Source: Corallococcus sp. AS-1-6 (GTDB lineage: Bacteria; Myxococcota; Myxococcia; Myxococcales; Myxococcaceae). Taken from it: 64,000 nt of DNA. The stretch spans positions 62,001 through 126,000 of the forward strand of contig NZ_JAIQDE010000026.1 of the NCBI RefSeq assembly GCF_020037015.1, written 5' to 3'. The stretch's first letter is position 1. Each line of letters opens with the position of its first letter. The notes under the pieces were generated by a model. The model ran no database searches, was not told where the DNA came from, and saw nothing but the letters and a program-made list of their open reading frames with translations. A program made the position numbers and the translations under genes. This document shows, in pieces, positions 1 to 64,000 of this stretch.

Positions 1-789
1 TCCCTGCCGGCGCTGGTGCTGCGCGCCATGCACCGGCTGGAGTTCGCGCCGGGGCTGGTGGTGGCCGCCGCGGCGCCGTGGCTGCTCTTCGCGGGCGCGA
101 CGCTCTTCATGCGGCTGCTCGGGCCGAGGCTGGGGCTGGCGCGCGAGTCGGTGGCGGCGCTCATCCTCACCGCGGGGCTGGGCAACACGGCCTTCGTGGG
201 CCTGCCCATGGCCGCCGCGCTCCTGGGGCCCCCGGGCGTGCCGGTGGCGGTGGTGGCGGATCAACTGGGCTCGTTCCTGGTGCTGGCGACGCTCGCCACG
301 CTGACGGCGGCGAGGGCCCGCGCCCGGACGGAGCTGTCCGTGCGCACGCTCCTCCGCAAGGTGCTGGGGTTCACCCCGTTCCAGGCGCTGGTGGTGGCGC
401 TGCTCCTGCGCCCAGTTCCCTTCCCGGACTGGCTGGAGTCCGTGCTCCAGCGGCTGGGCGACCTGCTCACGCCGCTGGCGCTGTTCGTCGTGGGCTTCCA
501 ACTGCGGCTGAAGGGGCTGTGGCCGCGCGCGCCGGCGTTGGCGCTGGGGCTGTCCTACAAGCTGGTGCTCGCGCCGCTGGCGGTGATGGGCCTGCTGATG
601 CTCATGCCCGGGCTGGCGCTGGTGGTGAGGCAGGCCACGGTGCTTCAAATCGCCATGGCGCCCATGGTGACGGCGGCCATCCTCGCGGCCGAGCACGACC
701 TGGACGCGGACCTGGCGGTGCTGATGGTGGGCGTGGGCATCCCGCTGTCGTTCTTCACCGCGCCGCTGCTGCTGTCCCTGGTGCACTGA
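1..789 (+). CDS. AEC-family permease, 5' end outside window
   Basis: The reading frame is open from base 1, so the start lies upstream of the window. The visible part is almost entirely hydrophobic, with about seven membrane segments. The stretch LILTAGLGNTAFVGLPM is typical of the auxin efflux carrier (AEC) family, where a conserved N-x-G/A-F-x-G-x-P motif sits in a membrane helix. AEC proteins are inner-membrane permeases, usually for organic acids or similar anions; the substrate here cannot be told. The C-terminal half (VVGFQLRLKGL and following) matches the second bundle of the family. A hairpin terminator follows the stop at once. The family is well supported, the substrate unknown. Confidence 0.85.
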   Translation, partial: SLPALVLRAMHRLEFAPGLVVAAAAPWLLFAGATLFMRLLGPRLGLARESVAALILTAGLGNTAFVGLPMAAALLGPPGVPVAVVADQLGSFLVLATLATLTAARARARTELSVRTLLRKVLGFTPFQALVVALLLRPVPFPDWLESVLQRLGDLLTPLALFVVGFQLRLKGLWPRAPALALGLSYKLVLAPLAVMGLLMLMPGLALVVRQATVLQIAMAPMVTAAILAAEHDLDADLAVLMVGVGIPLSFFTAPLLLSLVH

Positions 790-790
790 C

Positions 791-818
791 GCCCGTGCGG
801 CGGAGGGGTCGCACGGGC
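791..818 (+). terminator. Hairpin terminator after the AEC permease
   Basis: GCCCGTGCG (791-799) pairs perfectly with CGCACGGGC (810-818) around a 10-base loop, and a short GCTTTCGTC tract follows. It starts one base after the permease stop codon. It has no long U-run, which is common for terminators in very GC-rich genomes. Confidence 0.6.
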
Positions 819-894
819 GCTTTCGTCATCGCCGCGCCGGGAAGGAGACGTGCCCCCGGGCGGGCTGTCAGCATGGGGAAGGGCGCCCGTTGCT

Positions 895-1104
895 TCAGGC
901 GAGCGCCGTGGTCTCGAAGGAGAGCTCGACGCCATTGGGCTTCACGCGCATCTGCGGGCGCGACAGCACATGGCACTGCGGGCAATAGCCGTGGGCACCG
1001 GCTGGCGTGGCCCGGATGGAGACCGCGCCGCCACACATCATGCAGCCCTCGGGAAGATCGAAGTCCGCGAACCGCTCTCCGCTCTGGGTCTCGAAGTGGG
1101 TCAT
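895..1104 (-). CDS. Small zinc-ribbon-like protein, unknown function
   Basis: A 69-residue protein with two CxxC pairs, C21/C24 (CMMCGG) and C41/C44 (CPQCH), about 17 residues apart. This spacing suits one zinc ribbon. No other domain is visible, and the short tail is rich in hydrophobic and charged residues. It stands alone between the AEC permease and a small gene, on the opposite strand to both. Short single-ribbon proteins may bind nucleic acid or a partner protein, but nothing here decides which. I do not recognise a named family. Confidence 0.7.
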   Translation of the reverse strand: MTHFETQSGERFADFDLPEGCMMCGGAVSIRATPAGAHGYCPQCHVLSRPQMRVKPNGVELSFETTALA

Positions 1105-1353
1105 GCCATTGAGTTAACGCAGGATCCGCCCGACACAAGCAGACCGTCGCCGCGCCGCGAGGACCCGGTGTGGCGCCCTGCCCCACCTTTCAGGGACAGA
1201 AGCCCGCCCTCCAGGGCAGCCTGCAAAGGTTACCGGCCGGGCTCCCACTGCTCACCCTTGGACAGCGCAAGCTGTTGGTCGGGCTCGCGGGCGCTGGCAC
1301 GGGGATTTCATGGCGTACCCCCTCGGACAGCAGCGGGACGGGGGAGGCGTGGG

Positions 1354-1596
1354 ATGGGTGCAGGGAACACAGTGAAGGTCATGTGCGACCGGAAGGGCTG
1401 GCGCGTGGAGGTGGCGCACGCGGGGGGCGTGCGGCGCTACCGGTACGGCAGCGAGTCCCAGGCGCGCTACTTCGCGGCGGTGTTCGAGCTGGGGCCCAGC
1501 GTGCTGCCCCCCAAGAACCATGCGCGAAGGCGGCGGGAGCCCCGCTTGGCTCTACCCAATGAGGTCTCTTTCGGAGAGGCTTGGCTTCATGAGTGA
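1354..1596 (+). CDS. Small basic hypothetical protein
   Basis: An 80-residue protein. The start at 1354 is preceded by GGGGAGGCG; an in-frame ATG at 1381 is the alternative. The first 50 residues form a compact, probably beta-rich segment with KGWRVEVAHAGGVRRYRYGS, and a basic RRRRE cluster follows. There is no signal peptide or membrane segment. Its last codons overlap the start of the next gene (ATG at 1589, stop at 1594-1596), so the two are probably translationally coupled. The family is not recognised. Confidence 0.55.
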   Translation: MGAGNTVKVMCDRKGWRVEVAHAGGVRRYRYGSESQARYFAAVFELGPSVLPPKNHARRRREPRLALPNEVSFGEAWLHE

Positions 1597-1879
1597 TGCT
1601 CCCAAGCCCAAGCCCTTCATCCTCCCCAACCGGCAGCACGTCACCAAGGAGCCGGATCCCGGCGGCCGTTGGTCCGCGCAGTTCCCGGACATGATTGGTT
1701 ACACCAGCCAGGGCGGCGGCAAGGTGCCGGCCGACTTCGGGTGGAACACCAACCCCAAGCAGTGGCAGGAGGAGCTGACGCCGCAGACGCTGGCGGAGCG
1801 CTTCGAGGAGCTGCGCATCCTGCCTCCGAAGAAGGACGCCCCCGCGCTGCCCGCGCCGGCCACGCCCGCGAAGCCCTGA
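1589..1879 (+). CDS. Small hypothetical protein with a proline-rich tail
   Basis: A 96-residue soluble protein. I chose the ATG at 1589 (MSDAPKPKPF) rather than an upstream in-frame start because it overlaps the end of the preceding small gene, which is typical of coupled genes. The middle contains an aromatic and glycine-rich segment (FPDMIGYTSQGGGKVPADFGWN) followed by a predicted helix (LAERFEEL), and the end is a P/A-rich tail. There is no signal peptide. It looks like a conserved small myxobacterial protein, but its function is unknown. Confidence 0.6.
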   Translation: MSDAPKPKPFILPNRQHVTKEPDPGGRWSAQFPDMIGYTSQGGGKVPADFGWNTNPKQWQEELTPQTLAERFEELRILPPKKDAPALPAPATPAKP

Positions 1880-1940
1880 GCCGGCCAGCCGTTCGCCTCC
1901 TGGGCCCGGTGGCACCCGGGCCTTGTCGAGGCGGGGCCCG

Positions 1941-3128
1941 CTAGCTGAACGGCAGGCTGGCCAGCCGCTCGCGGAAGCGGGCGAGCAGGTCGCGCGCGCC
2001 GGCCTCGTTGAGCCCCGCGGAGGCCTCCTGACGGCCCTTGCGCAGGAACGCGTCGAAGGGCGCCGAGCGGCCCGAGAGCGCGCCCGCCGCGGCCACCGCC
2101 TCCTCCAGGACGCGCGCCGCGCCCGGAGAGCCCAGCTCCAGGTGCATCTCCACCTGCTCCAGCCGGACGCCGCTCGCGGCCCACACCTCGCGGTCGTGCA
2201 CGGTGAGCCACGCGCGGGTCAGCTCCTCCATCGCCTCTTCCAGCAGCGCGAGGAAGGGCTCCACCAGCCCGGGCAGCACGTCCGGCCCCAGCTCGGCGCG
2301 CGCGCCCGCTTCGCGCAGCCGGCCTCGCGCCGCCACGATTTCGCGCTTGGTGGGCGTCTTCAGCGCGAGCGACGCGGGCAGGGACACGAACGCGGCCAGG
2401 CTCTCCTCGGCCTGCCTCGCCAGCGCGGGCCGCTGGGCGTCCGTGGCCTTCGCGGCGCGCTCCAGCCGTCCTTGCAGTGAGCGGCGCAGGTCCGCCGCCG
2501 CGCCCCGCAGGGCCACGCGCGCGCCCACCTGGTTCGCGTAGCCGGGCACCACGTCCTCGCGGCGCACGTCCGCGAAGGCCGCGGCGGTGAGGTACACGAG
2601 GTCGCCGATGCGGTTGCGGAAGTCCGCGCGCGACGCGGCCAGCTCCGACATCAGCGTCCAGCGGTCGCTCACCACCTCCGGCCGGCGCATCTGCACGCCC
2701 AGCTCCTGCAAGCGCCTGGACAGGCGCTCCGCGCTGGCGTGCAGCACGGCCTCCGCCTCCTGCGACAGGCGCTCGTCGGAGCTCGCGGGCGGCGGGGCCC
2801 AGCCGCCGTCGCTGGGCGTGGCGGGGCGCGCGGGCGGCGGGAAGGCGTCGCGGATGGCGGCCACCAGCTTGTTGACGTCCGTCAGCGTCTCGCCGATGGC
2901 GGGCGCCATCGTCTCCCAGAGGGACAGGTCCGCGGCGTCGTCGGGCTCGGCGGTGGTGGGCTCGTACTTCACGATGCTCAGGTGCCCCAGCCGGTCGATG
3001 GCGACCGCGGCGGCCTGGTAGACCTTGCGCAGCCGCGTCGCGAAGTCGCGGTCCATCAAGGCTTCGAGCAGCGCATCCAGGCGGGGCGGCAGGGCATCCT
3101 GCGGGGGGCGGTTCTTCGACACGGCCAT
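1941..3128 (-). CDS. Helical hypothetical protein (395 aa)
   Basis: A 395-residue soluble protein without a signal peptide or membrane segments. It is almost entirely predicted helix, rich in A, L, R and E, with a P/G-rich linker near residues 95-115 (FPPPARPATPSDGG). The N-terminal 60 residues (DRDFATRLRKVYQAAAVAIDRL) and the later repeated helices suggest an all-alpha scaffold. It is divergent from the A2M gene pair on the other strand, with about 100 bases between starts, so the two could share a control region. I see no catalytic motif and do not recognise the family. Confidence 0.75.
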   Translation of the reverse strand: MAVSKNRPPQDALPPRLDALLEALMDRDFATRLRKVYQAAAVAIDRLGHLSIVKYEPTTAEPDDAADLSLWETMAPAIGETLTDVNKLVAAIRDAFPPPARPATPSDGGWAPPPASSDERLSQEAEAVLHASAERLSRRLQELGVQMRRPEVVSDRWTLMSELAASRADFRNRIGDLVYLTAAAFADVRREDVVPGYANQVGARVALRGAAADLRRSLQGRLERAAKATDAQRPALARQAEESLAAFVSLPASLALKTPTKREIVAARGRLREAGARAELGPDVLPGLVEPFLALLEEAMEELTRAWLTVHDREVWAASGVRLEQVEMHLELGSPGAARVLEEAVAAAGALSGRSAPFDAFLRKGRQEASAGLNEAGARDLLARFRERLASLPFS

Positions 3129-3232
3129 GACGCGTCACCCTAGCCCAGCCACCCCACGGATACGTCAACGGGGGGAGGTGGGGACCGGCCCCGCGCTTTC
3201 CGGCGTACAGTGGAAAGACGGGGAGAAGACGC

Positions 3233-6200
3233 ATGACAGATGGCATCCAGCGCCGGCGATGGGTGGCCGGAGGGCTCGGGCTGTTGTTCGTGGGGGGAGG
3301 CCTGGCCTTCATGGCCTCCGGGCGGTGTCTGTCCGCCTGGATGTTCCAGGGCGTGGAGGTGCCGGCGTGTCCGGACGGCGAGCTCCGCCAGACGGTGAGC
3401 GTGTCCACCGGCGCGCTCGCGCGCGGGGTCTCCGGCCGGGTGGATGTGCAGGCGGTGGCGCACGGCGTGGACGCGGAGGGCCGCGAGCTCCGGGCCCCGG
3501 TCGGCCGGGGCTCCGCGGCGCTGTTCCTGGTGGACGCGGCCGGCAAGGAGACGCCGCTGCCGCCGGACGCGGAGGGCCGCTGGGAGCGCGAAGGAGACGG
3601 CCCCCTGTTCGCGCCGGTGACGCTGCCCGCGGTGCCGGACGGCGACTACCTGCTGCGCGCGCGCGTCACCACGCCGCTGGGCGCCGGCACGGTGGACGCG
3701 GCGCTGCCCCTGTACGCGCCCGCGCGGGTGCGCGTGCTGACGGACCGGCCCCTCTACGAGCCCGGGCACCGGGTGCGCTTCCGCGCGGTGGCGCTGCGCG
3801 CGAAGGACCTGTCGCCGCTCGACGGGCGGCCGGGGACGTGGAAGGTGACGGACCCCTCCGGCGAGGTGGTGCTGGAGGAGCGCGCGCCCGCGGGCCCCTG
3901 GGGCGTGGTGGCGGGGGACTTCCCGCTGGACCGGGGCGCGCCCACGGGCACGTGGACGGTGGCGTGGTCCAGCGGCGGCGCCTCCGGTGACGCGGCCTTC
4001 ACGGTGGAGCCCTTCACGCTGCCGCGCCTGCGCATGGAGGCGAGGAGCCCCCGGCCCTTCTGGCGCGCCGACGACACGCCGGAGGTGACGGGGCAGGTGT
4101 CCTACGCGTCCGGCGCGCCGGTGGCGGACTCGGACGTGACGCTGACGTGGAGCCACGCGGGCGCGTGGCCGCCTCCGACGGAGTGGCTCCGGGGCGAGCT
4201 GCCCACGAAGGCGCGCACGGACGCCGCCGGCCGCTTCCGCGTGACGCTGCCGCGCGTGCCCCAGGACCTGCGCGGCCAGGCCACGCTGAGCGCGAGCCTG
4301 GAGGCGAAGGACCCCACGGGCGAGCCGGTGCGCGGCGGCGTGTCGCTCCTGTTGTCCGAGGACGCGCTGGCCGTGTCCTCCGTGACGGAGCTGGAGGACG
4401 GGCTGGTGGCGGGCTTCAACAACCGCGTCTACCTGCGCGCCACCACCGCGTCGGGCCAGGTGCTGCCGGGCGCGGAGGTGACGGTGACGCGCGCGTGGGA
4501 CCCGCGCGACCCGGGCGTGAGCGCGGTGGCGGACGAGGACGGTGTGGCCGCCTTCCAGTTGGACCCGGGCCCCGCGGTGAACGTGGTGGTGCCGCCCCTG
4601 CCGGTGCGCGTGCAGCCGCGCCCGCCGCCCGTGTCGCTCGTGTCGTCGCGGGACCTGCTGGGCGCGCAGGGAGGGCAGGCGTCGCTGGAGGATCAGCTCG
4701 CGCTGGAGCGGCTGCTGCCGGTGCTGCACCCCTGCGCGCGCTTCGTCAGCCCGGCCTCCGGCGCGGCCCTGGCGGAGTTCGCGGTGCGGGTGGGCGCGGC
4801 CGGGCAGGTGCTGGACGTGGGCGGCGCGGAAGAGGGGCTGGAGGCGTGCATGGCGGCGGCGCTGCGCGCGAAGGGACTGCCGGCGCGCGCGGAGCGGATG
4901 CTCCAGTTGCGCTTCCAGGTCCGGGACCCGGGGCTGCCCTCCTTCCGCTGGGACACGCAGGTCGCCTTCGGGGACGAGCGGGGCGTGAGCGAGGGGCTGA
5001 CGCTCGCCGCGCTGGACGCGCGCTCGTGCCTGCCGTCCACGCTGGACCGCGCCGTGGCCCTGCCCGGCGCGCTGACGTGGCGGCTGTGGGCGGACAAGCC
5101 GGAGCTGGCGCTGTCCTGGGTGGCGGAGCCCGCGCCGGAGGACGCGCTCCCGGCGGCGGCGCTGGCGTGCGTGAAGGAGCGCTTCGCGCGCATCCGCGTC
5201 CCGGCCTCGATGCGGGCGGAGCTGCTGACGGGACGGCGGTTGCCGGAGGCCATGGGCGTGGTGCGCTTCACCGCGCAGCCCACGTACGGCGGAAGCGGCA
5301 CGCCCCGGCCGCCGCAGGCCACCACGTTCCTGGGCTACGAGCTGAGGGTCCGGGCGAAGTGGGACGGCCAGGACATGGGGGAGACGAAGTTCGTGCTGCG
5401 CCCCGCGAACCTGCGGCCGCTGCGCCTGCGCGCGACGCCGGTGCTGGCGAAGGCGGGCGAGTCCGTGAAGGTGGAGCTGCTGCGCGGCCCCGGCTTCCAG
5501 GGCGAGCTGCCCCCGACGCTGGAGCTGGTGGCCGGACAGACGCGGCTGAAGGAGAAGGTGGACCCGGCCACGCGCTCCGCGCGCTTCACGCTGCCCCAGG
5601 ACTTCGAGGGCTGGGCGCAGGTGGAGGGCGTGCCGGCGACCGCGCGCGTGTACGTGGCGCCCCGCGCGTCGCTGTCCGTGGAGGTGGCTCCGGACAAGCC
5701 CGCGTACGCGCCCGGGGAGCTGGCGCACCTCCAGGTCCACACGCGCGTGGACGGCAGGGACGGCGAGGCGGCGGTGGGCCTCTTCGGCGTGGACGAGACG
5801 CTGTCCCAGTTGGTGGTGCTGCCGGGCGCGGACGCGCTGGACGGGCTGCGGCCCTCGCCCTCCGTGGCCACCCCGGCCTTCGGCGTGCTGGACGGCCAGG
5901 CGCTGGCCATGGGGCGCATCCGGGGCGCGAACGCGGCCGCGGCGGCGCTCCTGCGCGTCACGGCGGTGCCCTCGCTGGAGGACGAGGAGCCGCCCCTGAC
6001 GGCGAGCGCCACGAGCCCCTTCTCCCCGGACGCGGAGCTGACGGAGCCCTTCTACGCGGTGCTGACGGAGCTGCACGCGCGCACGCGCAAGTGGGAGGAG
6101 ACCGCGCCCGCGGGTGAGACGTTGGACCCCGCGGGGCTCGCGCGCCTGTGGGCGGAGTCGCTGGCCGCGTGCGAGCAGCGCGGGCAGAAGGTGACGGACG

Positions 6201-6343
6201 CGTTCGGCCGCAAGCTGCGGCTGTCGCGCCTGCCGCGCGATCTGCTGGCCCTCACGGATCCGCGCGCGGTGGTGGTGAATGGAACGCGGTTGCCGGAGGA
6301 CGTCGTGAACTGGGACGCGTGGGTCGCCCGGGAGGCGCCATGA
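3233..6343 (+). CDS. Alpha-2-macroglobulin-like protein, MG-domain half
   Basis: A 1036-residue envelope protein. A membrane anchor spans residues 9-30, so the rest should lie in the periplasm. Macroglobulin-type beta domains follow: RVLTDRPLYEPGHRVRF near residue 166 is the MG2 signature, and VAPDKPAYAPGELAHLQV near 817 with FGVDETL near 853 matches the domain before the bait region. Around residues 495-565 there is an extra module (PCARFVSP...LEACMAAAL) that resembles the TonB-C/AgmX-like domains common in myxobacteria. The last 90 residues are a soluble tail. Bacterial A2Ms trap proteases in the periplasm. The stop overlaps the start of the next gene (ATGA), which carries the rest of the architecture. 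Confidence 0.8.
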   Translation: MTDGIQRRRWVAGGLGLLFVGGGLAFMASGRCLSAWMFQGVEVPACPDGELRQTVSVSTGALARGVSGRVDVQAVAHGVDAEGRELRAPVGRGSAALFLVDAAGKETPLPPDAEGRWEREGDGPLFAPVTLPAVPDGDYLLRARVTTPLGAGTVDAALPLYAPARVRVLTDRPLYEPGHRVRFRAVALRAKDLSPLDGRPGTWKVTDPSGEVVLEERAPAGPWGVVAGDFPLDRGAPTGTWTVAWSSGGASGDAAFTVEPFTLPRLRMEARSPRPFWRADDTPEVTGQVSYASGAPVADSDVTLTWSHAGAWPPPTEWLRGELPTKARTDAAGRFRVTLPRVPQDLRGQATLSASLEAKDPTGEPVRGGVSLLLSEDALAVSSVTELEDGLVAGFNNRVYLRATTASGQVLPGAEVTVTRAWDPRDPGVSAVADEDGVAAFQLDPGPAVNVVVPPLPVRVQPRPPPVSLVSSRDLLGAQGGQASLEDQLALERLLPVLHPCARFVSPASGAALAEFAVRVGAAGQVLDVGGAEEGLEACMAAALRAKGLPARAERMLQLRFQVRDPGLPSFRWDTQVAFGDERGVSEGLTLAALDARSCLPSTLDRAVALPGALTWRLWADKPELALSWVAEPAPEDALPAAALACVKERFARIRVPASMRAELLTGRRLPEAMGVVRFTAQPTYGGSGTPRPPQATTFLGYELRVRAKWDGQDMGETKFVLRPANLRPLRLRATPVLAKAGESVKVELLRGPGFQGELPPTLELVAGQTRLKEKVDPATRSARFTLPQDFEGWAQVEGVPATARVYVAPRASLSVEVAPDKPAYAPGELAHLQVHTRVDGRDGEAAVGLFGVDETLSQLVVLPGADALDGLRPSPSVATPAFGVLDGQALAMGRIRGANAAAAALLRVTAVPSLEDEEPPLTASATSPFSPDAELTEPFYAVLTELHARTRKWEETAPAGETLDPAGLARLWAESLAACEQRGQKVTDAFGRKLRLSRLPRDLLALTDPRAVVVNGTRLPEDVVNWDAWVAREAP

Positions 6344-8709
6344 AGCAGCGCTCGTGGATGTCCGGGGCCGTGGGCCTCGGGGTGGGGTTCGTGCTGGGCG
6401 GAGTCACGCTCGCGCTGGTGGCGGGGGATGTCATCCGCCGCACCATGGGCCAGTCCGCCGCCGCGCTCGCGGGGGACGGCGTCGTCGTCACCATGGCGCA
6501 ACGCCCCGGCGGTCCGGAGGGCATGAAGCGCAAGGCGATGAAGGGCTTCGGCTCGTCGAACGCCTACGACGAGGCCGTCGGTTCGCGGGGGGGCGGCGGA
6601 CCGGCCGAGGCTCCGAAGGCCGCGGCGCCCGTGATGGAGATGGCGGCGCCTCCGGAGCCGGAACTGGAGGAGGGGGGCGTCAGCGCGGACAAGGGCGGCG
6701 CTGGCGCGCCCACCCGCGCGTGGTTCCCGGAGACGTTCCTCTTCGAGCCCCTGGTGGTGACGGACGCGAGCGGCTCGGCGACGGTGCCGGTGCGCGTGCC
6801 GGACCGGCTGACGCAGTGGCGGGTGCTGGCGCTCGCGCACTCGCGCTCCGGCGCGCAGGCGGGGGCGGTGACGTCCTTCGCGGGCACGCTGCCCACGTAC
6901 GTGGATCCGGTGTCGCCGCCCTTCCTGCGCGCGGGCGACACGGTGCGCCTGCCGGTGCAGGTGGTGAACACCACCGACAAGGCCGTGGAGGCCGCGCTCA
7001 AGGTGGACGTGAAGGGCGCGCAGGTGGAGTCCGGCGCGCGCACGGTGCGGGTGCCCGCGCGCGGCAGCGTGGTGGAGTGGGTGACGGTGAAGGCCCGGGG
7101 CGCGGGGCCGGTGACGCTGCGGGCCTCGCTGGGGGACACGGACGCGGTGGTGCGCGACTTCGACGTGTGGGCCACCGGCCAGCCCGTGGTCCAGACGCGC
7201 GGCGGCTCCCTGGCGGCGCCGCGCACGCTGTCCCTCGCGGTCCCCGCGGACGCGCAGGCCGGCAGCGAGCGGGTGCGCCTGCAGGTGTATCCGGGCGCGC
7301 TGGGCATGGTGCGCGCGGAGCTGGCGGCGGTGGAGCGCCGGCCGGTGGACGTGGCGGGGGACGCGTACGCGCTGCTGCTCGCGGGCCAGGCGCCGGAGCT
7401 CCTGAGGTCGCTGGGCGAGACGGCGGACCCCGCGGCGCTGAAGGCGCTGTCGCTGGTGGCGACGCAGCGGGTGCTGCGCGCGGCGCGGGCGCCGTCGGTG
7501 GAAGTGGCGACGCGGCTCGCGGAGGGCGCGCTGGCCCACCCGGACAACCCGGTGCTCTCGCGGCTGGGCGAGCGGCTGGTGGCGCAGGTGGCCCAGGCGC
7601 AGCGGCCGGACGGCACCTGTCTGGGCGGTGAGGGCTGGACGCTCCAGCGCCTGCTGGTGGCGACGGCGGACTGCGCCCGCACGGTGCGCGCGGCGCAGGG
7701 CACCCCGGAGGGCAGGCAGCGCGCGGCGGCCTTCACCGTGCGCGCGTCGGGCGTCTTCGAGCGCTACCTGCCGCAGGTGAAGGATGGCTATACGGCGGCG
7801 GTGCTGCTGGCGGAGGGCGCCGCGGAGGGCAGCGTGGCGGACGCCCTGCGCGCCCGCGTGCGGGAGGCGCTGAAGTCCGGCGCGGACGGCACCGCGTGGC
7901 TGCCGGTGGATCCGGACACGGTGCGCGCGGACGGGGAGGCGCCCTCGGAGGCGGAGGCCACGGCGATGGCGGTGCTCGCCCTCCAGGGCGATGCGAAGGC
8001 GCCGCTCGCGGACCTGGGCGCCTGGCTGCTCGCGCACTACACGCCGGGCCTGGGCTGGGGGGATGGGCAGGCCAACCGCGTGGGGCTGCGCGCCGCGCTG
8101 GCCCTCTTCAAGGACCCGCTGCCGGCCCGGGTGCGCGTGACGGTGGCGCGCGACGGACAGGTCGTCACGGAGGGCACCTACGACACGCAGGCGCTGCGCC
8201 AGGTGCTGGCGCTGGAGGCCGCGGCGCCGGGCTCGGCGGGCACGCACACGTGGACCGTGCGCGCGGAGCCCGCGGTGCCGGGGCTGGGCTTCTCCCTGGC
8301 GCTGTCCGCGGCGGTGCCCTGGAAGCGCGAGGTGAAGGGCGGCCTGCAACTGGCCGTGACGGCGCCGGCGGAGGCGCGCGTGGGGCAACTGACGAACGTG
8401 CGCGTCCAGGTGGGTGCGCCGTCCTCGCTGCCGCTGCGCTTCCAGCAGGAGCTGCCCGCGGGCGTGCAGGTGGACCCCGCGAGCCTGGCCGCGCTCGTGG
8501 CGTCCGGACAGGTGACGTCCTGGGATGTGCAGGATGGAGCGTTGTCCCTGGACCTTTCTCCCAGGGAGCAGGGCGCGCCGGTGCAGGTGGAGTTCCGCGT
8601 GCTGCCCACGCTCGCCGGGACGTTGCAGGCGGGCGCGGCGCGACTGGGCGTGCCTGGCCGGCCGGACATCACCGCGTCGCTGCCGCCCACCACCTGGGCG
8701 GTGCGCTGA
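6340..8709 (+). CDS. Alpha-2-macroglobulin-like protein, A2M/TED half, thioester lost
   Basis: A 789-residue protein. It has an N-terminal membrane anchor (residues 6-30), then a low-complexity P/A/G/E linker to about residue 128. The A2M domain follows, with ETFLFEPLVVTDASG near 131 and RVPDRLTQWRVLALAHS, the classic A2M block. An alpha-helical thioester-domain-like region starts near 330. Where family members show a CxEQ thioester, this protein reads RRPVDVAGDAYALLLAG, so the reactive Cys-Gln pair is absent. The C-terminal beta domains resemble the receptor-binding domain. It starts inside the stop codon of the MG-domain gene and has its own anchor, so two membrane-tethered subunits are likely. 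A non-covalent trap or a structural role is inferred. Confidence 0.8.
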   Translation: MKQRSWMSGAVGLGVGFVLGGVTLALVAGDVIRRTMGQSAAALAGDGVVVTMAQRPGGPEGMKRKAMKGFGSSNAYDEAVGSRGGGGPAEAPKAAAPVMEMAAPPEPELEEGGVSADKGGAGAPTRAWFPETFLFEPLVVTDASGSATVPVRVPDRLTQWRVLALAHSRSGAQAGAVTSFAGTLPTYVDPVSPPFLRAGDTVRLPVQVVNTTDKAVEAALKVDVKGAQVESGARTVRVPARGSVVEWVTVKARGAGPVTLRASLGDTDAVVRDFDVWATGQPVVQTRGGSLAAPRTLSLAVPADAQAGSERVRLQVYPGALGMVRAELAAVERRPVDVAGDAYALLLAGQAPELLRSLGETADPAALKALSLVATQRVLRAARAPSVEVATRLAEGALAHPDNPVLSRLGERLVAQVAQAQRPDGTCLGGEGWTLQRLLVATADCARTVRAAQGTPEGRQRAAAFTVRASGVFERYLPQVKDGYTAAVLLAEGAAEGSVADALRARVREALKSGADGTAWLPVDPDTVRADGEAPSEAEATAMAVLALQGDAKAPLADLGAWLLAHYTPGLGWGDGQANRVGLRAALALFKDPLPARVRVTVARDGQVVTEGTYDTQALRQVLALEAAAPGSAGTHTWTVRAEPAVPGLGFSLALSAAVPWKREVKGGLQLAVTAPAEARVGQLTNVRVQVGAPSSLPLRFQQELPAGVQVDPASLAALVASGQVTSWDVQDGALSLDLSPREQGAPVQVEFRVLPTLAGTLQAGAARLGVPGRPDITASLPPTTWAVR

Positions 8710-8918
8710 GGCCCTCCGGCGTCCGTGGGGTCATTCTCCACTCACGGCGCCGGTGCTGGTCCCTTCCGTCCGGCCCCGGAGGCGGGTGGAATGGGCGCCT
8801 GGCGCGCGGCAGGGGCCCGTCCCGCCGGGTGCCCCCCGCCCGGTGCAATCGCCGCCCTCATGCGTACACTGCAAGGAGTGCGGCGGAGATGCTTCGTGCG
8901 CTGCGGCGAGGAAACCGG

Positions 8919-9956
8919 ATGGAGCTTGAAGGCTCCGAACAGGAGGAACTGACCCACGCCCTCCTGGGCGCGTTCACCTCGGTGGAGGAGCTCCACCGGA
9001 TGGTCCAGGTGAAATGCGGCCGCAGCCTGGTGCCCCCCGTCGAACGGGAGGGGGCGGCGCGGGCGCGGGCGCTCGTGCGCACCGCGGAGGCGGAGGGGTG
9101 GACGGACGTGCTGGTGCGCGGCGCGCACGCGGCGGCGCCGAGCCATCCGCGCATCCGCCGCTTCCTCCAGAGCTACCTGTCCTCCGTGCAGCGCAGCGTG
9201 TCCGGCAGCACCCTGGCGCGCATCGTCCAGCAGTCCCGGCTGGCGCTGACGCCGCAGGTCTGGCGCGACCGGCTGGCCACGCTGTCGCGGCGCGTGTGCC
9301 GCGTGGAGCTGGAGGGCGGCCGCGCGCTGGGCACGGGCTTCCTGGTGGCGCCGGACGTGGTGCTGACGAACTCGCACGTCATCGAGCACCGGCTGCTGGA
9401 GGCGCTGCGCGTGCGCTTCGACTTGAAGGTGCTGCCGGACCGCATCGCGGTGCACCGCGGCCGGGTGTACGCGGTGAAGGCGTGCCTGGCGCAGAGCCCG
9501 CACAGCCCGGCGGACCTGATGCACCCGCGCCCGCGCGAGGCCACGCGCGACGAATTGGACTACGCCTTCCTGCTGATCCACGAGGCCCCCGGCGAGGACC
9601 GGCTGGGGGACCAGCGGCGCGGCTTCATCCCGCTGGCCCCTTCGTCGCCCACGGCGTTCGCGCCCGGCGCGCTGGCGCTCGTGGTGCAGCACCCGAAGGG
9701 GCGGCCCATGCAGGTGGCGCTGGACACGTTCCAGGCGGTCAACCGCTCCCAGACGCGGGTCACCTACTGCACCAACACGCACCCGGGGTCGTCCGGGTCG
9801 CCGTGCTTCACGCCGGACCTGGAGCTGGTCGCGCTGCACCACAGCGGAGACCCGCGCCCCGGCCACGAGTCCGCCGAGGACGACGAGGGCATCCCCCTGG
9901 ACACCATCCGCGCGAGCCTGTCCGGGAGCGTGCTGCGCCGCCTGGGCTGGGAGTGA
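8919..9956 (+). CDS. EAD1-like domain fused to trypsin-like serine protease
   Basis: A 345-residue cytoplasmic protein. The start at 8919 has AGGA six bases upstream; an in-frame ATG at 8889 with AAGGAG is the alternative. Residues 5-95 (ELTHALLGAFTSVEELHRM ... RIRRFLQSYL) fit the small helical effector-associated domain 1 (EAD1) of bacterial conflict systems. Residues 120-330 are a chymotrypsin-fold protease with a visible triad: H153 (TNSHVIEH), D214 (ELDYAFLLI) and S292 (HPGSSGSPCF). GTGFLVAPDVVLTNSHV is the usual first block. EADs recruit effectors to sensor proteins by matching another EAD copy. No second EAD protein is obvious in the window. The next gene starts 58 bases downstream and may be its partner. 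Confidence 0.8.
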   Translation: MELEGSEQEELTHALLGAFTSVEELHRMVQVKCGRSLVPPVEREGAARARALVRTAEAEGWTDVLVRGAHAAAPSHPRIRRFLQSYLSSVQRSVSGSTLARIVQQSRLALTPQVWRDRLATLSRRVCRVELEGGRALGTGFLVAPDVVLTNSHVIEHRLLEALRVRFDLKVLPDRIAVHRGRVYAVKACLAQSPHSPADLMHPRPREATRDELDYAFLLIHEAPGEDRLGDQRRGFIPLAPSSPTAFAPGALALVVQHPKGRPMQVALDTFQAVNRSQTRVTYCTNTHPGSSGSPCFTPDLELVALHHSGDPRPGHESAEDDEGIPLDTIRASLSGSVLRRLGWE

Positions 9957-10014
9957 AACAAGGCCCCGGTCGAACATGCGGGCGCGGAGGAGGGGACTGC
10001 TATCGTCCGCGCGC

Positions 10015-12366
10015 ATGCGCCTCCCCGCTCGAAGCACCCTGGCCGCGAAGGTCCCGCTCTCCACGGGCGTGACGCTGGCGTGCGCCGTGCTCTGCCTGTG
10101 GCCCATGCTCGCGGGCGCGGCGCCGCGCTTCGGCCTCGCGGGCCTGTCCTCCAACAACGAGGTGCGCCTGCGCACGTCCACCGCGCACCTGGAGACGGTG
10201 CTGCGCGTGGACCTGCTGCCCACGCCCATGGACGCCTCCCCGGAGTCGCCGCGCGACGCGGAGGCCACGCGGGTGACGGTGCTGGTGGATCCGCTGCTCG
10301 CGGCGGACGGCACGCAGGTGCCGGTGACGGTGCGCGTGGGCGCGGCGGAGGGCGTCGCGGAGGTGCCCATCTCCGTGAGTCAGCCGGTGACGGTGACGCT
10401 GTCCGCGGACCTGCCCTCGGCCGGTGACTTCCACGGCCGCGTGGTGCTCCTGGGCGACGGCGTGCGGGAGTCCACTCCGCTCATCGTGCGGCGCGTGGCG
10501 GCGGCGCCCACGGTGCAGTTCTATCCGGTGGCCCCCGCGCGCGGTTGGACGCTGGGGCCGTTCTCCGGCAAGGCCACGGTGCGGCTGGCCTTCCGGGAGA
10601 CGGCGGGCGTGGGCGGCGTGGTGGGGCCCGCGGCGGTGGTGCAACTGGACCGCAAGGCGGGCGGCTCGGGGGACGGCGCCGCGCCCGTGCAGGCGCAGGA
10701 CGCGACGTGGTCCTTCCGCGGACCGGAGGGCCTCCTGGAGGTGCCCGCCTACGGCACCGGCCTCTTGAGCCTGGACGTGGATGGCCTGCCGGAGTCCGGC
10801 GAGTACACCGGCACGGTGCGGCTGCTCGTGCCGGAGGGCGGCGCGGTGGAGCAGGCCTTCACCGTCTGGGTGAAGACGCCCGCGATGTTCGGCGCCTTCC
10901 TCATCTTCCTGGGCGTGGTGACGTCCGCGGCGGTGCGCTTCTACGTGCAGCGCGTGCGTCCGCGCGTGAACCTGCGCAGCCGCGCGGAGGCCGCGCGCCA
11001 GAAGCTCCAGTCCCTGGTGCCCGCCCGTCCCCTGGAGCGCGAGGCCACCGTGGCCGCGTCGCTGCGCCGTCAGGTGGACGCGCTCCTCGCGGACATCCAG
11101 CGGCCCTTGAGCGGGCTCGTCGTGCAGGACTCCGTGCTCGCCCTCTTCGAGGCCCGCCTCCAGCTCTTCTCCCTCTGGTCCGTGCTCCTGCGTCAGTTGG
11201 AGGGGCTCAGGGGCGTGGCGCTGCTGGACGCGGAGCGCAAGCTCAAGGCGGTGGAGACGCTGCTCCAGAACGACGAGGCCACGTCCGCGGACTTCAGCGA
11301 GCAGGCGCAGATGCTGCGCACGCTCGACCTGGAGGCGGTGGCCCGCGCGGTGCTGGAGGCGCGGCTGACGGAGCTGGAGCAGCAGTCGCGCACGCTGGCC
11401 TCCCAGCGCGGGGATGACCCCGTGAGCCGCCGGCTCCAGGGCGAGCTGCCCCTGTACGTGCTGCGCGCGCGCCAGCAGTTGCCGGGGCCCGACCTGGAGG
11501 CGTCCCGCCGGCTGGTGGAGACCGCGCGCGAGGCGTTCCTCGAAATCCTCCTGACGGACCTGGAGGACGCCCTCACCGCGAAGGAGCTGCCCGGCGGCTT
11601 CACGCAGGAGGAGTGGGCGGCGCTGCGCCTGCGCGTGGGCGAACAACTGGCCCGGGCGCGGGCCCGCGTGCACGCCAGCGTGGACGAGGCCTACCTCTAC
11701 TACCAGTCCGCGCACGCGCTGTACCTGCGCGAGCTGGTGGACAACCTGGAGGAGGCGCTGACGCAGCTCCAGGCCCAGGCCGGCGGCGGGCTGAACACCC
11801 TGGCGGACGACTGGCGGACCGGGGCGGACGCGCGGCTGGCGGCGGCGCGCGAGCACCTGGACAAGGGCGAGGCGAACCTGGCCGCGGCGGAGTACCGCGC
11901 CGCCCGCGAGGACTTCTCGCGCCACGTCACGCTCCCGCCGCCCCCGGTGTCCATGGGCGGCCGGCTGGCCCTGGAGTCCGTCCCCTCCGCCGTGACGCTG
12001 GACCCCTTCTCGCAGCCGGCCGCGGAGTCGCCCCCGCCGCCCTCGCCGCTGCCCGGCGGGCCCGCCACCGGGAACCTCTCCCCGCTGCCGCCGTCCTCCA
12101 CGAAGGCGAGCACCGACGTGCTGGTGCACCTGGACTGGATCCCCCTGCCGCGCTCGCGCGACCTGTGGAAGGTGGAGCTCGCGGTGCTGGGGATGATGTC
12201 CATCATCGCGGTGCTGCTGGGGCTCCAGGTGCTGGACGTCTTCGCGCCCACGTGGGGCGGCTCCGGCGCGTGGATGACCGCCTTCCTCTGGGGCTTCGGC
12301 CTGCACCAGGTGGGCAACGCCACCTTCGACGGCCTGTGGGGCATGGTGTCGCGGCTGGAGAAGTAG
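10015..12366 (+). CDS. Large membrane protein with coiled-coil cytoplasmic region
   Basis: About 783 residues. I chose the ATG at 10015; an in-frame ATG at 9976 would add 13 residues. An N-terminal signal or anchor (residues 12-35) precedes about 250 residues of beta-rich extracytoplasmic sequence with Ig-like repeats (VTVRVGAAEGVAEVPISV, SGEYTGTVRLLVPEGG). A membrane helix lies near 292-312, then about 400 residues of charged helical coiled coil, a P-rich linker near 665-705, and two hydrophobic segments near 722-775. This topology suggests a sensor-to-cytoplasm scaffold. It follows the EAD1-protease gene on the same strand with a short gap. No enzymatic motif is visible and the family is not recognised. 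A protease substrate or sensor role is inference from position. Confidence 0.75.
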   Translation: MRLPARSTLAAKVPLSTGVTLACAVLCLWPMLAGAAPRFGLAGLSSNNEVRLRTSTAHLETVLRVDLLPTPMDASPESPRDAEATRVTVLVDPLLAADGTQVPVTVRVGAAEGVAEVPISVSQPVTVTLSADLPSAGDFHGRVVLLGDGVRESTPLIVRRVAAAPTVQFYPVAPARGWTLGPFSGKATVRLAFRETAGVGGVVGPAAVVQLDRKAGGSGDGAAPVQAQDATWSFRGPEGLLEVPAYGTGLLSLDVDGLPESGEYTGTVRLLVPEGGAVEQAFTVWVKTPAMFGAFLIFLGVVTSAAVRFYVQRVRPRVNLRSRAEAARQKLQSLVPARPLEREATVAASLRRQVDALLADIQRPLSGLVVQDSVLALFEARLQLFSLWSVLLRQLEGLRGVALLDAERKLKAVETLLQNDEATSADFSEQAQMLRTLDLEAVARAVLEARLTELEQQSRTLASQRGDDPVSRRLQGELPLYVLRARQQLPGPDLEASRRLVETAREAFLEILLTDLEDALTAKELPGGFTQEEWAALRLRVGEQLARARARVHASVDEAYLYYQSAHALYLRELVDNLEEALTQLQAQAGGGLNTLADDWRTGADARLAAAREHLDKGEANLAAAEYRAAREDFSRHVTLPPPPVSMGGRLALESVPSAVTLDPFSQPAAESPPPPSPLPGGPATGNLSPLPPSSTKASTDVLVHLDWIPLPRSRDLWKVELAVLGMMSIIAVLLGLQVLDVFAPTWGGSGAWMTAFLWGFGLHQVGNATFDGLWGMVSRLEK

Positions 12367-12368
12367 CC

Positions 12369-13169
12369 TCAGGCCTTCTTGCCACGGATGGCGCGCGCGG
12401 CCAGCCGGTCCACCAGCGCGGGCGCCACCAGCTTGAGCACCTGGCCCACGCGGCCGGTGAGCGTCATCACCAGCTCCCGGTCGCGGCGCTCCATGGCGCG
12501 CAGGATGAGGGCCACGCAGGTGTCCACGTCCATGGTGGGGCCCGCCTCGTCGCGAGGGCTCTGGCCCAGCGGCCGGCCCTCCGGACCCAGCGCGTGCGCG
12601 CGGATGTCCGTGGCCACGAAGCCCGGCGACACCACGAGCACGTCCGTGCCGGTGCCCAACAGCTCGATGCGCAGCGAATCGAAGAAGCCCTGCATGGCGT
12701 GCTTGCTGCCGGCGTAGCCGGTGCGCATGGGCACGCCCGTCTTGCCCGTGAGCGACGACACGGCGACGAGCAATCCCTTGCGCGCCTTCACGTGCGGCAG
12801 CGCGTGGAAGGTGCAGTGCACCGCGCCCAGGTAGTTGATGCGCATGAGGCGCTCGTAGAGGCCCAGGTCCTTCACGTCCTCGAAGCGCGAGTGCATGGTG
12901 ATGCCCGCGTTGTTGACGAGCACGTCCACGCCGCCGAACGCCTCCACCGTGCGCTCCACCAGCAGGCGGCACGCCTCCGGGTCGCCCACGTCGGTGGGCA
13001 CCACCAGCGCCTTGCCGCCCGCGGCCTCGCACTTCGCCTTCACGCGCTCCAGCGCCTGGGCATCCCGCGCCGCCAGCGCCACGTTCGCGCCCCGGCCGGC
13101 CAGGGCCACCGCCAGCGCCTCGCCGATGCCCGCGGAGGCACCGGTGACAATCACGGTCTTTGCTTGCAT
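12369..13169 (-). CDS. SDR-family NAD(P)-dependent oxidoreductase
   Basis: A 266-residue classical short-chain dehydrogenase. It has the cofactor loop TGASAGIG (residues 10-17), the structural NNAG motif, and the catalytic Ser and YxxxK (SSLTGKTGVPMRTGYAGSKHA). The substrate region has PGFVATDI. The C-terminal tail (VLKLVAPALVDRLAARAIR) is hydrophobic and basic, which suggests a loose membrane association. NAD(P)-dependent reduction of a carbonyl or oxidation of an alcohol is expected; the substrate is not predictable. It is convergent with the membrane protein gene, with two bases between stops. Confidence 0.88.
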   Translation of the reverse strand: MQAKTVIVTGASAGIGEALAVALAGRGANVALAARDAQALERVKAKCEAAGGKALVVPTDVGDPEACRLLVERTVEAFGGVDVLVNNAGITMHSRFEDVKDLGLYERLMRINYLGAVHCTFHALPHVKARKGLLVAVSSLTGKTGVPMRTGYAGSKHAMQGFFDSLRIELLGTGTDVLVVSPGFVATDIRAHALGPEGRPLGQSPRDEAGPTMDVDTCVALILRAMERRDRELVMTLTGRVGQVLKLVAPALVDRLAARAIRGKKA

Positions 13170-13197
13170 GCCCCCATCCTCTCAGGGGGGCGGCCCT

Positions 13198-13974
13198 TCA
13201 GCCATGGCCTCCCGCGAACCGCTCCGCGAAGTGCAGCCCGCCAATGAGCAGCAGCCCGCACAGGAAGCCCACCACGCGCTGGCGCGCGTCCGGGCCCCGG
13301 CGCAGCTCCGGCAGCAGGTCCACCGCGCCGATGTAGAGGAACGAGCCTCCGGCGATGGCCAGCACCGTGCCCTGGAGCGAGGGCAGGTACCGGGTGCCCA
13401 GCAGCACGCCCGCCGCGCCCACCGCGGCGGTGAGCTGCACCGCGGCCAGCGCGGCCAGCGACCGCGCGCGAGTCCAGCCCGCGGCGCGCAGGAGCGCGTA
13501 GTCGCCCACCTCCTGCGGCAGCTCGTGGACGATGACGGCGAACGCGGTGGCGAAGCCCGCCTCCGGCGACACGAGGAAGGCCGCCGCGACCGCCGCGCCG
13601 TCACCCACGTTGTGCAGCGCATCCGACGCGAGCAGCGCGCTGGGGAGCGTGGGCGAGCCCGGGTGCCCATGCGCGCCGTGCGCGTGTCCGGCGGCGGCCT
13701 CCGCGTCGTGGTGGTGATGGCCCAGGCCCCACTCCAGGAGCGCCAGCGCGACGAAGCTGGCGAAGGCCCACGCGAAGGCGGCGTCGCCCTGGGCCTTCAC
13801 CGCCTCCGGCAGCACCTCCAGGAACACCGCGCTCAGCAGCGTGCCGGCGGCGAAGGCCACCAGCGCGGGCAGCCTGCGCTGCAGCCACGGCTCGGACAGC
13901 ACTCCGCCCGCGAGCCCGGCCAGGCCGTCCAGCCCCACCGCGATGAAGACGAGCAGGACGGTGTTCGCATCCAT
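13198..13974 (-). CDS. ZIP-family metal transporter
   Basis: A 258-residue inner-membrane protein with about eight helices. The ZIP signature is visible in HNVGDGAAVAAAF and HELPQEVGD, which form the binuclear metal site in helices 4 and 5. A His-rich loop (GHHHHDAEAAAGHAHGAHGH) lies between helices 3 and 4 and probably binds metal. ZIP proteins bring Zn2+ or other divalent metals into the cytoplasm. I chose the ATG at 13974, which shares its A with the stop of the upstream hydrolase (TGATG); an in-frame ATG at 13992 would add six residues. The overlap points to translational coupling with the hydrolase. Confidence 0.88.
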   Translation of the reverse strand: MDANTVLLVFIAVGLDGLAGLAGGVLSEPWLQRRLPALVAFAAGTLLSAVFLEVLPEAVKAQGDAAFAWAFASFVALALLEWGLGHHHHDAEAAAGHAHGAHGHPGSPTLPSALLASDALHNVGDGAAVAAAFLVSPEAGFATAFAVIVHELPQEVGDYALLRAAGWTRARSLAALAAVQLTAAVGAAGVLLGTRYLPSLQGTVLAIAGGSFLYIGAVDLLPELRRGPDARQRVVGFLCGLLLIGGLHFAERFAGGHG

Positions 13975-14753
13975 CAGGGCGCCATCAGCCACGCGAGCAC
14001 GGCCTGGGGACTGTCCACATGCACGAAGTGGCCGGCGTCCGGCAGCAGGGCCACGGGGCAGCCCGCGTCCTCCAGGCGCCGGGCGCTCTCCTCGGGCACG
14101 TACCGGCTGCGCCCGCCGCGGATGCAGCGCAGGGGCGGGTGCACGGGGCGCTCCACCGCGGGCCAGAGGTCCTCGCCGTTGACGCGGCGGTGCAGCCGCA
14201 GGAGCGCGTCGCGGTCGAAGCGCCAGCGCACGCCGTCACCGTCGGGCGTGAGGTTCATGAGCAGCCAGTCCGACAGCGCCTCCGACAGGCCGTTGCCGGT
14301 GAGGTTCTCCCGCAGGGCCTTGCGGCTGTCCGCGCGCGGCGGGGCCTTGAGCAGGATGTCCAGGACATAGCCGCTGTCCGACAGGTTCAGCGGCACGGGG
14401 CCGGGCGCGATGTCGAGCATCGCCACGCTGCGCACGCGCTCGGAGGACTCCAGGCTCGCGGCCAGGGACACGCGGCCGCCCAGCGAGTGGCCCACCCAGT
14501 CCACGGCGCCGGTGAAGCCCCGCGCCTCCAGCGTGTCCACCACGTCGCGCGCGAGCGTGGTCAGGTCCGCCTCCGGAGGCAGCGCGGGGGAGGTGCCGTG
14601 GCCGGTGAGGTCGGGCAGCAGGATGCGGCGGCGCGGGTCGGCCTGCGTCCACGCGACGGCCAGCGAGCGCAGGTTGCGCCCCGTCCCGAGGAAGCCGTGC
14701 AGCATCACCGTGGGCACGTCACCCGTGCCCACCTGGAAACTTTCGAGCACCAC
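13974..14753 (-). CDS. Alpha/beta hydrolase
   Basis: A 259-residue soluble enzyme of the alpha/beta-hydrolase fold. The oxyanion region is VMLHGFLGTGRN, the nucleophile elbow is VGHSLGGRV, and the catalytic His lies in DAGHFVHVDSP near the C-terminus. The layout (TGHGTSP, MLDIAPGP) resembles the YbfF/ABHD11-type esterases, which act on acyl-CoA or small esters. It has no signal peptide. It is the upstream gene of an overlapping pair with the ZIP transporter; the combination has no obvious biochemical logic. Confidence 0.88.
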   Translation of the reverse strand: MVLESFQVGTGDVPTVMLHGFLGTGRNLRSLAVAWTQADPRRRILLPDLTGHGTSPALPPEADLTTLARDVVDTLEARGFTGAVDWVGHSLGGRVSLAASLESSERVRSVAMLDIAPGPVPLNLSDSGYVLDILLKAPPRADSRKALRENLTGNGLSEALSDWLLMNLTPDGDGVRWRFDRDALLRLHRRVNGEDLWPAVERPVHPPLRCIRGGRSRYVPEESARRLEDAGCPVALLPDAGHFVHVDSPQAVLAWLMAP

Positions 14754-14841
14754 GCCACCACCGCCTTGTGTCGCATGCCTTGACCTGGGGGCACGCCTGC
14801 CGCTTCATACCGCGAACCCCCCTGACGTCGAGGTGAACCCG

Positions 14842-15381
14842 ATGGCATCCGTCTCCTGGTTGTTGCTGGCGCTCGGCGCCAACCCCGTCGCCGCGCCGGC
14901 CGCGGCCCAGGCTCCGGCCGACCCCAAGGTCGCGGTGGCCACGGTGCTGGACGATTGGCACCGCGCGGCGGCGGTGGCCAACGAGGCGCGCTACTTCGCC
15001 TTCTTCACGCCGGACGCGGTCTTCATGGGCACGGACGGCGAGGAGCGCTGGACGGTGGACCAGTTCCGCGCGTGGTCGAAGCCCTTCTTCTCCAAGGGCA
15101 AGGCCTGGTCCTTCAAGTCCGTGTCCCGCAATGTCTTCTTCTCGAAGGACGGCCAGGTCGCCTGGTTCGACGAGGCGCTGGACACGCCCAACCTGGGCCC
15201 CGCGCGCGGCAGCGGCGTGCTGGTGAAGGACGCGGCCGGCTGGAAGATCGCCCAGTACAACCTCTCCGTCCCCATCCCCAACGACCTGATGGGCGAGGTG
15301 ACGAACCGCATCGCCACGTACTCCAAGGCAAAGGCAGCCACACCGCCCGCCCCGGCGAGCAAGCCCGCGCCGAAGCCCTGA
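14842..15381 (+). CDS. SnoaL/NTF2-like domain protein, probably exported
   Basis: A 179-residue protein. The ATG at 14842 has GAGGTG upstream. Residues 1-24 look like a signal peptide (ANPVAAPAAAQA). The mature part is a SnoaL-type alpha+beta barrel: VLDDWHRAAAVANEARYFAFF, then TPDAVFMGTDGEERW, a pattern seen in proteins annotated as 'nuclear transport factor 2 family'. A P/A/K-rich tail ends the protein. Such domains bind small hydrophobic ligands or act as accessory domains, and activity cannot be assigned. It is divergent from the hydrolase gene with an 88-base gap. Confidence 0.75.
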   Translation: MASVSWLLLALGANPVAAPAAAQAPADPKVAVATVLDDWHRAAAVANEARYFAFFTPDAVFMGTDGEERWTVDQFRAWSKPFFSKGKAWSFKSVSRNVFFSKDGQVAWFDEALDTPNLGPARGSGVLVKDAAGWKIAQYNLSVPIPNDLMGEVTNRIATYSKAKAATPPAPASKPAPKP

Positions 15382-15514
15382 CGCATGCCTGCCTGCGTCA
15401 TGGTCCGGGTCCATGACAGAACCATGACAAACGCATGGAGGAGCTGAGGCCCTCCGTCATTTCCCACGCTGTACGTTGGAGTCCTTCGCCGCTCTGTACC
15501 GGAGGCCCCAACGC

Positions 15515-15916
15515 ATGCGTGTCATCACCCCCGACCTTCTCGTCGCGGCCGTGACGGAACTCTCCCGGGGATCGAAGCTGGTCCGACTGAAGGACGTCCA
15601 GGCGTGGTGTGAGTGGAACGGCGTGGACGCGCAGGGCGACGGTCTGCGGAACCAGGCGCTCTGGGAGGCGGAGCGCGCCGAGGCCCGGGGCCAGCGCCGC
15701 CTGCTGAAGTTCAAGAGCGGCGAGTGCAAGCAGTCCCGGCTGGGCTGGGCGCTCATCGCCCACGGGCCCAAGGCGCGCGAGCTGGCCACGGACCTGCGCT
15801 GGTGCGAGCAGTCCTGGAACGGCATGGACTGGGAGTGGGTGGGCGGAGTCGCCCCCGTCCCCGAGCGCCGCCCCAACCGCGTGCGCACCGTGGAGGAGGC
15901 GCCCGCGTCTCCGTGA
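15515..15916 (+). CDS. Hypothetical protein (133 aa)
   Basis: A soluble 133-residue protein. The ATG at 15515 lies nine bases after GGAGG (15501-15505), which fixes the start. The sequence is rich in W, R and E; WNGMDWEWVGG near residue 105 stands out. Residues 1-90 are mixed alpha/beta (VAAVTELSRGSKLVRLKDVQAW). There is no signal peptide and no known motif. It is convergent with the lipase-like gene at 15941. The family is not recognised. Confidence 0.65.
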   Translation: MRVITPDLLVAAVTELSRGSKLVRLKDVQAWCEWNGVDAQGDGLRNQALWEAERAEARGQRRLLKFKSGECKQSRLGWALIAHGPKARELATDLRWCEQSWNGMDWEWVGGVAPVPERRPNRVRTVEEAPASP

Positions 15917-15940
15917 GCGTGGGGCGTGCCGGGGCGCGGT

Positions 15941-17041
15941 TCAGACCGCGTCCTGGATGTTGTCCAGGTACGTGTCGATGCCGTGCTTGCCATCCACGGC
16001 GAAGACCTCGCCGTTCCCGGCGGAGTCGAAGGTGTGGACGGTCGCTCCTTCCGGGTACTGGATGGACGGGCCGCCGTTGAGGATGCCGATGCCCGGGAAG
16101 AGGCCGGACACGATGCCGCTGACGATGTCCGTCACCGGGTTGAACGCGTGCGTGCCCAGCCACGTGGGCACGGGGTCCTGCTTGTTCACGTAGAAGGTGT
16201 AGTTCGGCCCGTCCGGGAAGGTCTTGCCCGCGCCCGCGAAGGTGGAGACGTTGATGTCGCCGAGCATCGCCTCGCGCTTGTCGCGGTTGCCGTCACCGAG
16301 GATGGGAAGGTTCCCCCAGAAGCCGCCCATGTCGTCCTGGATGCGGCGGTCCACCTCGCGCAGCGCGCTCGACACGATGGCGCCACCCTGGCTGTAGCCG
16401 GTGACGTTGACCTTCTTGCCGGCCTGCAAGTCATTGTAGATGGCGTCCGCCAGCGTCTGGGCCGCCTTGTTGTCACCGACACCCAGCCGGTCCAGGCCCG
16501 TCTGCGCGACGTCCGCGGGCAGCCCCTCCGTGGCGTTGTAGATGGGCACCACGTTGGTGCCCGTCTCGTTCGCCAGCTTCTGGGCCTCGCCCGTGGCGTT
16601 CCCGTCGCCCTGCGGCTGCGTGAGGATGCCGTTGACGTGGTACGTCGTCGGCGTCGGGGAGGCGATGGGCTTCTCCGGCTTGAACGGCGGCACCTCCGAC
16701 ACGGAGAACTTGTCCGGCGGATAGGCGTAGCCGTCCGAGCCCAGGTACATGCCGTCGTAGCGCTTCGGATCCGCGCTCGGGTCGAGCTTCAGCGCGCCGC
16801 GCGCCACCTTCGTCGCCTCATCCAACTGCACCGTGCCGGCCTGCACCGTGCCCGTGTTGGACTGGATGGGCGGCAGGTTCGCGTTGCCCGGGCTGGAGGA
16901 CGGGGCGCGCTTCGCCTCGAAGACGTCCTTGGAGGCCAGCGGACGCGCGAGCGCGTTCTTCGCCACGGGGCCGGACGGTCCCTCCAGGGGGCGCGGCGCC
17001 ACCGGCCGGACTCCGCCTCTTCCCACTCCGTCGATGGACAT
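15941..17041 (-). CDS. Lipase-like alpha/beta-hydrolase with non-Sec N-terminus
   Basis: A 366-residue protein. The first 65 residues are low complexity (P, G, S, R) and end in KDVFEAKRAPSSSPGN. They do not look like a Sec signal. The core has the nucleophile elbow GYSQGG near residue 220, preceded by VPIYNATEGLPADV and followed by a region with GDINVSTFAGAGKTF. The C-terminus has AVDGKHGIDTYLDNI, where the His is a good catalytic candidate. The fold suggests a secreted or periplasmic lipase/esterase, but the substrate is unknown. The N-terminal style resembles a set of signal-less myxobacterial hydrolases. Confidence 0.7.
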   Translation of the reverse strand: MSIDGVGRGGVRPVAPRPLEGPSGPVAKNALARPLASKDVFEAKRAPSSSPGNANLPPIQSNTGTVQAGTVQLDEATKVARGALKLDPSADPKRYDGMYLGSDGYAYPPDKFSVSEVPPFKPEKPIASPTPTTYHVNGILTQPQGDGNATGEAQKLANETGTNVVPIYNATEGLPADVAQTGLDRLGVGDNKAAQTLADAIYNDLQAGKKVNVTGYSQGGAIVSSALREVDRRIQDDMGGFWGNLPILGDGNRDKREAMLGDINVSTFAGAGKTFPDGPNYTFYVNKQDPVPTWLGTHAFNPVTDIVSGIVSGLFPGIGILNGGPSIQYPEGATVHTFDSAGNGEVFAVDGKHGIDTYLDNIQDAV

Positions 17042-17107
17042 GTCCCGGACCTTCCGTGCTCGCGGTTCGAGAGGGTTATCGGGAGATGAGAAGAAGAGTT
17101 GTCCCGG

Positions 17108-18784
17108 TCAGGGCAGAACGCTGACGTGGATGCCGGGCGTGCGGTGCTCCGCCGCGCGCTCCACCACGCGGCCCAGGCGCAAGAGCAGGTGCTCCTCGTA
17201 GGGGCGCCCCATGAGGTGCACGCCCACGGGCAGGCCCGCGCGGTCGAAGCCCGCGGGCACGGAGAGGGCAGGGCAGCCGGTGAGGTTCGCCAGGCGGATG
17301 AAGCGCATCAGCGCGTCCACCACCGGCAGGTTCGACTCGCCGGCCGGGAGCGTCTCCTCGGGGATGGCGGGCGCGGTGCTCGCCGTCGTCGGCGTGACGA
17401 TGACGTCCACGTCCGCCATGTGCGCCAGCAGCTCGCGGGTCAGCCGGTGCCGGTGCCGCAGCGCGTGGATGAGGTCCGTGGCCCGGAAGTGGCGCCCCAG
17501 CGCCAGGTTGGTGCGCGAGTCGAGCCCGAACACGGACGCGCCGGCCTTCAGCCGCGGCAGCATCGCCTCCGTCATCTCGCTCAGGATGATGCAACTGTGC
17601 GTCCAGAGGATCGTGTTCAGGTCCGGCGCGGGCAGCTCCACCACCGTGGCGCCCGCGTCGGTGAGGGCGCGCACGGCCTCGCGGCAGCGGGACACCACGT
17701 CCACGTCCGCGTCTTCAAAGTAGGGCGTGCAGATGCCCAGCCGGACGCCCTTCAACGCGCCGTCCTCCAGGCCAGACAGGTGGTGCGCGGGCTGCTGCCG
17801 GGAGGCGACGTCGTGTCCGTCCGCTCCCGCGACCAGCGCATACGCCGCCGCGACGTCGTCGACGGTGAGGCCCAGGGGGCCCACGTGCGCCACGTTCCAG
17901 CACAGCGGCGGCACGCCCGTCTCCGGGATGCGGCCCCAGGTGGCCTTGAGTCCGACGATGCCGCACAGCGCGGCGGGGATGCGGATGGAGCCGCCCCCGT
18001 CCGCGCCAATGCTCACCGGACACAGGCCCGCCGCCACCACGGCCCCGGAGCCGCTGGAGCTGCCGCCGGTGATGTGGCCCCGGTTCCACGGGTTGCGCGC
18101 GACGCCGTGGTGCGGGTTCAACCCGATGGGGTTGATGCCAATCTCCTGCATGTTGGCCTTGCCCAGGATGAGCGCGCCCGCGGCCTTCAACCGGGCGGCC
18201 ACGGTGGAGTCCGTCCGGGCCGGCTCGGTGCGGAACGTGGTGCCCAGCGTCGTGGGGAAGCCGGCCACGTCCAGCTCGTCCTTGATGACGACGGGCACGC
18301 CGTCGAGCACGCTCAACGGCGCTCCGGCGCGCAGCCGCTCCGCGGACGCCTCCGCCGCGCGCAGCACCTCCTCCGGCTTGCGGGAGATGAAGAGCCCCAG
18401 GCGGTCCGCGCCCGAGTCCAGCCGCTCGATCGCCTCGTGGACCTTGCGCGCCACGGCCACCGGATCCGTGCTCCCGTCCCGGTAGGCGCGAGCGAACGCC
18501 GCGACCGTCTCCCGCTTCGGCGTCACGGGCGACGCGGCGGTGGCGCGGGCGGCCTGCTCCACCGGTGTCTGTGTTTCAGCGGGAGGCGCCCCCGGGGGCA
18601 GCGGATACTGGAGGGGCGGAGCATCCCCGGCGGACAGCTCGCGCCACTGCTCGATGCCGCTGTCCCTCATCAGCTTGTCCACCAGCGCCGGGCCCACGCC
18701 GCCCCGCTCCAGCGTGTTGACCATGGCCTTGAGGGCCATGCCGGAGAGTCGCGGAGCCTTCACCGGAGCGCGTCGGTAGGTCAT
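17108..18784 (-). CDS. Amidase signature-family enzyme
   Basis: A 558-residue soluble enzyme with a full amidase-signature core. The catalytic triad is seen as Lys in VPVVIKDELDVAG, the cis-Ser in GGSSSGSGAVVAAG, and the nucleophilic Ser in the same glycine/serine-rich stretch. DGGGSIRIPAALCGIVGLK is the diagnostic block. An N-terminal extension of about 110 residues (MTYRRAPVKAPRLSG...) is not typical. The family hydrolyses C-N bonds in amides or, as GatA, forms Gln-tRNA. This copy has no gatB or gatC beside it, so a catabolic amidase is more likely. I chose the ATG at 18784; upstream bases do not read as protein. Confidence 0.9.
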   Translation of the reverse strand: MTYRRAPVKAPRLSGMALKAMVNTLERGGVGPALVDKLMRDSGIEQWRELSAGDAPPLQYPLPPGAPPAETQTPVEQAARATAASPVTPKRETVAAFARAYRDGSTDPVAVARKVHEAIERLDSGADRLGLFISRKPEEVLRAAEASAERLRAGAPLSVLDGVPVVIKDELDVAGFPTTLGTTFRTEPARTDSTVAARLKAAGALILGKANMQEIGINPIGLNPHHGVARNPWNRGHITGGSSSGSGAVVAAGLCPVSIGADGGGSIRIPAALCGIVGLKATWGRIPETGVPPLCWNVAHVGPLGLTVDDVAAAYALVAGADGHDVASRQQPAHHLSGLEDGALKGVRLGICTPYFEDADVDVVSRCREAVRALTDAGATVVELPAPDLNTILWTHSCIILSEMTEAMLPRLKAGASVFGLDSRTNLALGRHFRATDLIHALRHRHRLTRELLAHMADVDVIVTPTTASTAPAIPEETLPAGESNLPVVDALMRFIRLANLTGCPALSVPAGFDRAGLPVGVHLMGRPYEEHLLLRLGRVVERAAEHRTPGIHVSVLP

Positions 18785-18862
18785 GGCCTCCGAGCCTACA
18801 CCCCGTGCACGTCCACGCAGCAGGTCGTTCCCCGCGCCTGGAACACCCCGTAGATTCGGGTC

Positions 18863-19834
18863 ATGCCCAAGATCGCCAAAGGCACCCGCCCGAAGCGCTT
18901 CTCCCATCTGTCCAGGACGGAGAGCCAGGCGAGCGTCGCCACCCTCTCCGAGCGGATCCGCACCGAGTTCGACCAGGTGCTCTGCATCCGCAAGACGCGG
19001 CGGGTGGAGGATGAAATCAAATACACCCTCCACCCCAGATACAAATACTACCACCTGGGCATCGACCCGGTGGAGCCCGCGCTGGACAAGAACTACTGGC
19101 ACGCGGCGTTCACCGTGCTGCGGGGGCTGCCCATCCAGGAGTACGACTCCTTCAAGTGCCCGGGGGTGGTCATCAGCAACCAGGCGGAGCTGGCGGGCTG
19201 GGGAAAGACGGACCTGGGGCTGCCCACCAAGAACGTCCTCGAAACCCAGTACCCCGGCGCGTTCCCCCGCACCGCGGCGCCGCAGGCCAACGGGAAGACC
19301 CTGGGCACCTGGGACCTGGTCAGCGCGAAGCTCCAGGAGATGCGGGCGCGGGTGAACGGCACCCGGCCTGACGTCAGCTCCAGCGGGAAGGCGCGCGGCG
19401 TGGAGCGGATGATCACCCTGGATGACGGTGACTCGTTCCCGAGCGGCGTCCTCAAGGCGCCCTACCGGAACGCGGCCTCCATCCCCTACGGCGAGGCCCA
19501 GGTGCACTACCTCCCCGAGCACGTCCTGGGCGTCTACGCGGAGCTGCTGAGCCAGCAGCAGATCACCGCGTATCAGCAGGCGGACCACGCGCGCACGGCG
19601 GAGCTCGCCCTCCAGGACGCCGTGGAGGCCATCCGGGGGGCGCTGGACCTGCGCTTCTACCTGAAGACCACCTGCAAGCTGGCGGTGCCGCTCGTCGAGT
19701 ACTCCCTGGGCGCCATCACCCTCCACGCCTCCCCCAAGGCGCTCATGACGGCGGCCGAGGCGAAGTGCCCCGCGGCCGTCATCGAGGCCGTGAAGGCGAA
19801 GATCCCCATCGGCATGTACGGCGATGACGCCTGA
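18863..19834 (+). CDS. Unrecognised protein convergent with the deaminase gene
   Basis: A 323-residue soluble protein with no signal peptide. Residues 30-85 are rich in R, K, Y and H (RKTRRVEDEIKYTLHPRYKYYH). The middle has CPGVVISNQAELAGWG, and the last 100 residues are helical (LALQDAVEAIRGALDLRFYLKTTCKLAVPL). The ending, TAAEAKCPAAVIEAVKAKIP, is helix-rich. No catalytic motif or metal cluster is evident. Its stop is 4 bases from the stop of the zinc-ribbon/deaminase gene. Position suggests a linked function, such as immunity or a partner, but convergent order is unusual for toxin-immunity pairs. The family is unknown. Confidence 0.72.
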   Translation: MPKIAKGTRPKRFSHLSRTESQASVATLSERIRTEFDQVLCIRKTRRVEDEIKYTLHPRYKYYHLGIDPVEPALDKNYWHAAFTVLRGLPIQEYDSFKCPGVVISNQAELAGWGKTDLGLPTKNVLETQYPGAFPRTAAPQANGKTLGTWDLVSAKLQEMRARVNGTRPDVSSSGKARGVERMITLDDGDSFPSGVLKAPYRNAASIPYGEAQVHYLPEHVLGVYAELLSQQQITAYQQADHARTAELALQDAVEAIRGALDLRFYLKTTCKLAVPLVEYSLGAITLHASPKALMTAAEAKCPAAVIEAVKAKIPIGMYGDDA

Positions 19835-19837
19835 GCG

Positions 19838-21409
19838 TCAGGAGTGCTTGGGGGAGGGCGGGATCTCGGTGTCGAAGATCTTGTCCGACCCCGGCTTGCC
19901 GTACACCATCGTCTCGTGGGTGGCCGGGAAGGTGACGCCCGGGACGTGCGTGCCGGACGCCTCCCAGTAGTGGCCGAAGGCGTCCGTGGGGAGCACGAGC
20001 TTGTCGCCCAGGGTGGCGGAGGCCGCCTGGAGCACCTCGTAGCAGGTCCGGCACGGCGTCTTCACGCCTCCGATGAAGGCCGGGGACGACGCGCTCAACA
20101 CCCCCAGCGCGTCCAGGTTCATGAGGATGGGGTAGAACAACTGCTCCGCGTGGATGTCCTTCTTCGTGAAGGTCCCGCGGCCCTGCTCCGGCACGACCAG
20201 GTAGATGCGGCCCGCCGTCACCGCGGGCGCCGTCCAGTCCGTGTAGGCGTCGCCGTTCTTCGTGATGGTGAGGACCGAGTGGTTCGGGAAGTCCAGCGCG
20301 GCCCGGAGCTGCTTGAAGACGTACTTCCATTGATATTGGAAGTACTCCGAGTAGGCCGACTCGGTGTTCTGGGTGAAGGCGGTCTTGTAGGCCGGCAGGC
20401 GCTCGGTGTGGCTCGGCTTCAGGTTGCGCTTGGAGGACTTGATGGAGCCCGCGCCATTGCCAATCTTGATCTGCCCGATGACCTGCTTGAGCGTCCCGTG
20501 CGTGGTCAGGGAGTTCTCCAACTCCAGCCCGTAGGAGTAGTTGTTGGAGGAGATGAAGAGCGAACCGTTCGCCCACAGGGCCTGGAGCTCGATGGGGTTC
20601 ATCGAGGGGCCGCCGTAGTCGATGGTGTAGAGCAGCGTGCAGAGCCGCCGCATGAAGGAGTTGGGGCCCAGCTCGCGGTAGTCCCAGACGACGTCCCGGC
20701 CGACGATCTTCGAGGCGTTCACCACCGTGGGCGCGGACTGGCTCAGGCGGGGATAGCTGGTGCCGTTGACCGTCTCCCGGTGCTGCAACTGGGCCTCGTA
20801 CTGCTGGAGCGTCACCACGCGGCCCGGATGGGTGGCGGAGGTCAGCGGGTTCTGGTCGTTCTTCAGCGCCCCGAACTTCGTGTCGTAGTCCGTCCGGCGC
20901 TTCTTCACCTTCCGGTAGGACCGCTCGGTGTCGATGCGCGCCTTCGCGCCGTCATCGTCCACGGCCTTCACGCTGAAGGTGGGCTCCTGGTCCTGGAAGC
21001 CGTCGTCCATCCGCCGCCGCTTGAGGTTCTTCACCGTCGCTTCAGGGGGGATGTCGAGCGAGCCGGTGACGTCGTGCCGCACCGGGTTGAGCAACCCGGC
21101 CTTCCTGCGCTTCTGGGCCTTGGCGGGGCCCGTGGTCAGCGGGACGAAGAAGATGGACTGGTTGTCATTGCAGGTCGGGCAGTCCGGACGGATGGCCTTC
21201 TGCTGCGAGTAGGTGCTGGGCGCGGAGTACATCCACTGGCCCTTGCACCGGGAGCAGCCGAAGAAGAAGGCCATCGTCTCCAGCCGGTCGACCTGGCTGC
21301 CCCCGTCCTTCGCGCAGTGGTTGCACGTGGGCGTGTCCGACGGCAGCTCGCTCTCCAGGAAGAGGCCGGTGGTGTTCAGGCACTTCTGGCACTTGAAGTA
21401 GTAGAGCAT
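19838..21409 (-). CDS. Zinc-ribbon and deaminase-like two-domain protein
   Basis: A 523-residue protein. The N-terminal 85 residues hold two zinc-ribbon-like cysteine sets: C7/C10 with C29/C32 (CQKC, CNHC) and C52/C55 with C77/C80 (CSRC, CPTC). The middle is charged and low in motifs, with a KKRR-type stretch near residue 175. The C-terminal region carries a cytidine-deaminase-superfamily signature: H420-A-E422, then P452-C453-R-T-C456 in GGVKTPCRTCYEVL, 33 residues apart. The strand before it (RIYLVVPEQG) fits the fold. This pattern is seen in the deaminase toxin and editing families. The start at 21409 gives MLYYFKCQKC; an in-frame ATG further upstream is less likely. The substrate is unknown, and the assignment rests on motif only. 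Confidence 0.72.
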   Translation of the reverse strand: MLYYFKCQKCLNTTGLFLESELPSDTPTCNHCAKDGGSQVDRLETMAFFFGCSRCKGQWMYSAPSTYSQQKAIRPDCPTCNDNQSIFFVPLTTGPAKAQKRRKAGLLNPVRHDVTGSLDIPPEATVKNLKRRRMDDGFQDQEPTFSVKAVDDDGAKARIDTERSYRKVKKRRTDYDTKFGALKNDQNPLTSATHPGRVVTLQQYEAQLQHRETVNGTSYPRLSQSAPTVVNASKIVGRDVVWDYRELGPNSFMRRLCTLLYTIDYGGPSMNPIELQALWANGSLFISSNNYSYGLELENSLTTHGTLKQVIGQIKIGNGAGSIKSSKRNLKPSHTERLPAYKTAFTQNTESAYSEYFQYQWKYVFKQLRAALDFPNHSVLTITKNGDAYTDWTAPAVTAGRIYLVVPEQGRGTFTKKDIHAEQLFYPILMNLDALGVLSASSPAFIGGVKTPCRTCYEVLQAASATLGDKLVLPTDAFGHYWEASGTHVPGVTFPATHETMVYGKPGSDKIFDTEIPPSPKHS

Positions 21410-21482
21410 CGGCCACCCTGGCTGGGGCGCCCCCGCCGTCCCGCCGGAGCGCCAGGAGTCACATGATACATTACGCGGCGTC

Positions 21483-22631
21483 ATGAGCCCGCGCCGCCGA
21501 AGCCTCTCGCTCGTCCTGTGTCTGCTGGCGGCCGTCACGGGCTGCAAGAAGGAGCCGCCCGCCGCGCCGTCCAGGCCCGCCATTGGCCTGGTGCTGGGGC
21601 TGGGAGGCCGGGGCGACCACGCCTTCAACGACTCCGCCCTGCGCGGACTGGAGCTGTGGGCCGGAGGCGTGAAGTACGAGAAGGCGGGCTACCAGGAGGC
21701 CACCGCGTCCGAGCGGCGGGCCTCGCTGGCCCCGGACCTGGCGCCGCGCGGGGGCGAGCTGATGCCGCTGGGCATCACCCCGGTGGTCCTCCAGAGCCGC
21801 GTGGCGGAGGACTACGAGCCGAACCTCCAACTGCTCGCGGAGCAGCGCGTGTCGCTGGCGATGGGCGTGGGCTTCATGCTGGAGAACGCCGTGGAGACGG
21901 TGGCCCGGCGCAATCCCTCGCTGCCCTTCCTGCTGGTGGACAGCCCGCTCCTGGACGCGCAGGGCCGGGTCATCACGCTGCCCAACGTGCGCACGGTGGT
22001 GTTCCGCGAGGAGGAGGGCTGCTTCCTCGCGGGCGCGCTGGCGGGGCTCGTCACCAGGACGGGCCGGGTGGGCATGGTGGGCGGGATGAAGATTCCCCTG
22101 GTGCAGCGCTACGAGGCCGGCTTCCGGGCCGGCGTGGCCGCCACGAACCCGGGCGCCACGGTGCTGGTGAACTACACCGGCAGCTTCACGGACTTCGCCC
22201 TGGGCAAGCAGGTGGGGCAGGACCTGCTGCTCAAGAACGCGGACGTCGTCTTCGCGGCGGCCGGCGTGGACGGCCTGGGCGCCATCCAGGCGGTGAAGGA
22301 GGCGCGCGAAGCCGGCAAGGCCGTGTCTGTGATTGGCGTGGACTCCGACCCGTCACACCTGGCGCCGGAGGCGGTGCTGTCCGCCGTCGTGAAGCACGTG
22401 GACCTGGTGGTCTACGAGGCCATCCGCGAGCAGCGCCAGGGCCGCTTCCAGGGCGGCGATGTCTCGCTCGGCTTGAAGGAGGGAGGCGTGGGGCTCTCGC
22501 CCGTGCGGCTGGACTTCCCGGGCAGGGAGGACGCGCTGCGCACGGTGGACGCGCTGCGGGCCCGCATCATCTCCGGCGAGCTGAAGGTGCCCACGCAGCC
22601 CGACGCCGCGCGGGCGGCCGAGGCGCGGTAG
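21483..22631 (+). CDS. BMP-family substrate-binding lipoprotein
   Basis: A 382-residue lipoprotein. The N-terminus ends in the lipobox LLAAVTGC, so Cys20 should be acylated. The mature part is a type I periplasmic-binding fold: IGLVLGLGGRGDHAFNDSALRG, then LLVDSP, VGMVGGMKIPLVQRYEAGFRAG, and VIGVDSDPSH. This is the pattern of the Med/PnrA/BMP family, which binds nucleosides or purines for an ABC importer. No permease or ATPase gene lies next to it, so it may work with a distant transporter or as a sensor. It is divergent from the zinc-ribbon/deaminase gene. Confidence 0.88.
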   Translation: MSPRRRSLSLVLCLLAAVTGCKKEPPAAPSRPAIGLVLGLGGRGDHAFNDSALRGLELWAGGVKYEKAGYQEATASERRASLAPDLAPRGGELMPLGITPVVLQSRVAEDYEPNLQLLAEQRVSLAMGVGFMLENAVETVARRNPSLPFLLVDSPLLDAQGRVITLPNVRTVVFREEEGCFLAGALAGLVTRTGRVGMVGGMKIPLVQRYEAGFRAGVAATNPGATVLVNYTGSFTDFALGKQVGQDLLLKNADVVFAAAGVDGLGAIQAVKEAREAGKAVSVIGVDSDPSHLAPEAVLSAVVKHVDLVVYEAIREQRQGRFQGGDVSLGLKEGGVGLSPVRLDFPGREDALRTVDALRARIISGELKVPTQPDAARAAEAR

Positions 22632-22635
22632 TCCG

Positions 22636-22881
22636 TCAGAAGAGCGGCCCGCGCGTCTCCACCTTCAGTTGGCCCTCGTTGATGGCCACGCTGAGCCGGC
22701 GCAGCAGGTCCACCTGCTGTTGCTGCGTGAGCAGGGGCACGGACGCCGCCAGCTCGCGCGCCTGGGCATCTCCCCACTGGCGGGCGGAGAGGGCCCGCTC
22801 CACCACCTCGTTGCCGCGGGCCCAGGCCTCGGCGTTCCGCGTGTCGGGCGCGGGGGGCTGCTGGTGGGCCGGGTTTCTATG
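22636..22881 (-). pseudogene. 5'-truncated gene fragment
   Basis: On the minus strand an open frame of 81 residues ends in the stop at 22636-22638. An in-frame stop sits directly upstream (22882-22884), and the frame contains no ATG. It reads like genuine coding sequence: AEAWARGNEVVERALSARQ, then LLRRLSVAINEGQLKVE. It is helical with normal codon bias. Only 38 bases separate that upstream stop from the next minus-strand gene. It looks like the C-terminal piece of a gene that lost its 5' end. The parent family is not recognised. A GTG-initiated mini-protein of about 57 residues is possible. Confidence 0.5.
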
Positions 22882-22919
22882 TCATCAGACAGAGGGGTCC
22901 GGTTTTCGAGGAAGGGGGC

Positions 22920-23447
22920 TCAGCGCGTGTCGCGCTCCTTCCGCGTGAGCCATTCAGGGAGCGGGCGGGTCGCTCCACCCAGCCGCGCCACCGCGTCCTC
23001 CAGCGCGTCCTGGTTGGCCCAGACGATGTCCGCGTCGCCGTGCCTTCCCACCAGGTCCAGGATGAAGTGGCAGAACAGGCCGCCATCGCGCGCGGCGGCG
23101 AAGCCATACGAGCGGCACGCCAGCGGCCGGTGCGCGTAGACGCGGCACGCCCCCGTCTCCCGGTCCAGCATCGGGCAGGTGTAAGGGCGGGCCTCCTGCC
23201 GGGCCATGGCGTCGACGCGTTCGCGGATCTCCTCCAGCGCCTCCGGGGAGAGCTGCTGGAGCCCTTCCTCCAGGTAGCTCCACTCCAGATATGTCATGGG
23301 GAGCGGCGCGGCCAGGTGGCGGCAGCAGTGGTCACACCCCCGGCGGCAGGGCCACCAGTCATGGGAACGGGAGATGTCCGCCGCGCGCGCCTCCACGCGT
23401 GCGTAGACGGCCTCCAGCGCGCGCCGCGCTTCGTCTGACGTGCTCAT
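22920..23447 (-). CDS. YkgJ-family cysteine cluster protein
   Basis: A 175-residue cytoplasmic protein with the YkgJ cysteine pattern. The first cluster is CRRGCDHCCRH near residue 34; the second is CPML...GACRVYAHRPLACRSYGF near residues 91-114. A further Cys lies in LFCHF. The family is annotated as a putative zinc- or iron-chelating protein, often with a CxxxC...C site for an Fe-S cluster; the true role is not settled. It is followed on the same strand by the truncated fragment described above. Confidence 0.88.
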   Translation of the reverse strand: MSTSDEARRALEAVYARVEARAADISRSHDWWPCRRGCDHCCRHLAAPLPMTYLEWSYLEEGLQQLSPEALEEIRERVDAMARQEARPYTCPMLDRETGACRVYAHRPLACRSYGFAAARDGGLFCHFILDLVGRHGDADIVWANQDALEDAVARLGGATRPLPEWLTRKERDTR

Positions 23448-23469
23448 CGGCGCGCATTTTTATCGCTCC

Positions 23470-23685
23470 TCAGGCCCCGGCGGTCCATCCGCCGTCGATG
23501 TCGATGACCTGCCCGGTGGCGTACTCGCAGGTGGCGAGGAAGTACGCCGCGTCCTCCAGGCGCTGCCGCCGGCGCCCGGCGATGACCACCTCCGCGCCCT
23601 CGCTGGCGAAGCGCTCCGCGATGGCGAAGCCAATGCCTGTCCCACCGCCCGTGACGACCGCGATCTTCCCGTCCAATGCGCCCAT
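23470..23685 (-). pseudogene. Internally deleted SDR gene
   Basis: A 71-residue frame that joins the two ends of a short-chain dehydrogenase. Residues 1-45 hold the cofactor motif TGGGTGIGFAIAERFASEG and AGRRRQRLEDAA. Directly after comes the usual C-terminus, YFLATCEYATGQVIDIDGG. The NNAG and YxxxK core, about 170 residues, is missing, so no activity is expected. The start at 23685 has a good GGGAGG site, so the product may still be made. It is a clean in-frame internal deletion. Confidence 0.75.
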
Positions 23686-23873
23686 GTGCGTGCCTCCCTG
23701 CAATGACATACGGACGGCCCGGGCGCGGCGGGTCATGGAGCGCACCCGGGCCAACATGCGTGACGGCGAGTCTCGTCGCGAGCACCGCCCGGCCGCCATG
23801 GCCTGACAGGGCAGGGCCCCTGGGGGAAGCCCGGGCCGTGCGCGGCACCCCCGGACCGGGGTAGACACACGGC

Positions 23874-26423
23874 ATGTCCGCCCTGCTCGACAGCGGCGTG
23901 CGTCAGGGCGCGGAGGTTCGCTGCCCCGGATGCATCCGCTTCATCCCCGCTGATGCCGCGTGCCCGCACTGCCTCTGTGGCGCCATCCCGCCGGAGCGCT
24001 ATGGCTCCGCGCGGGCGTTGGTGAAGTCCGGCGTGGACCGCTTCTCCCTGGCGGCCCGCACCGCCGCGCTGGAGCCCGCCCAGGTGGTGGTGCTGGAGGC
24101 GCGCTACGCACGGCAGTGGGGCGCGGTGCGGCGCCTCGCGGAGGACGCCCGGCGCATCGAGTCCCTCCTCATCCAGCGCGGCTTCACGCGGGAGCTGGAG
24201 GACGCGTGGGCGGTGATACTGCCCATCGAGGATTCGGCCCTGGAGGAGATGCTCGCGCCCTTCAGCCCCATGCCGGACTCGGTGGAGTGGCTGGCGAACA
24301 AATCCCCGGATCCAACCCTGCGCCTGCTGGCCGCGCTCGCCTGCGTGCACCAGGGCTCCGGGATGCGGGACGCACGCTTCTCCGTGAGCAACCAGGTGCT
24401 GCACGGGGAGGGGCGCATGGCGGTGGAGGCCATGCTCGCGATGACGCGCTGGCGCAACGGCCTCTCTCCGCGCCTGAGCGCCGAGGAGCGCGAGCGGATC
24501 CGCACCCTCGCCCTGGGCGTGCTCCATGTGCCGGAGCTGTCCGCGCGCGCCGCGGTCGCCTGGACGCGGGCCTCGCATGAGCCGGCACCCGCGAACGTCA
24601 CCGAGGCGCTGCACCGGGGCCTGGATGGCTCCGACCCGGAGGTCCGCTTCGAGTGCGCGCTGTGCCTGCGCGACGAGATGGAGGTCTCCCAGGCGCTGGA
24701 CTCCTCCGACGCGGACGTCGCCGCCTTCGCGCGGCGCGCGTTGAGCCGGTGGGGTTCGCGCCGGCTGCTCGCGCGCCTGGAGCGGGACGGGGACGCGGCC
24801 TTCGCCAGGGAGGTCCTCCGCGAGCTCCCCACCCCTCCGCCCGAGGGCGCCCTGGAGGCGCTGCTCACCGTGTCGCTGCGCACGGTGGGGGCGCTCGCGG
24901 ACGAGCTGCGCTCCTTCGCGACGCGGCGCCCCTTCCGCGAATGGGGACTGGAGGACCAGCGGCGGTGGTCCCGCTGGGCGCGCTCGGTGCTGCGCGACCT
25001 GCCCGCGGAGACCGCGCTCGACTTCTTCGGCTGGGCCGCCACGCCTCCCCGCGACGACCCCGAGCCCCCCGAGGAAGAAGAGTCCGAGGCGATGTGGGCC
25101 TTCCTGGAGGAGACCGTGCACGCCATCGACCGGGGCACGACGAAGGACCGCACCGCGTGCTTCGGTGCCCCCGGGTTCGCGCGCTTCCTCCACCACTCGG
25201 GCGTGGACGAGCAGCGGCGGCTGAACGACTGGGCCCGCGACGCGTACAGCGGAGAGGCCCTGCTGGAGGCGTTGCTCCTGTTCCCCTCCAGGGCCCGGCA
25301 CCTGGGCCTCGCTCCGGAGCGCCGGAGCTCGGAGGCGCACCCCGACCCGGGGCACGCGGGCCGGCTGCTGATGGCCGTCTGGGAGGGGCCGGGCCAGTAC
25401 CTGCTGGTGACGCCGCTGTCCCGCGTGGTGCGCTCCTGGCGCTCCATCACCGGAAGCGAGCTGTTCGTCGAGGCCGTGTGGCGGCGCTTCCAGTCCCACC
25501 CCGCCGAGCGCGCGGCCCTGCTCACCGCCTTCGCGGCCTGGCGCGACCGCCTGTGGGAGCACCAGTGCGAAGTGGAGCCGGACGCGCTCGTGCGCTTCCA
25601 GACCTGGTGGCGCGTGGATCCAGAAGGGCTCTACCGCCAGACGGAGCAGTTGCTGGACAGCGTCCCGGAGGGGGCGCTGCCCGGGCGGCTGCGCGCCCTC
25701 TGGGACGCGGCGGAGGAGCAGGTGGGCACGCGCCCGCGCACGGCGGCCCTCTCCGTGTCGAAGGGCGCCATGGCGCTGCGCAACGGGCTGGAGTCCCGCG
25801 ACGTCCACGTCCTCGACGTCCTGGACGCGGAGCTGGAGCGCTTCGAGTCGTGGCTCCCCGCCTTCGAGCAGCGCGTGCGCGCCACGCCGTCCCCGCCGGA
25901 GGAGTCCAACATCCACCGCGACTTCCTGGACGACACGCACGGCGCGCTGCGGATGATGCGGGAGCGCCGCGAGCGCAGGCGGGAGGACCAGGAGCGCGAG
26001 CGGCAGCGAGAAATCGACCGTCAGGTGGCCGAGTCCCGCCGCCGCGACCAGGAGCGCCAGCGAGAGCTCCAGCGCCGCGCCGCGGAGGAGCTCCAGGCCC
26101 GGCAGGCCGCGGAGCGCGAACAGCAGGAGACGCTCGCCCGCGTGAAGGCGCAGCGCCTGCTGGTGACGCTCCAGCCCCGCGTGCCGCTGAAAGACGTGGA
26201 CCGCGAGGTGCTCTTCCCGGAGTCCGCCTTCCCCACGCTCGTGGACTACGCGCGGATGATCAAGGCGATGCAGCAGGGCGGAGACGTGATGAAGCTCTTC
26301 GAGACCCTGGGGCTCACCCCCGCCACCTGGGCCGCGCAGGCCACCGCCTGGGGGCAGGCGCTGGTGGGCCGCGTGGAGCTGGGCATGCGCTTCGGAGAGC
26401 TGCTGACGGCGCCCTGGGAGTGA
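23874..26423 (+). CDS. Zinc-finger, HEAT-like and coiled-coil protein (849 aa)
   Basis: An 849-residue soluble protein. Residues 17-35 hold a CxxC pair set (CPGC...CPHCLCG), a small zinc ribbon. Residues 100-470 are helical and HEAT-like, with one clear repeat in DGSDPEVRFECALCLRDE. A strongly charged coiled coil (RERRERRREDQERERQRE and onward) spans about residues 695-760. The last 85 residues are a compact module (VPLKDVDREVLFPESAFPTLVD, then LTPATWAAQATAWGQALVG). HEAT-type proteins are usually scaffolds, and no enzyme motif is visible. It stands alone between two SDR genes, one of them broken. The family is not named. Confidence 0.78.
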   Translation: MSALLDSGVRQGAEVRCPGCIRFIPADAACPHCLCGAIPPERYGSARALVKSGVDRFSLAARTAALEPAQVVVLEARYARQWGAVRRLAEDARRIESLLIQRGFTRELEDAWAVILPIEDSALEEMLAPFSPMPDSVEWLANKSPDPTLRLLAALACVHQGSGMRDARFSVSNQVLHGEGRMAVEAMLAMTRWRNGLSPRLSAEERERIRTLALGVLHVPELSARAAVAWTRASHEPAPANVTEALHRGLDGSDPEVRFECALCLRDEMEVSQALDSSDADVAAFARRALSRWGSRRLLARLERDGDAAFAREVLRELPTPPPEGALEALLTVSLRTVGALADELRSFATRRPFREWGLEDQRRWSRWARSVLRDLPAETALDFFGWAATPPRDDPEPPEEEESEAMWAFLEETVHAIDRGTTKDRTACFGAPGFARFLHHSGVDEQRRLNDWARDAYSGEALLEALLLFPSRARHLGLAPERRSSEAHPDPGHAGRLLMAVWEGPGQYLLVTPLSRVVRSWRSITGSELFVEAVWRRFQSHPAERAALLTAFAAWRDRLWEHQCEVEPDALVRFQTWWRVDPEGLYRQTEQLLDSVPEGALPGRLRALWDAAEEQVGTRPRTAALSVSKGAMALRNGLESRDVHVLDVLDAELERFESWLPAFEQRVRATPSPPEESNIHRDFLDDTHGALRMMRERRERRREDQERERQREIDRQVAESRRRDQERQRELQRRAAEELQARQAAEREQQETLARVKAQRLLVTLQPRVPLKDVDREVLFPESAFPTLVDYARMIKAMQQGGDVMKLFETLGLTPATWAAQATAWGQALVGRVELGMRFGELLTAPWE

Positions 26424-26457
26424 CGTCCCCGGGCGCTGTCGTGGGGGACTCGCCGCG

Positions 26458-27222
26458 CTACTGCGCGGTGGCGCCGCCGTCGAGGACCATCTCCGCGCCG
26501 GTCATCAGCTTGGACTCGTCCGACGCCAGGTAGACGACGGCGTGGGCCACGTCGTCCGGCTCACCGAAGCGGCCCGCGGGGATGCCCTTGAGCATGCGCG
26601 CGCGCGTCTTCTCCGCCTGGCCGCCGGCCTGGGCCAGCGCCTCCACCATGGCGGTCTCCACGTAGCCGGGGTGGATGGAGTTGCAGCGGATGCCATAGCC
26701 CTTGTAGGCGCAGTGCAGCGCCACGGACTTGGACAGCATGCGCACGGCGGCCTTGCTGGAGCAGTACGCGGGGAACTGCGGCACGCCCACGAGCCCCGCG
26801 ATGGAGGAGATGTTGATGATGGAGCCCTGGGACCCGCACTCCCTCATCACGCGGATGCCGTGCTTGCAGCCCAGGAACACGCCGTCCAGGTTGACCGAGT
26901 GCACGAACCTCCACTCGTCCAGGGACATCTCCTCCACGTCCTTCACGATGCCCATGCCCGCGTTGTTCACGAGCACGTCCAGCCGCCCGAACGTCTCCAC
27001 CGTGCGCGCCAGCGCGCTCACCCACTGGTCCTCGCGCGTGACGTCCAGCGGGAGGAAGAGGCCGGAAGCGCCCAGCTCCTCCACCACCGCGCGGGCCTCG
27101 CCCTCGCGCCGGTCGGTGACCACCACCTTCGCGCCCTCGCGCGCGAGCATCCGGGCGGACGCGGCGCCCAGGCCCCCCGCGCCGCCGGTCACCAGGGCCA
27201 CCTTGCCTTCGACTCGCTTCAT
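26458..27222 (-). CDS. SDR-family oxidoreductase
   Basis: A 254-residue classical short-chain dehydrogenase. The cofactor loop is TGGAGGLG, followed by NNAG, and the catalytic motif is ISSIAGLVGVPQFPAYCSSKAA (Ser, Tyr and Lys at the expected spacing). The C-terminus has the typical DVAHAVVYLASDESKLMTGAEMV and ends in DGG. It is close to FabG-like and cyclohexanol- or 3-alpha-hydroxysteroid-dehydrogenase-like SDRs; the substrate is not predictable. An MDR-type reductase gene sits 33 bases upstream on the same strand, so the two may be an operon. Confidence 0.9.
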   Translation of the reverse strand: MKRVEGKVALVTGGAGGLGAASARMLAREGAKVVVTDRREGEARAVVEELGASGLFLPLDVTREDQWVSALARTVETFGRLDVLVNNAGMGIVKDVEEMSLDEWRFVHSVNLDGVFLGCKHGIRVMRECGSQGSIINISSIAGLVGVPQFPAYCSSKAAVRMLSKSVALHCAYKGYGIRCNSIHPGYVETAMVEALAQAGGQAEKTRARMLKGIPAGRFGEPDDVAHAVVYLASDESKLMTGAEMVLDGGATAQ

Positions 27223-27255
27223 GGTCGTCGTTCCTTCACGTGAGCGGCGGGTGCT

Positions 27256-28242
27256 TCACGCCGCGGGGTTGGGGGTGAGCAGGATCTTCCCGTTGCGGCC
27301 CGGCTCCAGCGCGCGCTTCACCGCGTCCTGGATGCGCTCCAGCGGATAGGTGCCGTCCACGGGCGCCTGGAGCGTGCCCACGGCCATCAGCTCCGCCATC
27401 CGGGCGAGCGTGGCGTTCTGCTCCTCACGGGGCGCGTCGCGCAGCCAGCGCGTCAGCCAGAAGCCGCGCAGGGTGACGTCCTTGAAGATGGTGGCCGCCG
27501 CGGACAGTTGGGGGCACTTGCCGCTCATGGCGCCGTAGTTCACCAGCGTGCCGCCGGTGGACAGACAGTCGCCCACGCGGCGCGCGGACTCGCCGCCCAC
27601 CGCGTCGATGCCCAGCCGCACCTTCGCGCCGCCGGTGGCCGCGCGCACCTGCTGGGGCAGCTCGTCCGTGTCCAGCAGCACCACGTCCGCGCCCTGGGCC
27701 TTGAGCTGGTCGGCCAGCTCCTGGCGGCGCACGACGTTGACGGTCTTCAGGCCCATCACCTGCGCCAGGGTGATGAGGTAGCGGCCCACCGCGGAGTTGG
27801 CGGCGTTCTGCGCCACCCACTCGCCGGGCTGGAGCGTCACGAACTGGCGCAGCATCAGATAGGCGGTGGGCGGGTTGATGAGCAGCATGCTCGCCTGGAG
27901 CAGGTCCAGTCCCGGCGGCACGGGCAGGAGCTGCGCGGCGGGCGCGGTGAGGTGGGTGCGCCAGGTGCCCGCGCCCAGCGGGAGGAACACCAGGTCCCCC
28001 ACGGCCACGGCGTCGGTGCCGGACACCTCCACCACGCGGCCCACGCCCTCGTTGCCGGGCGTGGCGGGCAGCTTGGGCAGCACGCCGTATTCGCCGGAGA
28101 GGGTGAGCAGGTCGGACGGGTTGATGGGCGTGGCGAGCACGGCCAGCCGCGCCTCGCCGGGCTTCAGCGGCGCGGGGGATTCCTCCACCACCTGGACGAC
28201 GTCGGGGGGCGGCCCGAAGGCCGAGAAGCGCACTGCTTTCAT
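27256..28242 (-). CDS. MDR-family reductase, MECR/ETR-like
   Basis: A 328-residue medium-chain dehydrogenase/reductase. It has the GroES-like N-terminal half (ARLAVLATPINPSDL, TPGNEGVGRVVEVSG) and a Rossmann half with QNAANSAVGRYLITLAQ and GIDAVGGESARRV. The QNAANSxVG stretch is typical of the enoyl-CoA reductase (MECR/ETR) branch rather than zinc alcohol dehydrogenases, and no zinc-binding Cys cluster is seen. NADPH-dependent reduction of enoyl thioesters or quinone-like compounds is a fair inference. I chose the ATG at 28242 (MKAVRFSAFG). It lies just upstream of the SDR gene on the same strand. Confidence 0.87.
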   Translation of the reverse strand: MKAVRFSAFGPPPDVVQVVEESPAPLKPGEARLAVLATPINPSDLLTLSGEYGVLPKLPATPGNEGVGRVVEVSGTDAVAVGDLVFLPLGAGTWRTHLTAPAAQLLPVPPGLDLLQASMLLINPPTAYLMLRQFVTLQPGEWVAQNAANSAVGRYLITLAQVMGLKTVNVVRRQELADQLKAQGADVVLLDTDELPQQVRAATGGAKVRLGIDAVGGESARRVGDCLSTGGTLVNYGAMSGKCPQLSAAATIFKDVTLRGFWLTRWLRDAPREEQNATLARMAELMAVGTLQAPVDGTYPLERIQDAVKRALEPGRNGKILLTPNPAA

Positions 28243-28524
28243 GGCATTGCTCCCGCGCTGTGAAGGCGCCGCCACCCTAACCGCCTTCCGCCCTGCTGCC
28301 GAGCGTGCGCTGGGGTGCCACGCGCGGTGTGCATCCGGTGGTGGATGGATCCGCTCCGCCTGCATTCGTCGCCCCGAGGAAGCGGCGCTCTGTCCACCCC
28401 CGGACGCGAGCGGGAGGAGGCTGCCGGCCGGCGACGATCGGGCCTCGCCATGACGGTGGGGGCTGCACAGGTTCTGAAGTGGACCCCTCGGTGGGGCGGG
28501 TGGGGACGGGCGAGGAGGGCGAGT

Positions 28525-29601
28525 GTGAGCAACGTGCACCACGAAGGGGCCCTGGCCGGGCCGGGGGCCGTCGCGGGGGAGGGGCTTTGCGCCTCACCGT
28601 GCGCCTGGAGACGCAGGCTGCTGACGGTCCTCAAGCCGGTGTTCGCGATGGGCGGCCTGGGGATGTTGGGGGCCCTGGTGCACAAGGCAGGCGCGGGCGA
28701 GCTGAAGACCACGCTCCTGGAGGCGCTGCCGCTGCTCCCCTGGGTGGTGCTCATCGAACTGGGACGGCAGACGTGCGACGCCACGGCGACGCGACTGTCC
28801 TATGGCGCGCGCGCGGGGCAGGTGCCGTTGTCGGTGTTGGTACGCGCGCAGTTGATTGGAACCGCGGTGTCGAGCATGGCGCCCGCGGGTCGCGCGGCGG
28901 CGGAGGCGACGAAGGCCACGCTGCTGACGCCGTACACGGGGGGCGCGTCCGCGACGGCGGCGGCGGCCACGTCGCAGTCGGCGTCGCTGGGAGCCGGAGG
29001 GCTCATCTCCTTTCCGTGCGCGCTGGCGGCCTATCTGATGACGGGGTGGAGCGCGTTCACGGTGGCGATGCTGGTGCACGGCGTCGTGTTGCTGCTCGCG
29101 TCGCTGGGCGTGCGCGCGGGGCTGCGGGCGAAGCGGCTGGGCGCGTGGATGCGCAGGCGGTGCGGGAAGTGGGGCGAGCACGCGGAGGCGTTCCAGGCCT
29201 CGCTGTGCGCCGGAGGGCTGTGTCCGTGGCGGCCGATGATGGCGTTCCTGGGCAGCCGGGTGTTGCAGGTGATGCAGTACGCGGTGTTGGCGCACGCGGT
29301 GGGCATCGACGCGACGGTGGTGCAGGCGCTGTTCACGCAGGGGCTCTACCTGGTGGCGCTGGCGATGGGCTCGCTGGTGCCGGGGCAGGTGGGCGTGACG
29401 GACGGGATGTTCTCGCTGGCGGCGGGAGCGATGGGCACGACGGCCGCGAAGGCGATGTCCATCGCGCTGCTCGCGCACACGGTGCAGGCGGTGTTCGTGC
29501 TGGTGGGAGCGCTCACGCCGCTGGTGTGGCGAGCGAAGGCGAAGGTGACGGCCGCCGCGCCGGTGGTGCCGCCCGTGCTGCCCGCGCCGGTGTACCGCTA
29601 G
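28525..29601 (+). CDS. UPF0104/LPG-synthase-like TM protein (flippase-like)
   Basis: About 358 residues and largely hydrophobic, with about eight membrane helices. The start is uncertain: an ATG at 28450 is in frame, but a GTG at 28525 has GAGGAGGG (28512-28519) at good spacing and removes an odd W/R-rich extension, so I prefer it. Motifs include VVLIELGRQTCDA, RAQLIGTAVSSMAPAGRAA and GSLVPGQVGVTDGMFSLAAG. This is the membrane domain of lysylphosphatidylglycerol synthase-like (UPF0104) proteins, some of which act in lipid or glycolipid transfer. No MprF synthase domain is present. A membrane-lipid role is inferred. Confidence 0.72.
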   Translation: MSNVHHEGALAGPGAVAGEGLCASPCAWRRRLLTVLKPVFAMGGLGMLGALVHKAGAGELKTTLLEALPLLPWVVLIELGRQTCDATATRLSYGARAGQVPLSVLVRAQLIGTAVSSMAPAGRAAAEATKATLLTPYTGGASATAAAATSQSASLGAGGLISFPCALAAYLMTGWSAFTVAMLVHGVVLLLASLGVRAGLRAKRLGAWMRRRCGKWGEHAEAFQASLCAGGLCPWRPMMAFLGSRVLQVMQYAVLAHAVGIDATVVQALFTQGLYLVALAMGSLVPGQVGVTDGMFSLAAGAMGTTAAKAMSIALLAHTVQAVFVLVGALTPLVWRAKAKVTAAAPVVPPVLPAPVYR

Positions 29602-29757
29602 GTCCTGTTCGTCAGGCCCTGGCGCTCGGGGCGGTAGACGACGGAGTAGGCGAGCACGGAGGGGAACCCGACCTCCGGGAACAGGCGCACCCACCGTCCG
29701 GCCGCGAGGTCATCATGCGCCATGATGCCGCGGGCCAGCACCACGAGGACCTCACTC
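29598..29757 (-). pseudogene. LysR-type regulator, C-terminal remnant
   Basis: About 50 residues in one minus-strand frame: [18 protein letters not shown], then [20 protein letters not shown] and PERQGL before the stop. This is the distal part of a LysR substrate-binding domain, in particular the ARG...DDLAAGR(L/W)VRLFP block. The DNA-binding half and most of the effector domain are absent. It ends at the point where a plus-strand SDR remnant begins, and its stop overlaps the flippase-like gene's stop. It cannot be functional. Confidence 0.7.
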
Positions 29758-30003
29758 GCTGACGCAGCACCTGGCGATGGAGTTGGCCGGCCATGGCATC
29801 CGCGTCAACGCGGTTTCGCCCGCTGTGGTCGAGAAGGCGCCTATCTACGAGGGCTTCATCCCGAAGGAGCAGGTGCACCGTACGCTCCAGAGGAGGTCGC
29901 GCGGACCATCGCCCATCTGTTGTCGAACGAGGCATCCTGGGTCACCGGCGCCATCTGGGATGTCGACGGCGGCGTCATGGCGGGGCGCAACAAGGACAAC
30001 TGA
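29757..30003 (+). pseudogene. SDR gene remnant, truncated and frameshifted
   Basis: The plus strand reads [20 protein letters not shown], then [20 protein letters not shown], and then shifts frame to [20 protein letters not shown] and [16 protein letters not shown]. This is the C-terminal third of a classical SDR with a frame change near 29880. The NAD-binding half and the catalytic YxxxK are missing. The segment between HRT and APEEV is also about a dozen residues shorter than in intact relatives, which suggests a small deletion rather than one lost base. It abuts the LysR remnant at 29757. Confidence 0.7.
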
Positions 30004-30049
30004 AGGCAGAAGAGGTCCGGAGGATGCTGACGATGACGGGGACGCGCTG

Positions 30050-31030
30050 ATGGGTGGCCTGGCGAACCACGCATCATTTCTTCGAGCCTTGCATGAGGCC
30101 CCGCGGGTGCTCACCGAGGGCTCGGTGGTCGAGCGCTTGCGCCGCCACCCCGCGGGGCTGCTGGACCCGCACGTGGCCAACGCGGGCCTCCTCTTCAATG
30201 CAGAGGGACGCGAGGCGCTCGCCGGCATCTACCGCGACTACCGTGACATCGGCCTGCGCCACGGCCTGCCCACGCTCCTCCTCACGCCCACCTGGCGCGC
30301 GAACGCGGAACGGCTCGCGCGAGCGGGGTTCGCCGGCCGCGACGTCTTCGGCGAGGCCGTGGGGCTGCTCGCGGGCCTGCGCGATGAGATTGGCGGCCGA
30401 GGGGAGGGCGTCTTCATCGGCGGGCTCGTCGGGTGTCGCGGGGATGCCTACCGGCCCGAGGAAGCCCTCCCATGCGAGGAGTCCGCGGCCTTCCACGCGC
30501 CCCACGTGGAGGCGCTCACACGCGCCGGGGTGGACTTCCTCGTGGCCCAGGCGCTGCCGGCCTTCACGGAGGCCGAGGGCCTCGCGCTGGCGATGGCGCG
30601 CACGGGAGCGCCGTTCCTGCTGAGCTTCATCCTCCGTCCCACCGGGACACTGCTCGACGGAACCCCGCTGGCCGAAGCCGTGGAGCGCATCGACGCCCGG
30701 CCCGGCGCACGTCCGGCCGCGTACATGGTGAATTGCGTCCACCCCACGGTCTTCCGAGAGGGCCTGTCGCGCCAACTGGCCGCCTCGTCTGCCCTCAACG
30801 CGCGAGTGGTGGGCCTGCAGGCCAATACCTCCCGTCTCTCGCCCGAGGAACTCGAAGGGCGCGCGGAGCTGGACAGCGAGACCCCGGACGCATTCGCGCG
30901 GGAGATGGCCCGCGTCCATACGGAGTTCGGCACGCGGCTGCTCGGAGGGTGTTGTGGCACCGACGAACGGCACATCGCCGCGCTCGCCAGAGCCCTGACG
31001 GAAAGAGCGCCAGGCGAGCGGCACGAGTGA
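30050..31030 (+). CDS. Homocysteine S-methyltransferase-family protein
   Basis: A 326-residue cytoplasmic enzyme. The three zinc-binding cysteines of the family are present: C229 (MVNCVHP) and C301-C302 (GGCCGT). The rest is a TIM barrel with FIGGLVGCRGDAY and SFILRPTGTLLDG. The family transfers a methyl group to homocysteine or a related thiol, from S-methylmethionine, betaine or a similar donor; the donor is not clear. The start at 30050 overlaps the end of the short preceding frame. The SDR remnant lies just upstream, so this gene may have lost its original partner. Confidence 0.88.
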   Translation: MGGLANHASFLRALHEAPRVLTEGSVVERLRRHPAGLLDPHVANAGLLFNAEGREALAGIYRDYRDIGLRHGLPTLLLTPTWRANAERLARAGFAGRDVFGEAVGLLAGLRDEIGGRGEGVFIGGLVGCRGDAYRPEEALPCEESAAFHAPHVEALTRAGVDFLVAQALPAFTEAEGLALAMARTGAPFLLSFILRPTGTLLDGTPLAEAVERIDARPGARPAAYMVNCVHPTVFREGLSRQLAASSALNARVVGLQANTSRLSPEELEGRAELDSETPDAFAREMARVHTEFGTRLLGGCCGTDERHIAALARALTERAPGERHE

Positions 31031-31437
31031 TGACAACCCTGCCGTGAACTGCCTGTCCATGATGCAAGCCTGGGTCCACCGCATCCATCAGTCGGGACCC
31101 AGGCCCTCGGACCTGGATTCTTCATGAGAAGGTGAGAACTCCCGCAGGGCCGCCCGGCGGCGGCGACCACCAGAAACCTGTCGGACAGTCGGACAAGTTC
31201 CGGAGGACCGCAGCCGGGCCACCACTCCAGCCGACCAGCGGAAACCTGTCGGACAGTCGGACAAGTTTTGGAGGTCCGGGTTCGGGGCCCTCCCCTGCCA
31301 AGCAGCGGAAAGCTGTCGGACAGTCGGACAGGTTTTGGAGGACCGGGACCGGGAGCCTCGGGTTCAACCAGTTGTCGGACTCTCAACCCGGTTGGGTCTG
31401 TGTCGGACCGGCGGTGTACACCCCGAGGGTAAGGGGC
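31031..31437. other. Intergenic region with three degenerate repeats
   Basis: About 400 bases with no convincing gene. Frames on either strand have no conserved motif and follow the repeat sequence. The main content is the repeat set given separately (31172-31345), plus a fourth, poorly matched copy of the core (GTTGTCGGACTC) near 31372. Confidence 0.7.
31172..31345 (+). repeat. Three 67-68 bp repeats with palindromic core
   Basis: Three copies of a 39-base element begin at about 31172, 31240 and 31307, spaced 67-68 bases apart. The core holds CTGTCGGACAGTCGGACA in all three. It is an imperfect 25-base palindrome, in which each half carries TGTCsGAC and only symmetric positions differ. The 28-29 base stretches between copies also resemble one another (each ends in a CCAGCGGAAA-like run), so this is a diverged tandem array. 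No cas gene is near. An operator array or mobile-element-related repeat is possible. Confidence 0.7.
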
Positions 31438-33603
31438 TCAGGCTGGTCGGACCTGGACCGGTGTCCCGCTGAAGGCGGCGTTGCCGCTGACGACGTCCAG
31501 CGCTTGATCATCCGTGAGGTCGTTGATGCTGGCGCCCGCGTGCGCGCTGGCGACCTGCTGGCGGATGCCAGGGCGCTGGTGTCCGTAGCCGTGCGGCAGG
31601 CTGACGACGCCGGGCATCACATCGGCTGTGACGGCGACGGGCACGGTGACCTCCCCCACTCGCGAGCGGATGGTGGCGTTGGCGCCATCCGCGAGCCCGA
31701 TGCGTGAGGCATCGTCCGGATGGACCATCAGCGTGCAGCGGGGACGGCCCTTCACGAGCCCCGGCACGTTGTGCATCCACGAGTTGTTGTCGCGCAGGTG
31801 CCGCCTGCCGATGAGCAGCAGCTCGCCTTCGCGAGGTGCCGCGTCGTCCGGGAACGCGGCGCGAAGCCGGGCCACGTCCGCGACGAGCAGCTCCGGAGCC
31901 AGTTGGATGCGCTTGGAGCGGTTGCGGAGCCTGCCGGGCAGGCTGGGCTTCATCGGGCCCAGGTCGATGCCGTGCGGCGCGGCGCGCAGCTTCGCGAGCG
32001 ACAGGCTGTGCTTCTTGAGTGGATGGAAGCGCGAGCCATACGGCCCCATGCGAAGGCCCAGGTCGAGGATGCGCTCCGGCCCCATGCGCTTGAGGGCCTA
32101 GTACTGGAGCGTCGCGCGAACGCTTCGTCCCTTGCGCAACGTCTCCAGCCGGTGCTGGAGCTCTAGGAGGATCTCCCAGTCCTGACGCGAGTCCGGACCA
32201 GCGGGGAACACCGGCGGCGAATACTTCGCGGTGTTGCGCACGGCGAGCACGTGGAAGACGAGGTCGTAGTGTCCCCGCTCCAGCAGGGACGCGGGCGGCA
32301 GGATGTAGTGAGCGTGACGGGTGGTCTCGTTGAGATACGGATCCACGCTCACCATGAAGTCGAGCTGCCCCAGCGCGGTGTCCAACTGCGTGCCATTGGG
32401 CGTGGACAGCACGGGGTTGCCGGCCAGGGTGATGAGCGCGCGGATGCGGCCCTCGCCAGGAGTGAGGATCTCCTCCGCGAGCGCTGCGACAGGAAGCTCA
32501 CCGGAGGACTCCGGCAGGCCTCGGACCCGGCTCTTCCAGCGCCCATGGCTGCCAGGGCTGACGCCGAACGCGCGAGGCCCGCCGATGAGGTCGAAGGCCG
32601 GCAGTGTGAAGAGGGCGCCGCCTTCGCGGTCCAGGTTGCCGGTGACGATGTTGAGGACGTTGATGAGCCATTGGCAGAGCGAGCCGAACGGCTGCGTGGA
32701 CACACCGACGCGCCCGTAGCAGACGGCCCCATCCGCGGCGAGGAAGTCCCGGGCGATGCCGCGAAGCACGTCCGGCGAGATGCCCGTGTGAGGCGCCGTG
32801 CGCTCCGGAGGAAAGTCGCGGACGAGCGGCAGCACGGTGTCCACCCCGTCCACGAACGCCGCGAGCCGGCCCATGCGGTGCACATTTCCCTCCAGCACGA
32901 CATGCAGCAGGGAGAAGAGGGCGAGCGCATCCGTACCGGGCCGGACGAAGACGTGCTGGTCCGCGATGACAGCCGTTTCGGTGCGGCGAGGGTCGATGAC
33001 AACGACCTTGCCGCCGCGCTCCTGGATGGCACGCAGCCGGGCGCGCACGTCCGGCGTCGTCATCAAACTGCCATTGGACGCGAGCGGGTTCGCGCCCAGC
33101 ATGAGCATGTACCGCGTGCGGTCGATGTCCGGGATGGGCACCAGCAACTGGTGGCCGAACATGAGGTGGGCCGCGAGCTGATGGGGAAGCTGGTCCACGG
33201 ACGTCGCGGAGAACCGGTTGCGCGTGCGCAGCGCGCGAAGGAGCTGGGGGCCGAACATCATCGCGCCCAGGTTGTGCACGTTGGGGTTGCCCAGGTACGC
33301 GCCCACGGCGTTCGGACCGTGCTCCTTCTGGAGGGCATGGAGCCGCTGGCTGATGTCGCGGAACGCGTCCTCCCACGACACGCGCTCCCAGCCGGAGGCG
33401 GTGCGCTTCATGGGGTGGCGGAGCCGGTCCGGATCCTCGTGCAGGTCGCGCAGCGCCACGGCCTTGGGACAGATGTGGCCCCGGCTGAATGGATCCTCCG
33501 CGTCCCCCTTGATGGACGTGATGTGCCCGTCCGCCACTTCGATGCGCACGCCGCACATGGCTTCACAGAGATTGCAGGTGCGGAAATGGACGGAAGCGCT
33601 CAT
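31438..33603 (-). pseudogene. Molybdopterin oxidoreductase split by an in-frame TAG
   Basis: A molybdopterin oxidoreductase of about 720 residues cut in two by one TAG at 32098-32100. The N-terminal part (33603 to 32098, 501 residues) has the Fe-S cysteines C10, C13, C17 and C45 (CNLCEAMCG, GHICPKA) and the MGD-binding motifs of the DMSO-reductase superfamily (YMLMLGANPLAS, VVVIDPRRTETA). The C-terminal part (32085 to 31438) is in the same frame and carries the molybdopterin dinucleotide-binding domain (LPHGYGHQRPG, ASINDLTDDQALD). The sequence on both sides is continuous, so the stop interrupts one gene. It may be a point mutation, a sequencing error or leaky readthrough. TAG is not a selenocysteine codon. 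Confidence 0.8.
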
Positions 33604-33710
33604 GGGCCATGAGCCTACGCCGGCTTCTCCCTACGTGGGGCCGCTGGGGGGCAGATCGAAATCGACTTCCACCTCGAACCTGGTTGGAAGCGGACAAGGG
33701 ATGACAGCGG

Positions 33711-34817
33711 CTACTTCCATTCCTTCAACCAGTGATGAACGGGTCTCGGTCCAATGTGGCCTTGCGCCGTCAGGGGCCAGAGCCGGATCCAGATGGGGGC
33801 GTCCTTCATCTGCCAGATATCCTCCACATGGGAGTAGGTGAGGTCATAAGGCTCATCCCCTCCGTTCCGGTCTGCGAGCCTGCGTTGAAAGACGCGAACG
33901 CTCTCTCCGTTCACCTGGAGCTCCGTTCGAGCATTGGAATCCGGCAGGGGGCGGAAGCGCCAACCGCTCTTGTCCGCAAGCGCTGTCACGATCTCCAGCA
34001 GGGTGCCATCCCAATCAAAATCGTTACCTGGGAGGGGCATGTCCTGTGTCAGGTACGTCTGGACGTGGCGCACGCGCGTGGGACCTGTCGTCCAGGTATG
34101 GGTGACACTCAATCCGTCGGGTCGGACATAGGTCGCGGATTGACCTGAACGGACCGCGACGACTCCCTCCGAGGCCTCGACCTTCCGCTGCCCCATATCG
34201 AGCAGTTGGATGCGCAGAGAGGGCCACCGCGCATCGTTGTAGTGCTCCTCCAGGAAGAAGACCCCGCCCGCGAACAGGACGCGGGGATCCTTCGCGCGGA
34301 TGCATCCACGCCCGGAGCGCGGTGGCTCCATCTGGTACGCAGAGTCCTCGCATTCGAACGTCTTTCCGTTCACCTGGAGCTTCATGGGCGTGGAGGTCAC
34401 CGACCTGTGGAGACGCTCCGGGCCCACGAAACGCTCTTCATCCGTGGCGAACCGCGTATGGAATGGAGGATGGGAGGGTCCTTCCGGGAGCGGCTGGAGC
34501 TGCATGACGAAGATCAGCGGCCGGTCGTACAGCCCCTTCAGCAACTCCTCGGGGCGGGCCTCGCGCCGCATCCGCACCTCGACCCAACGCTCGGTCTGGG
34601 TTTCGCGCAGCACCGTGAAGGTCGCTCGCAGGTCGGTCAGATACGGCGTGTCGATGCGGTACTCGACGAACGTCCCCGGAGGCAGGGACGTGGGCATGGG
34701 CTCCACGCTGCAGGAGGTGCAGCGGCGGCCCACCCCCTCGTAGTTCGCCCCCGCGCAGCCCGTCAGCACCACGACGCCCCACGCCAGAAGCGCCCGAAAC
34801 CCACGTGCCAGGTCCAT
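33711..34817 (-). CDS. Lipoprotein of unknown function (368 aa)
   Basis: The N-terminus is a lipoprotein signal (ALLAWGVVVLTGC; Cys21 is the acylation site). The 347-residue mature part is mostly beta with many W, R and E residues and several Cys (RRCTSCSVE, FECED). No enzyme motif is visible. It has the look of a myxobacterial surface or periplasmic lipoprotein. It is upstream of the interrupted oxidoreductase gene on the same strand, with about 107 bases between. The family is unknown. Confidence 0.78.
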   Translation of the reverse strand: MDLARGFRALLAWGVVVLTGCAGANYEGVGRRCTSCSVEPMPTSLPPGTFVEYRIDTPYLTDLRATFTVLRETQTERWVEVRMRREARPEELLKGLYDRPLIFVMQLQPLPEGPSHPPFHTRFATDEERFVGPERLHRSVTSTPMKLQVNGKTFECEDSAYQMEPPRSGRGCIRAKDPRVLFAGGVFFLEEHYNDARWPSLRIQLLDMGQRKVEASEGVVAVRSGQSATYVRPDGLSVTHTWTTGPTRVRHVQTYLTQDMPLPGNDFDWDGTLLEIVTALADKSGWRFRPLPDSNARTELQVNGESVRVFQRRLADRNGGDEPYDLTYSHVEDIWQMKDAPIWIRLWPLTAQGHIGPRPVHHWLKEWK

Positions 34818-35066
34818 CCCGCCATTCTGCCCTGGTTGGAGGCCGCCTCCCGGGCTAAGCCCGCCTCCCGGGTTTCATGACGTCCCGCGCCATCCGCGCT
34901 GTCCGCCCGACGGCCGGGGAGTCACTTGAACCCCCAACAGCCTTGCCTTGGGCCTCCGGTTGCCGTCCAATGGTGCACAAACCAATGATCGCCGCCGGTG
35001 GCGGTTTTCCAGAGCATGCACACCGTTGCGATCACCGGATTTGGGAAGAGGGTGAAGGGGAAGGCG

Positions 35067-35618
35067 ATGACGGGGACGGCGTGGACAAAGGGGGCGCGAG
35101 GGGTCGCGCTGGGGATGCTCCTGCTGGTGGGCGCTGCGGCCCACGCGGGACAGGCGGGCGGGGTCAACATGCCGGATTCCCTCCAGGTGGAGGGCAAGAC
35201 GCTGGCGCTCACCCACATGGAGCTGAAGAAGAAGCTCTTCTTCAACGTGTACGTGTGGAGCCTCTACATGGAGGAGGAGCCCACCTGCTTCAAGGAGGCC
35301 GTGGCCTCCAACAGCCTGAAACGGCTGCACTTCCGCTTCCTGCGCACCATCACCAAGGACCAGCTCGTGGGCAGTTTCCGCGAGGGCCTGCGCCAGAACC
35401 CGGCCATGCGCCAGGACGCCCTCAGCCAGTCCCTGGAGAAGCTCCTGTCGTCCCTCCATGACGTGCGCAAGGGCGACGACCTCGTCCTCACCTACCTGCC
35501 CGGCTCCGGCCTCCACGTCTCCGGCGGCGCGTCCGGCGGCGTCCACATCCCCGGCAAGTCCTTCGCCGACGCCCTCTTCAGCTCCTGGCTGGACACCCAC
35601 CCCATCTTCCCCAAGTAG
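35067..35618 (+). CDS. Exported chalcone isomerase-like protein
   Basis: A 183-residue protein. I chose the ATG at 35067, preceded by AAGGGGAAGG and followed by a signal peptide (GVALGMLLLVGAAAHAGQ). The mature protein is the bacterial chalcone isomerase-like domain: LQVEGKTLALTHMELKKK, then LFFNVYVWSLYMEEEPTC, and later GDDLVLTYLPGSGLHVSG. Members of this family bind fatty acids or similar ligands and are usually periplasmic; true isomerase activity is unlikely. An ATG at 34998 is in frame but would bury the signal peptide. It stands alone before the OmpA lipoprotein gene. Confidence 0.78.
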   Translation: MTGTAWTKGARGVALGMLLLVGAAAHAGQAGGVNMPDSLQVEGKTLALTHMELKKKLFFNVYVWSLYMEEEPTCFKEAVASNSLKRLHFRFLRTITKDQLVGSFREGLRQNPAMRQDALSQSLEKLLSSLHDVRKGDDLVLTYLPGSGLHVSGGASGGVHIPGKSFADALFSSWLDTHPIFPK

Positions 35619-35739
35619 GCTGGCCGCTCGTCCAGCCGGGAAGTTGGGCCTCAAATTGGATGCGCGTTTCTCCTAGGCTGCGGGCCCGAGAGCGGTACTC
35701 TCGGACCCACCAACATCCTTGTCAGGAGGAATCGCACCT

Positions 35740-36552
35740 ATGCGGACACGTCTGGTTCTGGCTGCCCTCGTTGCCCTCTCCACGGGTTGCGTCTCGCAGG
35801 GGAAGTTCAATGAGAAGGCCCTGGAGGCGGAGGGGCTGACGAAGAACCTCACGGACGAGAAGGCGGCCCGCGCGGCGGCCGAGGCGAAGGTGAAGGAGCT
35901 GGAGGAGAAGCAGGCCGCGCTGGAGCAGGAGAAGGCCGCGCTGCAGACGCGCCTGGACGCCTCCGAGAACCGCCTCACCACCGCCGCGGCCGAGCGCCGC
36001 GCCCTGGAGGACAAGAACGCGCAGTTGGCCGCGCTCAACGACGAGCTGGGGCGCAACGCCAAGAAGCTCGCGCAGGCGAAGGAGGAGCTGGAGAAGAAGA
36101 GCGCCGAGTACGAGAACCTGGCCCAGTCCCTCAAGCAGGAGATCTCCGACGGCAAGATCGAGCTGTCGGAGATGAAGGGCCGGATGACCGTGCAGCTCAA
36201 GGACAAGATCCTCTTCGCGTCCGGCTCCGCGCGTGTGGGCAAGGAAGGTCAGGAAGCGCTCGTGAAGATCGCCGACGCGCTCAAGACGGTGAAGGGCCGC
36301 ATCGTGCGCGTGGAGGGCCACACGGACGACGTGCCCACCGGTGGCGGACAGTTCCCCACCAACTGGGAGCTGAGCCTGGCGCGCGCGATGGCGGTGGTGC
36401 GCTCGCTCCAGGACTCCGGAGTGGACCCGACCATGCTGTCCGCAGCGGGCTACGGACAGTACCAGCCGCTCGTTCCCAACGACACGCCGGAGCACAAGAG
36501 CCAGAACCGGCGCATCGAAATCGTGCTCGCGCCCAGCCTCGGGGGGCGCTAG
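35740..36552 (+). CDS. OmpA-family peptidoglycan-binding lipoprotein
   Basis: A 270-residue outer-membrane lipoprotein. The lipobox is LSTGC, and AGGAGGA at 35724 sets the start at 35740. Residues 25-135 are a charged coiled coil (AKVKELEEKQAALEQEKA and similar). Residues 150-265 are an OmpA C-terminal domain: ILFASGSARVGKEG, VEGHTDDVPTGGG, and NRRIEIVL. The Asp and Arg that bind diaminopimelate appear in HTDDVP and the NRRIEI block. It should tether the outer membrane to peptidoglycan. A strong hairpin follows the stop, directly before the TonB receptor. Confidence 0.9.
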   Translation: MRTRLVLAALVALSTGCVSQGKFNEKALEAEGLTKNLTDEKAARAAAEAKVKELEEKQAALEQEKAALQTRLDASENRLTTAAAERRALEDKNAQLAALNDELGRNAKKLAQAKEELEKKSAEYENLAQSLKQEISDGKIELSEMKGRMTVQLKDKILFASGSARVGKEGQEALVKIADALKTVKGRIVRVEGHTDDVPTGGGQFPTNWELSLARAMAVVRSLQDSGVDPTMLSAAGYGQYQPLVPNDTPEHKSQNRRIEIVLAPSLGGR

Positions 36553-36554
36553 GA

Positions 36555-36579
36555 GGGTGCGCGGGAGACCCGCGCACCC
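36555..36579 (+). terminator. Perfect 11-bp hairpin directly upstream of the receptor start
   Basis: GGGTGCGCGGG (36555-36565) pairs with CCCGCGCACCC (36569-36579) around the loop AGA, and TTC follows. The stem is perfect and very GC-rich. It starts two bases after the OmpA stop and ends three bases before the ATG of the TonB receptor (36583). It is a good intrinsic terminator, but it also occupies the site where a ribosome-binding site should be, so it may control receptor translation. Confidence 0.65.
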
Positions 36580-36582
36580 TTC

Positions 36583-39201
36583 ATGAGAACGCTCCTCTGC
36601 GTCGTCTGTTTGCTGCTTGCGACCGGAGCCGTGGCACAGGCTCCGGACGCAGGAACCCCCGCCAGCGACGCTGGCGCTCCCACGGGCGTGCTGACGAAGC
36701 CGCCCGCCCTCCTGCGTCAGGTCGAAGCGACCTACCCGCCGGAGGCCGCCGCCCAGCAGTTGGAGGGCACGGTGGTGATGTTCATCGACATCTCGGAGAC
36801 GGGCGCCGTCACGAATGTCGAAATCACCCAGCCCGCGGGCCACGGCTTCGACGAGGCCGCCACCGAGGCGGTGAAGCAGTTCCAGTTCGAGCCCGCGGAG
36901 GTGGACAACGTCCCCGCGCCGGTGCGCATCCAGTACGCCTACCAGTTCGTCTTCCGGGCGCCCGAAGCGCCGCCCGAGGCCGCCACGGACGGCGGCGTCC
37001 AGGAGCCGCAGGGGCCGGTGAACTTCAGCGGCCAGGCGCTGGAGCGCGGCACGCGCAAGCCCCTGGTGGGCGCGGAGGTGGTGCTCACGGAGCTGGACCG
37101 CTCCACCGTCACGGACGCCGAAGGGCGCTTCTCCTTCCGGGGCGTCCCCGTGGGCACGCACCCGGTCGTGGTGGTGATGGGCAACTACGACCGCTTCAAG
37201 ACGCAGGAGACGATTGAAGAGGGCAAGGAGACGCGGGCCACGTACTACGTGCAGAAGCGCATCTTCAGCCAATACGAGACGGTGGTCCGCAGCGACCGCG
37301 AGCGCAAGGAGGTGACGCGCACGACCATCACGGTGGCGGAGGTGCAGCGCGTGCCGGGCACGCAGGGTGACACGCTCAAGGTGGTGCAGAACCTGCCGGG
37401 CGTGGCGCGGCCCGCGTTCAACGGCGGCGCGCTGGTCATCCGCGGCACCAGCCCGCAGGAGTCCGGCGTCTTCCTGGACGGCCTGCGCATCCCCATCCTG
37501 TACCACTTCGGCGGCCTCACCTCCGTGTACAACTCGGACCTGCTGGAGGCGGTGGACTACCTGCCCGGCAACTTCTCCGCGTACTACGGCGACATCACCG
37601 GCGGCGTCATCAACGTGCGCAGCCGCGAGCCCCGCACGGACCGGCTCCACGCCACGGTGGGCATCAGCCTGATTGAGTCCAACGCGGTGGTGGAGGGCCC
37701 CATCACGGACACGCTGAGCTTCGCGATTGGCGGCCGGCGCTCGTACATCGACCTGGTGCTCAAGGCGGTGCCGTTCGACGACGACAGCCTCCAGGTGGCG
37801 CCGCGCTACTACGACGCGCAGGCGAAGCTGGTGTGGAAGCCGACCAGCCGCCACACCTTCACGCTGCAGGGCCTGACGTCTCGCGACCGGCTGGCGTTGC
37901 TGCTGGACCAGCCGGCGGACGGCGACCCGTCCGTCAACGGCAGCCTGGACGTGACCACGGGCTTCAACCAACTGCGCCTGCGCCACCAGTTCCGCGACGG
38001 CAGGCTGACGCTCGACACGCACGGGTTGATTGGCAACACGATTCTGGACTTCCAGATTGGCGAGCGCGGGCTGCGCATCGCGTCCACGGACCTGTATCTG
38101 CGGCCCACGGTGGAGTTCGCGTTCAACGACAGCGTGACGCTGGCGGGCGGCCTGGACGTGGTGGCGAACCTGGCGAACGTGAGGGCCAGCATCCAGCAGC
38201 CGCCGCGCGAGGGCGAGCCGCCGTCGCCGCTGGTGACGGAGGACCTCATCAACATCGACGGGAAGTTCACCCAGTACTACCCGTCCGCCTGGGCGGAGGT
38301 GCGGTGGCGGCCCATCAAGGACCTGCTGGTGGTGCCGGGCGTGCGCACGGAGAGCTACCTCTTCACGGACCAGCAGGAGGTGAAGCGCACGGTGAACCCG
38401 CGGCTCGCGGTGCGCTACGCGCTCACGGAGACGCTGACGCTGAAGGGCGGCGCGGGCGTCTACCACAGCCCGCCGGTGCAGGATGAGCCGTCGACGGGGT
38501 TCGGCAACCCGGACCTGGGGGCGAAGCGGTCGCTCCAGTACAGCGTGGGCGCGGAGTGGCAGGCGCGGCCGGAGTGGTTCGTGGGCAGCGAGGTCTTCTA
38601 CAACGACCTGGACGACCTCATCGTGCGCTCGAACGCGCGCATCGTGCGGGACGGCGAGTCCGTGCCGGAGAACCTGAAGAACGGCGGCGTGGGGCGCATC
38701 TACGGCTTCGAGCTGCTGGTGCGCCGGGCGCTGACGGACCGGCTGTTCGGCTGGATTTCGTACACGCTGTCCCGCAGCGAGCGGCGGGACGCGCCGGGGG
38801 CGCGCTGGCGCAAGTTCGACAATGACCAGACGCACGTGCTGACGGCCATCGCCAGCTACAAGCTGCCGAAGGGCTGGGAGGTGGGCGCGCGGTTCCGCTT
38901 CGCGTCCGGCAACCCGACGACGCCGGTGCTGGGCGCCAAGCGCGACGACACGACGGACGTGTTCATCCCGTACTACGGGCTGGTCAACTCCCAGCGGCTG
39001 CCGTCGTTCAACCAGTTGGACATCCGCGTGGACAAGAACCTGGTGTTCGACACGTGGAACCTGGACCTCTACCTGGACCTGACGAACGCGTACAACAACC
39101 AGTCGGTCGAGGGCGTGGCCTACAACTACAACTATTCCAAGCGCGAGTACTTCAAGGGCCTGCCCATCCTGCCCGTGCTCGGCTTGAAGGGAGCCTTCTG
39201 A
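36583..39201 (+). CDS. TonB-dependent receptor with fused TonB-C-like domain
   Basis: An 872-residue outer-membrane receptor. A signal peptide (residues 1-19, VCLLLATGAVAQA) is followed by a TonB C-terminal-like domain at about 40-125 (YPPEAAAQQLEGTVVMFIDI, FDEAATEAVKQFQFEPA). Then comes a CarboxypepD_reg-like domain at about 147-220 (GQALERGTRKPLVGAEVVL), a plug near 240-350 (VPGTQGDTLKVVQNLPG; VIRGTSPQESGVFLDGLR) and a beta barrel to the end (last strand ...VLGLKGAF). Having a TonB-type domain inside the receptor is unusual. The substrate is unknown. A large hairpin precedes the start codon. The lipoprotein gene 4 bases downstream is probably in the same unit. Confidence 0.88.
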   Translation: MRTLLCVVCLLLATGAVAQAPDAGTPASDAGAPTGVLTKPPALLRQVEATYPPEAAAQQLEGTVVMFIDISETGAVTNVEITQPAGHGFDEAATEAVKQFQFEPAEVDNVPAPVRIQYAYQFVFRAPEAPPEAATDGGVQEPQGPVNFSGQALERGTRKPLVGAEVVLTELDRSTVTDAEGRFSFRGVPVGTHPVVVVMGNYDRFKTQETIEEGKETRATYYVQKRIFSQYETVVRSDRERKEVTRTTITVAEVQRVPGTQGDTLKVVQNLPGVARPAFNGGALVIRGTSPQESGVFLDGLRIPILYHFGGLTSVYNSDLLEAVDYLPGNFSAYYGDITGGVINVRSREPRTDRLHATVGISLIESNAVVEGPITDTLSFAIGGRRSYIDLVLKAVPFDDDSLQVAPRYYDAQAKLVWKPTSRHTFTLQGLTSRDRLALLLDQPADGDPSVNGSLDVTTGFNQLRLRHQFRDGRLTLDTHGLIGNTILDFQIGERGLRIASTDLYLRPTVEFAFNDSVTLAGGLDVVANLANVRASIQQPPREGEPPSPLVTEDLINIDGKFTQYYPSAWAEVRWRPIKDLLVVPGVRTESYLFTDQQEVKRTVNPRLAVRYALTETLTLKGGAGVYHSPPVQDEPSTGFGNPDLGAKRSLQYSVGAEWQARPEWFVGSEVFYNDLDDLIVRSNARIVRDGESVPENLKNGGVGRIYGFELLVRRALTDRLFGWISYTLSRSERRDAPGARWRKFDNDQTHVLTAIASYKLPKGWEVGARFRFASGNPTTPVLGAKRDDTTDVFIPYYGLVNSQRLPSFNQLDIRVDKNLVFDTWNLDLYLDLTNAYNNQSVEGVAYNYNYSKREYFKGLPILPVLGLKGAF

Positions 39202-39205
39202 CGCC

Positions 39206-40099
39206 ATGCGCACTCCCGTCCTGCTGTCTGTGATTGCCTTGCTGGGGTCGAGCGCGTGCAGCGGCCCCGACTTCGACGCCCAGAGTGAGATTCGCAGCGT
39301 GCGCGTGCTCGGCATCAAGGCGGAGCCGCCGGAGCTGGCGCTGGAGCCGAACGCCACCACGCTGCCGCCGCCGGTGACGTTCAGCGCGCTGGCGGTGACG
39401 CCGGACGCGCGCCCGGTGACGGTGACGTACGCGCTGTGCCGCCCGGACGTGAACCCCTACGGGGACGTGGCGTGTCCGGGGGACAGCGGGGTGGCGCTGA
39501 GCAACGGCGTGCTGTCGTTGAGCGACCCGGCGGTGCAGGCGCTGCTCATCGAATCGTTCCAGGCGGCCACCGGCGGCACGGGCGGAGGGCAGGGGGGAAC
39601 GTTCGACTTCAACGACCCGGCGGTCCAGCAGGTGTTGCAGACGGGGCTGCCGCTGTTCGTGGGCTACGAGGCGACGGACGGCAGCGGGACGCCGGAGGGC
39701 GTGGAGCGGGGCGTGCGGCGCATCACGCTGCGTTCAACGGCCACGCCCAACCAGAACCCGGTGATGCAGGACGTGCTGTGGAACGACGCGCCGCTCTCCG
39801 GGCCGCTGCCGCTGGGCACGGAGGTGACGTTCACGCCGGTGCTGGGGGCGGGCAGCGAGGAGACCTACTCCACGGCGGACGGGCCGAGGACGGAGCAGGT
39901 CTTCTTCAGTTGGTTCGCGACGGGCGAGGGCGAGGTGGGGTCGTTCCGTTCGCTGGAGCCGGTGGACGGCAAGCCCGGCGACCCGACGACGACGTACACG
40001 ACGGCCAAGACGCCCGAGCGCATCACGGTCTGGGTGGTGGCCCGGGACGGCCGCGGCGGCACGGACTGGACGACGCGCACGGTGGACGTGGGGCCCTGA
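39206..40099 (+). CDS. Lipoprotein downstream of the TonB receptor
   Basis: A 297-residue lipoprotein. The signal ends at the lipobox LLGSSAC (Cys18). The mature part is beta-rich with Gly- and Thr-rich loops (GGTGGGQGG), two or three Ig-like segments (VTFSALAVTPDARPVTVTYA; TEVTFTPVLGAGSEETY) and a final strand RITVWVVARDGRGGTDW. It starts 4 bases after the receptor stop, so it is almost certainly co-expressed with it. Such proteins may cap or assist a TonB receptor (SusD-like in logic, not in sequence). The family is not recognised. Confidence 0.8.
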   Translation: MRTPVLLSVIALLGSSACSGPDFDAQSEIRSVRVLGIKAEPPELALEPNATTLPPPVTFSALAVTPDARPVTVTYALCRPDVNPYGDVACPGDSGVALSNGVLSLSDPAVQALLIESFQAATGGTGGGQGGTFDFNDPAVQQVLQTGLPLFVGYEATDGSGTPEGVERGVRRITLRSTATPNQNPVMQDVLWNDAPLSGPLPLGTEVTFTPVLGAGSEETYSTADGPRTEQVFFSWFATGEGEVGSFRSLEPVDGKPGDPTTTYTTAKTPERITVWVVARDGRGGTDWTTRTVDVGP

Positions 40100-40126
40100 G
40101 CGCCGTCCGGGCCGCCTGGGCTGGCG

Positions 40127-41383
40127 TCACCCCGTCAGCCACGCGGACGCGCGGCCCAGGCCCTCCGCCACGGAGGTGAACGCGTCCGCCGTGCGCACCC
40201 GGTCCTCTCCGAAGCGCTTCACGTACAGCTCCCGCACCGCCGGAATCTGCGACGAGCCGCCCGTCAGGAAGACCGCGTCGATGTCCCGGGCCTCCGGGTG
40301 CTTCGCCAGCAGCCCCTCCGTGCACTGCGACAGCTCATCCAACAGCGTGCGGCTGGCCGCCTCGAACTCCGAGCGCGTCATCGGCTCGTGCAGGTGGATG
40401 CGCGCGTCCTCGAAGTCGATGGTCGCCACGTCCTCGCTCGACAGCTTCACCTTCGCCGCTTCAATCGCCCGGAACAGCCGGTAGCCCAGGTTGTCCATCA
40501 CCAGGTCGTAGAGCGCCTGGATCTCCGCCGGGTGGTCGCTCGTGTCGAGCATCACCTCCAGGAGCTCCTGCGTGGACTTCTCCCGGATGAAGGACATCTC
40601 GTGCCAGTTGAGCAGCTTCGCCAGCACGTGCTGCGGGATGGGCAGCCGCTTGTGGCTGAAGCCCTTCACCTTGTACGTGGACCCCGCCCCGAAGCGCGGC
40701 AGCAGCTTGTGCCGCATGATCTCCGCGTCGAACCGGTCACCACCGATGCGCACACCCGTGGACCCCACCACGTCCGGCTTGCGGTCCAGGTTCCCCCGGC
40801 GTGAGGGCCCCAGCCGCATCAACGTCAGGTCCGTCGTGCCGGCGCCGAAGTCCGCCACCAGCACCAGCTCGTCCTTCTCAAGCCGCGCCTCGTACGCGAG
40901 CGCCGCCGCGATGGGCTCAATCAGGAACTGCACGTGCGTGAAGCCCGCCAGCTCCGCCGCCTTGCGCAGCCGCTTCTCCGCCAGTGCGTCCGCCTCCGCG
41001 TCCGGCGTGAAGACCGCGGGCCGGCCCAGCACCACCGCGTCCGGCGGCTCGCCCAGGTGCGCCCCGGCCGCCTCGCGCACGCGGCGCAGCAGGATGGCCA
41101 CCAGGTCCTCGATGGTGAACGTGCGCCCCTTCACCTGCGTGGCCCGGAAGGACGAGCTGTGCAGGAAGGACTTCACGGACTGGATGAACCGGCCGTTGTT
41201 GTCCTCCAGGTAGCGCTGGATGGCGTCCGCGCCCGTGAAGACCTCCCGCTCCTCCTCCGCGAAGAAGAGCACGGAGCGGAACAGCCGGGGCTCCGCGGTG
41301 TGGGGCTGCAGCGGCAACACGGTGCCGTCCGGCAGTGCCAGGGCGGTGTTGCTGGTTCCGAAGTCGAGTCCGCAGGCGCGCAT
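40127..41383 (-). CDS. Hsp70-family chaperone-like protein, YegD type
   Basis: A 418-residue protein that stops short of a DnaK substrate-binding domain. It has the actin-like ATPase motifs: CGLDFGTSNTALA (phosphate 1), LVADFGAGTTDLTLMRL (phosphate 2) and FLTGGSSQIPAVRELY (adenosine). LIEPIAAALAYEARLEKDE sits in the correct place between them. The length and order match YegD, the short Hsp70 homologue, rather than DnaK. It presumably binds ATP; the client is unknown. It is convergent with the TonB-receptor lipoprotein. Confidence 0.9.
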   Translation of the reverse strand: MRACGLDFGTSNTALALPDGTVLPLQPHTAEPRLFRSVLFFAEEEREVFTGADAIQRYLEDNNGRFIQSVKSFLHSSSFRATQVKGRTFTIEDLVAILLRRVREAAGAHLGEPPDAVVLGRPAVFTPDAEADALAEKRLRKAAELAGFTHVQFLIEPIAAALAYEARLEKDELVLVADFGAGTTDLTLMRLGPSRRGNLDRKPDVVGSTGVRIGGDRFDAEIMRHKLLPRFGAGSTYKVKGFSHKRLPIPQHVLAKLLNWHEMSFIREKSTQELLEVMLDTSDHPAEIQALYDLVMDNLGYRLFRAIEAAKVKLSSEDVATIDFEDARIHLHEPMTRSEFEAASRTLLDELSQCTEGLLAKHPEARDIDAVFLTGGSSQIPAVRELYVKRFGEDRVRTADAFTSVAEGLGRASAWLTG

Positions 41384-41542
41384 GGGGGGGCGCCCCTTAT
41401 CGCCATTCCTCCGGACGCGGTAGCCCCAAAGTGCTCCCCCGCCGTGGGGCGTGCGGCCAGGCGGGCGCCCGCCGCGGCATGGCTTGGCGCCTCACGGGCC
41501 ACCGCCATCTTTGCCCTGTCATCCCTTTGACAGGAGAACCGC

Positions 41543-42400
41543 ATGAAATCGCGCGCAGCATGGCTGGGTGCCGGAGTCGCCGCACTGGTGGTGGGCACCA
41601 CCGCCTGCCAGGACGGAGACCGCTCCCGCCAGGACTCCGAGGCGAAGGACACCCCCGGACAGCGGGTGGAGCAGGCCCAGCTCCAGTCGGAGAAGGCCTT
41701 CGACGACGCGCGTGACGCGCAGAAGGAGGCGTCCAGCCAGCAGCGCGAGGCCGCCCGCGCCCAGGAGGACGTGCAGCGCAAGCAGCAGGAGCTCCAGGAG
41801 GCCCAGGCCAAGGCCCAGAAGGAGGCCCAGGAGGCCCAGGCCAGCCAGCAGCAGGCGCAGGCGCGCACCCAGCAGGCCCAGTCCGTGGCCCAGCAGGCCC
41901 AGGCCAGCGCGCTGGCCGCCCAGCGCCAGGCGCAGCAGAACTTCGCCACCCAGCAGCAGCAGGCCTCCAACGAGAGCGCCGCCGCCAACCAGCGCCTCGC
42001 GGATGAGAGCGCCCAGCAGCAGCAGGCCGCGAACCAGAACGCCGCCACGCAGCAGGCCGCCATCGCGCGGAACTCGCAGGCCCCCACCGCGCAGGCCCCT
42101 CGACAGGAGCAGCAGATCTCCGGCGACGTGCTCAGCGCGAGCGCCCAGGAGGTGCTGGTGAGCCAGCGCGGCGAGCCCCAGGTGCGCCTGAAGGTGGGCC
42201 CCGGCACGCAGGTGCAGGTGGACGGCCGGGCCGCGAGCGCCGCGGACATCCAGGAGGGCGCGCAGGTCCGCGCCTCCTACCGCACGGACGCGAGCAGCGG
42301 CGAGCCGCAGGCCCTGCGCATCGACGCGACGTCCCGCGCGCAGCCGGCCGCGCCCGCACCGGCGGAGAGCGGCGAGTCCTCGCCCGGTGTGCCCCGGTAG
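41543..42400 (+). CDS. Coiled-coil, glutamine-rich lipoprotein
   Basis: A 285-residue lipoprotein (signal ending GTTAC). Residues 40-185 are a long coiled coil of Q, A, E and K, built from short repeats like QEAQAKAQ and QQAQARTQQAQ. At the DNA level the repeats are obvious (CAGGCCCAG and GCCCAGGAGG). The last 95 residues are a compact, probably beta domain (VLSASAQEVLVSQRGEPQVR), a P/A-rich end following. It may act as a spacer or stalk in the periplasm. It could be prone to slippage because of the repeats. A GC hairpin ends the gene. Confidence 0.8.
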   Translation: MKSRAAWLGAGVAALVVGTTACQDGDRSRQDSEAKDTPGQRVEQAQLQSEKAFDDARDAQKEASSQQREAARAQEDVQRKQQELQEAQAKAQKEAQEAQASQQQAQARTQQAQSVAQQAQASALAAQRQAQQNFATQQQQASNESAAANQRLADESAQQQQAANQNAATQQAAIARNSQAPTAQAPRQEQQISGDVLSASAQEVLVSQRGEPQVRLKVGPGTQVQVDGRAASAADIQEGAQVRASYRTDASSGEPQALRIDATSRAQPAAPAPAESGESSPGVPR

Positions 42401-42418
42401 GCGGGACTCCGGACATGC

Positions 42419-42466
42419 CACGGCCCCGTGCCTTCGCGCTTCCCAACGCGAGGGTCCGGGGCCGTG
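42419..42466. terminator. Bidirectional hairpin between convergent genes
   Basis: CACGGCCCCG (42419-42428) pairs with CGGGGCCGTG (42457-42466) across a 28-base loop region that has smaller pairing of its own. It sits between the stop of the coiled-coil lipoprotein and the stop of the sigma factor, and could terminate both. Confidence 0.55.
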
Positions 42467-42500
42467 CCGTGTCGCAGCCTTTTGACGAACTGTCGCGGGA

Positions 42501-43388
42501 CTACGCGGCCAGCTCGGCCTGGTCCAGGCCGGCCTCGGCCATCAGGTTGGCCAGCTCCGCCTTCAGCTTGTCCTTGGCGCGGATCTCCAACTGGCGGGCG
42601 CGCTCGCGGGAGAAGCCGAAGTGCTCGCCCAGCTCGCTCAGGGTCATCTCCGTGTCGCTCATCACGCGCTGCTCGATGATGAAGCGCTCGCGCGGGTCCA
42701 GGCGCATCAGCGCGCGCTGCACCAGGTTGCGGGTGAGGCCCGCCTGCTGCCGGTCGGCGACCTCGTCCGCGTGCGAGGCGGACTCGGACTCCACGAAGTC
42801 CAGGTGCGTGGCGTCGCCGTCCTCGCCCACCGGCGCGTCCAGGGACAGGTCCCGGCCGCCCATGCGCTGCTCCATCTCACGCACTTCCGTGGGCTTCACG
42901 TTCAGCTTCTTGGCGATTTCATCCGCGTTGACGATGTGGCCGTCGCCGGCGCCCAGCTTCTCCAGCTCGCGGCGCGTGCGGGCCAGGCTGAAGAACAGCC
43001 GGCGCTGCGCCTGCGTGGTGCCCAGCTTCACCAGGCTCCAGTTGCGCAGCACGTAGTTCTGGATGTACGCGCGGATCCACCACACCGCGTAGGAGATGAG
43101 GCGGATGCCCTTCTCCGGGTCGAACTTCTGCACCGCCTTCATCAGGCCGATGTTCGCCTCCTGGATGAGGTCGGACATCTTCAGGCCGTAGGAGCGGTAC
43201 TCGTAGGCGACCTTCACCACGAAGCGCAGGTTGCTCGTCACCAGCCGGTGGCCCGCGGACAGGTCACCCGCGCGGAAGGCGCGCGACAGCGTCTGCTCAT
43301 CCTGCGGGTTCAGCAGCGGGTACTGGTTGATCTCCGAGAGGTACGTGGAGAGCGAGTCAGCGGAAGAGAAGGAGTTGGAAGCCTGCAT
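42501..43388 (-). CDS. rpoH: RpoH-like (sigma-32 group) sigma factor, SigC type
   Basis: A 295-residue group 2 sigma factor. Region 2 shows [18 protein letters not shown] and [17 protein letters not shown], then [16 protein letters not shown]. The [10 protein letters not shown] stretch near residue 127 matches the RpoH box, which separates the heat-shock group from RpoD. Region 4 ends with [20 protein letters not shown], a helix-turn-helix for the -35 site. From memory, the length agrees with Myxococcus SigC (about 295 residues), so it may be that orthologue rather than a true RpoH. It should direct stress or developmental transcription. A sigma54-like promoter lies about 66-82 bases upstream. 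Confidence 0.92.
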
Positions 43389-43453
43389 GGGGGTCTCTCT
43401 CGGGGAAGAGGGCGGTGTGCGTGACCGCCGTTTGCTGCGACGGGGAGACCTTT

Positions 43454-43470
43454 AGCAACGCACGGGCCAA
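43454..43470 (-). promoter_or_regulatory. Sigma54-like -24/-12 promoter for the sigma factor
   Basis: Read on the minus strand the site is TTGGCCCGTGCGTTGCT. It has the invariant GG and GC pairs with exactly 10 bases between them, and 13 of the 15 non-N-equivalent positions fit a TTGGCACG-N4-TTGCT consensus, with C for A in the first block being the main mismatch. The start codon is about 66 bases downstream. Seen by eye only. Confidence 0.5.
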
Positions 43471-43662
43471 TGCCAGCCGACGGGCAACCTCAATGATTCC
43501 AGGGTGTTGCGCGAAACAGCTTCAATGCTTAGGGCGGAACCCGGCAGTTTTTACAGCGCCGGGTTTCGACACTTCTTCCGGATGCCTCGCAGGGAGGGTT
43601 GCCAACCCTGCGACCCGGACACAGGGCGGATCACATCCCCCAGGGCTGTGGGCCCGCCCCGG

Positions 43663-43687
43663 CCTCCCTGCCTGGAGCGCAGGGAGG
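43663..43687 (-). terminator. Hairpin after the LruC gene
   Basis: CCTCCCTG (43663-43670) pairs with CAGGGAGG (43680-43687) over a 9-base loop. It lies 25 bases past the stop of the LruC gene on the minus strand. There is no U-run. Confidence 0.5.
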
Positions 43688-43712
43688 CGGGGGTGCGGAG
43701 GTGAAGGCCGCG

Positions 43713-45445
43713 TCAGGGGGCCACGGGCTCGGAGACGTAGCCCACGTCCACGGTGACGATGGCGGGCAGGCAGCCGAAGCTCGCCCCCTGCGTCACCTGG
43801 GCCTTCCAGCAGAGCTGCTGCCCGGGCGTCCCGGAGACGTCCACGGTGGTCCCGGCCGCGCCCGGCGGCAGCGACAGGGGATGCCAGGTGGGCGTGGGGT
43901 TGGGGACGCACGTGCCCGCGCCGCACAGGCCGCAGTCGGTGGCCACCGCGTAGGTGACGCCGGCCGTGGCGTCGCAGCCCGTCCCCAGCACGTCGCGCTT
44001 GGTGAAGGACACCTGGGCAATCCGGCAGCTCGCGTCGTCCTGGCTGAGCACGCGCGAGCGCACGCGGCCCTCCTGGGTGCCGCGCAGCAGGAAGACGACG
44101 TCATTGAAGTCCCGGTCGCCGCCGCCCGGCATGTCCTCGAAGCCCATCAGCCACTGGCTGGGGGTGGAGGGCGAAGGCTGCATCAGCAGGTGCGGCATGT
44201 TGCCGTTGCCGGACGGGAGGACCCCGGCGGAGACCATGGGCAGGACGACGTTGTGGTAGGCGGGCTGCTGCAGGCGCGTGAGGGTGTCCGCGCTCAGCCA
44301 CCCGCACAGCCGCTGCGTGGAGTTGAGCACGGGGCAGGAGTTCATCTGGGGCAGGTCCGGGTTGCACAGGTCGCTGTACGCGCAGCCGATGTTCCGCTGC
44401 GCCACGGGCACCCGGCCCCTGGGGTCCTGGTCCAGGTTCCACCTCGCCTTGGAGAAGAACACCTGGATGGGGGACTTCAGGTGCAGGGTGCACTGCCCGG
44501 TGGAGGCCTTGCGCAGGCACGGGTAGACCCAGTCCTGGTCCAGGTCGTGGCGGGACTCGTACTGGGTCACCAGGAAGAAGACGAGCTCCTTCCCGGCGGG
44601 GACGACGCCCAGGTCCACGATGCGGTCGTTGGGGGTGATGCCCGGATCCGGGTTGACGGCCCTGAGGATGCCGTTCGCGTCGTACCGGGAGACGTCGTAG
44701 TCGGGGATGCCATCCTCCAGCGACTGGATGTCCGGGACGACGCCCAGTTGGTTGAAGGTCGTCGGGTCGTCGTCGTCGTCGGCCAGGAGGAACAGCAGGT
44801 GTCCCAGGCCCCGTTGGTTGTTGGAGGCGTGGGCGGGCTCCAGCAGGTTGGGGACGCGCGGATGGAGGCACAGGTCGCGTTGAGCGCCAGCTCGGGCTGG
44901 GTCAGCGTGACGCCTTGGGAGATGAAGGTCCGGGGCGCGCAGCGGCGGGCCGCCCCGATGTACGGGCGGGCCTGGGCGCCGGAGGGCGGCGCCAGGTTGT
45001 AGAGGTCCTCGTGCAGGTCCGCGATGCCGTTGCCATTGGCATCCACCAGCGTGTCATCCGATGAGTCCGGCGTGCCTTGCGTGTTCACGTAACCGCGCGC
45101 CACCAGGTCGTCGTAGAACACATAGCCGAGCGCGTGGCTGGCGCCCGCGGACTCGTGCACGAACGCCACCGACAGGCGCTGCTCATTGGGGAACAGGATG
45201 CGCTCGCTGGTCAGCGCTCCCTGATAGACGTTCAGGCGCAGCGGCCCTTCGGGCTGGAACACCATGTTCGAGACCTCGTCGAAGTCCGACGGCGTGAAGT
45301 CCGGCTGCCGGTCGACGTCCAGCGACTGCGTGAAGTCGAAGTCGAACAGCGCCTCCGTGGACAGGCCGTAGCCGTTGGTCACGGTGGCCCTCACCTGGGG
45401 CGGGCCGGCCACCAGGGCCGGAAGCGGGAAGCGTTTCAGGTGCAA
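43713..45445 (-). pseudogene. LruC/DUF4114-type protein with a one-base frameshift
   Basis: Two minus-strand frames make one protein of about 577 residues. The first (from a TTG at 45445) reads to about 44878, ending TQPELALNA. The second, in another frame, continues DLCLHPRVPNLLEPAHASN to the stop at 43713. Inserting one base near 44876-44879 (GCGAC read as GCGGAC) joins them smoothly. The late part has the diagnostic MGFEDMPGGGDRDFNDVVF, a LruC/DUF4114 signature with calcium-binding Asp residues, plus several Cys. The DDDDD stretch fits such proteins. Members are exported surface or matrix proteins, but the 5' end lacks a clear signal peptide. A sequencing slip is possible. Confidence 0.7.
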
Positions 45446-45521
45446 GGACAGCCCCCCTCGGGATGGAACGGCCCCGAGGGTCTACCAGAAATGCCTGACA
45501 GGATGATTGTGCCCGGGTGCG

Positions 45522-46409
45522 TCAGGTCAATGCCTTGCGCAGCCGCTTGGGAATGGCCTCCGCGTGCCAGCGCTGCACCTCGCGGGCGATTTGAGCGGAC
45601 CGCTCCGCGCGCTCGTCGCGGGCCTGGGGCAGCAGCTTTCGCGCGGCCTTGCGCTGGCCGGGCGGGGCCTCGGCGGCGGCGCGCTCGAAGAGCTCCAGGC
45701 GCACGTCCGCGTCGTGCAGCTCGCCCAGGCCGTCCTGGAGCGGCACCAGGACCTCCAGGAGCGCGCTCACGGTGCGGCGGAAGGCGGGCTGGAAGATCTC
45801 CAGCTCGTAGCGCAGCTTCTTCAGGTCCTTGCGCAGGGCGTGCGCGGAGGCGGCGTCCGGCGCGTCCGCGTAGCGCTCCAGGCGCTTCTCCACGCGGCGC
45901 AGGCGCTGGCGCAGGTGGCTGCGCACGCCCTTGCCGGCGAAGCGGTGGGGGTCCTCCAGCGTGTCCAGCTTCTTCAGGAGGCGCGGCACGGTGCGGTCCG
46001 TCCAGCGCTCCAGCTCCGCGCGCAGCTTCTTCTCCTTGGACTTCAGGCCGGACAGGTGGGACTCGCGCAGGCCGGCCAGCGCCTTGCCCGCGTCCTTCTT
46101 GCCCTTCGCGGCGGTGTCCAGCCACTGGTCCTGGACGTGCAAATCCCTCACGTCGCCCAGCGCGTCCTGGAGGCGCTTCACGTCCGCCTCCAGCCGGGTG
46201 AGCTTGCCGGTGGCCTGGAACACCTGGAGCGCGGCGCGCAGGCGGCGGGTGGCCACGCGCATGTCGTGCACGCCGTCCTCGTCCAGCTCCCCGTCCAGTT
46301 GGCTCTCCGGGTGGCGCACGTCCGCGAGCCGGCCGGCGAGGATGCGGCGGGCGGCGTCGCCCAGCGCGGTGTCGGGGCCCAGGCCCCGGATGGGAGTGGG
46401 AGGGGGCAT
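45522..46409 (-). CDS. CHAD-domain protein
   Basis: A 295-residue, entirely helical, highly basic and acidic protein. It has the CHAD pattern of repeated histidines and basic residues (VHDMRVATRRLRAALQVF near 48-65, then HALRKDLKKLRYELEIFQPA). The CHAD domain binds inorganic polyphosphate through these His, Arg and Lys residues. There is no CYTH or triphosphate-tunnel partner domain. It lies 6 bases downstream of the inorganic pyrophosphatase gene on the same strand, so the two are probably in one operon concerned with polyphosphate or pyrophosphate. Confidence 0.9.
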   Translation of the reverse strand: MPPPTPIRGLGPDTALGDAARRILAGRLADVRHPESQLDGELDEDGVHDMRVATRRLRAALQVFQATGKLTRLEADVKRLQDALGDVRDLHVQDQWLDTAAKGKKDAGKALAGLRESHLSGLKSKEKKLRAELERWTDRTVPRLLKKLDTLEDPHRFAGKGVRSHLRQRLRRVEKRLERYADAPDAASAHALRKDLKKLRYELEIFQPAFRRTVSALLEVLVPLQDGLGELHDADVRLELFERAAAEAPPGQRKAARKLLPQARDERAERSAQIAREVQRWHAEAIPKRLRKALT

Positions 46410-46415
46410 GGCGGG

Positions 46416-46955
46416 TCAGTCCTCCTTCAAGGCGTATTGCTGGACCATGCGCTCGGCGGCGTCCGGGCCTTCCCAGCCGAGGATGCGCGCGTCCTTGTCC
46501 GCGAAGTGCACCACCGCGAGGAAGAAGTGCTCCAATTCCTCGCGCTCGCGCCGGGACAGGTCCTGATAGGAATTGAGGTGGTCCGAGCGCAGGGCGTTCA
46601 CCGGGACGAGCAGCAGGCGGTCATTGCGCTCGCGCTCGCCGTTGGTCGCGCCCCGAGGCTTCTGGTCCACCAGGAGCACGCCCAGTGCCCGGCAGGGCAG
46701 CACCACGCCGGGCCAGGTGGGCACGTCCCAGTACACCAGCGCGTCCAGCGGGTCTCCGTCCGGGCCCTTCGTGCTGGGGATGAAGCCCCAGTCGAAGGGG
46801 TAGCGGAAGCCTCGCGTCAGCGGCCGGGACAGCGTGAAGGCCTGGAGCTTCGGGTCGTATTTCAACTTCACCGTCGAACCGCGGGGCGACTCGACGACGA
46901 CGTGCAACGCATCCTGTTCGCCGCGCAGGGGCAGGCGGGTGAAGTCGGTGGCCAT
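46416..46955 (-). CDS. ppa: Inorganic pyrophosphatase, family I
   Basis: A 179-residue cytoplasmic enzyme that hydrolyses pyrophosphate to phosphate. The family I signature is visible in FRYPFDWGFIPSTKGPDGDP, followed by LDALVYWDVP; the Asp residues of DGDPLD bind Mg2+. KLKYDP near residue 30 has the conserved Lys and Tyr. The length is close to the usual 170-180 residues. The downstream CHAD gene is 6 bases away. I am confident of the family; activity as a general soluble PPase is inferred. Confidence 0.93.
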   Translation of the reverse strand: MATDFTRLPLRGEQDALHVVVESPRGSTVKLKYDPKLQAFTLSRPLTRGFRYPFDWGFIPSTKGPDGDPLDALVYWDVPTWPGVVLPCRALGVLLVDQKPRGATNGERERNDRLLLVPVNALRSDHLNSYQDLSRREREELEHFFLAVVHFADKDARILGWEGPDAAERMVQQYALKED

Positions 46956-47031
46956 GGACCCTCAGGCTGGGGTCGCCCTTCCGCCTCCGGCAAGTGCCCC
47001 CGTGCCGGGAGTTTCACTCGCCAACCCTGGC

Positions 47032-47532
47032 TCAGTGCAGGGGCGGGCCCGGGGTCAGCTCCGCCTGACGGCGCGCCACCAGCTTGCGCGTGGCGCGGGC
47101 CGCGGCCAGTCCCCCCAACGTGTACCAGGCCACCGTGAGCAGGGACGTGGATGGGCGGGCCTGGGATGGCTTGCGGCCCAATCCCAGCTTCGGAGGCAGC
47201 ACCACCGCGCCCAGGCCGGCGAGCAGGCCCAGCATCGCGCCGCGCAGGTACGGCCGCCTGGGGCGCCCCAGGGCCACGAGCGAGAAGAACAGCCCGTTGG
47301 ACAGCAGGTCGCCCACCAGGGTCTGGCGATGCAGCCGGCGCCCCTTCGCGGGCTCGCCGCCGAAGAAACGGATGCCCTTCTCCAGCGAGCGCATGCCCAG
47401 CACGTCCATGCGCGGCGGGTGCTTCAACACGCGCCGGGCGCTCTCGTGGACCAGCGTGAGCGCGGCGGCGCCATGGAGGCCAGGACCCAGGGCGCGGAAC
47501 ACGATGCGGGGCGGAGCAGGAGGTTCAATCAT
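47032..47532 (-). CDS. Hypothetical membrane protein (166 aa)
   Basis: A 166-residue protein. I chose the ATG at 47532 (MIEPPAPPRI) over an in-frame ATG at 47550. It has hydrophobic segments near residues 75-90 (LSNGLFFSLVALG) and 95-112 (LRGAMLGLLAGLGAVVLPP), and a third near 130-145 (SLLTVAWYTLGGLAAA). Charged termini suggest an inner-membrane protein. The gene lies between SelO and the PPase on the same strand, with about 76 bases on either side. The function is unknown. Confidence 0.7.
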   Translation of the reverse strand: MIEPPAPPRIVFRALGPGLHGAAALTLVHESARRVLKHPPRMDVLGMRSLEKGIRFFGGEPAKGRRLHRQTLVGDLLSNGLFFSLVALGRPRRPYLRGAMLGLLAGLGAVVLPPKLGLGRKPSQARPSTSLLTVAWYTLGGLAAARATRKLVARRQAELTPGPPLH

Positions 47533-47608
47533 GCCTCCCAAGCTAGGCACCGCGCGCCCGGGACTCCCGCCCCCGTGCGCCCGCCCGCATGCCCGGCATG
47601 CAGGCCCG

Positions 47609-49075
47609 TCAGGAGCTGCAGCTCACCACCAGGTGCCGGCCCCACGTGGGCGGCGAGGCCGCGTAGGCCTCCTGTCCGGGGTGCTCGTCGAAGGGCGCGG
47701 ACACCAGCGCGAGCACGCGGTCCACCTCCGCGAAGTCCCCCTCCTGCGCCCGGGCGATGGCCTGCTGCGCCACCCAGTTGCGCAGGACGTACTTCGGGTT
47801 CACGCGGTCCAGGCTCGCGTGGCGCTCGGCGTCCACGCTCCCCTCCGCCTCCAGCCGCGCGCGGTAGCGCTCCGCCCACCCGTCGAAGCCCTCCGGCGGC
47901 AGGAAGGGGTCGCGGAGCGCGTCGTTGCGCGCCCCGGGGCGGGAGTCGAACCGGTTCAGCGCGCGGAAGAAGCGCGTGTAGTCCACGTGCGAGCCGGCCA
48001 TCAGCGCGAACAGGTCCTCCAGCAGCGCGCGGTCCTCGTCGCGGGCCTCCTTCAGGCCCAGCTTCTCTCGCATGTGCGTGAGGAAGTGCCGCGCGAACGT
48101 GGGCTGGAAGAGGGTCAGCGTGGCGCGCGCCTCGTCCTCGGTGATGAGCGTGAGCAGCGCCTCTCCCAGGCAGGCCAGGTTCCACAGCGCCACGCGCGGC
48201 TGCTGGTCGAACGCGTAGCGGCCCTGATGGTCGGAGTGGTTGCAGACGAAGCCGGGGTCGAAGTCGTCCAGGAAGCCATAGGGGCCGTAGTCCAGCGTGA
48301 GCCCCAGGATGGACATGTTGTCCGTGTTCATCACGCCGTGCGCGAAGCCCACCGCCTGCCAGCGCGCGACGAGCCGAGCGGTGCGCTCCACCACCTCCGC
48401 GAAGAAGCGCGCGTGGCGGCCCTCCTGGCCCGCCAGGTGCGGGAAGTGCTCGGCGATGACGTGGTCCGCGAGCGTGGCCACGTGGCCGGGCTGCTCGGTG
48501 TGGTGGAAGAACTCGAAGGTGCCGAAGCGCACGTGCGACGGGGAGAGGCGCACCAGCATGGCGCCGGTCTCCACGTCCTCGCGGTACACCGGCGTGCGGC
48601 TGCCCAGGATGCACAGGGCCCGCGTGGTGGGGATGCCCAGCGCGTGCAGGGCCTCGCCGGCCAGGTACTCGCGCACGGTGGAGCGCAGCACCGCGCGCCC
48701 GTCACCGCCTCGCGAGAAGGGCGTGGGCCCGCCGCCCTTCAGGTGCAGGTCCCACTTGCCTCCGTCCGGGCCTCTCGCCTCGCCCAGGAGCAGCGCGCGG
48801 CCGTCCCCCAGGCGCGGCACGTACACGCCGAACTGGTGCCCCGCGTACACCATGGCCAGGGGCTCCATGCCGGGCAGCGGCGTGGCCCCGCCGAACACGC
48901 GCGCGAACTCCGGGCGCGCGGCCTCCTCCTCGTCCAATCCCAACAGCCGCAGGGCCGCCGGGTTCACGCTCACCACGTGCGCGTCCGGGAAGGGCGCGGG
49001 GGCCACCCGGGCGGCGAACCCGGGCGGCAGGCGGGCATAGCTGTTGTCGAAGACGAGCTGTTCGAGCGAGGCCAT
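47609..49075 (-). CDS. selO: SelO/YdiU-family protein adenylyltransferase
   Basis: A 488-residue pseudokinase-fold protein. SelO transfers AMP to Ser, Thr or Tyr of target proteins. It has the family blocks: FDNSYARLPPGFAARV at the N-terminus, YAGHQFGVYVPRLGDGRA, LKGGGPTPFSRGGDGRAVLR, and HGVMNTDNMSILGLTLDYGP with the catalytic Asn/Asp. The C-terminus ends VVSCSS, where many eukaryotic homologues have selenocysteine and bacteria have Cys. The start is the ATG at 49075. AMP transfer usually protects against oxidative stress. Confidence 0.93.
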   Translation of the reverse strand: MASLEQLVFDNSYARLPPGFAARVAPAPFPDAHVVSVNPAALRLLGLDEEEAARPEFARVFGGATPLPGMEPLAMVYAGHQFGVYVPRLGDGRALLLGEARGPDGGKWDLHLKGGGPTPFSRGGDGRAVLRSTVREYLAGEALHALGIPTTRALCILGSRTPVYREDVETGAMLVRLSPSHVRFGTFEFFHHTEQPGHVATLADHVIAEHFPHLAGQEGRHARFFAEVVERTARLVARWQAVGFAHGVMNTDNMSILGLTLDYGPYGFLDDFDPGFVCNHSDHQGRYAFDQQPRVALWNLACLGEALLTLITEDEARATLTLFQPTFARHFLTHMREKLGLKEARDEDRALLEDLFALMAGSHVDYTRFFRALNRFDSRPGARNDALRDPFLPPEGFDGWAERYRARLEAEGSVDAERHASLDRVNPKYVLRNWVAQQAIARAQEGDFAEVDRVLALVSAPFDEHPGQEAYAASPPTWGRHLVVSCSS

Positions 49076-49093
49076 GGATGGACACAACAGACG

Positions 49094-49708
49094 TCAGGGG
49101 ATGTGCATGCCCCGCTGGACCGCGGGACGGCTGCCCACGCGGTGCAGGTACTGGAGGATGTGGGGCGTGTTGCTGAAGAGCTCCGGGAAGTAATCCCGCG
49201 CGCCCTTCAGCCACGGGTACGTGGCGATGTCCGCGATGGAGTACGTGGTGGCCAGGTAGTCCCGCGACGACAGTTGCTGCTCCACCACGCCCAGGATGCG
49301 CTTCGCCTCCGTCTGGAAGCGGTCGATGGCGTAGGGGACCTTCGTGGAGGCGAAGTGCCCGAAGTGGTTGAGCTGGCCGAGCATGGGGCCCAGGCCGCTC
49401 ATCTGGAACATCAGCCACTGCGTCACCTCCGCCTTGCCGCGCGGATCCGTGGGCATCAGCCGGCCCGTCTTCTCCGCCAGGTAGAGCAGGATGGCGCCGG
49501 ACTCGAAGAGGGTCAGCGGGCCCCCCTGCGCGTCGTGGTCCACGATGGCCGGAATCTTGTTGTTGGGGTTGATGGCCAGGTACTCGGGCTTGAACTGCTC
49601 CCCCTTCGTGATGTCCACCGAGTGCGTCTTGTAGGGGAGGCCCAGCTCCTCCAGGGCGATGGACACCTTGCGGCCGTTGGGGGTCTTGAACGTGTACAGG
49701 TCGATCAT
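49094..49708 (-). CDS. Glutathione S-transferase, YfcG/Ure2p-like
   Basis: A 204-residue GST. The N-terminal thioredoxin-like domain starts MIDLYTFKTPNGRKVSIALEE, where the T-P-N-G region is the usual glutathione-contacting loop of the Nu class. The C-terminal helical domain shows the N-capping box SIADIATYPWL. The gene begins within the stop of the upstream SDR (ATGA), so the two are coupled. It probably conjugates or reduces electrophiles or disulfides. Confidence 0.9.
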   Translation of the reverse strand: MIDLYTFKTPNGRKVSIALEELGLPYKTHSVDITKGEQFKPEYLAINPNNKIPAIVDHDAQGGPLTLFESGAILLYLAEKTGRLMPTDPRGKAEVTQWLMFQMSGLGPMLGQLNHFGHFASTKVPYAIDRFQTEAKRILGVVEQQLSSRDYLATTYSIADIATYPWLKGARDYFPELFSNTPHILQYLHRVGSRPAVQRGMHIP

Positions 49709-50580
49709 GCCTTCACTCCCGTGAGCTGCTCGCTCACCTGCCAGAGCCGCTCCGCGAGCGCGTCGTTCCGGGCGGCGGACGACGGCTTCGCCTTGCGGCA
49801 TTTGATGAAGTACTCGCCGCTGACGCCCGCCACCTCCGGCGACGACGCCAGGTAGATGGACGTCCTCGCGCCCTTCTCCGGGGAGAGCATGAAGGGCCCG
49901 GCCAGCTTGACGAGGTGCTTGAAGACGCCCTGGCTGTTGTGCCCGAAGCCCGTGGCCACCACGCCGGGGTGCAGCGCGTTCGCCGTGACCTGCGTGCCGG
50001 CCAGCCGCTTCGTCAGCCCGCGCGAGAAGAGGATGTTGCTGAGCTTGGCGTTGCCGTAGACGCGGATGCCGTCGTAGCGGCGCCGCTCCGTCTGCGGGTC
50101 GTCCAGGAAGTCCGGGTACGCCAGCCGGTGGCCTTCCGAGGACACGTTGATGATGCGCGCCGGTCCGCTCGCCACCAGCAGGTCGCGCAGCAGGTGGGTG
50201 AGGAGGAAGTGGGACAGGTGGTTGGTGGCGAACGTGGCCTCGTAGCCGTCCACCGTCACCTGGCGCCGGTCGATGATGAGGCCCGCGTTGTTGATGAGCA
50301 CGTCCAGCCGCGAGTGCCGGTCGCGGAACGCCTTCGCCAGGTCGCGCACGGACTGGAGCGAGGACAGGTCCGCGAGCAGCGACTCCACCGGGGCTCCGGG
50401 GGCGGCCTCGCGCACCGCGGCGACCGTGGCCGCCGTGCGGGCCTCATCCCTGCCGGAGAGCACCAGCGTGGCCCCCCGCCGCGCCAGCGCCTTCGCGGTC
50501 TCCTGGCCGATGCCACCGGTGGCCCCGGTGATGAGGCACACCTTGCCGTCGAGACGGTCTTCGGGAAGCCCTGCCGCCAT
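49705..50580 (-). CDS. SDR-family dehydrogenase, retinol-dehydrogenase-like
   Basis: A 291-residue short-chain dehydrogenase. The cofactor loop is ITGATGGIGQETAKALARRG, with NNAG and the catalytic YGNAK (Tyr and Lys; the usual Ser is in INVSSEGHR). FATNHLSHFLLTHLL and HPGVVATGF are typical of the retinol dehydrogenase-like branch. The tail is basic (KCRKAKPSS). The downstream GST overlaps by four bases, so the pair may detoxify a common class of compounds. Confidence 0.9.
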   Translation of the reverse strand: MAAGLPEDRLDGKVCLITGATGGIGQETAKALARRGATLVLSGRDEARTAATVAAVREAAPGAPVESLLADLSSLQSVRDLAKAFRDRHSRLDVLINNAGLIIDRRQVTVDGYEATFATNHLSHFLLTHLLRDLLVASGPARIINVSSEGHRLAYPDFLDDPQTERRRYDGIRVYGNAKLSNILFSRGLTKRLAGTQVTANALHPGVVATGFGHNSQGVFKHLVKLAGPFMLSPEKGARTSIYLASSPEVAGVSGEYFIKCRKAKPSSAARNDALAERLWQVSEQLTGVKA

Positions 50581-50671
50581 GGGACGCGTCCTCCTGGAAT
50601 CCGGGGACGCGTTCTATACGCTCCCCGCCCTCCCCGCGCAGGAGAACCCGCCAGGGAGGTGGGGCCGGACG

Positions 50672-51235
50672 TCAGGTGGTGGCCTGGCTGATGTCCTCGG
50701 CCTGACGGCCCCGGCGGCTGCCGCCCTTGGGGGGCATGGAGACCCCCGCGCGCGCGTCGCCGTTGAGGTGGCTCTCCAGGAACCAGAGGTCCTCCTCGGT
50801 CTCGCCCAGGGTCTGGGTGAGGAGGTCCGCGGTGACGGGGTCGTTCACGTCATCCGACTTGTTGATGCCGTCGCGGACGCTGGCGGCGTAGCGGCCCACG
50901 CGCTCCACGAGCGCGCGGATGTGGGCCTCGCCGTCCACGGCCTGCAGGTCGTACTCGGGCAGTTGGCTGTTGTTGGTGGCCAGGCGGATGGTGCCCTGGG
51001 CGTAGCCGCCCAGCGCGCCCGCGCGCTCGGCGTACGAGTCCGCGTGCTTGCGCGCGTGCTTGGCCACTTCGTCGAAGAGCAGGTGGCGGCTGTAGAAGTG
51101 CGTGCCCCGGATGTTCCAGTGGGCCTGCTTCACCTGCCAGTGCAGGTCGATGGCGTTGGCGAGCAGCGTGTTGAGCATGTCGATGAGCTCTTCGCGCGCG
51201 TCCTGGGGAAGGTTCACGTGGCTGGTCGTGTACAT
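50672..51235 (-). CDS. dps: Dps-family DNA-protection protein
   Basis: A 187-residue ferritin-fold protein. DLHWQVKQAHWNIRG near residue 30 and FYSRHLLFDEVAKHARKHAD are the Dps signature with His, Asp and Glu at the intersubunit ferroxidase site. The dodecamer binds DNA and stores iron, protecting DNA against peroxide. The C-terminal tail (residues 165-187, SMPPKGGSRRGRQAEDISQA) is basic and may help DNA binding. The start is the ATG at 51235. Control by OxyR-like or stationary-phase factors is usual but not visible here. Confidence 0.92.
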   Translation of the reverse strand: MYTTSHVNLPQDAREELIDMLNTLLANAIDLHWQVKQAHWNIRGTHFYSRHLLFDEVAKHARKHADSYAERAGALGGYAQGTIRLATNNSQLPEYDLQAVDGEAHIRALVERVGRYAASVRDGINKSDDVNDPVTADLLTQTLGETEEDLWFLESHLNGDARAGVSMPPKGGSRRGRQAEDISQATT

Positions 51236-51399
51236 GGTCCTGCTCCCTCGTGGGTGGTGTGCGCGCGGCAGGCCGTCGGCATGACGTCGCGGCGCTTCCC
51301 ACAGGGTGGGGATGGGCCGGGCCCTTGGCCATGGCGCGGCGTGCGTCGCCTGGCCGCCCGGCTGGCCCGGAGGGCGGGCTGCCGGGCGTCCTCCGGTGC

Positions 51400-52770
51400 T
51401 CAGCCCGCGTCGGGGGCGGTCAGTCGGGCGGCGACCTCCGTGGCCGCGCGCCCGCCGGACTCCACCGCGCCGTCCAGGTAGCCGCACCCTTCGATGGCCG
51501 TCTCCGTGCCCGCCCAGTGCACGCGGCCGAACGGCGCCCGCAGCGCGTCGCCCATGGCGGTGAGGGCGCCGGGGCGGGGCAGGCCCACGTAGCAGCCGGC
51601 GCTGAACGCCTCCTGCTTCCAGTCCAGCGCCGCGATGGCCACGGGCGACAGGGCCTGGGGGCCGAAGAAGCGCGCGAAGTCCGCGAGCGCCGCGCGATGA
51701 ATCTCCTCCGAGGGGCGGCCGGTCCACGCGCGGGCGGTGTCGCCCAGGAAGAAGCCCACGAGCGCGGGGTGATGACCGTGGGGGCCGCAGTCGTCGAAGC
51801 ACAGGCGCACCGGGCCCGCGTCGCTGACGGCCTCGCCGGACAGGCCCGCCTCGCGCCAGAAGGGCGTGGCGTAGGTGGCCACGACCTTGATGACGCTGCC
51901 CATGGGCATGTCCGCGTGCGCGCGGCGGCGGCCCGGCGGCAGGTCCGCGCCGAAGTCGATGCGCTCCGCGAGCGCGGGCGGCGTGGCCACCACCGCGTAG
52001 CGCGCGCGGAGGGTCCGGCCGTCCTCCGTGGTGGCGGTGACGCCGCGCGAGTCCTGGAGCAGGGCCTTCACGGGGGCGGAGAGGACGACGCGGCCCGGGG
52101 GCAGGCCCTCCGCCAGCCGCCGTGAGAGGGATTGCGCCCCGTCCACGAAGCGCTCCGCCTGGGCGCCGCCTTCAATCTCCGTCAGCGGCATGAGGCCGCC
52201 GTTGGAGTGCACGTAGGAGAGGAAGTGCAGGAAGGACAGCTCCGAGGGCTCCGCCGCGAACACCGCGCGGGTGGCGATGTCCAGCGCGGCGCGGGCGCCC
52301 CAGGTGGGCACGTGGCGCTGCTTCCAGTCCTCCACGGTGAGGGCGTCCCACTCGGCGCCCCTGGGCGCGGCGGCGGGCCTCTCCCGGGGGACGCGCTTCG
52401 CCAGGCCATCCAGCTTCCAGACGACGCGCTGCAGGTCCAACAGCGACAGGAGGGGCAGGGACGGGACCTTGCCCTGGTAGGTGCGGCGCTCGCCGCGCAC
52501 CTCCAGCACCTTGGTGCCCTGGTGGTGCTGGGGGAAGCGCTGGAGGCCCAGGCCGTCCGCGAGCTTGAGCACGTGGCGCTGCCGGGGGCCCACCCACTGG
52601 CCGCCCAGGTCCACGAGCCCGCCGCCCAGCTCGCGGGTGAGGGTGCGTCCGCCCACGCGGTCGCGCGCCTCCAGCACGGCGACGGTGGCGCCGGTGCGAG
52701 CGATGTCCCGGGCCGCGGTGAGCCCCGCGACGCCCGCGCCGATGACGACCACGTCCGCGCTTTCACCCAT
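51400..52770 (-). CDS. Flavin monoamine oxidase-like enzyme
   Basis: A 456-residue FAD amine oxidase. The dinucleotide-binding motif VVVIGAGVAGLTAARDIA begins near residue 7, followed by the E-A-R-x-R-x-G-G-R block (LEARDRVGGRTLTR). The C-terminal FAD block is VHWAGTETAIEGCGYLDGAV. The overall order matches monoamine oxidases and related amine or amino-acid oxidases. The substrate is unknown. It is a soluble protein without a signal peptide. Confidence 0.9.
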   Translation of the reverse strand: MGESADVVVIGAGVAGLTAARDIARTGATVAVLEARDRVGGRTLTRELGGGLVDLGGQWVGPRQRHVLKLADGLGLQRFPQHHQGTKVLEVRGERRTYQGKVPSLPLLSLLDLQRVVWKLDGLAKRVPRERPAAAPRGAEWDALTVEDWKQRHVPTWGARAALDIATRAVFAAEPSELSFLHFLSYVHSNGGLMPLTEIEGGAQAERFVDGAQSLSRRLAEGLPPGRVVLSAPVKALLQDSRGVTATTEDGRTLRARYAVVATPPALAERIDFGADLPPGRRRAHADMPMGSVIKVVATYATPFWREAGLSGEAVSDAGPVRLCFDDCGPHGHHPALVGFFLGDTARAWTGRPSEEIHRAALADFARFFGPQALSPVAIAALDWKQEAFSAGCYVGLPRPGALTAMGDALRAPFGRVHWAGTETAIEGCGYLDGAVESGGRAATEVAARLTAPDAG

Positions 52771-52849
52771 GGTGCGGCGGACTCTACGCCGGAGGCGGCG
52801 GGTGGCTAGGATGCGCGCGGGACGTCAGACGGGAAGGGTGGAGGACCGG

Positions 52850-53341
52850 ATGTTCGCGTTGGAGCTGGTGGAGAAGGTGCGGCAGGTGTCGCCGGGCGCG
52901 GCGAACGCGCTGACGACGTTGGCGGTGAAGAACATCGTCCCGCTGGCGAAGGCCATGGGCTACCGCGTGGACGAGGTGACGGACTCGCGCGTGAAGGCGA
53001 CAGTGCCGCTGGACCGCAAGACGAAGAACCACGTGGGCAGCGTGTACCTGGGCGCCCAGGTGACGGTGATGGAGCTGACCATGGGCGTGATGCTCTTCCG
53101 CCGCTTCCCGCCCGGCCAGTACAAGATGCTGGTCAACCGCATGGAGGTCGCCTTCCACGCGAAGGCGAAGACAGCGGTGAGCGCGGTGTGCGAACCCGGA
53201 GAGGAGCTGCTCCAGAAGCTCGCGTCGGAGCTGCGCGCGACGGGCGACAAGGCGGAGGCGTGGATCCCGGTGCGCCTGTTGGGCACGGACGGCCAGTGCG
53301 TCGCCGAGTCCCGCTTCCTGGCCGTGTTCAAGCGCGGGTAG
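52850..53341 (+). CDS. DUF4442-like hotdog-fold protein
   Basis: A 163-residue protein. The ATG at 52850 has GGGTGGAGGA upstream. The sequence fits a single hotdog fold as in DUF4442 and PaaI-like thioesterases: VKATVPLDRKTKNHVGSVYL, GAQVTVMELTMGVMLF, then VEVAFHAKAKTAVSAVC. The HVGSVYLGA stretch is the characteristic part of the family. Acyl-CoA thioester hydrolysis is possible but not shown. It is convergent with the lipase gene; the two stops abut. Confidence 0.82.
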   Translation: MFALELVEKVRQVSPGAANALTTLAVKNIVPLAKAMGYRVDEVTDSRVKATVPLDRKTKNHVGSVYLGAQVTVMELTMGVMLFRRFPPGQYKMLVNRMEVAFHAKAKTAVSAVCEPGEELLQKLASELRATGDKAEAWIPVRLLGTDGQCVAESRFLAVFKRG

Positions 53342-54484
53342 CTACCGCGGCGCTTCCTCCTCCATGAGGAAGTCGCCAATGGTCTTCCACATCGCCTCGA
53401 ACTGGGGGCGGCGGAAGCCGGAGCCGGAGATGAGCCAGTCCACGTGCGGGGGCTGGTGCGCCGGCTGGTCGAAGTGGCCAATCGCATCCAGGTGGTCCGC
53501 GCGCACCGCCGCCAGCACGCGGCCGTACACCTGCGAGCGCGTGGGCACGATGCCGTCACACGCGGTGGGGCCGGGCATGGCGCCGTAGGCCTGCACCAGC
53601 GCCGCCGTCTGCGCGGGCGTGTGCAGGGGGAGCTGCGTGAGCGGCATCCGCTGCGTCTGCCCGTACACGAACGCGTAGATGGTGTGCGTGAGCTGCGCGT
53701 ACGGGTCCAGGCCCGCCGCCAGCCGCGTGCGCAGGGACGGCGGCCGGGCCTGCGTCACCACGGAGCCGTAGCGCACGCCGGGCCGGTCATGCGTGCCGCC
53801 GTTGAACAGGTCGATGCCCTCCGGCGTGAGCTGGGGGATGAGCGACGTGTCACGGCCCACGTCCCACAGGAACTTCGTCACCGCGTCGCGCCGCTCGCTG
53901 GAGAAGTCCCCCAGCAACTGGTCGAAGAGCTGATCCAGCAGCGTGGCCTTCCAGCCCAACTGATCATCCGCCCGCGCCATCAGGTGCCCGAAGCGGAACA
54001 CCACGCTCAGGGGCAGCCGGCCGAACCTCAGCACGTACATGGTGAACAGCGAGAGGAGCTTCAGCAGTTGCTGACCGAAGAGGCCCAGGAAGAACGTGGC
54101 CAGCGGCGTGCCCGCGTGGGGCGCGGACAGCGTCACCACGGAGCGCACGCGGCGCGCGAAGGGCTCCAGCTCCAGCGCGTCCGACACCTGCGCGCCGGGA
54201 GACACGAACAGCCGGGCGTCCAGCCCGCCGGTGGAGTGGCCCACCAGGTGGATGGGGCCGTCGTCCCCGGAGGCCGTCTCGCTCACGGCCTTGAGCAGGT
54301 CCGCGGTGCGCTGGCGGATGGAGGCCGTGGGGTGGGAGACGATCGTCACCACCTCCGCGTCGACTCCCCGGCGCGCGAGGTCCTGCTTCAGGAACTCGTA
54401 CGCGTGGCCGAAGTAGAGGAGCTCGCCCAGGTTGGTGAAGCCGAAGAATCCAGGGACGAGGTAGACGTGGTGCTTCACGGACAT
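53342..54484 (-). CDS. Alpha/beta-hydrolase lipase
   Basis: A 380-residue lipase-like enzyme. The nucleophile elbow is LVGHSTGGLDARLF near residue 90. The probable Asp is in ACDGIVPT and the His in DHLDAIGHF near the C-terminus. The oxyanion part is VYLVPGFFGFTNLG near residue 8. A long hydrophobic lid-like region (FFLGLFGQQLLKLLSLFTMY) lies near residue 150. It has no signal peptide. I chose the ATG at 54484. It is related to triacylglycerol lipases (PGAP1-like esterases are an alternative). Confidence 0.85.
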   Translation of the reverse strand: MSVKHHVYLVPGFFGFTNLGELLYFGHAYEFLKQDLARRGVDAEVVTIVSHPTASIRQRTADLLKAVSETASGDDGPIHLVGHSTGGLDARLFVSPGAQVSDALELEPFARRVRSVVTLSAPHAGTPLATFFLGLFGQQLLKLLSLFTMYVLRFGRLPLSVVFRFGHLMARADDQLGWKATLLDQLFDQLLGDFSSERRDAVTKFLWDVGRDTSLIPQLTPEGIDLFNGGTHDRPGVRYGSVVTQARPPSLRTRLAAGLDPYAQLTHTIYAFVYGQTQRMPLTQLPLHTPAQTAALVQAYGAMPGPTACDGIVPTRSQVYGRVLAAVRADHLDAIGHFDQPAHQPPHVDWLISGSGFRRPQFEAMWKTIGDFLMEEEAPR

Positions 54485-54614
54485 GGGTCGCCCAGCATAC
54501 CCCACGCTCCCGGGATGGGCTTGGAATACCCGGCGTCGCACGGGGTTGACGCTCGCCCGGCCGCATTGACAAAACCGGCCGCCCGTTTCCCCCAACCACG
54601 AAGGAAGACTCCCC

Positions 54615-56693
54615 GTGTACCGCAGACTGCTCGCGCTTGGCCTGCTGTCGTCCCTCCCCGCCGCGGCGGAGGAGGGCATGTGGACCTACGACGCCTTTCC
54701 CGCCGCCCAGGTGAAGAAGGCCTACGGCTTCGAGCCGACCCAGGCGTGGCTGGACAAGGTGCGCCTGGGCTCCGTGCGGCTCGCGGGCGGCTGCTCCGCC
54801 AGCTTCGTGTCGCCGGACGGCCTGGTGATGACCAACCACCACTGCGTGCGCGGTTGCATCGAGGAGCTGACGACCGCGAAGGACGACCTGCTGGCGAAGG
54901 GCTTCCAGGCGAAGACGGCGAAGGAGGAGCGGCGCTGTCCCAAGATTGAAGCCAACCAGTTGGTGGAGATGACGGACGTCACCGAGCGGATGAACGCGGC
55001 GACGAAGGGCCTGTCCGGCGCGGCCTTCAACACCGCGCTCAAGAAGGAGATGGCCGCGGTGGAGGGCGCGTGCACCACCGGCGCGGACGTGCGCTGCGAC
55101 GTGGTGACGCTCTACAACGGCGGCAAGTACCAGCTCTACAAGTACCGCCGCTTCCAGGACGTGCGGCTCGTCTTCGCGCCGGAGTTCTCCATGGCGGCGT
55201 TCGGCGGGGACGCGGACAACTTCAACTTCCCGCGCTACGGCTACGACGTGTCCTTCGTGCGCGTGTGGCAGGACGACGCGCCGGCCAAGAGCCCGGACTA
55301 CCTGCCGTGGGCGAAGGAGGGCGCGAAGGAGGGCGACCTGGTCTTCGTCTCCGGCCACCCGGGCGGCACGGAGCGCAAGAGCACGGTGGCGGAGCTGGAG
55401 TTCCAGCGCGACGTGGCGCTGCCCCAGACGCTGCTCCAGTTGGCGGAGATGCGGGGCGCGCTGCGCGAGTTCACCAGCGCGTCGCCGGAGCGCTTCCGCG
55501 TGGCGCGCTCCAGCCTGCGCGGCGTGGAGAACGGGCTCAAGGCCCTGAAGGGCCGGCAGGAGACGCTGGCGGATCCGGCGGTGCTCGCGCGCAAGCGGCA
55601 GGAGGAGGCGGAGCTCAAGAAGCGCATCGACGCGAACCCCCAGGCGAAGGCGCTGACGCAGGGCATGTGGGAGGAGACGTCGCAGGCGCTGGACGCGTGG
55701 CGCCGGATGATGAACGACCACCGCATGAAGGGCGCGGGGGACGCGTTCCGCTCCGACCTGTTCTCCTACGCCCAGGCGCTGGTGCGCGCGGCGGAGGAAC
55801 TGCCCAAGGCCAACGCGGAGCGCCTGCGCGAGTACACGGACGGTCAACTGCCGGCGCTGAAGCAGCGGCTCCTGCGGGAGGCGCCCATCCCGGCGGAGCT
55901 GGAGACGCTGACGCTGACGTTCGGCTTCAACAAGCTGCGCGAGACGCTGGGCGCGGATGATCCGTTCGTGCGCCTGGTGCTGGAGAAGGAGGCCCCGGCG
56001 GACCTGGCGAAGGCGCTGGTGAAGGGCTCCCGGCTGGGCGACGTGAAGGTGCGCAAGGCGCTCTTGGAGGGCGGCAAGGCGGCGGTGGACGCGTCGAAGG
56101 ATCCGATGATCATCCTGGCGCGCAAGGTGGACGCGGAGACGCGCGCGTCGCGCAAGCGCTACGAGGACACGGTGGAGGCGGTGCTCAAGCGCAACGGCGA
56201 GCGGCTGGCGAAGGCGTACCTGCTGGTGAACGGCACGGCGGGCGCCCCGGACGCGACGTTCACGCTGCGGCTCAACTACGGGCAGGTGAAGGGCTGGGAT
56301 GACAACGGCAAGGCCGTGCCGGCGCTGACCACGTTCGGCGGCGCGTACGGGCGCGACACGGGCAAGGAGCCCTTCAAGCTGCCGGCGCCGTGGGTGAAGG
56401 CGAAGGGGAAGGTGCCGGACGCGACGCCGCTGGACATGGCGACGACCAACGACATCATCGGCGGCAACTCCGGCTCGCCGGTGGTGAACCGGGACGGGCA
56501 GGTGGTGGGGCTCATCTTCGACGGCAACCTCCCGTCGCTGGGAGGCCGCTACCTCTACGTGCCGGAGACGAACCGCGCGGTGGCGGTGCACGGCGACGGC
56601 ATCATGGCCGCGCTGGAGCACGTCTACGGCGCGACCCGCGTGGTCCACGAGCTGAAGGGCGCGCAGGCGGCGCCCGCGGCTCCGGCGCGCTGA
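54615..56693 (+). CDS. S46-family dipeptidyl-peptidase (DPP7/11 type)
   Basis: A 692-residue periplasmic serine peptidase that starts with GTG at 54615. The signal peptide is residues 1-19 (LLSSLPAAAEE). The catalytic His lies in VMTNHHCVRG (H75/H76), the Asp in FGGDADNFNFPRYGYD, and Ser619 in IIGGNSGSPVV. The helical insertion (residues 270-450) is typical of the family. S46 enzymes remove dipeptides from N-termini; DPP7 prefers hydrophobic, DPP11 acidic P1 residues. I cannot tell which. It is probably used to feed on protein. Confidence 0.92.
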   Translation: MYRRLLALGLLSSLPAAAEEGMWTYDAFPAAQVKKAYGFEPTQAWLDKVRLGSVRLAGGCSASFVSPDGLVMTNHHCVRGCIEELTTAKDDLLAKGFQAKTAKEERRCPKIEANQLVEMTDVTERMNAATKGLSGAAFNTALKKEMAAVEGACTTGADVRCDVVTLYNGGKYQLYKYRRFQDVRLVFAPEFSMAAFGGDADNFNFPRYGYDVSFVRVWQDDAPAKSPDYLPWAKEGAKEGDLVFVSGHPGGTERKSTVAELEFQRDVALPQTLLQLAEMRGALREFTSASPERFRVARSSLRGVENGLKALKGRQETLADPAVLARKRQEEAELKKRIDANPQAKALTQGMWEETSQALDAWRRMMNDHRMKGAGDAFRSDLFSYAQALVRAAEELPKANAERLREYTDGQLPALKQRLLREAPIPAELETLTLTFGFNKLRETLGADDPFVRLVLEKEAPADLAKALVKGSRLGDVKVRKALLEGGKAAVDASKDPMIILARKVDAETRASRKRYEDTVEAVLKRNGERLAKAYLLVNGTAGAPDATFTLRLNYGQVKGWDDNGKAVPALTTFGGAYGRDTGKEPFKLPAPWVKAKGKVPDATPLDMATTNDIIGGNSGSPVVNRDGQVVGLIFDGNLPSLGGRYLYVPETNRAVAVHGDGIMAALEHVYGATRVVHELKGAQAAPAAPAR

Positions 56694-56696
56694 GGC

Positions 56697-57518
56697 TCAA
56701 CGCGCCGAGGCGGAAGGAGACAGCAGCCCTTCCGCCTCCAGCGCGGCGCGCACCGAAGGGATGGAGCCCCGGTGCTCCTTGAAGCGCTGGAGGAACAGCC
56801 GCACCCAGTGCGCCGGCGGTTCCTGCTGTCCCCAGGTGCGGACGGCGTTGCCCCAGGGATGCCGCGTCAGGGTGTCCAGGAAGGGGAGCACGTCATGCAG
56901 GCCCAGCAGCGGCCGGTGCGGCGGAAGCCCCTGCCGGGGCCAGCACCCCTGGTTGCGCGGAGCGGATGCGGCGGTGTGGCGTCCTCGCAGGAAGCGGTTG
57001 AAGGTGCGGTGGCCCTCGGGCGCCTGGAGGAGCGCGCGCAGCAGTCGCGCCTGCTCCCCTCGATCCTCCAGGGCCCCCTTGCGCCACGCCTGCCTGCCCA
57101 GCCAGTGGCGATTGCGCCACGCCTTCTCGACGGGGTCCTCGAACGCGCTCGAGTGCTTCACGTGGCCCAGCGCGTGCTCGCCGATGACGCCCTGGGGCAG
57201 CAGGCCGCGCACGTGGCTCAGGCGGGACTCGCGCGGCAGGTGGCGCGTGCGCGCGGTGGCCCAGCGGATGAAGGGCATCACCTTGTCGCCAGCGCGCCGC
57301 CAGTCCACCTGCTGGCGGATGCGCGGCCCTTCCCACGGCGCGAGCGGCGGCACGTCCAGCTCCACGTCGCCGAACCGGCTCCACCGCGCCAGCGCCAGGC
57401 GGACCTCCTGTCGGGCCGCGCGGTGGATGTGCTCACGCGCCTCGCGTGATGGCTTCCGGTGCTTCGACGGCAGCAGCGAGCGCGCCATCTGCCGGACCTT
57501 CTCGTCTGAGTGGATCAT
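56697..57518 (-). CDS. Hypothetical basic protein (273 aa)
   Basis: A 273-residue basic, Trp- and His-rich protein. The start at 57518 (MIHSDEKVRQMARSLLPSKH) has AAAGGTCC upstream on the minus strand. The opening segment recurs in several myxobacterial hypothetical proteins, as far as I recall. The middle has HLPRESRLSHVRGLLPQG and RNRHWLGRQAWRKG. No enzyme motif or signal peptide. It is convergent with the S46 gene, 3 bases apart. The function is unknown. Confidence 0.72.
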   Translation of the reverse strand: MIHSDEKVRQMARSLLPSKHRKPSREAREHIHRAARQEVRLALARWSRFGDVELDVPPLAPWEGPRIRQQVDWRRAGDKVMPFIRWATARTRHLPRESRLSHVRGLLPQGVIGEHALGHVKHSSAFEDPVEKAWRNRHWLGRQAWRKGALEDRGEQARLLRALLQAPEGHRTFNRFLRGRHTAASAPRNQGCWPRQGLPPHRPLLGLHDVLPFLDTLTRHPWGNAVRTWGQQEPPAHWVRLFLQRFKEHRGSIPSVRAALEAEGLLSPSASAR

Positions 57519-57824
57519 CGCGCGTGGACCTTTCGTGGCCGCGCGGACGTGGCGCGCACCCATCACCTGACTCGCACTGGACGCACTCCCACCGCATCGC
57601 GTCGGGTGCAGGACAACCGCGGCACAGAACCTCCCGGGTGCTTGGTGCGTCGCGTCAGGAAGTCGTTACCGTGGAGTCGCGGACTTCAATCCGCCTCTGT
57701 CTTCGCACGGTTGCGTTCCCCGGAACGTCTTCCGTCCGGGCGCCTTCCCGGCGTGGTTGGGAGCCGGCGCCCGACGTGCGGTAGCATCTCGTTCGTCTCA
57801 CGCCGGGGGGAGGGAGGATGCACG
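57519..57824. other. Non-coding gap with no recognised feature
   Basis: A 306-base stretch between two divergent genes. It should hold promoters for both. Read on both strands, it has no frame with a credible start or motif, no repeat and no RNA gene that I can see. Confidence 0.55.
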
Positions 57825-58436
57825 ATGGTGGTGGAGGCCCCGGAGCCCCGGACGATGTCGGCCATCATGTTCACGGACATGGAGGCCCCCGCAGGTCAAC
57901 GCTGGCGAGATGAGTCGCTACAACAAGCGCTGCATGAAGAGCACGGCCAACTGGTGCGCGGGCTGCTCGCGCGACACGGTGGCCGCGAGGTGAAGCGGAT
58001 GGAGGAGGGCGGCTTCCTCCTGGAGTTCGAGTCGGGCCTGCCCGCGGTGGCCTTCGCGCTGGAGTGGCGCGCCGCCGTGGATGCCCGCAACCGGGCCGTC
58101 CCCACCGAGCGCCGGATGTCCGTCCGCGCGGGCGCGCACCTGGGCATGGTGGTGCACCGCGACGGCGACGTGTTCGGCGAGGGCGTCAACCTGGCGGCCC
58201 GCATCGAGTCCCTGGCGCGTCCGGGCACCGTCTACGTCAGCGAGACGGTGGCCGCGCAACTGGAGGGACGGCTGAAGGCGCCCCCCGTGAAGTTGGGCCG
58301 CAACGAATTGAAGAACATCCGGCTGCCGGTGGCGGTGTTCCGCATCGACTCGCCGGCGGAGGGCCGCGGCGAGCGGGCGCTCCTGTCGCGCGTGCGTTCA
58401 CTGCTGGGCCGTAGGCGCGCGCGCGCGGACGGTTGA
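57825..58436 (+). CDS. Class III cyclase-like domain protein, degenerate
   Basis: A 203-residue protein. The ATG at 57825 has GGGAGGGAGG upstream. It is a single class III adenylate/guanylate cyclase-type domain: IMFTDME (D18, first metal position), GDVFGEGVNLAARIESLA, and a final LGRNELKNIRLPVAVFRI. Active family members carry a second metal Asp in a GDG block; here that position reads EGGFLLEF, so the Asp is replaced by Gly. The cyclase is probably inactive or a regulator. No membrane or receiver domain is fused to it. Confidence 0.78.
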   Translation: MVVEAPEPRTMSAIMFTDMEAPAGQRWRDESLQQALHEEHGQLVRGLLARHGGREVKRMEEGGFLLEFESGLPAVAFALEWRAAVDARNRAVPTERRMSVRAGAHLGMVVHRDGDVFGEGVNLAARIESLARPGTVYVSETVAAQLEGRLKAPPVKLGRNELKNIRLPVAVFRIDSPAEGRGERALLSRVRSLLGRRRARADG

Positions 58437-58474
58437 AGCTGACGGCCGGACGCGCGGCGGTATGGTGCCGCGCC

Positions 58475-59125
58475 ATGTCCGAGCTCACCCTGGTCGTTGG
58501 TTCCAAGAACTACTCCTCGTGGTCGCTGCGTCCCTACCTGGCCCTGGCCCACACCGGCCAGCCGTTCCGGGAGGTGCTGGTGCCGCTGGACACGCCGGAG
58601 ACGGCGGCGCTCATCGCCCTGCATTCGCCCAGCGGCCGGGTGCCGGTGCTCAAGCACGGCGACACGGTGGTGTGGGACTCGCTGTCCATCTGCGAGTACC
58701 TGGCGGAGGCCTTCCCGGAGGCGAAGCTGTGGCCGGAGGACCGCGCCATGCGCGCGATGGCGCGCTCGGTGACGTCGGAGATGCACTCGGGCTTCACGGC
58801 GCTGCGCACGAACCTCCCCATGGACCTCACCGCGCGCAAGACGGTGCCGGGGGTGGACGCGCCGGGCGTGCACGCGGACATCGCGCGCATCCAGGCGCTG
58901 TGGGCGGGCTGCCGCGAGCGCTACGGCAAGGGCGGGCCCTTCCTCTTCGGCGCCTTCTCCATCGCGGACGCGTTCTACGCGCCCGTCATCACCCGCTTCG
59001 TCACCTACGGCGTCCCGTTCCGCCCGGAGAACGCCGCGTACCGCGACGCGGTGCTGGGCCTGCCCGCGATGCTCAAGTGGACGGAGGTCGCCCAGGGCGA
59101 GCCGCCGCTCGCGCGCTACCGGTAG
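58475..59125 (+). CDS. Glutathione S-transferase, YfcF-like
   Basis: A 216-residue GST. The N-terminal thioredoxin-like fold reads LVVGSKNYSSWSLRPYLALA, where the Ser-Ser-Trp-Ser stretch is the glutathione site of this class. The helical domain has FSIADAFYAPVITRFVTY. I chose the ATG at 58475; an ATG at 58433 would add an odd N-terminus. The class uses glutathione for peroxide or electrophile removal. Confidence 0.88.
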   Translation: MSELTLVVGSKNYSSWSLRPYLALAHTGQPFREVLVPLDTPETAALIALHSPSGRVPVLKHGDTVVWDSLSICEYLAEAFPEAKLWPEDRAMRAMARSVTSEMHSGFTALRTNLPMDLTARKTVPGVDAPGVHADIARIQALWAGCRERYGKGGPFLFGAFSIADAFYAPVITRFVTYGVPFRPENAAYRDAVLGLPAMLKWTEVAQGEPPLARYR

Positions 59126-59126
59126 C

Positions 59127-59726
59127 TCACAGCCCCAGCGACTGGAGCCGCGCGTCGAACGCGGGCGCGTCCGTGAAGACGAACCCGCGCAGCCCCAGCG
59201 CGCGCGCCGCGTCCACGAACTCCGGCAGGTCGTCGAAGAAGACGGCCTCGTCCGGCGCGCAGCCCGCCTTCTGGAGCGCGAGCCGGTAGATGGCCGGCTC
59301 CGGCTTCACGTGCCCCACCTCGCAGCTCAGCACCAGCGCGTCGAAGCGCTGGAGCACGGGCAACAGCGGCTTCAGGTAGGCCACGTGCAGCGCGTTGGTG
59401 TTGGACACCAGCACCAGCTTCACGCGGCCCGCCAGCCCCTCCACGCGCGGCAGCACCGCGTCGTGCACCTGGAAGTGGCTGCTCCAGAGGGGCGCGAACT
59501 CCTCCATGGGCAGGTCCACGCCCAGCGCGCCGCAGACGTCCCGGCGGATGCCCTCCGCGTCCAGGAGGCCCCGGTTCGCCGCCGTCCAGCCCGCGCCGGT
59601 GAGCCGCCTCGCGGCCTCCTGGGGCTCCAGCCCGGCCCGCGCGGCGAGCCTCGCGAAGAGCAGCGCGTTGTCGTGGAACACCAGCACGTTGCCCAGGTCC
59701 AGCAGCACGGCCTTCACAGCGGACAC
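59127..59726 (-). CDS. HAD-family phosphatase-like hydrolase
   Basis: A 199-residue HAD protein. Motif I is LLDLGNVL; the second Asp of the DxDxT form is replaced by Gly, as in epoxide hydrolase-like and haloacid dehalogenase-like members. Motif II is LVSNTN, Lys is in HVKPEPAIY, and motif IV is VFFDDLPEFVDAAR. It probably is a small-molecule phosphatase or dehalogenase. It is convergent with the GST, with a one-base gap. Confidence 0.88.
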   Translation of the reverse strand: MSAVKAVLLDLGNVLVFHDNALLFARLAARAGLEPQEAARRLTGAGWTAANRGLLDAEGIRRDVCGALGVDLPMEEFAPLWSSHFQVHDAVLPRVEGLAGRVKLVLVSNTNALHVAYLKPLLPVLQRFDALVLSCEVGHVKPEPAIYRLALQKAGCAPDEAVFFDDLPEFVDAARALGLRGFVFTDAPAFDARLQSLGL

Positions 59727-59739
59727 GGTGGCTCCTGTT

Positions 59740-61632
59740 TCAGATGCGGTAGGCGCGCGCGACGCCTTCCATCTGGCTGGCGACTTCCTGCAGCCGCTTC
59801 GCCGCGCCGGTGGTGGACTTCAGGCTGGTCTGCGTCTCCGTCATCATGGAGGACAAATCCGTCACGGCGCTGAAGATCTGCGCGATGCCCGCGTTCTGCT
59901 GGTTCACCGCCCCGGCGATCTGCCGCGCCGCCGCGGCGTTGTCCTGGACGATGGTGGCCAGCTCCTTCAGGTGCTCGCCGCTGGTGCGCACCTGCTCCAG
60001 GCCCTCCGCGACGCTGGAGTGGCTCTGCTCCGTCATCTTCGCCGTGGAGATGATGGCGTGGCCCAGGTCCCCCAGGATGTCGCGCACCTTCTCCGTGGCC
60101 TGGATGGACTGGTCCGCCAGGTTGCGGATCTCGCGCGCCACCACGCTGAAGCCCTTGCCGTGCTCGCCAGAGCGCACCGCTTCGATGGCCGCGTTGAGCG
60201 CGAGCATGTTGGACTGGTCCGCCAGGTCCTTCACCGTCTGGGTGATGCCGCCAATCTGCTGCGTGCGCTCGTTGAGCTGCACGATGCGCATGGCCATCTC
60301 CCCGGACTGCTCGTGCAGCCCCTGGAAGCCGCCCAGGCTGTCGCGGATGGCGACCTCGCCCGCGCGGCCCACCTCCTCCGCGCGCGACGCCACGCCCAGC
60401 ACCGTCTCCGCCTTCTCCGCGGCCAGCAGCGACGTCTGCTTGATCTCCTGCGCCGTCACCTGCGTCTCCTGGAGCGCGGCGGCCTGGCGGGCCACGTTGC
60501 GCTCCTGGACCTCGGAGGCGAGGTTCAATTCCGCCACGGTCTCGCTGAGGACGTGCGTGCCCTCCTGGAGGCTGGTGGCCGTCTCGCGCAGGTTCTTCAT
60601 CATCTGCGCGAAGGCCTGCGTGAGCTCGCCCACCTCGTCCCGCCCCGCCTTCACCTCCATCTCCTGCGTGAGGTCGCCCTCCTTCACCACGCGGCGGACC
60701 ACCTCGCCCAGCGCGCGCAGCGGCCGGGTGATGCCGCGCGCCAGCACCCACGAGCCCAGGCCCACCGCCGCCACGAAGAGGGCGGCCAGCCCCAGCACCA
60801 GCCGGCGCATCCCGTTGAGGGGCGCGTACGCCTCCGAGGGGTCCACCTGGGCGACGAACCTCCAACCGTCCCCCACGTCGCGCACCTCCGCGCCGTTCAC
60901 CGCCGTCACGGCCACGCGGCCCGCGTCGTCATGCGCGCCCTGGCGCGTGTCGAACAGGGGGCGGCCGTCCGCGCCCTGGATCTCCAGCGAGAAGCTGGCG
61001 TGGCCGCGCAACTGGGCGCGGGCGAGCGCGGGCTTCACCAATTCCCCCACCTGGCCCCAGTCGAACGCGGCGAGCAGCACGCCCAGCCGCTGGCCGCGCT
61101 CGTCCATCACCGGCACCGCCAGCGGCAGCACGTGCACGCTGTAGATGGGGTCCTCCGCCTCCACGCCCTCCGCGGTGGTGGTGCCGGACTGCGCCTTCTG
61201 GAACCACGGCGCCTTGCGCACCGCCTCCGCGCTCCCGGCGTACGCCTCGCGCAGCGCGGGCGTGCTGGCGGAGACCGCCGCGCCGTCGTCGCTGAAGAGC
61301 ACGATGCCGTTGAGGGTGAGGTAGCGCCGCTGGAGCAGCGACAGCATCGCGTCGCTCGCGGTGGGGTCCTTCGTGCGCAGCGCCTGGCGCAGGACCGGGT
61401 CCTCCGCCCAGCTATGCGCGCTCGACTCGCGCTCCGCCAGGGTGGACTCCAGCAGGTCCTTGAACCCCTCCGCCTCCATGCGGAGGGAGGCGTCGATCTG
61501 CGCCTCCGTCTGCTGGCGCATCAGCTTGTCCTGCAAGCCGGTCAGGGCCAGCAAGGGCACGCAGGACACCAGGGTCATGTACAGCAGCAGCCGCCCACGC
61601 AGCGTCAGGGACGGCAGTTTGGAAGAAGGCAT
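59740..61632 (-). CDS. Methyl-accepting chemotaxis protein
   Basis: A 630-residue receptor. The first membrane helix is near residues 12-32, and a periplasmic dCache-like domain follows to about 275 (GIVLFSDDGAAVSASTPALR, then WRFVAQVDP). The second helix is LVLGLAALFVAAVGLGSWVL. A HAMP domain (ITRPLRALGEVVRRVVKEG) is followed by the signalling domain with its hairpin tip DQSNMLALNAAIEAVRSGEH and GKGFSVVAREIRNLAD. It ends without a CheR-binding pentapeptide (last residues ARAYRI). It senses an unknown ligand and signals to CheA-CheW. It has no che genes beside it. Confidence 0.93.
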   Translation of the reverse strand: MPSSKLPSLTLRGRLLLYMTLVSCVPLLALTGLQDKLMRQQTEAQIDASLRMEAEGFKDLLESTLAERESSAHSWAEDPVLRQALRTKDPTASDAMLSLLQRRYLTLNGIVLFSDDGAAVSASTPALREAYAGSAEAVRKAPWFQKAQSGTTTAEGVEAEDPIYSVHVLPLAVPVMDERGQRLGVLLAAFDWGQVGELVKPALARAQLRGHASFSLEIQGADGRPLFDTRQGAHDDAGRVAVTAVNGAEVRDVGDGWRFVAQVDPSEAYAPLNGMRRLVLGLAALFVAAVGLGSWVLARGITRPLRALGEVVRRVVKEGDLTQEMEVKAGRDEVGELTQAFAQMMKNLRETATSLQEGTHVLSETVAELNLASEVQERNVARQAAALQETQVTAQEIKQTSLLAAEKAETVLGVASRAEEVGRAGEVAIRDSLGGFQGLHEQSGEMAMRIVQLNERTQQIGGITQTVKDLADQSNMLALNAAIEAVRSGEHGKGFSVVAREIRNLADQSIQATEKVRDILGDLGHAIISTAKMTEQSHSSVAEGLEQVRTSGEHLKELATIVQDNAAAARQIAGAVNQQNAGIAQIFSAVTDLSSMMTETQTSLKSTTGAAKRLQEVASQMEGVARAYRI

Positions 61633-61709
61633 GGCACGCCGGCGCGAAGAGGAGGACCCGGATTCCTATACCAGAACCCGGGCCCTGAACCCCCTGGCCG
61701 ACTGGCTGC

Positions 61710-62147
61710 CTACAGCACGGGCACCCGGTCAGGCAGCTCGCGCGCGGGCAGGCTGGAGTAGTCCGCGTCCAGGTCCAGCCGCACCCGCTGCTTCACGCGC
61801 GTGCTCAAGAGCCCCCGGAGCATGCCCAGGAACCCCGGCGGGGCCGCGATGACCACCTGGTCGAACTGGTGCGAGTCCACGCCCCTGTCCAGGCGGGCGG
61901 ACAGCTCCCGGGCGAAGCGCTCGTGCTCCAGTTGGCGCCGGCCGTCCGGCTCGTTCTCCGGCACCGGGCCGTGCAGCGTGCCCGCGTTGGGGTTGTCCGC
62001 CTGGTTGAACAGGTCGACGGGCTTGGCTCGGCTCTCGTCATGTTGGAATTGCTCGATGAGGTCCCACTTCTCCGCCTTCGCATCCGTGGCGAAGAGCCGG
62101 GCGCGACTCGCGTTGGCCACCAGGATCCAGAGCCTCTTGTCCGCCAT
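61710..62147 (-). CDS. Host-attachment-family protein
   Basis: A 145-residue soluble protein. It opens WILVANASRARLFATDAKAE, the typical start of the 'protein required for attachment to host cells' family, and has NPNAGTLHGPVPENEPDG, then FARELSARLDRGVDSHQFDQ and VVIAAPPGFLGMLRGLL. The start at 62147 has AAGGAGG upstream, an excellent site. The name comes from a plant-pathogen phenotype; in other bacteria the biochemical role is unknown. Confidence 0.85.
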   Translation of the reverse strand: MADKRLWILVANASRARLFATDAKAEKWDLIEQFQHDESRAKPVDLFNQADNPNAGTLHGPVPENEPDGRRQLEHERFARELSARLDRGVDSHQFDQVVIAAPPGFLGMLRGLLSTRVKQRVRLDLDADYSSLPARELPDRVPVL

Positions 62148-62554
62148 CTTCACGCCTCCTTGTCTCTTGAGGGATGCGGAGCCCCACGGGCCCCGGCAAG
62201 CTTCCCCCAGCGAGCCGACTCCCCGTCGCGCGCAGACCAGACGGCCCGCCCGCCGCTTCCTTTGTGGAACGGGAACACTCCGCGTGCCCCCCGGTGCTGA
62301 CGACCTCCGACCACGTTGACCCGCCGCATCCAAGCGGCGACCATCGTGCGCCGGGGGATTTGGACGGGAGTGGGCTGTATGGAGAAGTATTTCAATGTCC
62401 GTGGACTCACGGTGCGCGGTCGCCGCACATGCCACCTGTCCACGCGGCGCACGGCGGGTGAATCGTCACGTGCCGAAAGTTTTTCCACTTCTCGCGCGAT
62501 AGATGCCCTCCCCTGGGTTGCAGGGTCGCCCCGTCATGGAAACCTGATCCCCCC
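62148..62554. other. Non-coding gap before the protein kinase gene
   Basis: A 407-base gap between two divergent genes. It includes a less GC-rich stretch around 62340-62400, a plausible promoter zone. No convincing frame, RNA or repeat was found on either strand. Confidence 0.5.
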
Positions 62555-64000
62555 ATGGGCACCGACGACCTCCTCGCTCACACAGTCCTGTCCGAATCGG
62601 GTGACGCCGTGACCGACGGTGGCGGAGCGCCGCTCGTGATGTCTCCGAGCGGACAGGAGGCCCAGGAAGGGGCGGTGCTGGGCAACTACCAACTGGAGAA
62701 GCTCCTGGGCGAAGGGTCCATGGGGCGCGTGTTCCAGGCGCGGCACGTGCGGCTGGGCCGCCAGGTGGCGCTCAAGGTGCTCAAGCCGGAGCACGCGCGG
62801 GACAGCTCGTTCGTGCAGCGCTTCTTCCAGGAGGCGCGCACCGTCAATCAGATCAACCACGAGCACATCGTGGAGGTCTTCGACTTCGTGGACGAGTCGC
62901 CCGACGGGCACGTCTACTGCGTGATGGAGCTCTTGCGCGGGCAGAGCCTGGCGGCGCTCCTGAAGGAAGAGGGGCTGACGCTGGAGCGCGTGCAGCGCAT
63001 GGGCGTGCAGGTGTGCGCGGCGCTGGGCGCGGCCCATCAGGTGGGCGTGGTGCACCGGGACATCAAGCCGGACAACCTCTTCATCACGCAGCGCTCCGGG
63101 CAGCAGGACTTCGTGAAGGTATTGGACTTCGGCGTGGCGAAGCTCATCACCACGCAGACGGGCGTGAGCCTCACCGGCACGCTGGACGGGACCATCATCG
63201 GCACGCCGGCGTACATGGCGCCGGAGCAGGCCGCCGGGCTGCCGGTGGACGCGCGCGCGGACATCTACGCGGTGGGCAACATCCTCTACGAGATGCTCTC
63301 CGGCCACCCGCCCTTCCAGGCGTCGGCCTTCGGGCAGTTGGTGGTGCAGATCATCACCCAGCCGCCGCCGCCGCTGCCGTCGCACCTGCCCTCGGGCGAG
63401 CGGGTGCCGCAGGAGCTGGCGCAGTTGGTGATGCGCTGCCTGGCGAAGGAGCCGGAGGGCCGGCCGCAGCAGTTGGCGGAGGTCACCACGGCGCTGCTCC
63501 TGATGCCCACCGCGCCGGATCCGGAGCCGCGCACGGAGCCGCTGGTGGAGGAGGCGGAGCGGCCCACCCTGCGCATGCGGGTGCCGGGCCTGCTGCGCTC
63601 CCGGCGGCTCCAGGTGTCCGTGGGGCTGGCGGCGCTCGCGCTGGTGTCCGGCCTCACCACGTGGACGGGGCTGCACTCGATGCGCGCGTCCCGTGCCGGT
63701 GAGGCTCCGGAGGCGGTGGCGTCCGCCTCGGAGGCGGCCGGGCAGGGGACGCCGGTGGCGGGCGCTGCGGACCCGGTGACGCTCACGGTGCACTCGTCGC
63801 CGCCGGGCGCGAAGGTGGTGCGCGTGGACACCGGCGAGGAGCTGGGCGTCACGCCGCTGACGAAGGCGCTGAGCCGGCAGGCGGTGCCGCCACAGTTGCG
63901 TGTGGAACTCGCGGGCTACGTCCCGCTGGAGCGGGCGGTGGAGCTGAAGCAGGATGCCGCCGCCGCGGAGCTGACCGTGCCGCTCGTCAAGGCGAGCGCG
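62555..64000 (+). CDS. Ser/Thr protein kinase with PEGA-like C-terminus, partial
   Basis: An open frame of 482 codons that is still open at the window end. The ATG at 62555 gives a kinase domain: the Gly loop is GEGSMGRVF (Met replaces the usual Gly), VALKVLK holds the ATP-anchoring Lys near 73, then VVHRDIKPDNL near 165, LDFGVAK near 191 and PAYMAPEQ near 220. A single membrane helix (LQVSVGLAALALVSGLTTWT) lies near 352-372, and a PEGA-like domain begins near 410 (LTVHSSPPGAKVVRV). Such kinases are Pkn-type signalling receptors in myxobacteria. The ligand is unknown. Confidence 0.92.
   Translation, partial: MGTDDLLAHTVLSESGDAVTDGGGAPLVMSPSGQEAQEGAVLGNYQLEKLLGEGSMGRVFQARHVRLGRQVALKVLKPEHARDSSFVQRFFQEARTVNQINHEHIVEVFDFVDESPDGHVYCVMELLRGQSLAALLKEEGLTLERVQRMGVQVCAALGAAHQVGVVHRDIKPDNLFITQRSGQQDFVKVLDFGVAKLITTQTGVSLTGTLDGTIIGTPAYMAPEQAAGLPVDARADIYAVGNILYEMLSGHPPFQASAFGQLVVQIITQPPPPLPSHLPSGERVPQELAQLVMRCLAKEPEGRPQQLAEVTTALLLMPTAPDPEPRTEPLVEEAERPTLRMRVPGLLRSRRLQVSVGLAALALVSGLTTWTGLHSMRASRAGEAPEAVASASEAAGQGTPVAGAADPVTLTVHSSPPGAKVVRVDTGEELGVTPLTKALSRQAVPPQLRVELAGYVPLERAVELKQDAAAAELTVPLVKASA

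Follow-up and report, generated by a model that had tools for sequence, protein, structure and literature searches.

The window analysed here, a 64,000-nucleotide stretch from the genome of Corallococcus sp. AS-1-6 (G000; 9.5 Mb, 82 contigs), contains at positions 31172-31345 a tandem array of palindromes which the initial annotation had read as a possible binding site of a dimeric regulator. The question raised by this locus is whether the array serves the genes beside it or has a wider meaning. The array is one member of a genus-wide family of small palindromic repeats in the predatory bacterium Corallococcus and not a local operator.

The array and its neighbouring genes

Three direct copies of 67 nt make up the array, with start-to-start distances of 68 and 67; identity to the middle copy is 75% and 82% for the outer two. 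Tandem Repeats Finder placed the repeat at 31166-31353 (period 67) with a score of 243, the top of the 10 rows obtained for the window (next score, 83). The core TGTCGGACAGTCGGACA was found exactly at 31179, 31247 and 31314, and gave six matches in the window when up to three mismatches were allowed, one per strand for each copy; 100 shuffles averaged 0.37 matches and never reached six. The three repeats of 67-68 bp first noted are real. Their imperfect palindrome is present too, although it spans 27 rather than 25 bases (31174-31200, 31242-31268 and 31309-31335, all on the forward strand), with GTCsGAC in both halves of each unit as had been claimed. The 15-bp core of the first unit, GTCGGACAGTCGGAC, occupies 31180-31194. 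Window units belong to a sub-class with G in place of C at position S1, and the diverged spacer 1 (31201-31241) is related to spacer 2 (31269-31308). A weak fourth core, suspected near 31372, proved to be a decayed unit at 31373-31389 (forward strand), which starts with TGTCGGAC and then diverges, 59 bases after unit 3; its counterpart in the related genome G028 carries three mismatches and stands at the same 59-base distance from unit 3. A leader-like sequence, GAGAAGGTGAGAAC, lies at 31126-31139 (forward strand). With up to three mismatches, it was found about 50-65 bp from one edge in a minority of the scanned clusters (about nine, the window one included), and was absent from the remaining ones at this threshold.

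The array sits between the 3' ends of two converging genes, a homocysteine S-methyltransferase family gene (PF02574; 29777-31030, forward strand) and a molybdopterin oxidoreductase gene (PF00384, PF04879, PF01568; 31438-33603, reverse strand). The latter is interrupted, as initially described, its open reading frame being split by one in-frame stop. This single stop corresponds to residue 502, and the eight relatives compared carry no stop there. Between the methyltransferase gene and the array, at 31099-31116 on the forward strand, lies a stem of terminator type with a T-rich tail behind it.

Regular spacing of a palindromic site is the observation that favours an operator array, on which a dimeric regulator would act to control the neighbouring genes. 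Against this reading stand the 187 exact copies of the site genome-wide, the unrelated genes that flank the family, and the position of the window array at convergent 3' ends, where a promoter scan of the sigma-70-like type returned no site between 30900 and 31600. The array is also absent in 5 of the 10 relatives compared. A check of whether the core lies near particular genes, suggested by the initial annotation, revealed no pattern: 140 Pfam families were counted among 92 flanking proteins (of 94 listed), none in more than three, and no common function emerged. The local operator reading is extremely improbable and does not stand. What survives of the proposed dimeric-regulator site is that the core behaves like a sequence-specific site, 12 of its positions being unchanged at the orthologous copies compared, so that sequence-specific recognition of the core appears supported.

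Besides G000, the genus is represented by 15 genomes, and the window locus was compared in 10 of them. It holds three units and one three-mismatch unit in G028, and 12, 8, 5 and 4 copies in G018, G029, G020 and G016, respectively. No array was found at the locus in G017, G019, G021, G022 and G025, in which an LPG-synthase-like gene (28315-29601 in the window) directly adjoins the oxidoreductase. The methyltransferase gene was aligned beside the array in G028, G018, G029 and G020; it was not aligned at the locus in G016, which has the array only, nor in the five genomes that have neither.

A dispersed family of palindromes in Corallococcus

The 187 exact copies found in the window genome are those of GTCnGACnGTCnGAC, the core of the 27-bp palindrome AAACCTGTCCGACAGTCGGACAGGTTT, which is the consensus of 237 aligned copies and displays an odd centre A and ends AAAC...GTTT. 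The S1 pair is C/G in 165 of these copies, G/G in 56 and C/C in 9. A strict 12-position motif, GTCNGACNGTCNGAC, likewise counted 187 in G000 and was present in every one of the 16 Corallococcus genomes (7 to 262 copies), while a reversed-pattern control gave 0 to 2 per genome; the lowest count, 7 in G021, compares with 2 for the control. Counts are high in G018, G029, G000, G022, G016 and G028 and low in G021, G023-G026 and G030. With up to two mismatches, the core matched 161 times forward and 141 times reverse in the window genome and the reversed pattern 0 and 1 times, the former sum overstating copies since perfect palindromes match on both strands; 187 is the figure used here. In the order as a whole, 48 of 145 genomes contained the strict motif. 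Outside the genus, single genomes had 44, 19, 16, 12 and 12 copies and the others 0 to 5, most other genera having 0 to 2. Among the 80 loci listed with the exact palindrome TGTCCGACAGTCGGACA in a scan of named genomes, at least 70 were from Corallococcus. The genome with 44 sites (G007) belongs to a sister genus, and at many of its listed sites the sequence is GTCTGACwGTCAGAC, the S positions being changed symmetrically. Two palindrome copies 45 bp apart were also seen in a 65-kb IMG/VR contig classed as viral (L309, 3497-3558), with further similar repeats adjoining. A phage or plasmid origin was considered and dropped, the phage and plasmid collections both giving no match at an E value of 0.01.

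A repetitive sequence of Myxococcus xanthus was reportedly described by Fujitani et al. in 1991. For the present family, four motif strings were not found in a literature text search, searches for myxobacterial or Corallococcus repeats returned no paper on it as judged by titles and abstract starts, and PMC12306157 does not mention Corallococcus, Myxococc or Stigmatella.

Copies occur singly or as arrays with a preferred period of about 70 bp: neighbouring spacings were 69-72 bp in 95 of 236 cases (G000 and G028), others including 39, 51, 60, 92 and about 139 bp. The stretches examined, chosen by exact 17-mer matches, contained 214 copies in 62 clusters, and 185 copies with an intact 12-position core against 187 genome-wide. 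Of these clusters, some of which are parts of one array split into two or three, 45 had a called gene on either side, a further 13 lay at the edge of a stretch and 4 overlapped open reading frames, one of the latter (L069) being a two-mismatch match that may be due to chance. Intergenic clusters lay between same-direction (21), convergent (15) and divergent (9) gene pairs, these counts being approximate as genes were called by a home-made codon-bias script.

Arrays are gained, lost and amplified between species. Two single copies of G000 correspond to arrays at the same site in G028 (L043, seven copies; L065, four copies), and empty sites were found for L041 (in G025 and G029), L063 (in G029), L059 (in G028 and G016) and L066 (in G029). 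The segments missing at empty sites measured by eye from about 27 to about 170 bp, with no consistent target duplication; miniature elements of the MITE type are bounded by terminal inverted repeats and a target-site duplication. Inversion of whole segments, which mixed strand signs within arrays had suggested, was discarded once the L053 units had been inspected by eye: their flanks hold one direction and the centre base changes. A CRISPR-like array, with identical repeats and unique spacers, was likewise discarded, since the spacers of an array here are similar to each other and single units exist as well. Several contig starts (C25, C27, C29, C44, C46) and ends (C16, C19, C25) of the window genome lie within a few hundred bases of arrays; the draft assembly may therefore break there, and array sizes at these places may be lower bounds.

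Core conservation and symmetry of the palindrome

When copies were compared with their orthologs by position, conservation of the core was striking. In 24 ortholog pairs (13 own copies), found via flanking genes rather than fetched by motif, the 12 GTC/GAC positions showed no change (0 of 288), while flank identity of the same pairs was 79.6% (about 20% diverged). A set of 85 ortholog pairs at 54 sites gave identities of 92.4% in the core and 78.1% in the flanks. Own copies had been selected for an unbroken core, and several pairs from one site do not count as independent. Over the 85 pairs there were nine changes in total at the 12 core positions, 16 at S1 and 25 at the centre, 22 of the latter from A to T; single arm positions had as many as 18. 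Since S1 was changed in 16 and the centre in 25 of the 85 pairs, the bases rather than the pairing seem to be kept, and we take this retention of base identity as the probable mark of a site read as duplex DNA.

Twelve single-copy sites were further surveyed in up to six genomes (63 loci), yielding 39 intact cores, one core with one change, 18 loci without the element and three unreadable ones; six of the 39 intact loci (G028) were fetched by motif, and without them 33 of 57 were intact. One locus with two and one with three mismatches completed the survey, both being regions of about 1-1.6 kb, where chance gives two to three mismatches. Decay was visible in G000: among its 216 array units 48 had 1-3 of the 12 positions changed, as did four of its 21 single copies.

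Molecular drive through transformation could keep cores intact without host benefit if the palindrome were a DNA uptake sequence, and short genus-specific dialects, inverted pairs between genes and a modest intergenic excess of the half-site GTCGGAC (33 vs 21.1 expected) agree with this. Half-sites outside elements are nevertheless near expectation overall (GTCCGAC 142 vs 129.8; GTCGGAC 124 vs 113.3), which is not the strong excess of single short words (GTCSGAC) looked for in an uptake system, and about one site per 50 kb is sparse, as known uptake sequences are denser. An uptake role is very improbable.

The halves of the palindrome do not compensate for each other within G000, in which pair 8 had 159 Watson-Crick pairs against 158.8 expected and shuffle fractions ranged from 0.3 to 1.0 at pairs 8-13. 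Pooling all distinct copies across several genomes shows covariation of pairs 8 and 9 (0 of 500 shuffles); in mixed-species copies, whose loci were chosen by exact 17-mer, it extends to pairs 8-11. The arms change symmetrically between lineages, from CCTG/CAGG in G000 to CTGG/CCAG in G016 and G022 and CTTG/CAAG in the three G006 copies examined, and listed sites of G007 have GTCTGAC/GTCAGAC. Symmetry is real at the subfamily level. The symmetric arm changes and the covariation could result from the replacement of whole copies, which mimics constraint, or from an importance of pairing. A hairpin of RNA or DNA as the conserved object was set aside on the lack of compensation between halves in G000, but the covariation at subfamily level points the other way.

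Two perfect copies, L041 and L063, fold strongly (-18.4 and -22.4 kcal/mol, z -5.8) and end in GGTTT, as a bidirectional transcription terminator or a 3'-end RNA hairpin might. Intergenic clusters are also over-represented in convergent gaps (15 of 45): in the background 164 of all 836 gaps are convergent, and 66 of the 544 that measure at least 30 bp. However, the window units break the stem with G opposite G, a class of 56 in 237 copies; their folding is weak, at -6.7 to -9.8 kcal/mol (z between -0.6 and -2.1), and a terminator scan called the stem at 31099-31116 and none of the window units. The uncompensated halves within G000, the 9 of 45 intergenic clusters located between divergent genes and the copies inside genes argue in the same direction, as does an orientation that follows replication and shows no association with gene direction (see below). 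Terminator function is accordingly held to be improbable for this family. At the gathering score, Rfam gave 0 matches in the window, L036, L055 and L067.

Replication polarity and relation to known systems

The palindrome is otherwise symmetric, and its orientation is defined by the centre base. In the three single-contig genomes, the strand carrying the centre A switches at dnaA, the best DnaA match being at 2.03 Mb in G028, 0.4 kb in G018 and 0.3 kb in G029. With the terminus assumed opposite dnaA, and sites taken by a 24-base pattern in G018 and a 17-base pattern in G028 and G029, 105 of the 133 clusters without a tie had the A on the leading strand. When clusters were counted once and ties dropped, the split was 24/9 right vs 6/15 left in G018 (p 0.002), 18/5 vs 3/17 in G029 (p 5e-5) and 15/3 vs 2/16 in G028 (p 3e-5), these tests not being independent as the three genomes have many sites in common. 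Polarity is a feature of the origin-proximal half, in which the A was leading rather than opposite in a ratio of 81:7, against 24:21 in the distal half (by quarter from the origin, 43:3, 38:4, 15:13 and 9:8). A core found in hundreds of copies with no gene pattern had been announced in the initial annotation as the sign of a generic repeat family. The 187 copies largely agree with that description, but their orientation follows replication.

No association was found between centre orientation and the direction of flanking genes (G000, 19 clusters, p 1.0; G028, 18 clusters, p 0.62). The GACAGTC words outside elements (23 in all) displayed no such bias, and other intergenic odd palindromes did not share it, leaning the opposite way (p 0.077). 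The centre was flipped in 22 of 85 ortholog pairs; flips being this common, polarity is not just a birthmark. A hairpin flip with a strand bias may be the mutational cause.

Small palindromic repeats are commonly viewed as selfish DNA or RNA hairpins, and a rival reading of the family is a purely selfish mobile palindrome of the REP or small dispersed repeat kind, devoid of host function. Cores would then be intact because copies are young or repeatedly replaced by fresh ones at the same sites, and polarity would come from a single-stranded intermediate inserted into the lagging-strand template, or from a strand-biased flip of the centre. Presence and absence between species, a hugely variable copy number, the lineage-specific symmetric arms at the same sites (G016 and G022 vs the window genome), the lack of compensation within G000, replication polarity itself and the changed-core copies of G000 are all in line with such an element. 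On the other side, flanks, S1, centre and parts of the arms have changed at the very orthologous copies whose 12 core positions have not, decayed copies are few at the surveyed sites, a search restricted to Y1/RAYT transposases was positive in 0 of 16 genomes, and target duplication was not consistent by eye. We regard a purely selfish origin as rather unlikely.

The reading preferred here, to which we give about an even chance (roughly 0.5), is that of REP-like palindromic repeats whose core is read as DNA by a putative protein engaged in chromosome replication or maintenance. A single 27-bp palindrome, at times with more flanking DNA, would appear at a mostly intergenic site and could then multiply there into an array with a period of roughly 70 bp. 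Its 15-bp core, GTCnGACwGTCnGAC, would be read as duplex DNA by a sequence-specific protein, candidate recognition involving two GTCnGAC half-sites 8 bp apart. As the polarity tracks the fork and gene direction showed no association with it, this putative protein would act on the chromosome while it replicates or segregates, and not on promoters nearby. The protein, the mechanism of mobility and the function are what we infer from these patterns. A copy number ranging from 7 to 262 in one genus, with 0 to 2 in most other genera, is odd for an essential chromosome function. A bolder and unlikely version, offered tentatively, is that a replication-polarised address code evolved in Corallococcus, with GTCnGACwGTCnGAC sites and arrays read by the putative protein, their centre base telling the direction with respect to the fork, chiefly in the half of the chromosome nearer the origin, and the sites spreading and multiplying as REP-like repeats even inside biosynthetic genes. 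If a protein does read the core, the family would be a chromosome motif specific to this lineage and observed in the course of its spread, which could be tested in 16 related genomes.

Orientation or position follows the replication map in KOPS, Chi and origin-region parS sites. The Corallococcus sites resemble them in following this map, only in the origin-proximal half, and differ in forming arrays, in carrying polarity in the centre base, in being most strongly polarised near the origin and in being lineage-specific. Elhai et al. are said to have described in 2008 small dispersed repeats of cyanobacteria that are very small and come and go between relatives; the Corallococcus family has another sequence and belongs to another lineage, and we know of no replication polarity for the cyanobacterial repeats. 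Small dispersed repeats are also named in PMC3116915.

With REP, BIME and REPIN elements, as presented in PMC3733652 and PMC3116915, the family shares short palindromes in high copy, mostly intergenic and also at convergent gene ends, found as singles and ordered tandem clusters and sometimes inside genes. REPs are defined in PMC3733652 by a GTAG or CGTC tag at one end, whereas the Corallococcus consensus (AAAC...GTTT) has no such tag, and the abstract of that paper describes CGTC REPs as likewise devoid of a dedicated transposase. A search for RAYT (Y1 transposase, PF01797) came up empty across the genus (0 of 16 genomes), with the control found in 5 of 14 genomes, and a RAYT-driven REP was rejected on this basis. 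Replication polarity and the strong conservation of 12 core positions further set the Corallococcus family apart from REPs and REPINs.

In-frame copies in coding genes are a small minority of all copies. An eight-unit array (L067) lies in frame in a PKS-like open reading frame of 2400 aa, between the ketosynthase and KR regions; its spacings are all multiples of three, as are those of four copies at the orthologous place in G028 (position-based). Single copies L068 and L072 encode KPVGQSDRF and KPVRLSDRF inside NRPS adenylation domains, with no net length change by eye relative to other adenylation domains. Palindromic repeats lying in frame inside unrelated protein genes are also a trait of Rickettsia palindromic elements, which, as presented in PMC10969869, measure about 150 bp against the 27 bp of the Corallococcus element; the latter is mostly intergenic and expands into in-frame arrays in NRPS and PKS genes. 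The in-frame NRPS and PKS arrays display such repeat DNA turning into protein linkers. In C. interemptor (L150, NZ_RAWM01000037.1), an NRPS adenylation domain similar to those of L068 and L072 holds seven in-frame units derived from the palindrome, spaced by 19-20 residues and located a little ahead of the YTSGSTG motif, within a reading frame that is open across the whole 8-kb stretch.
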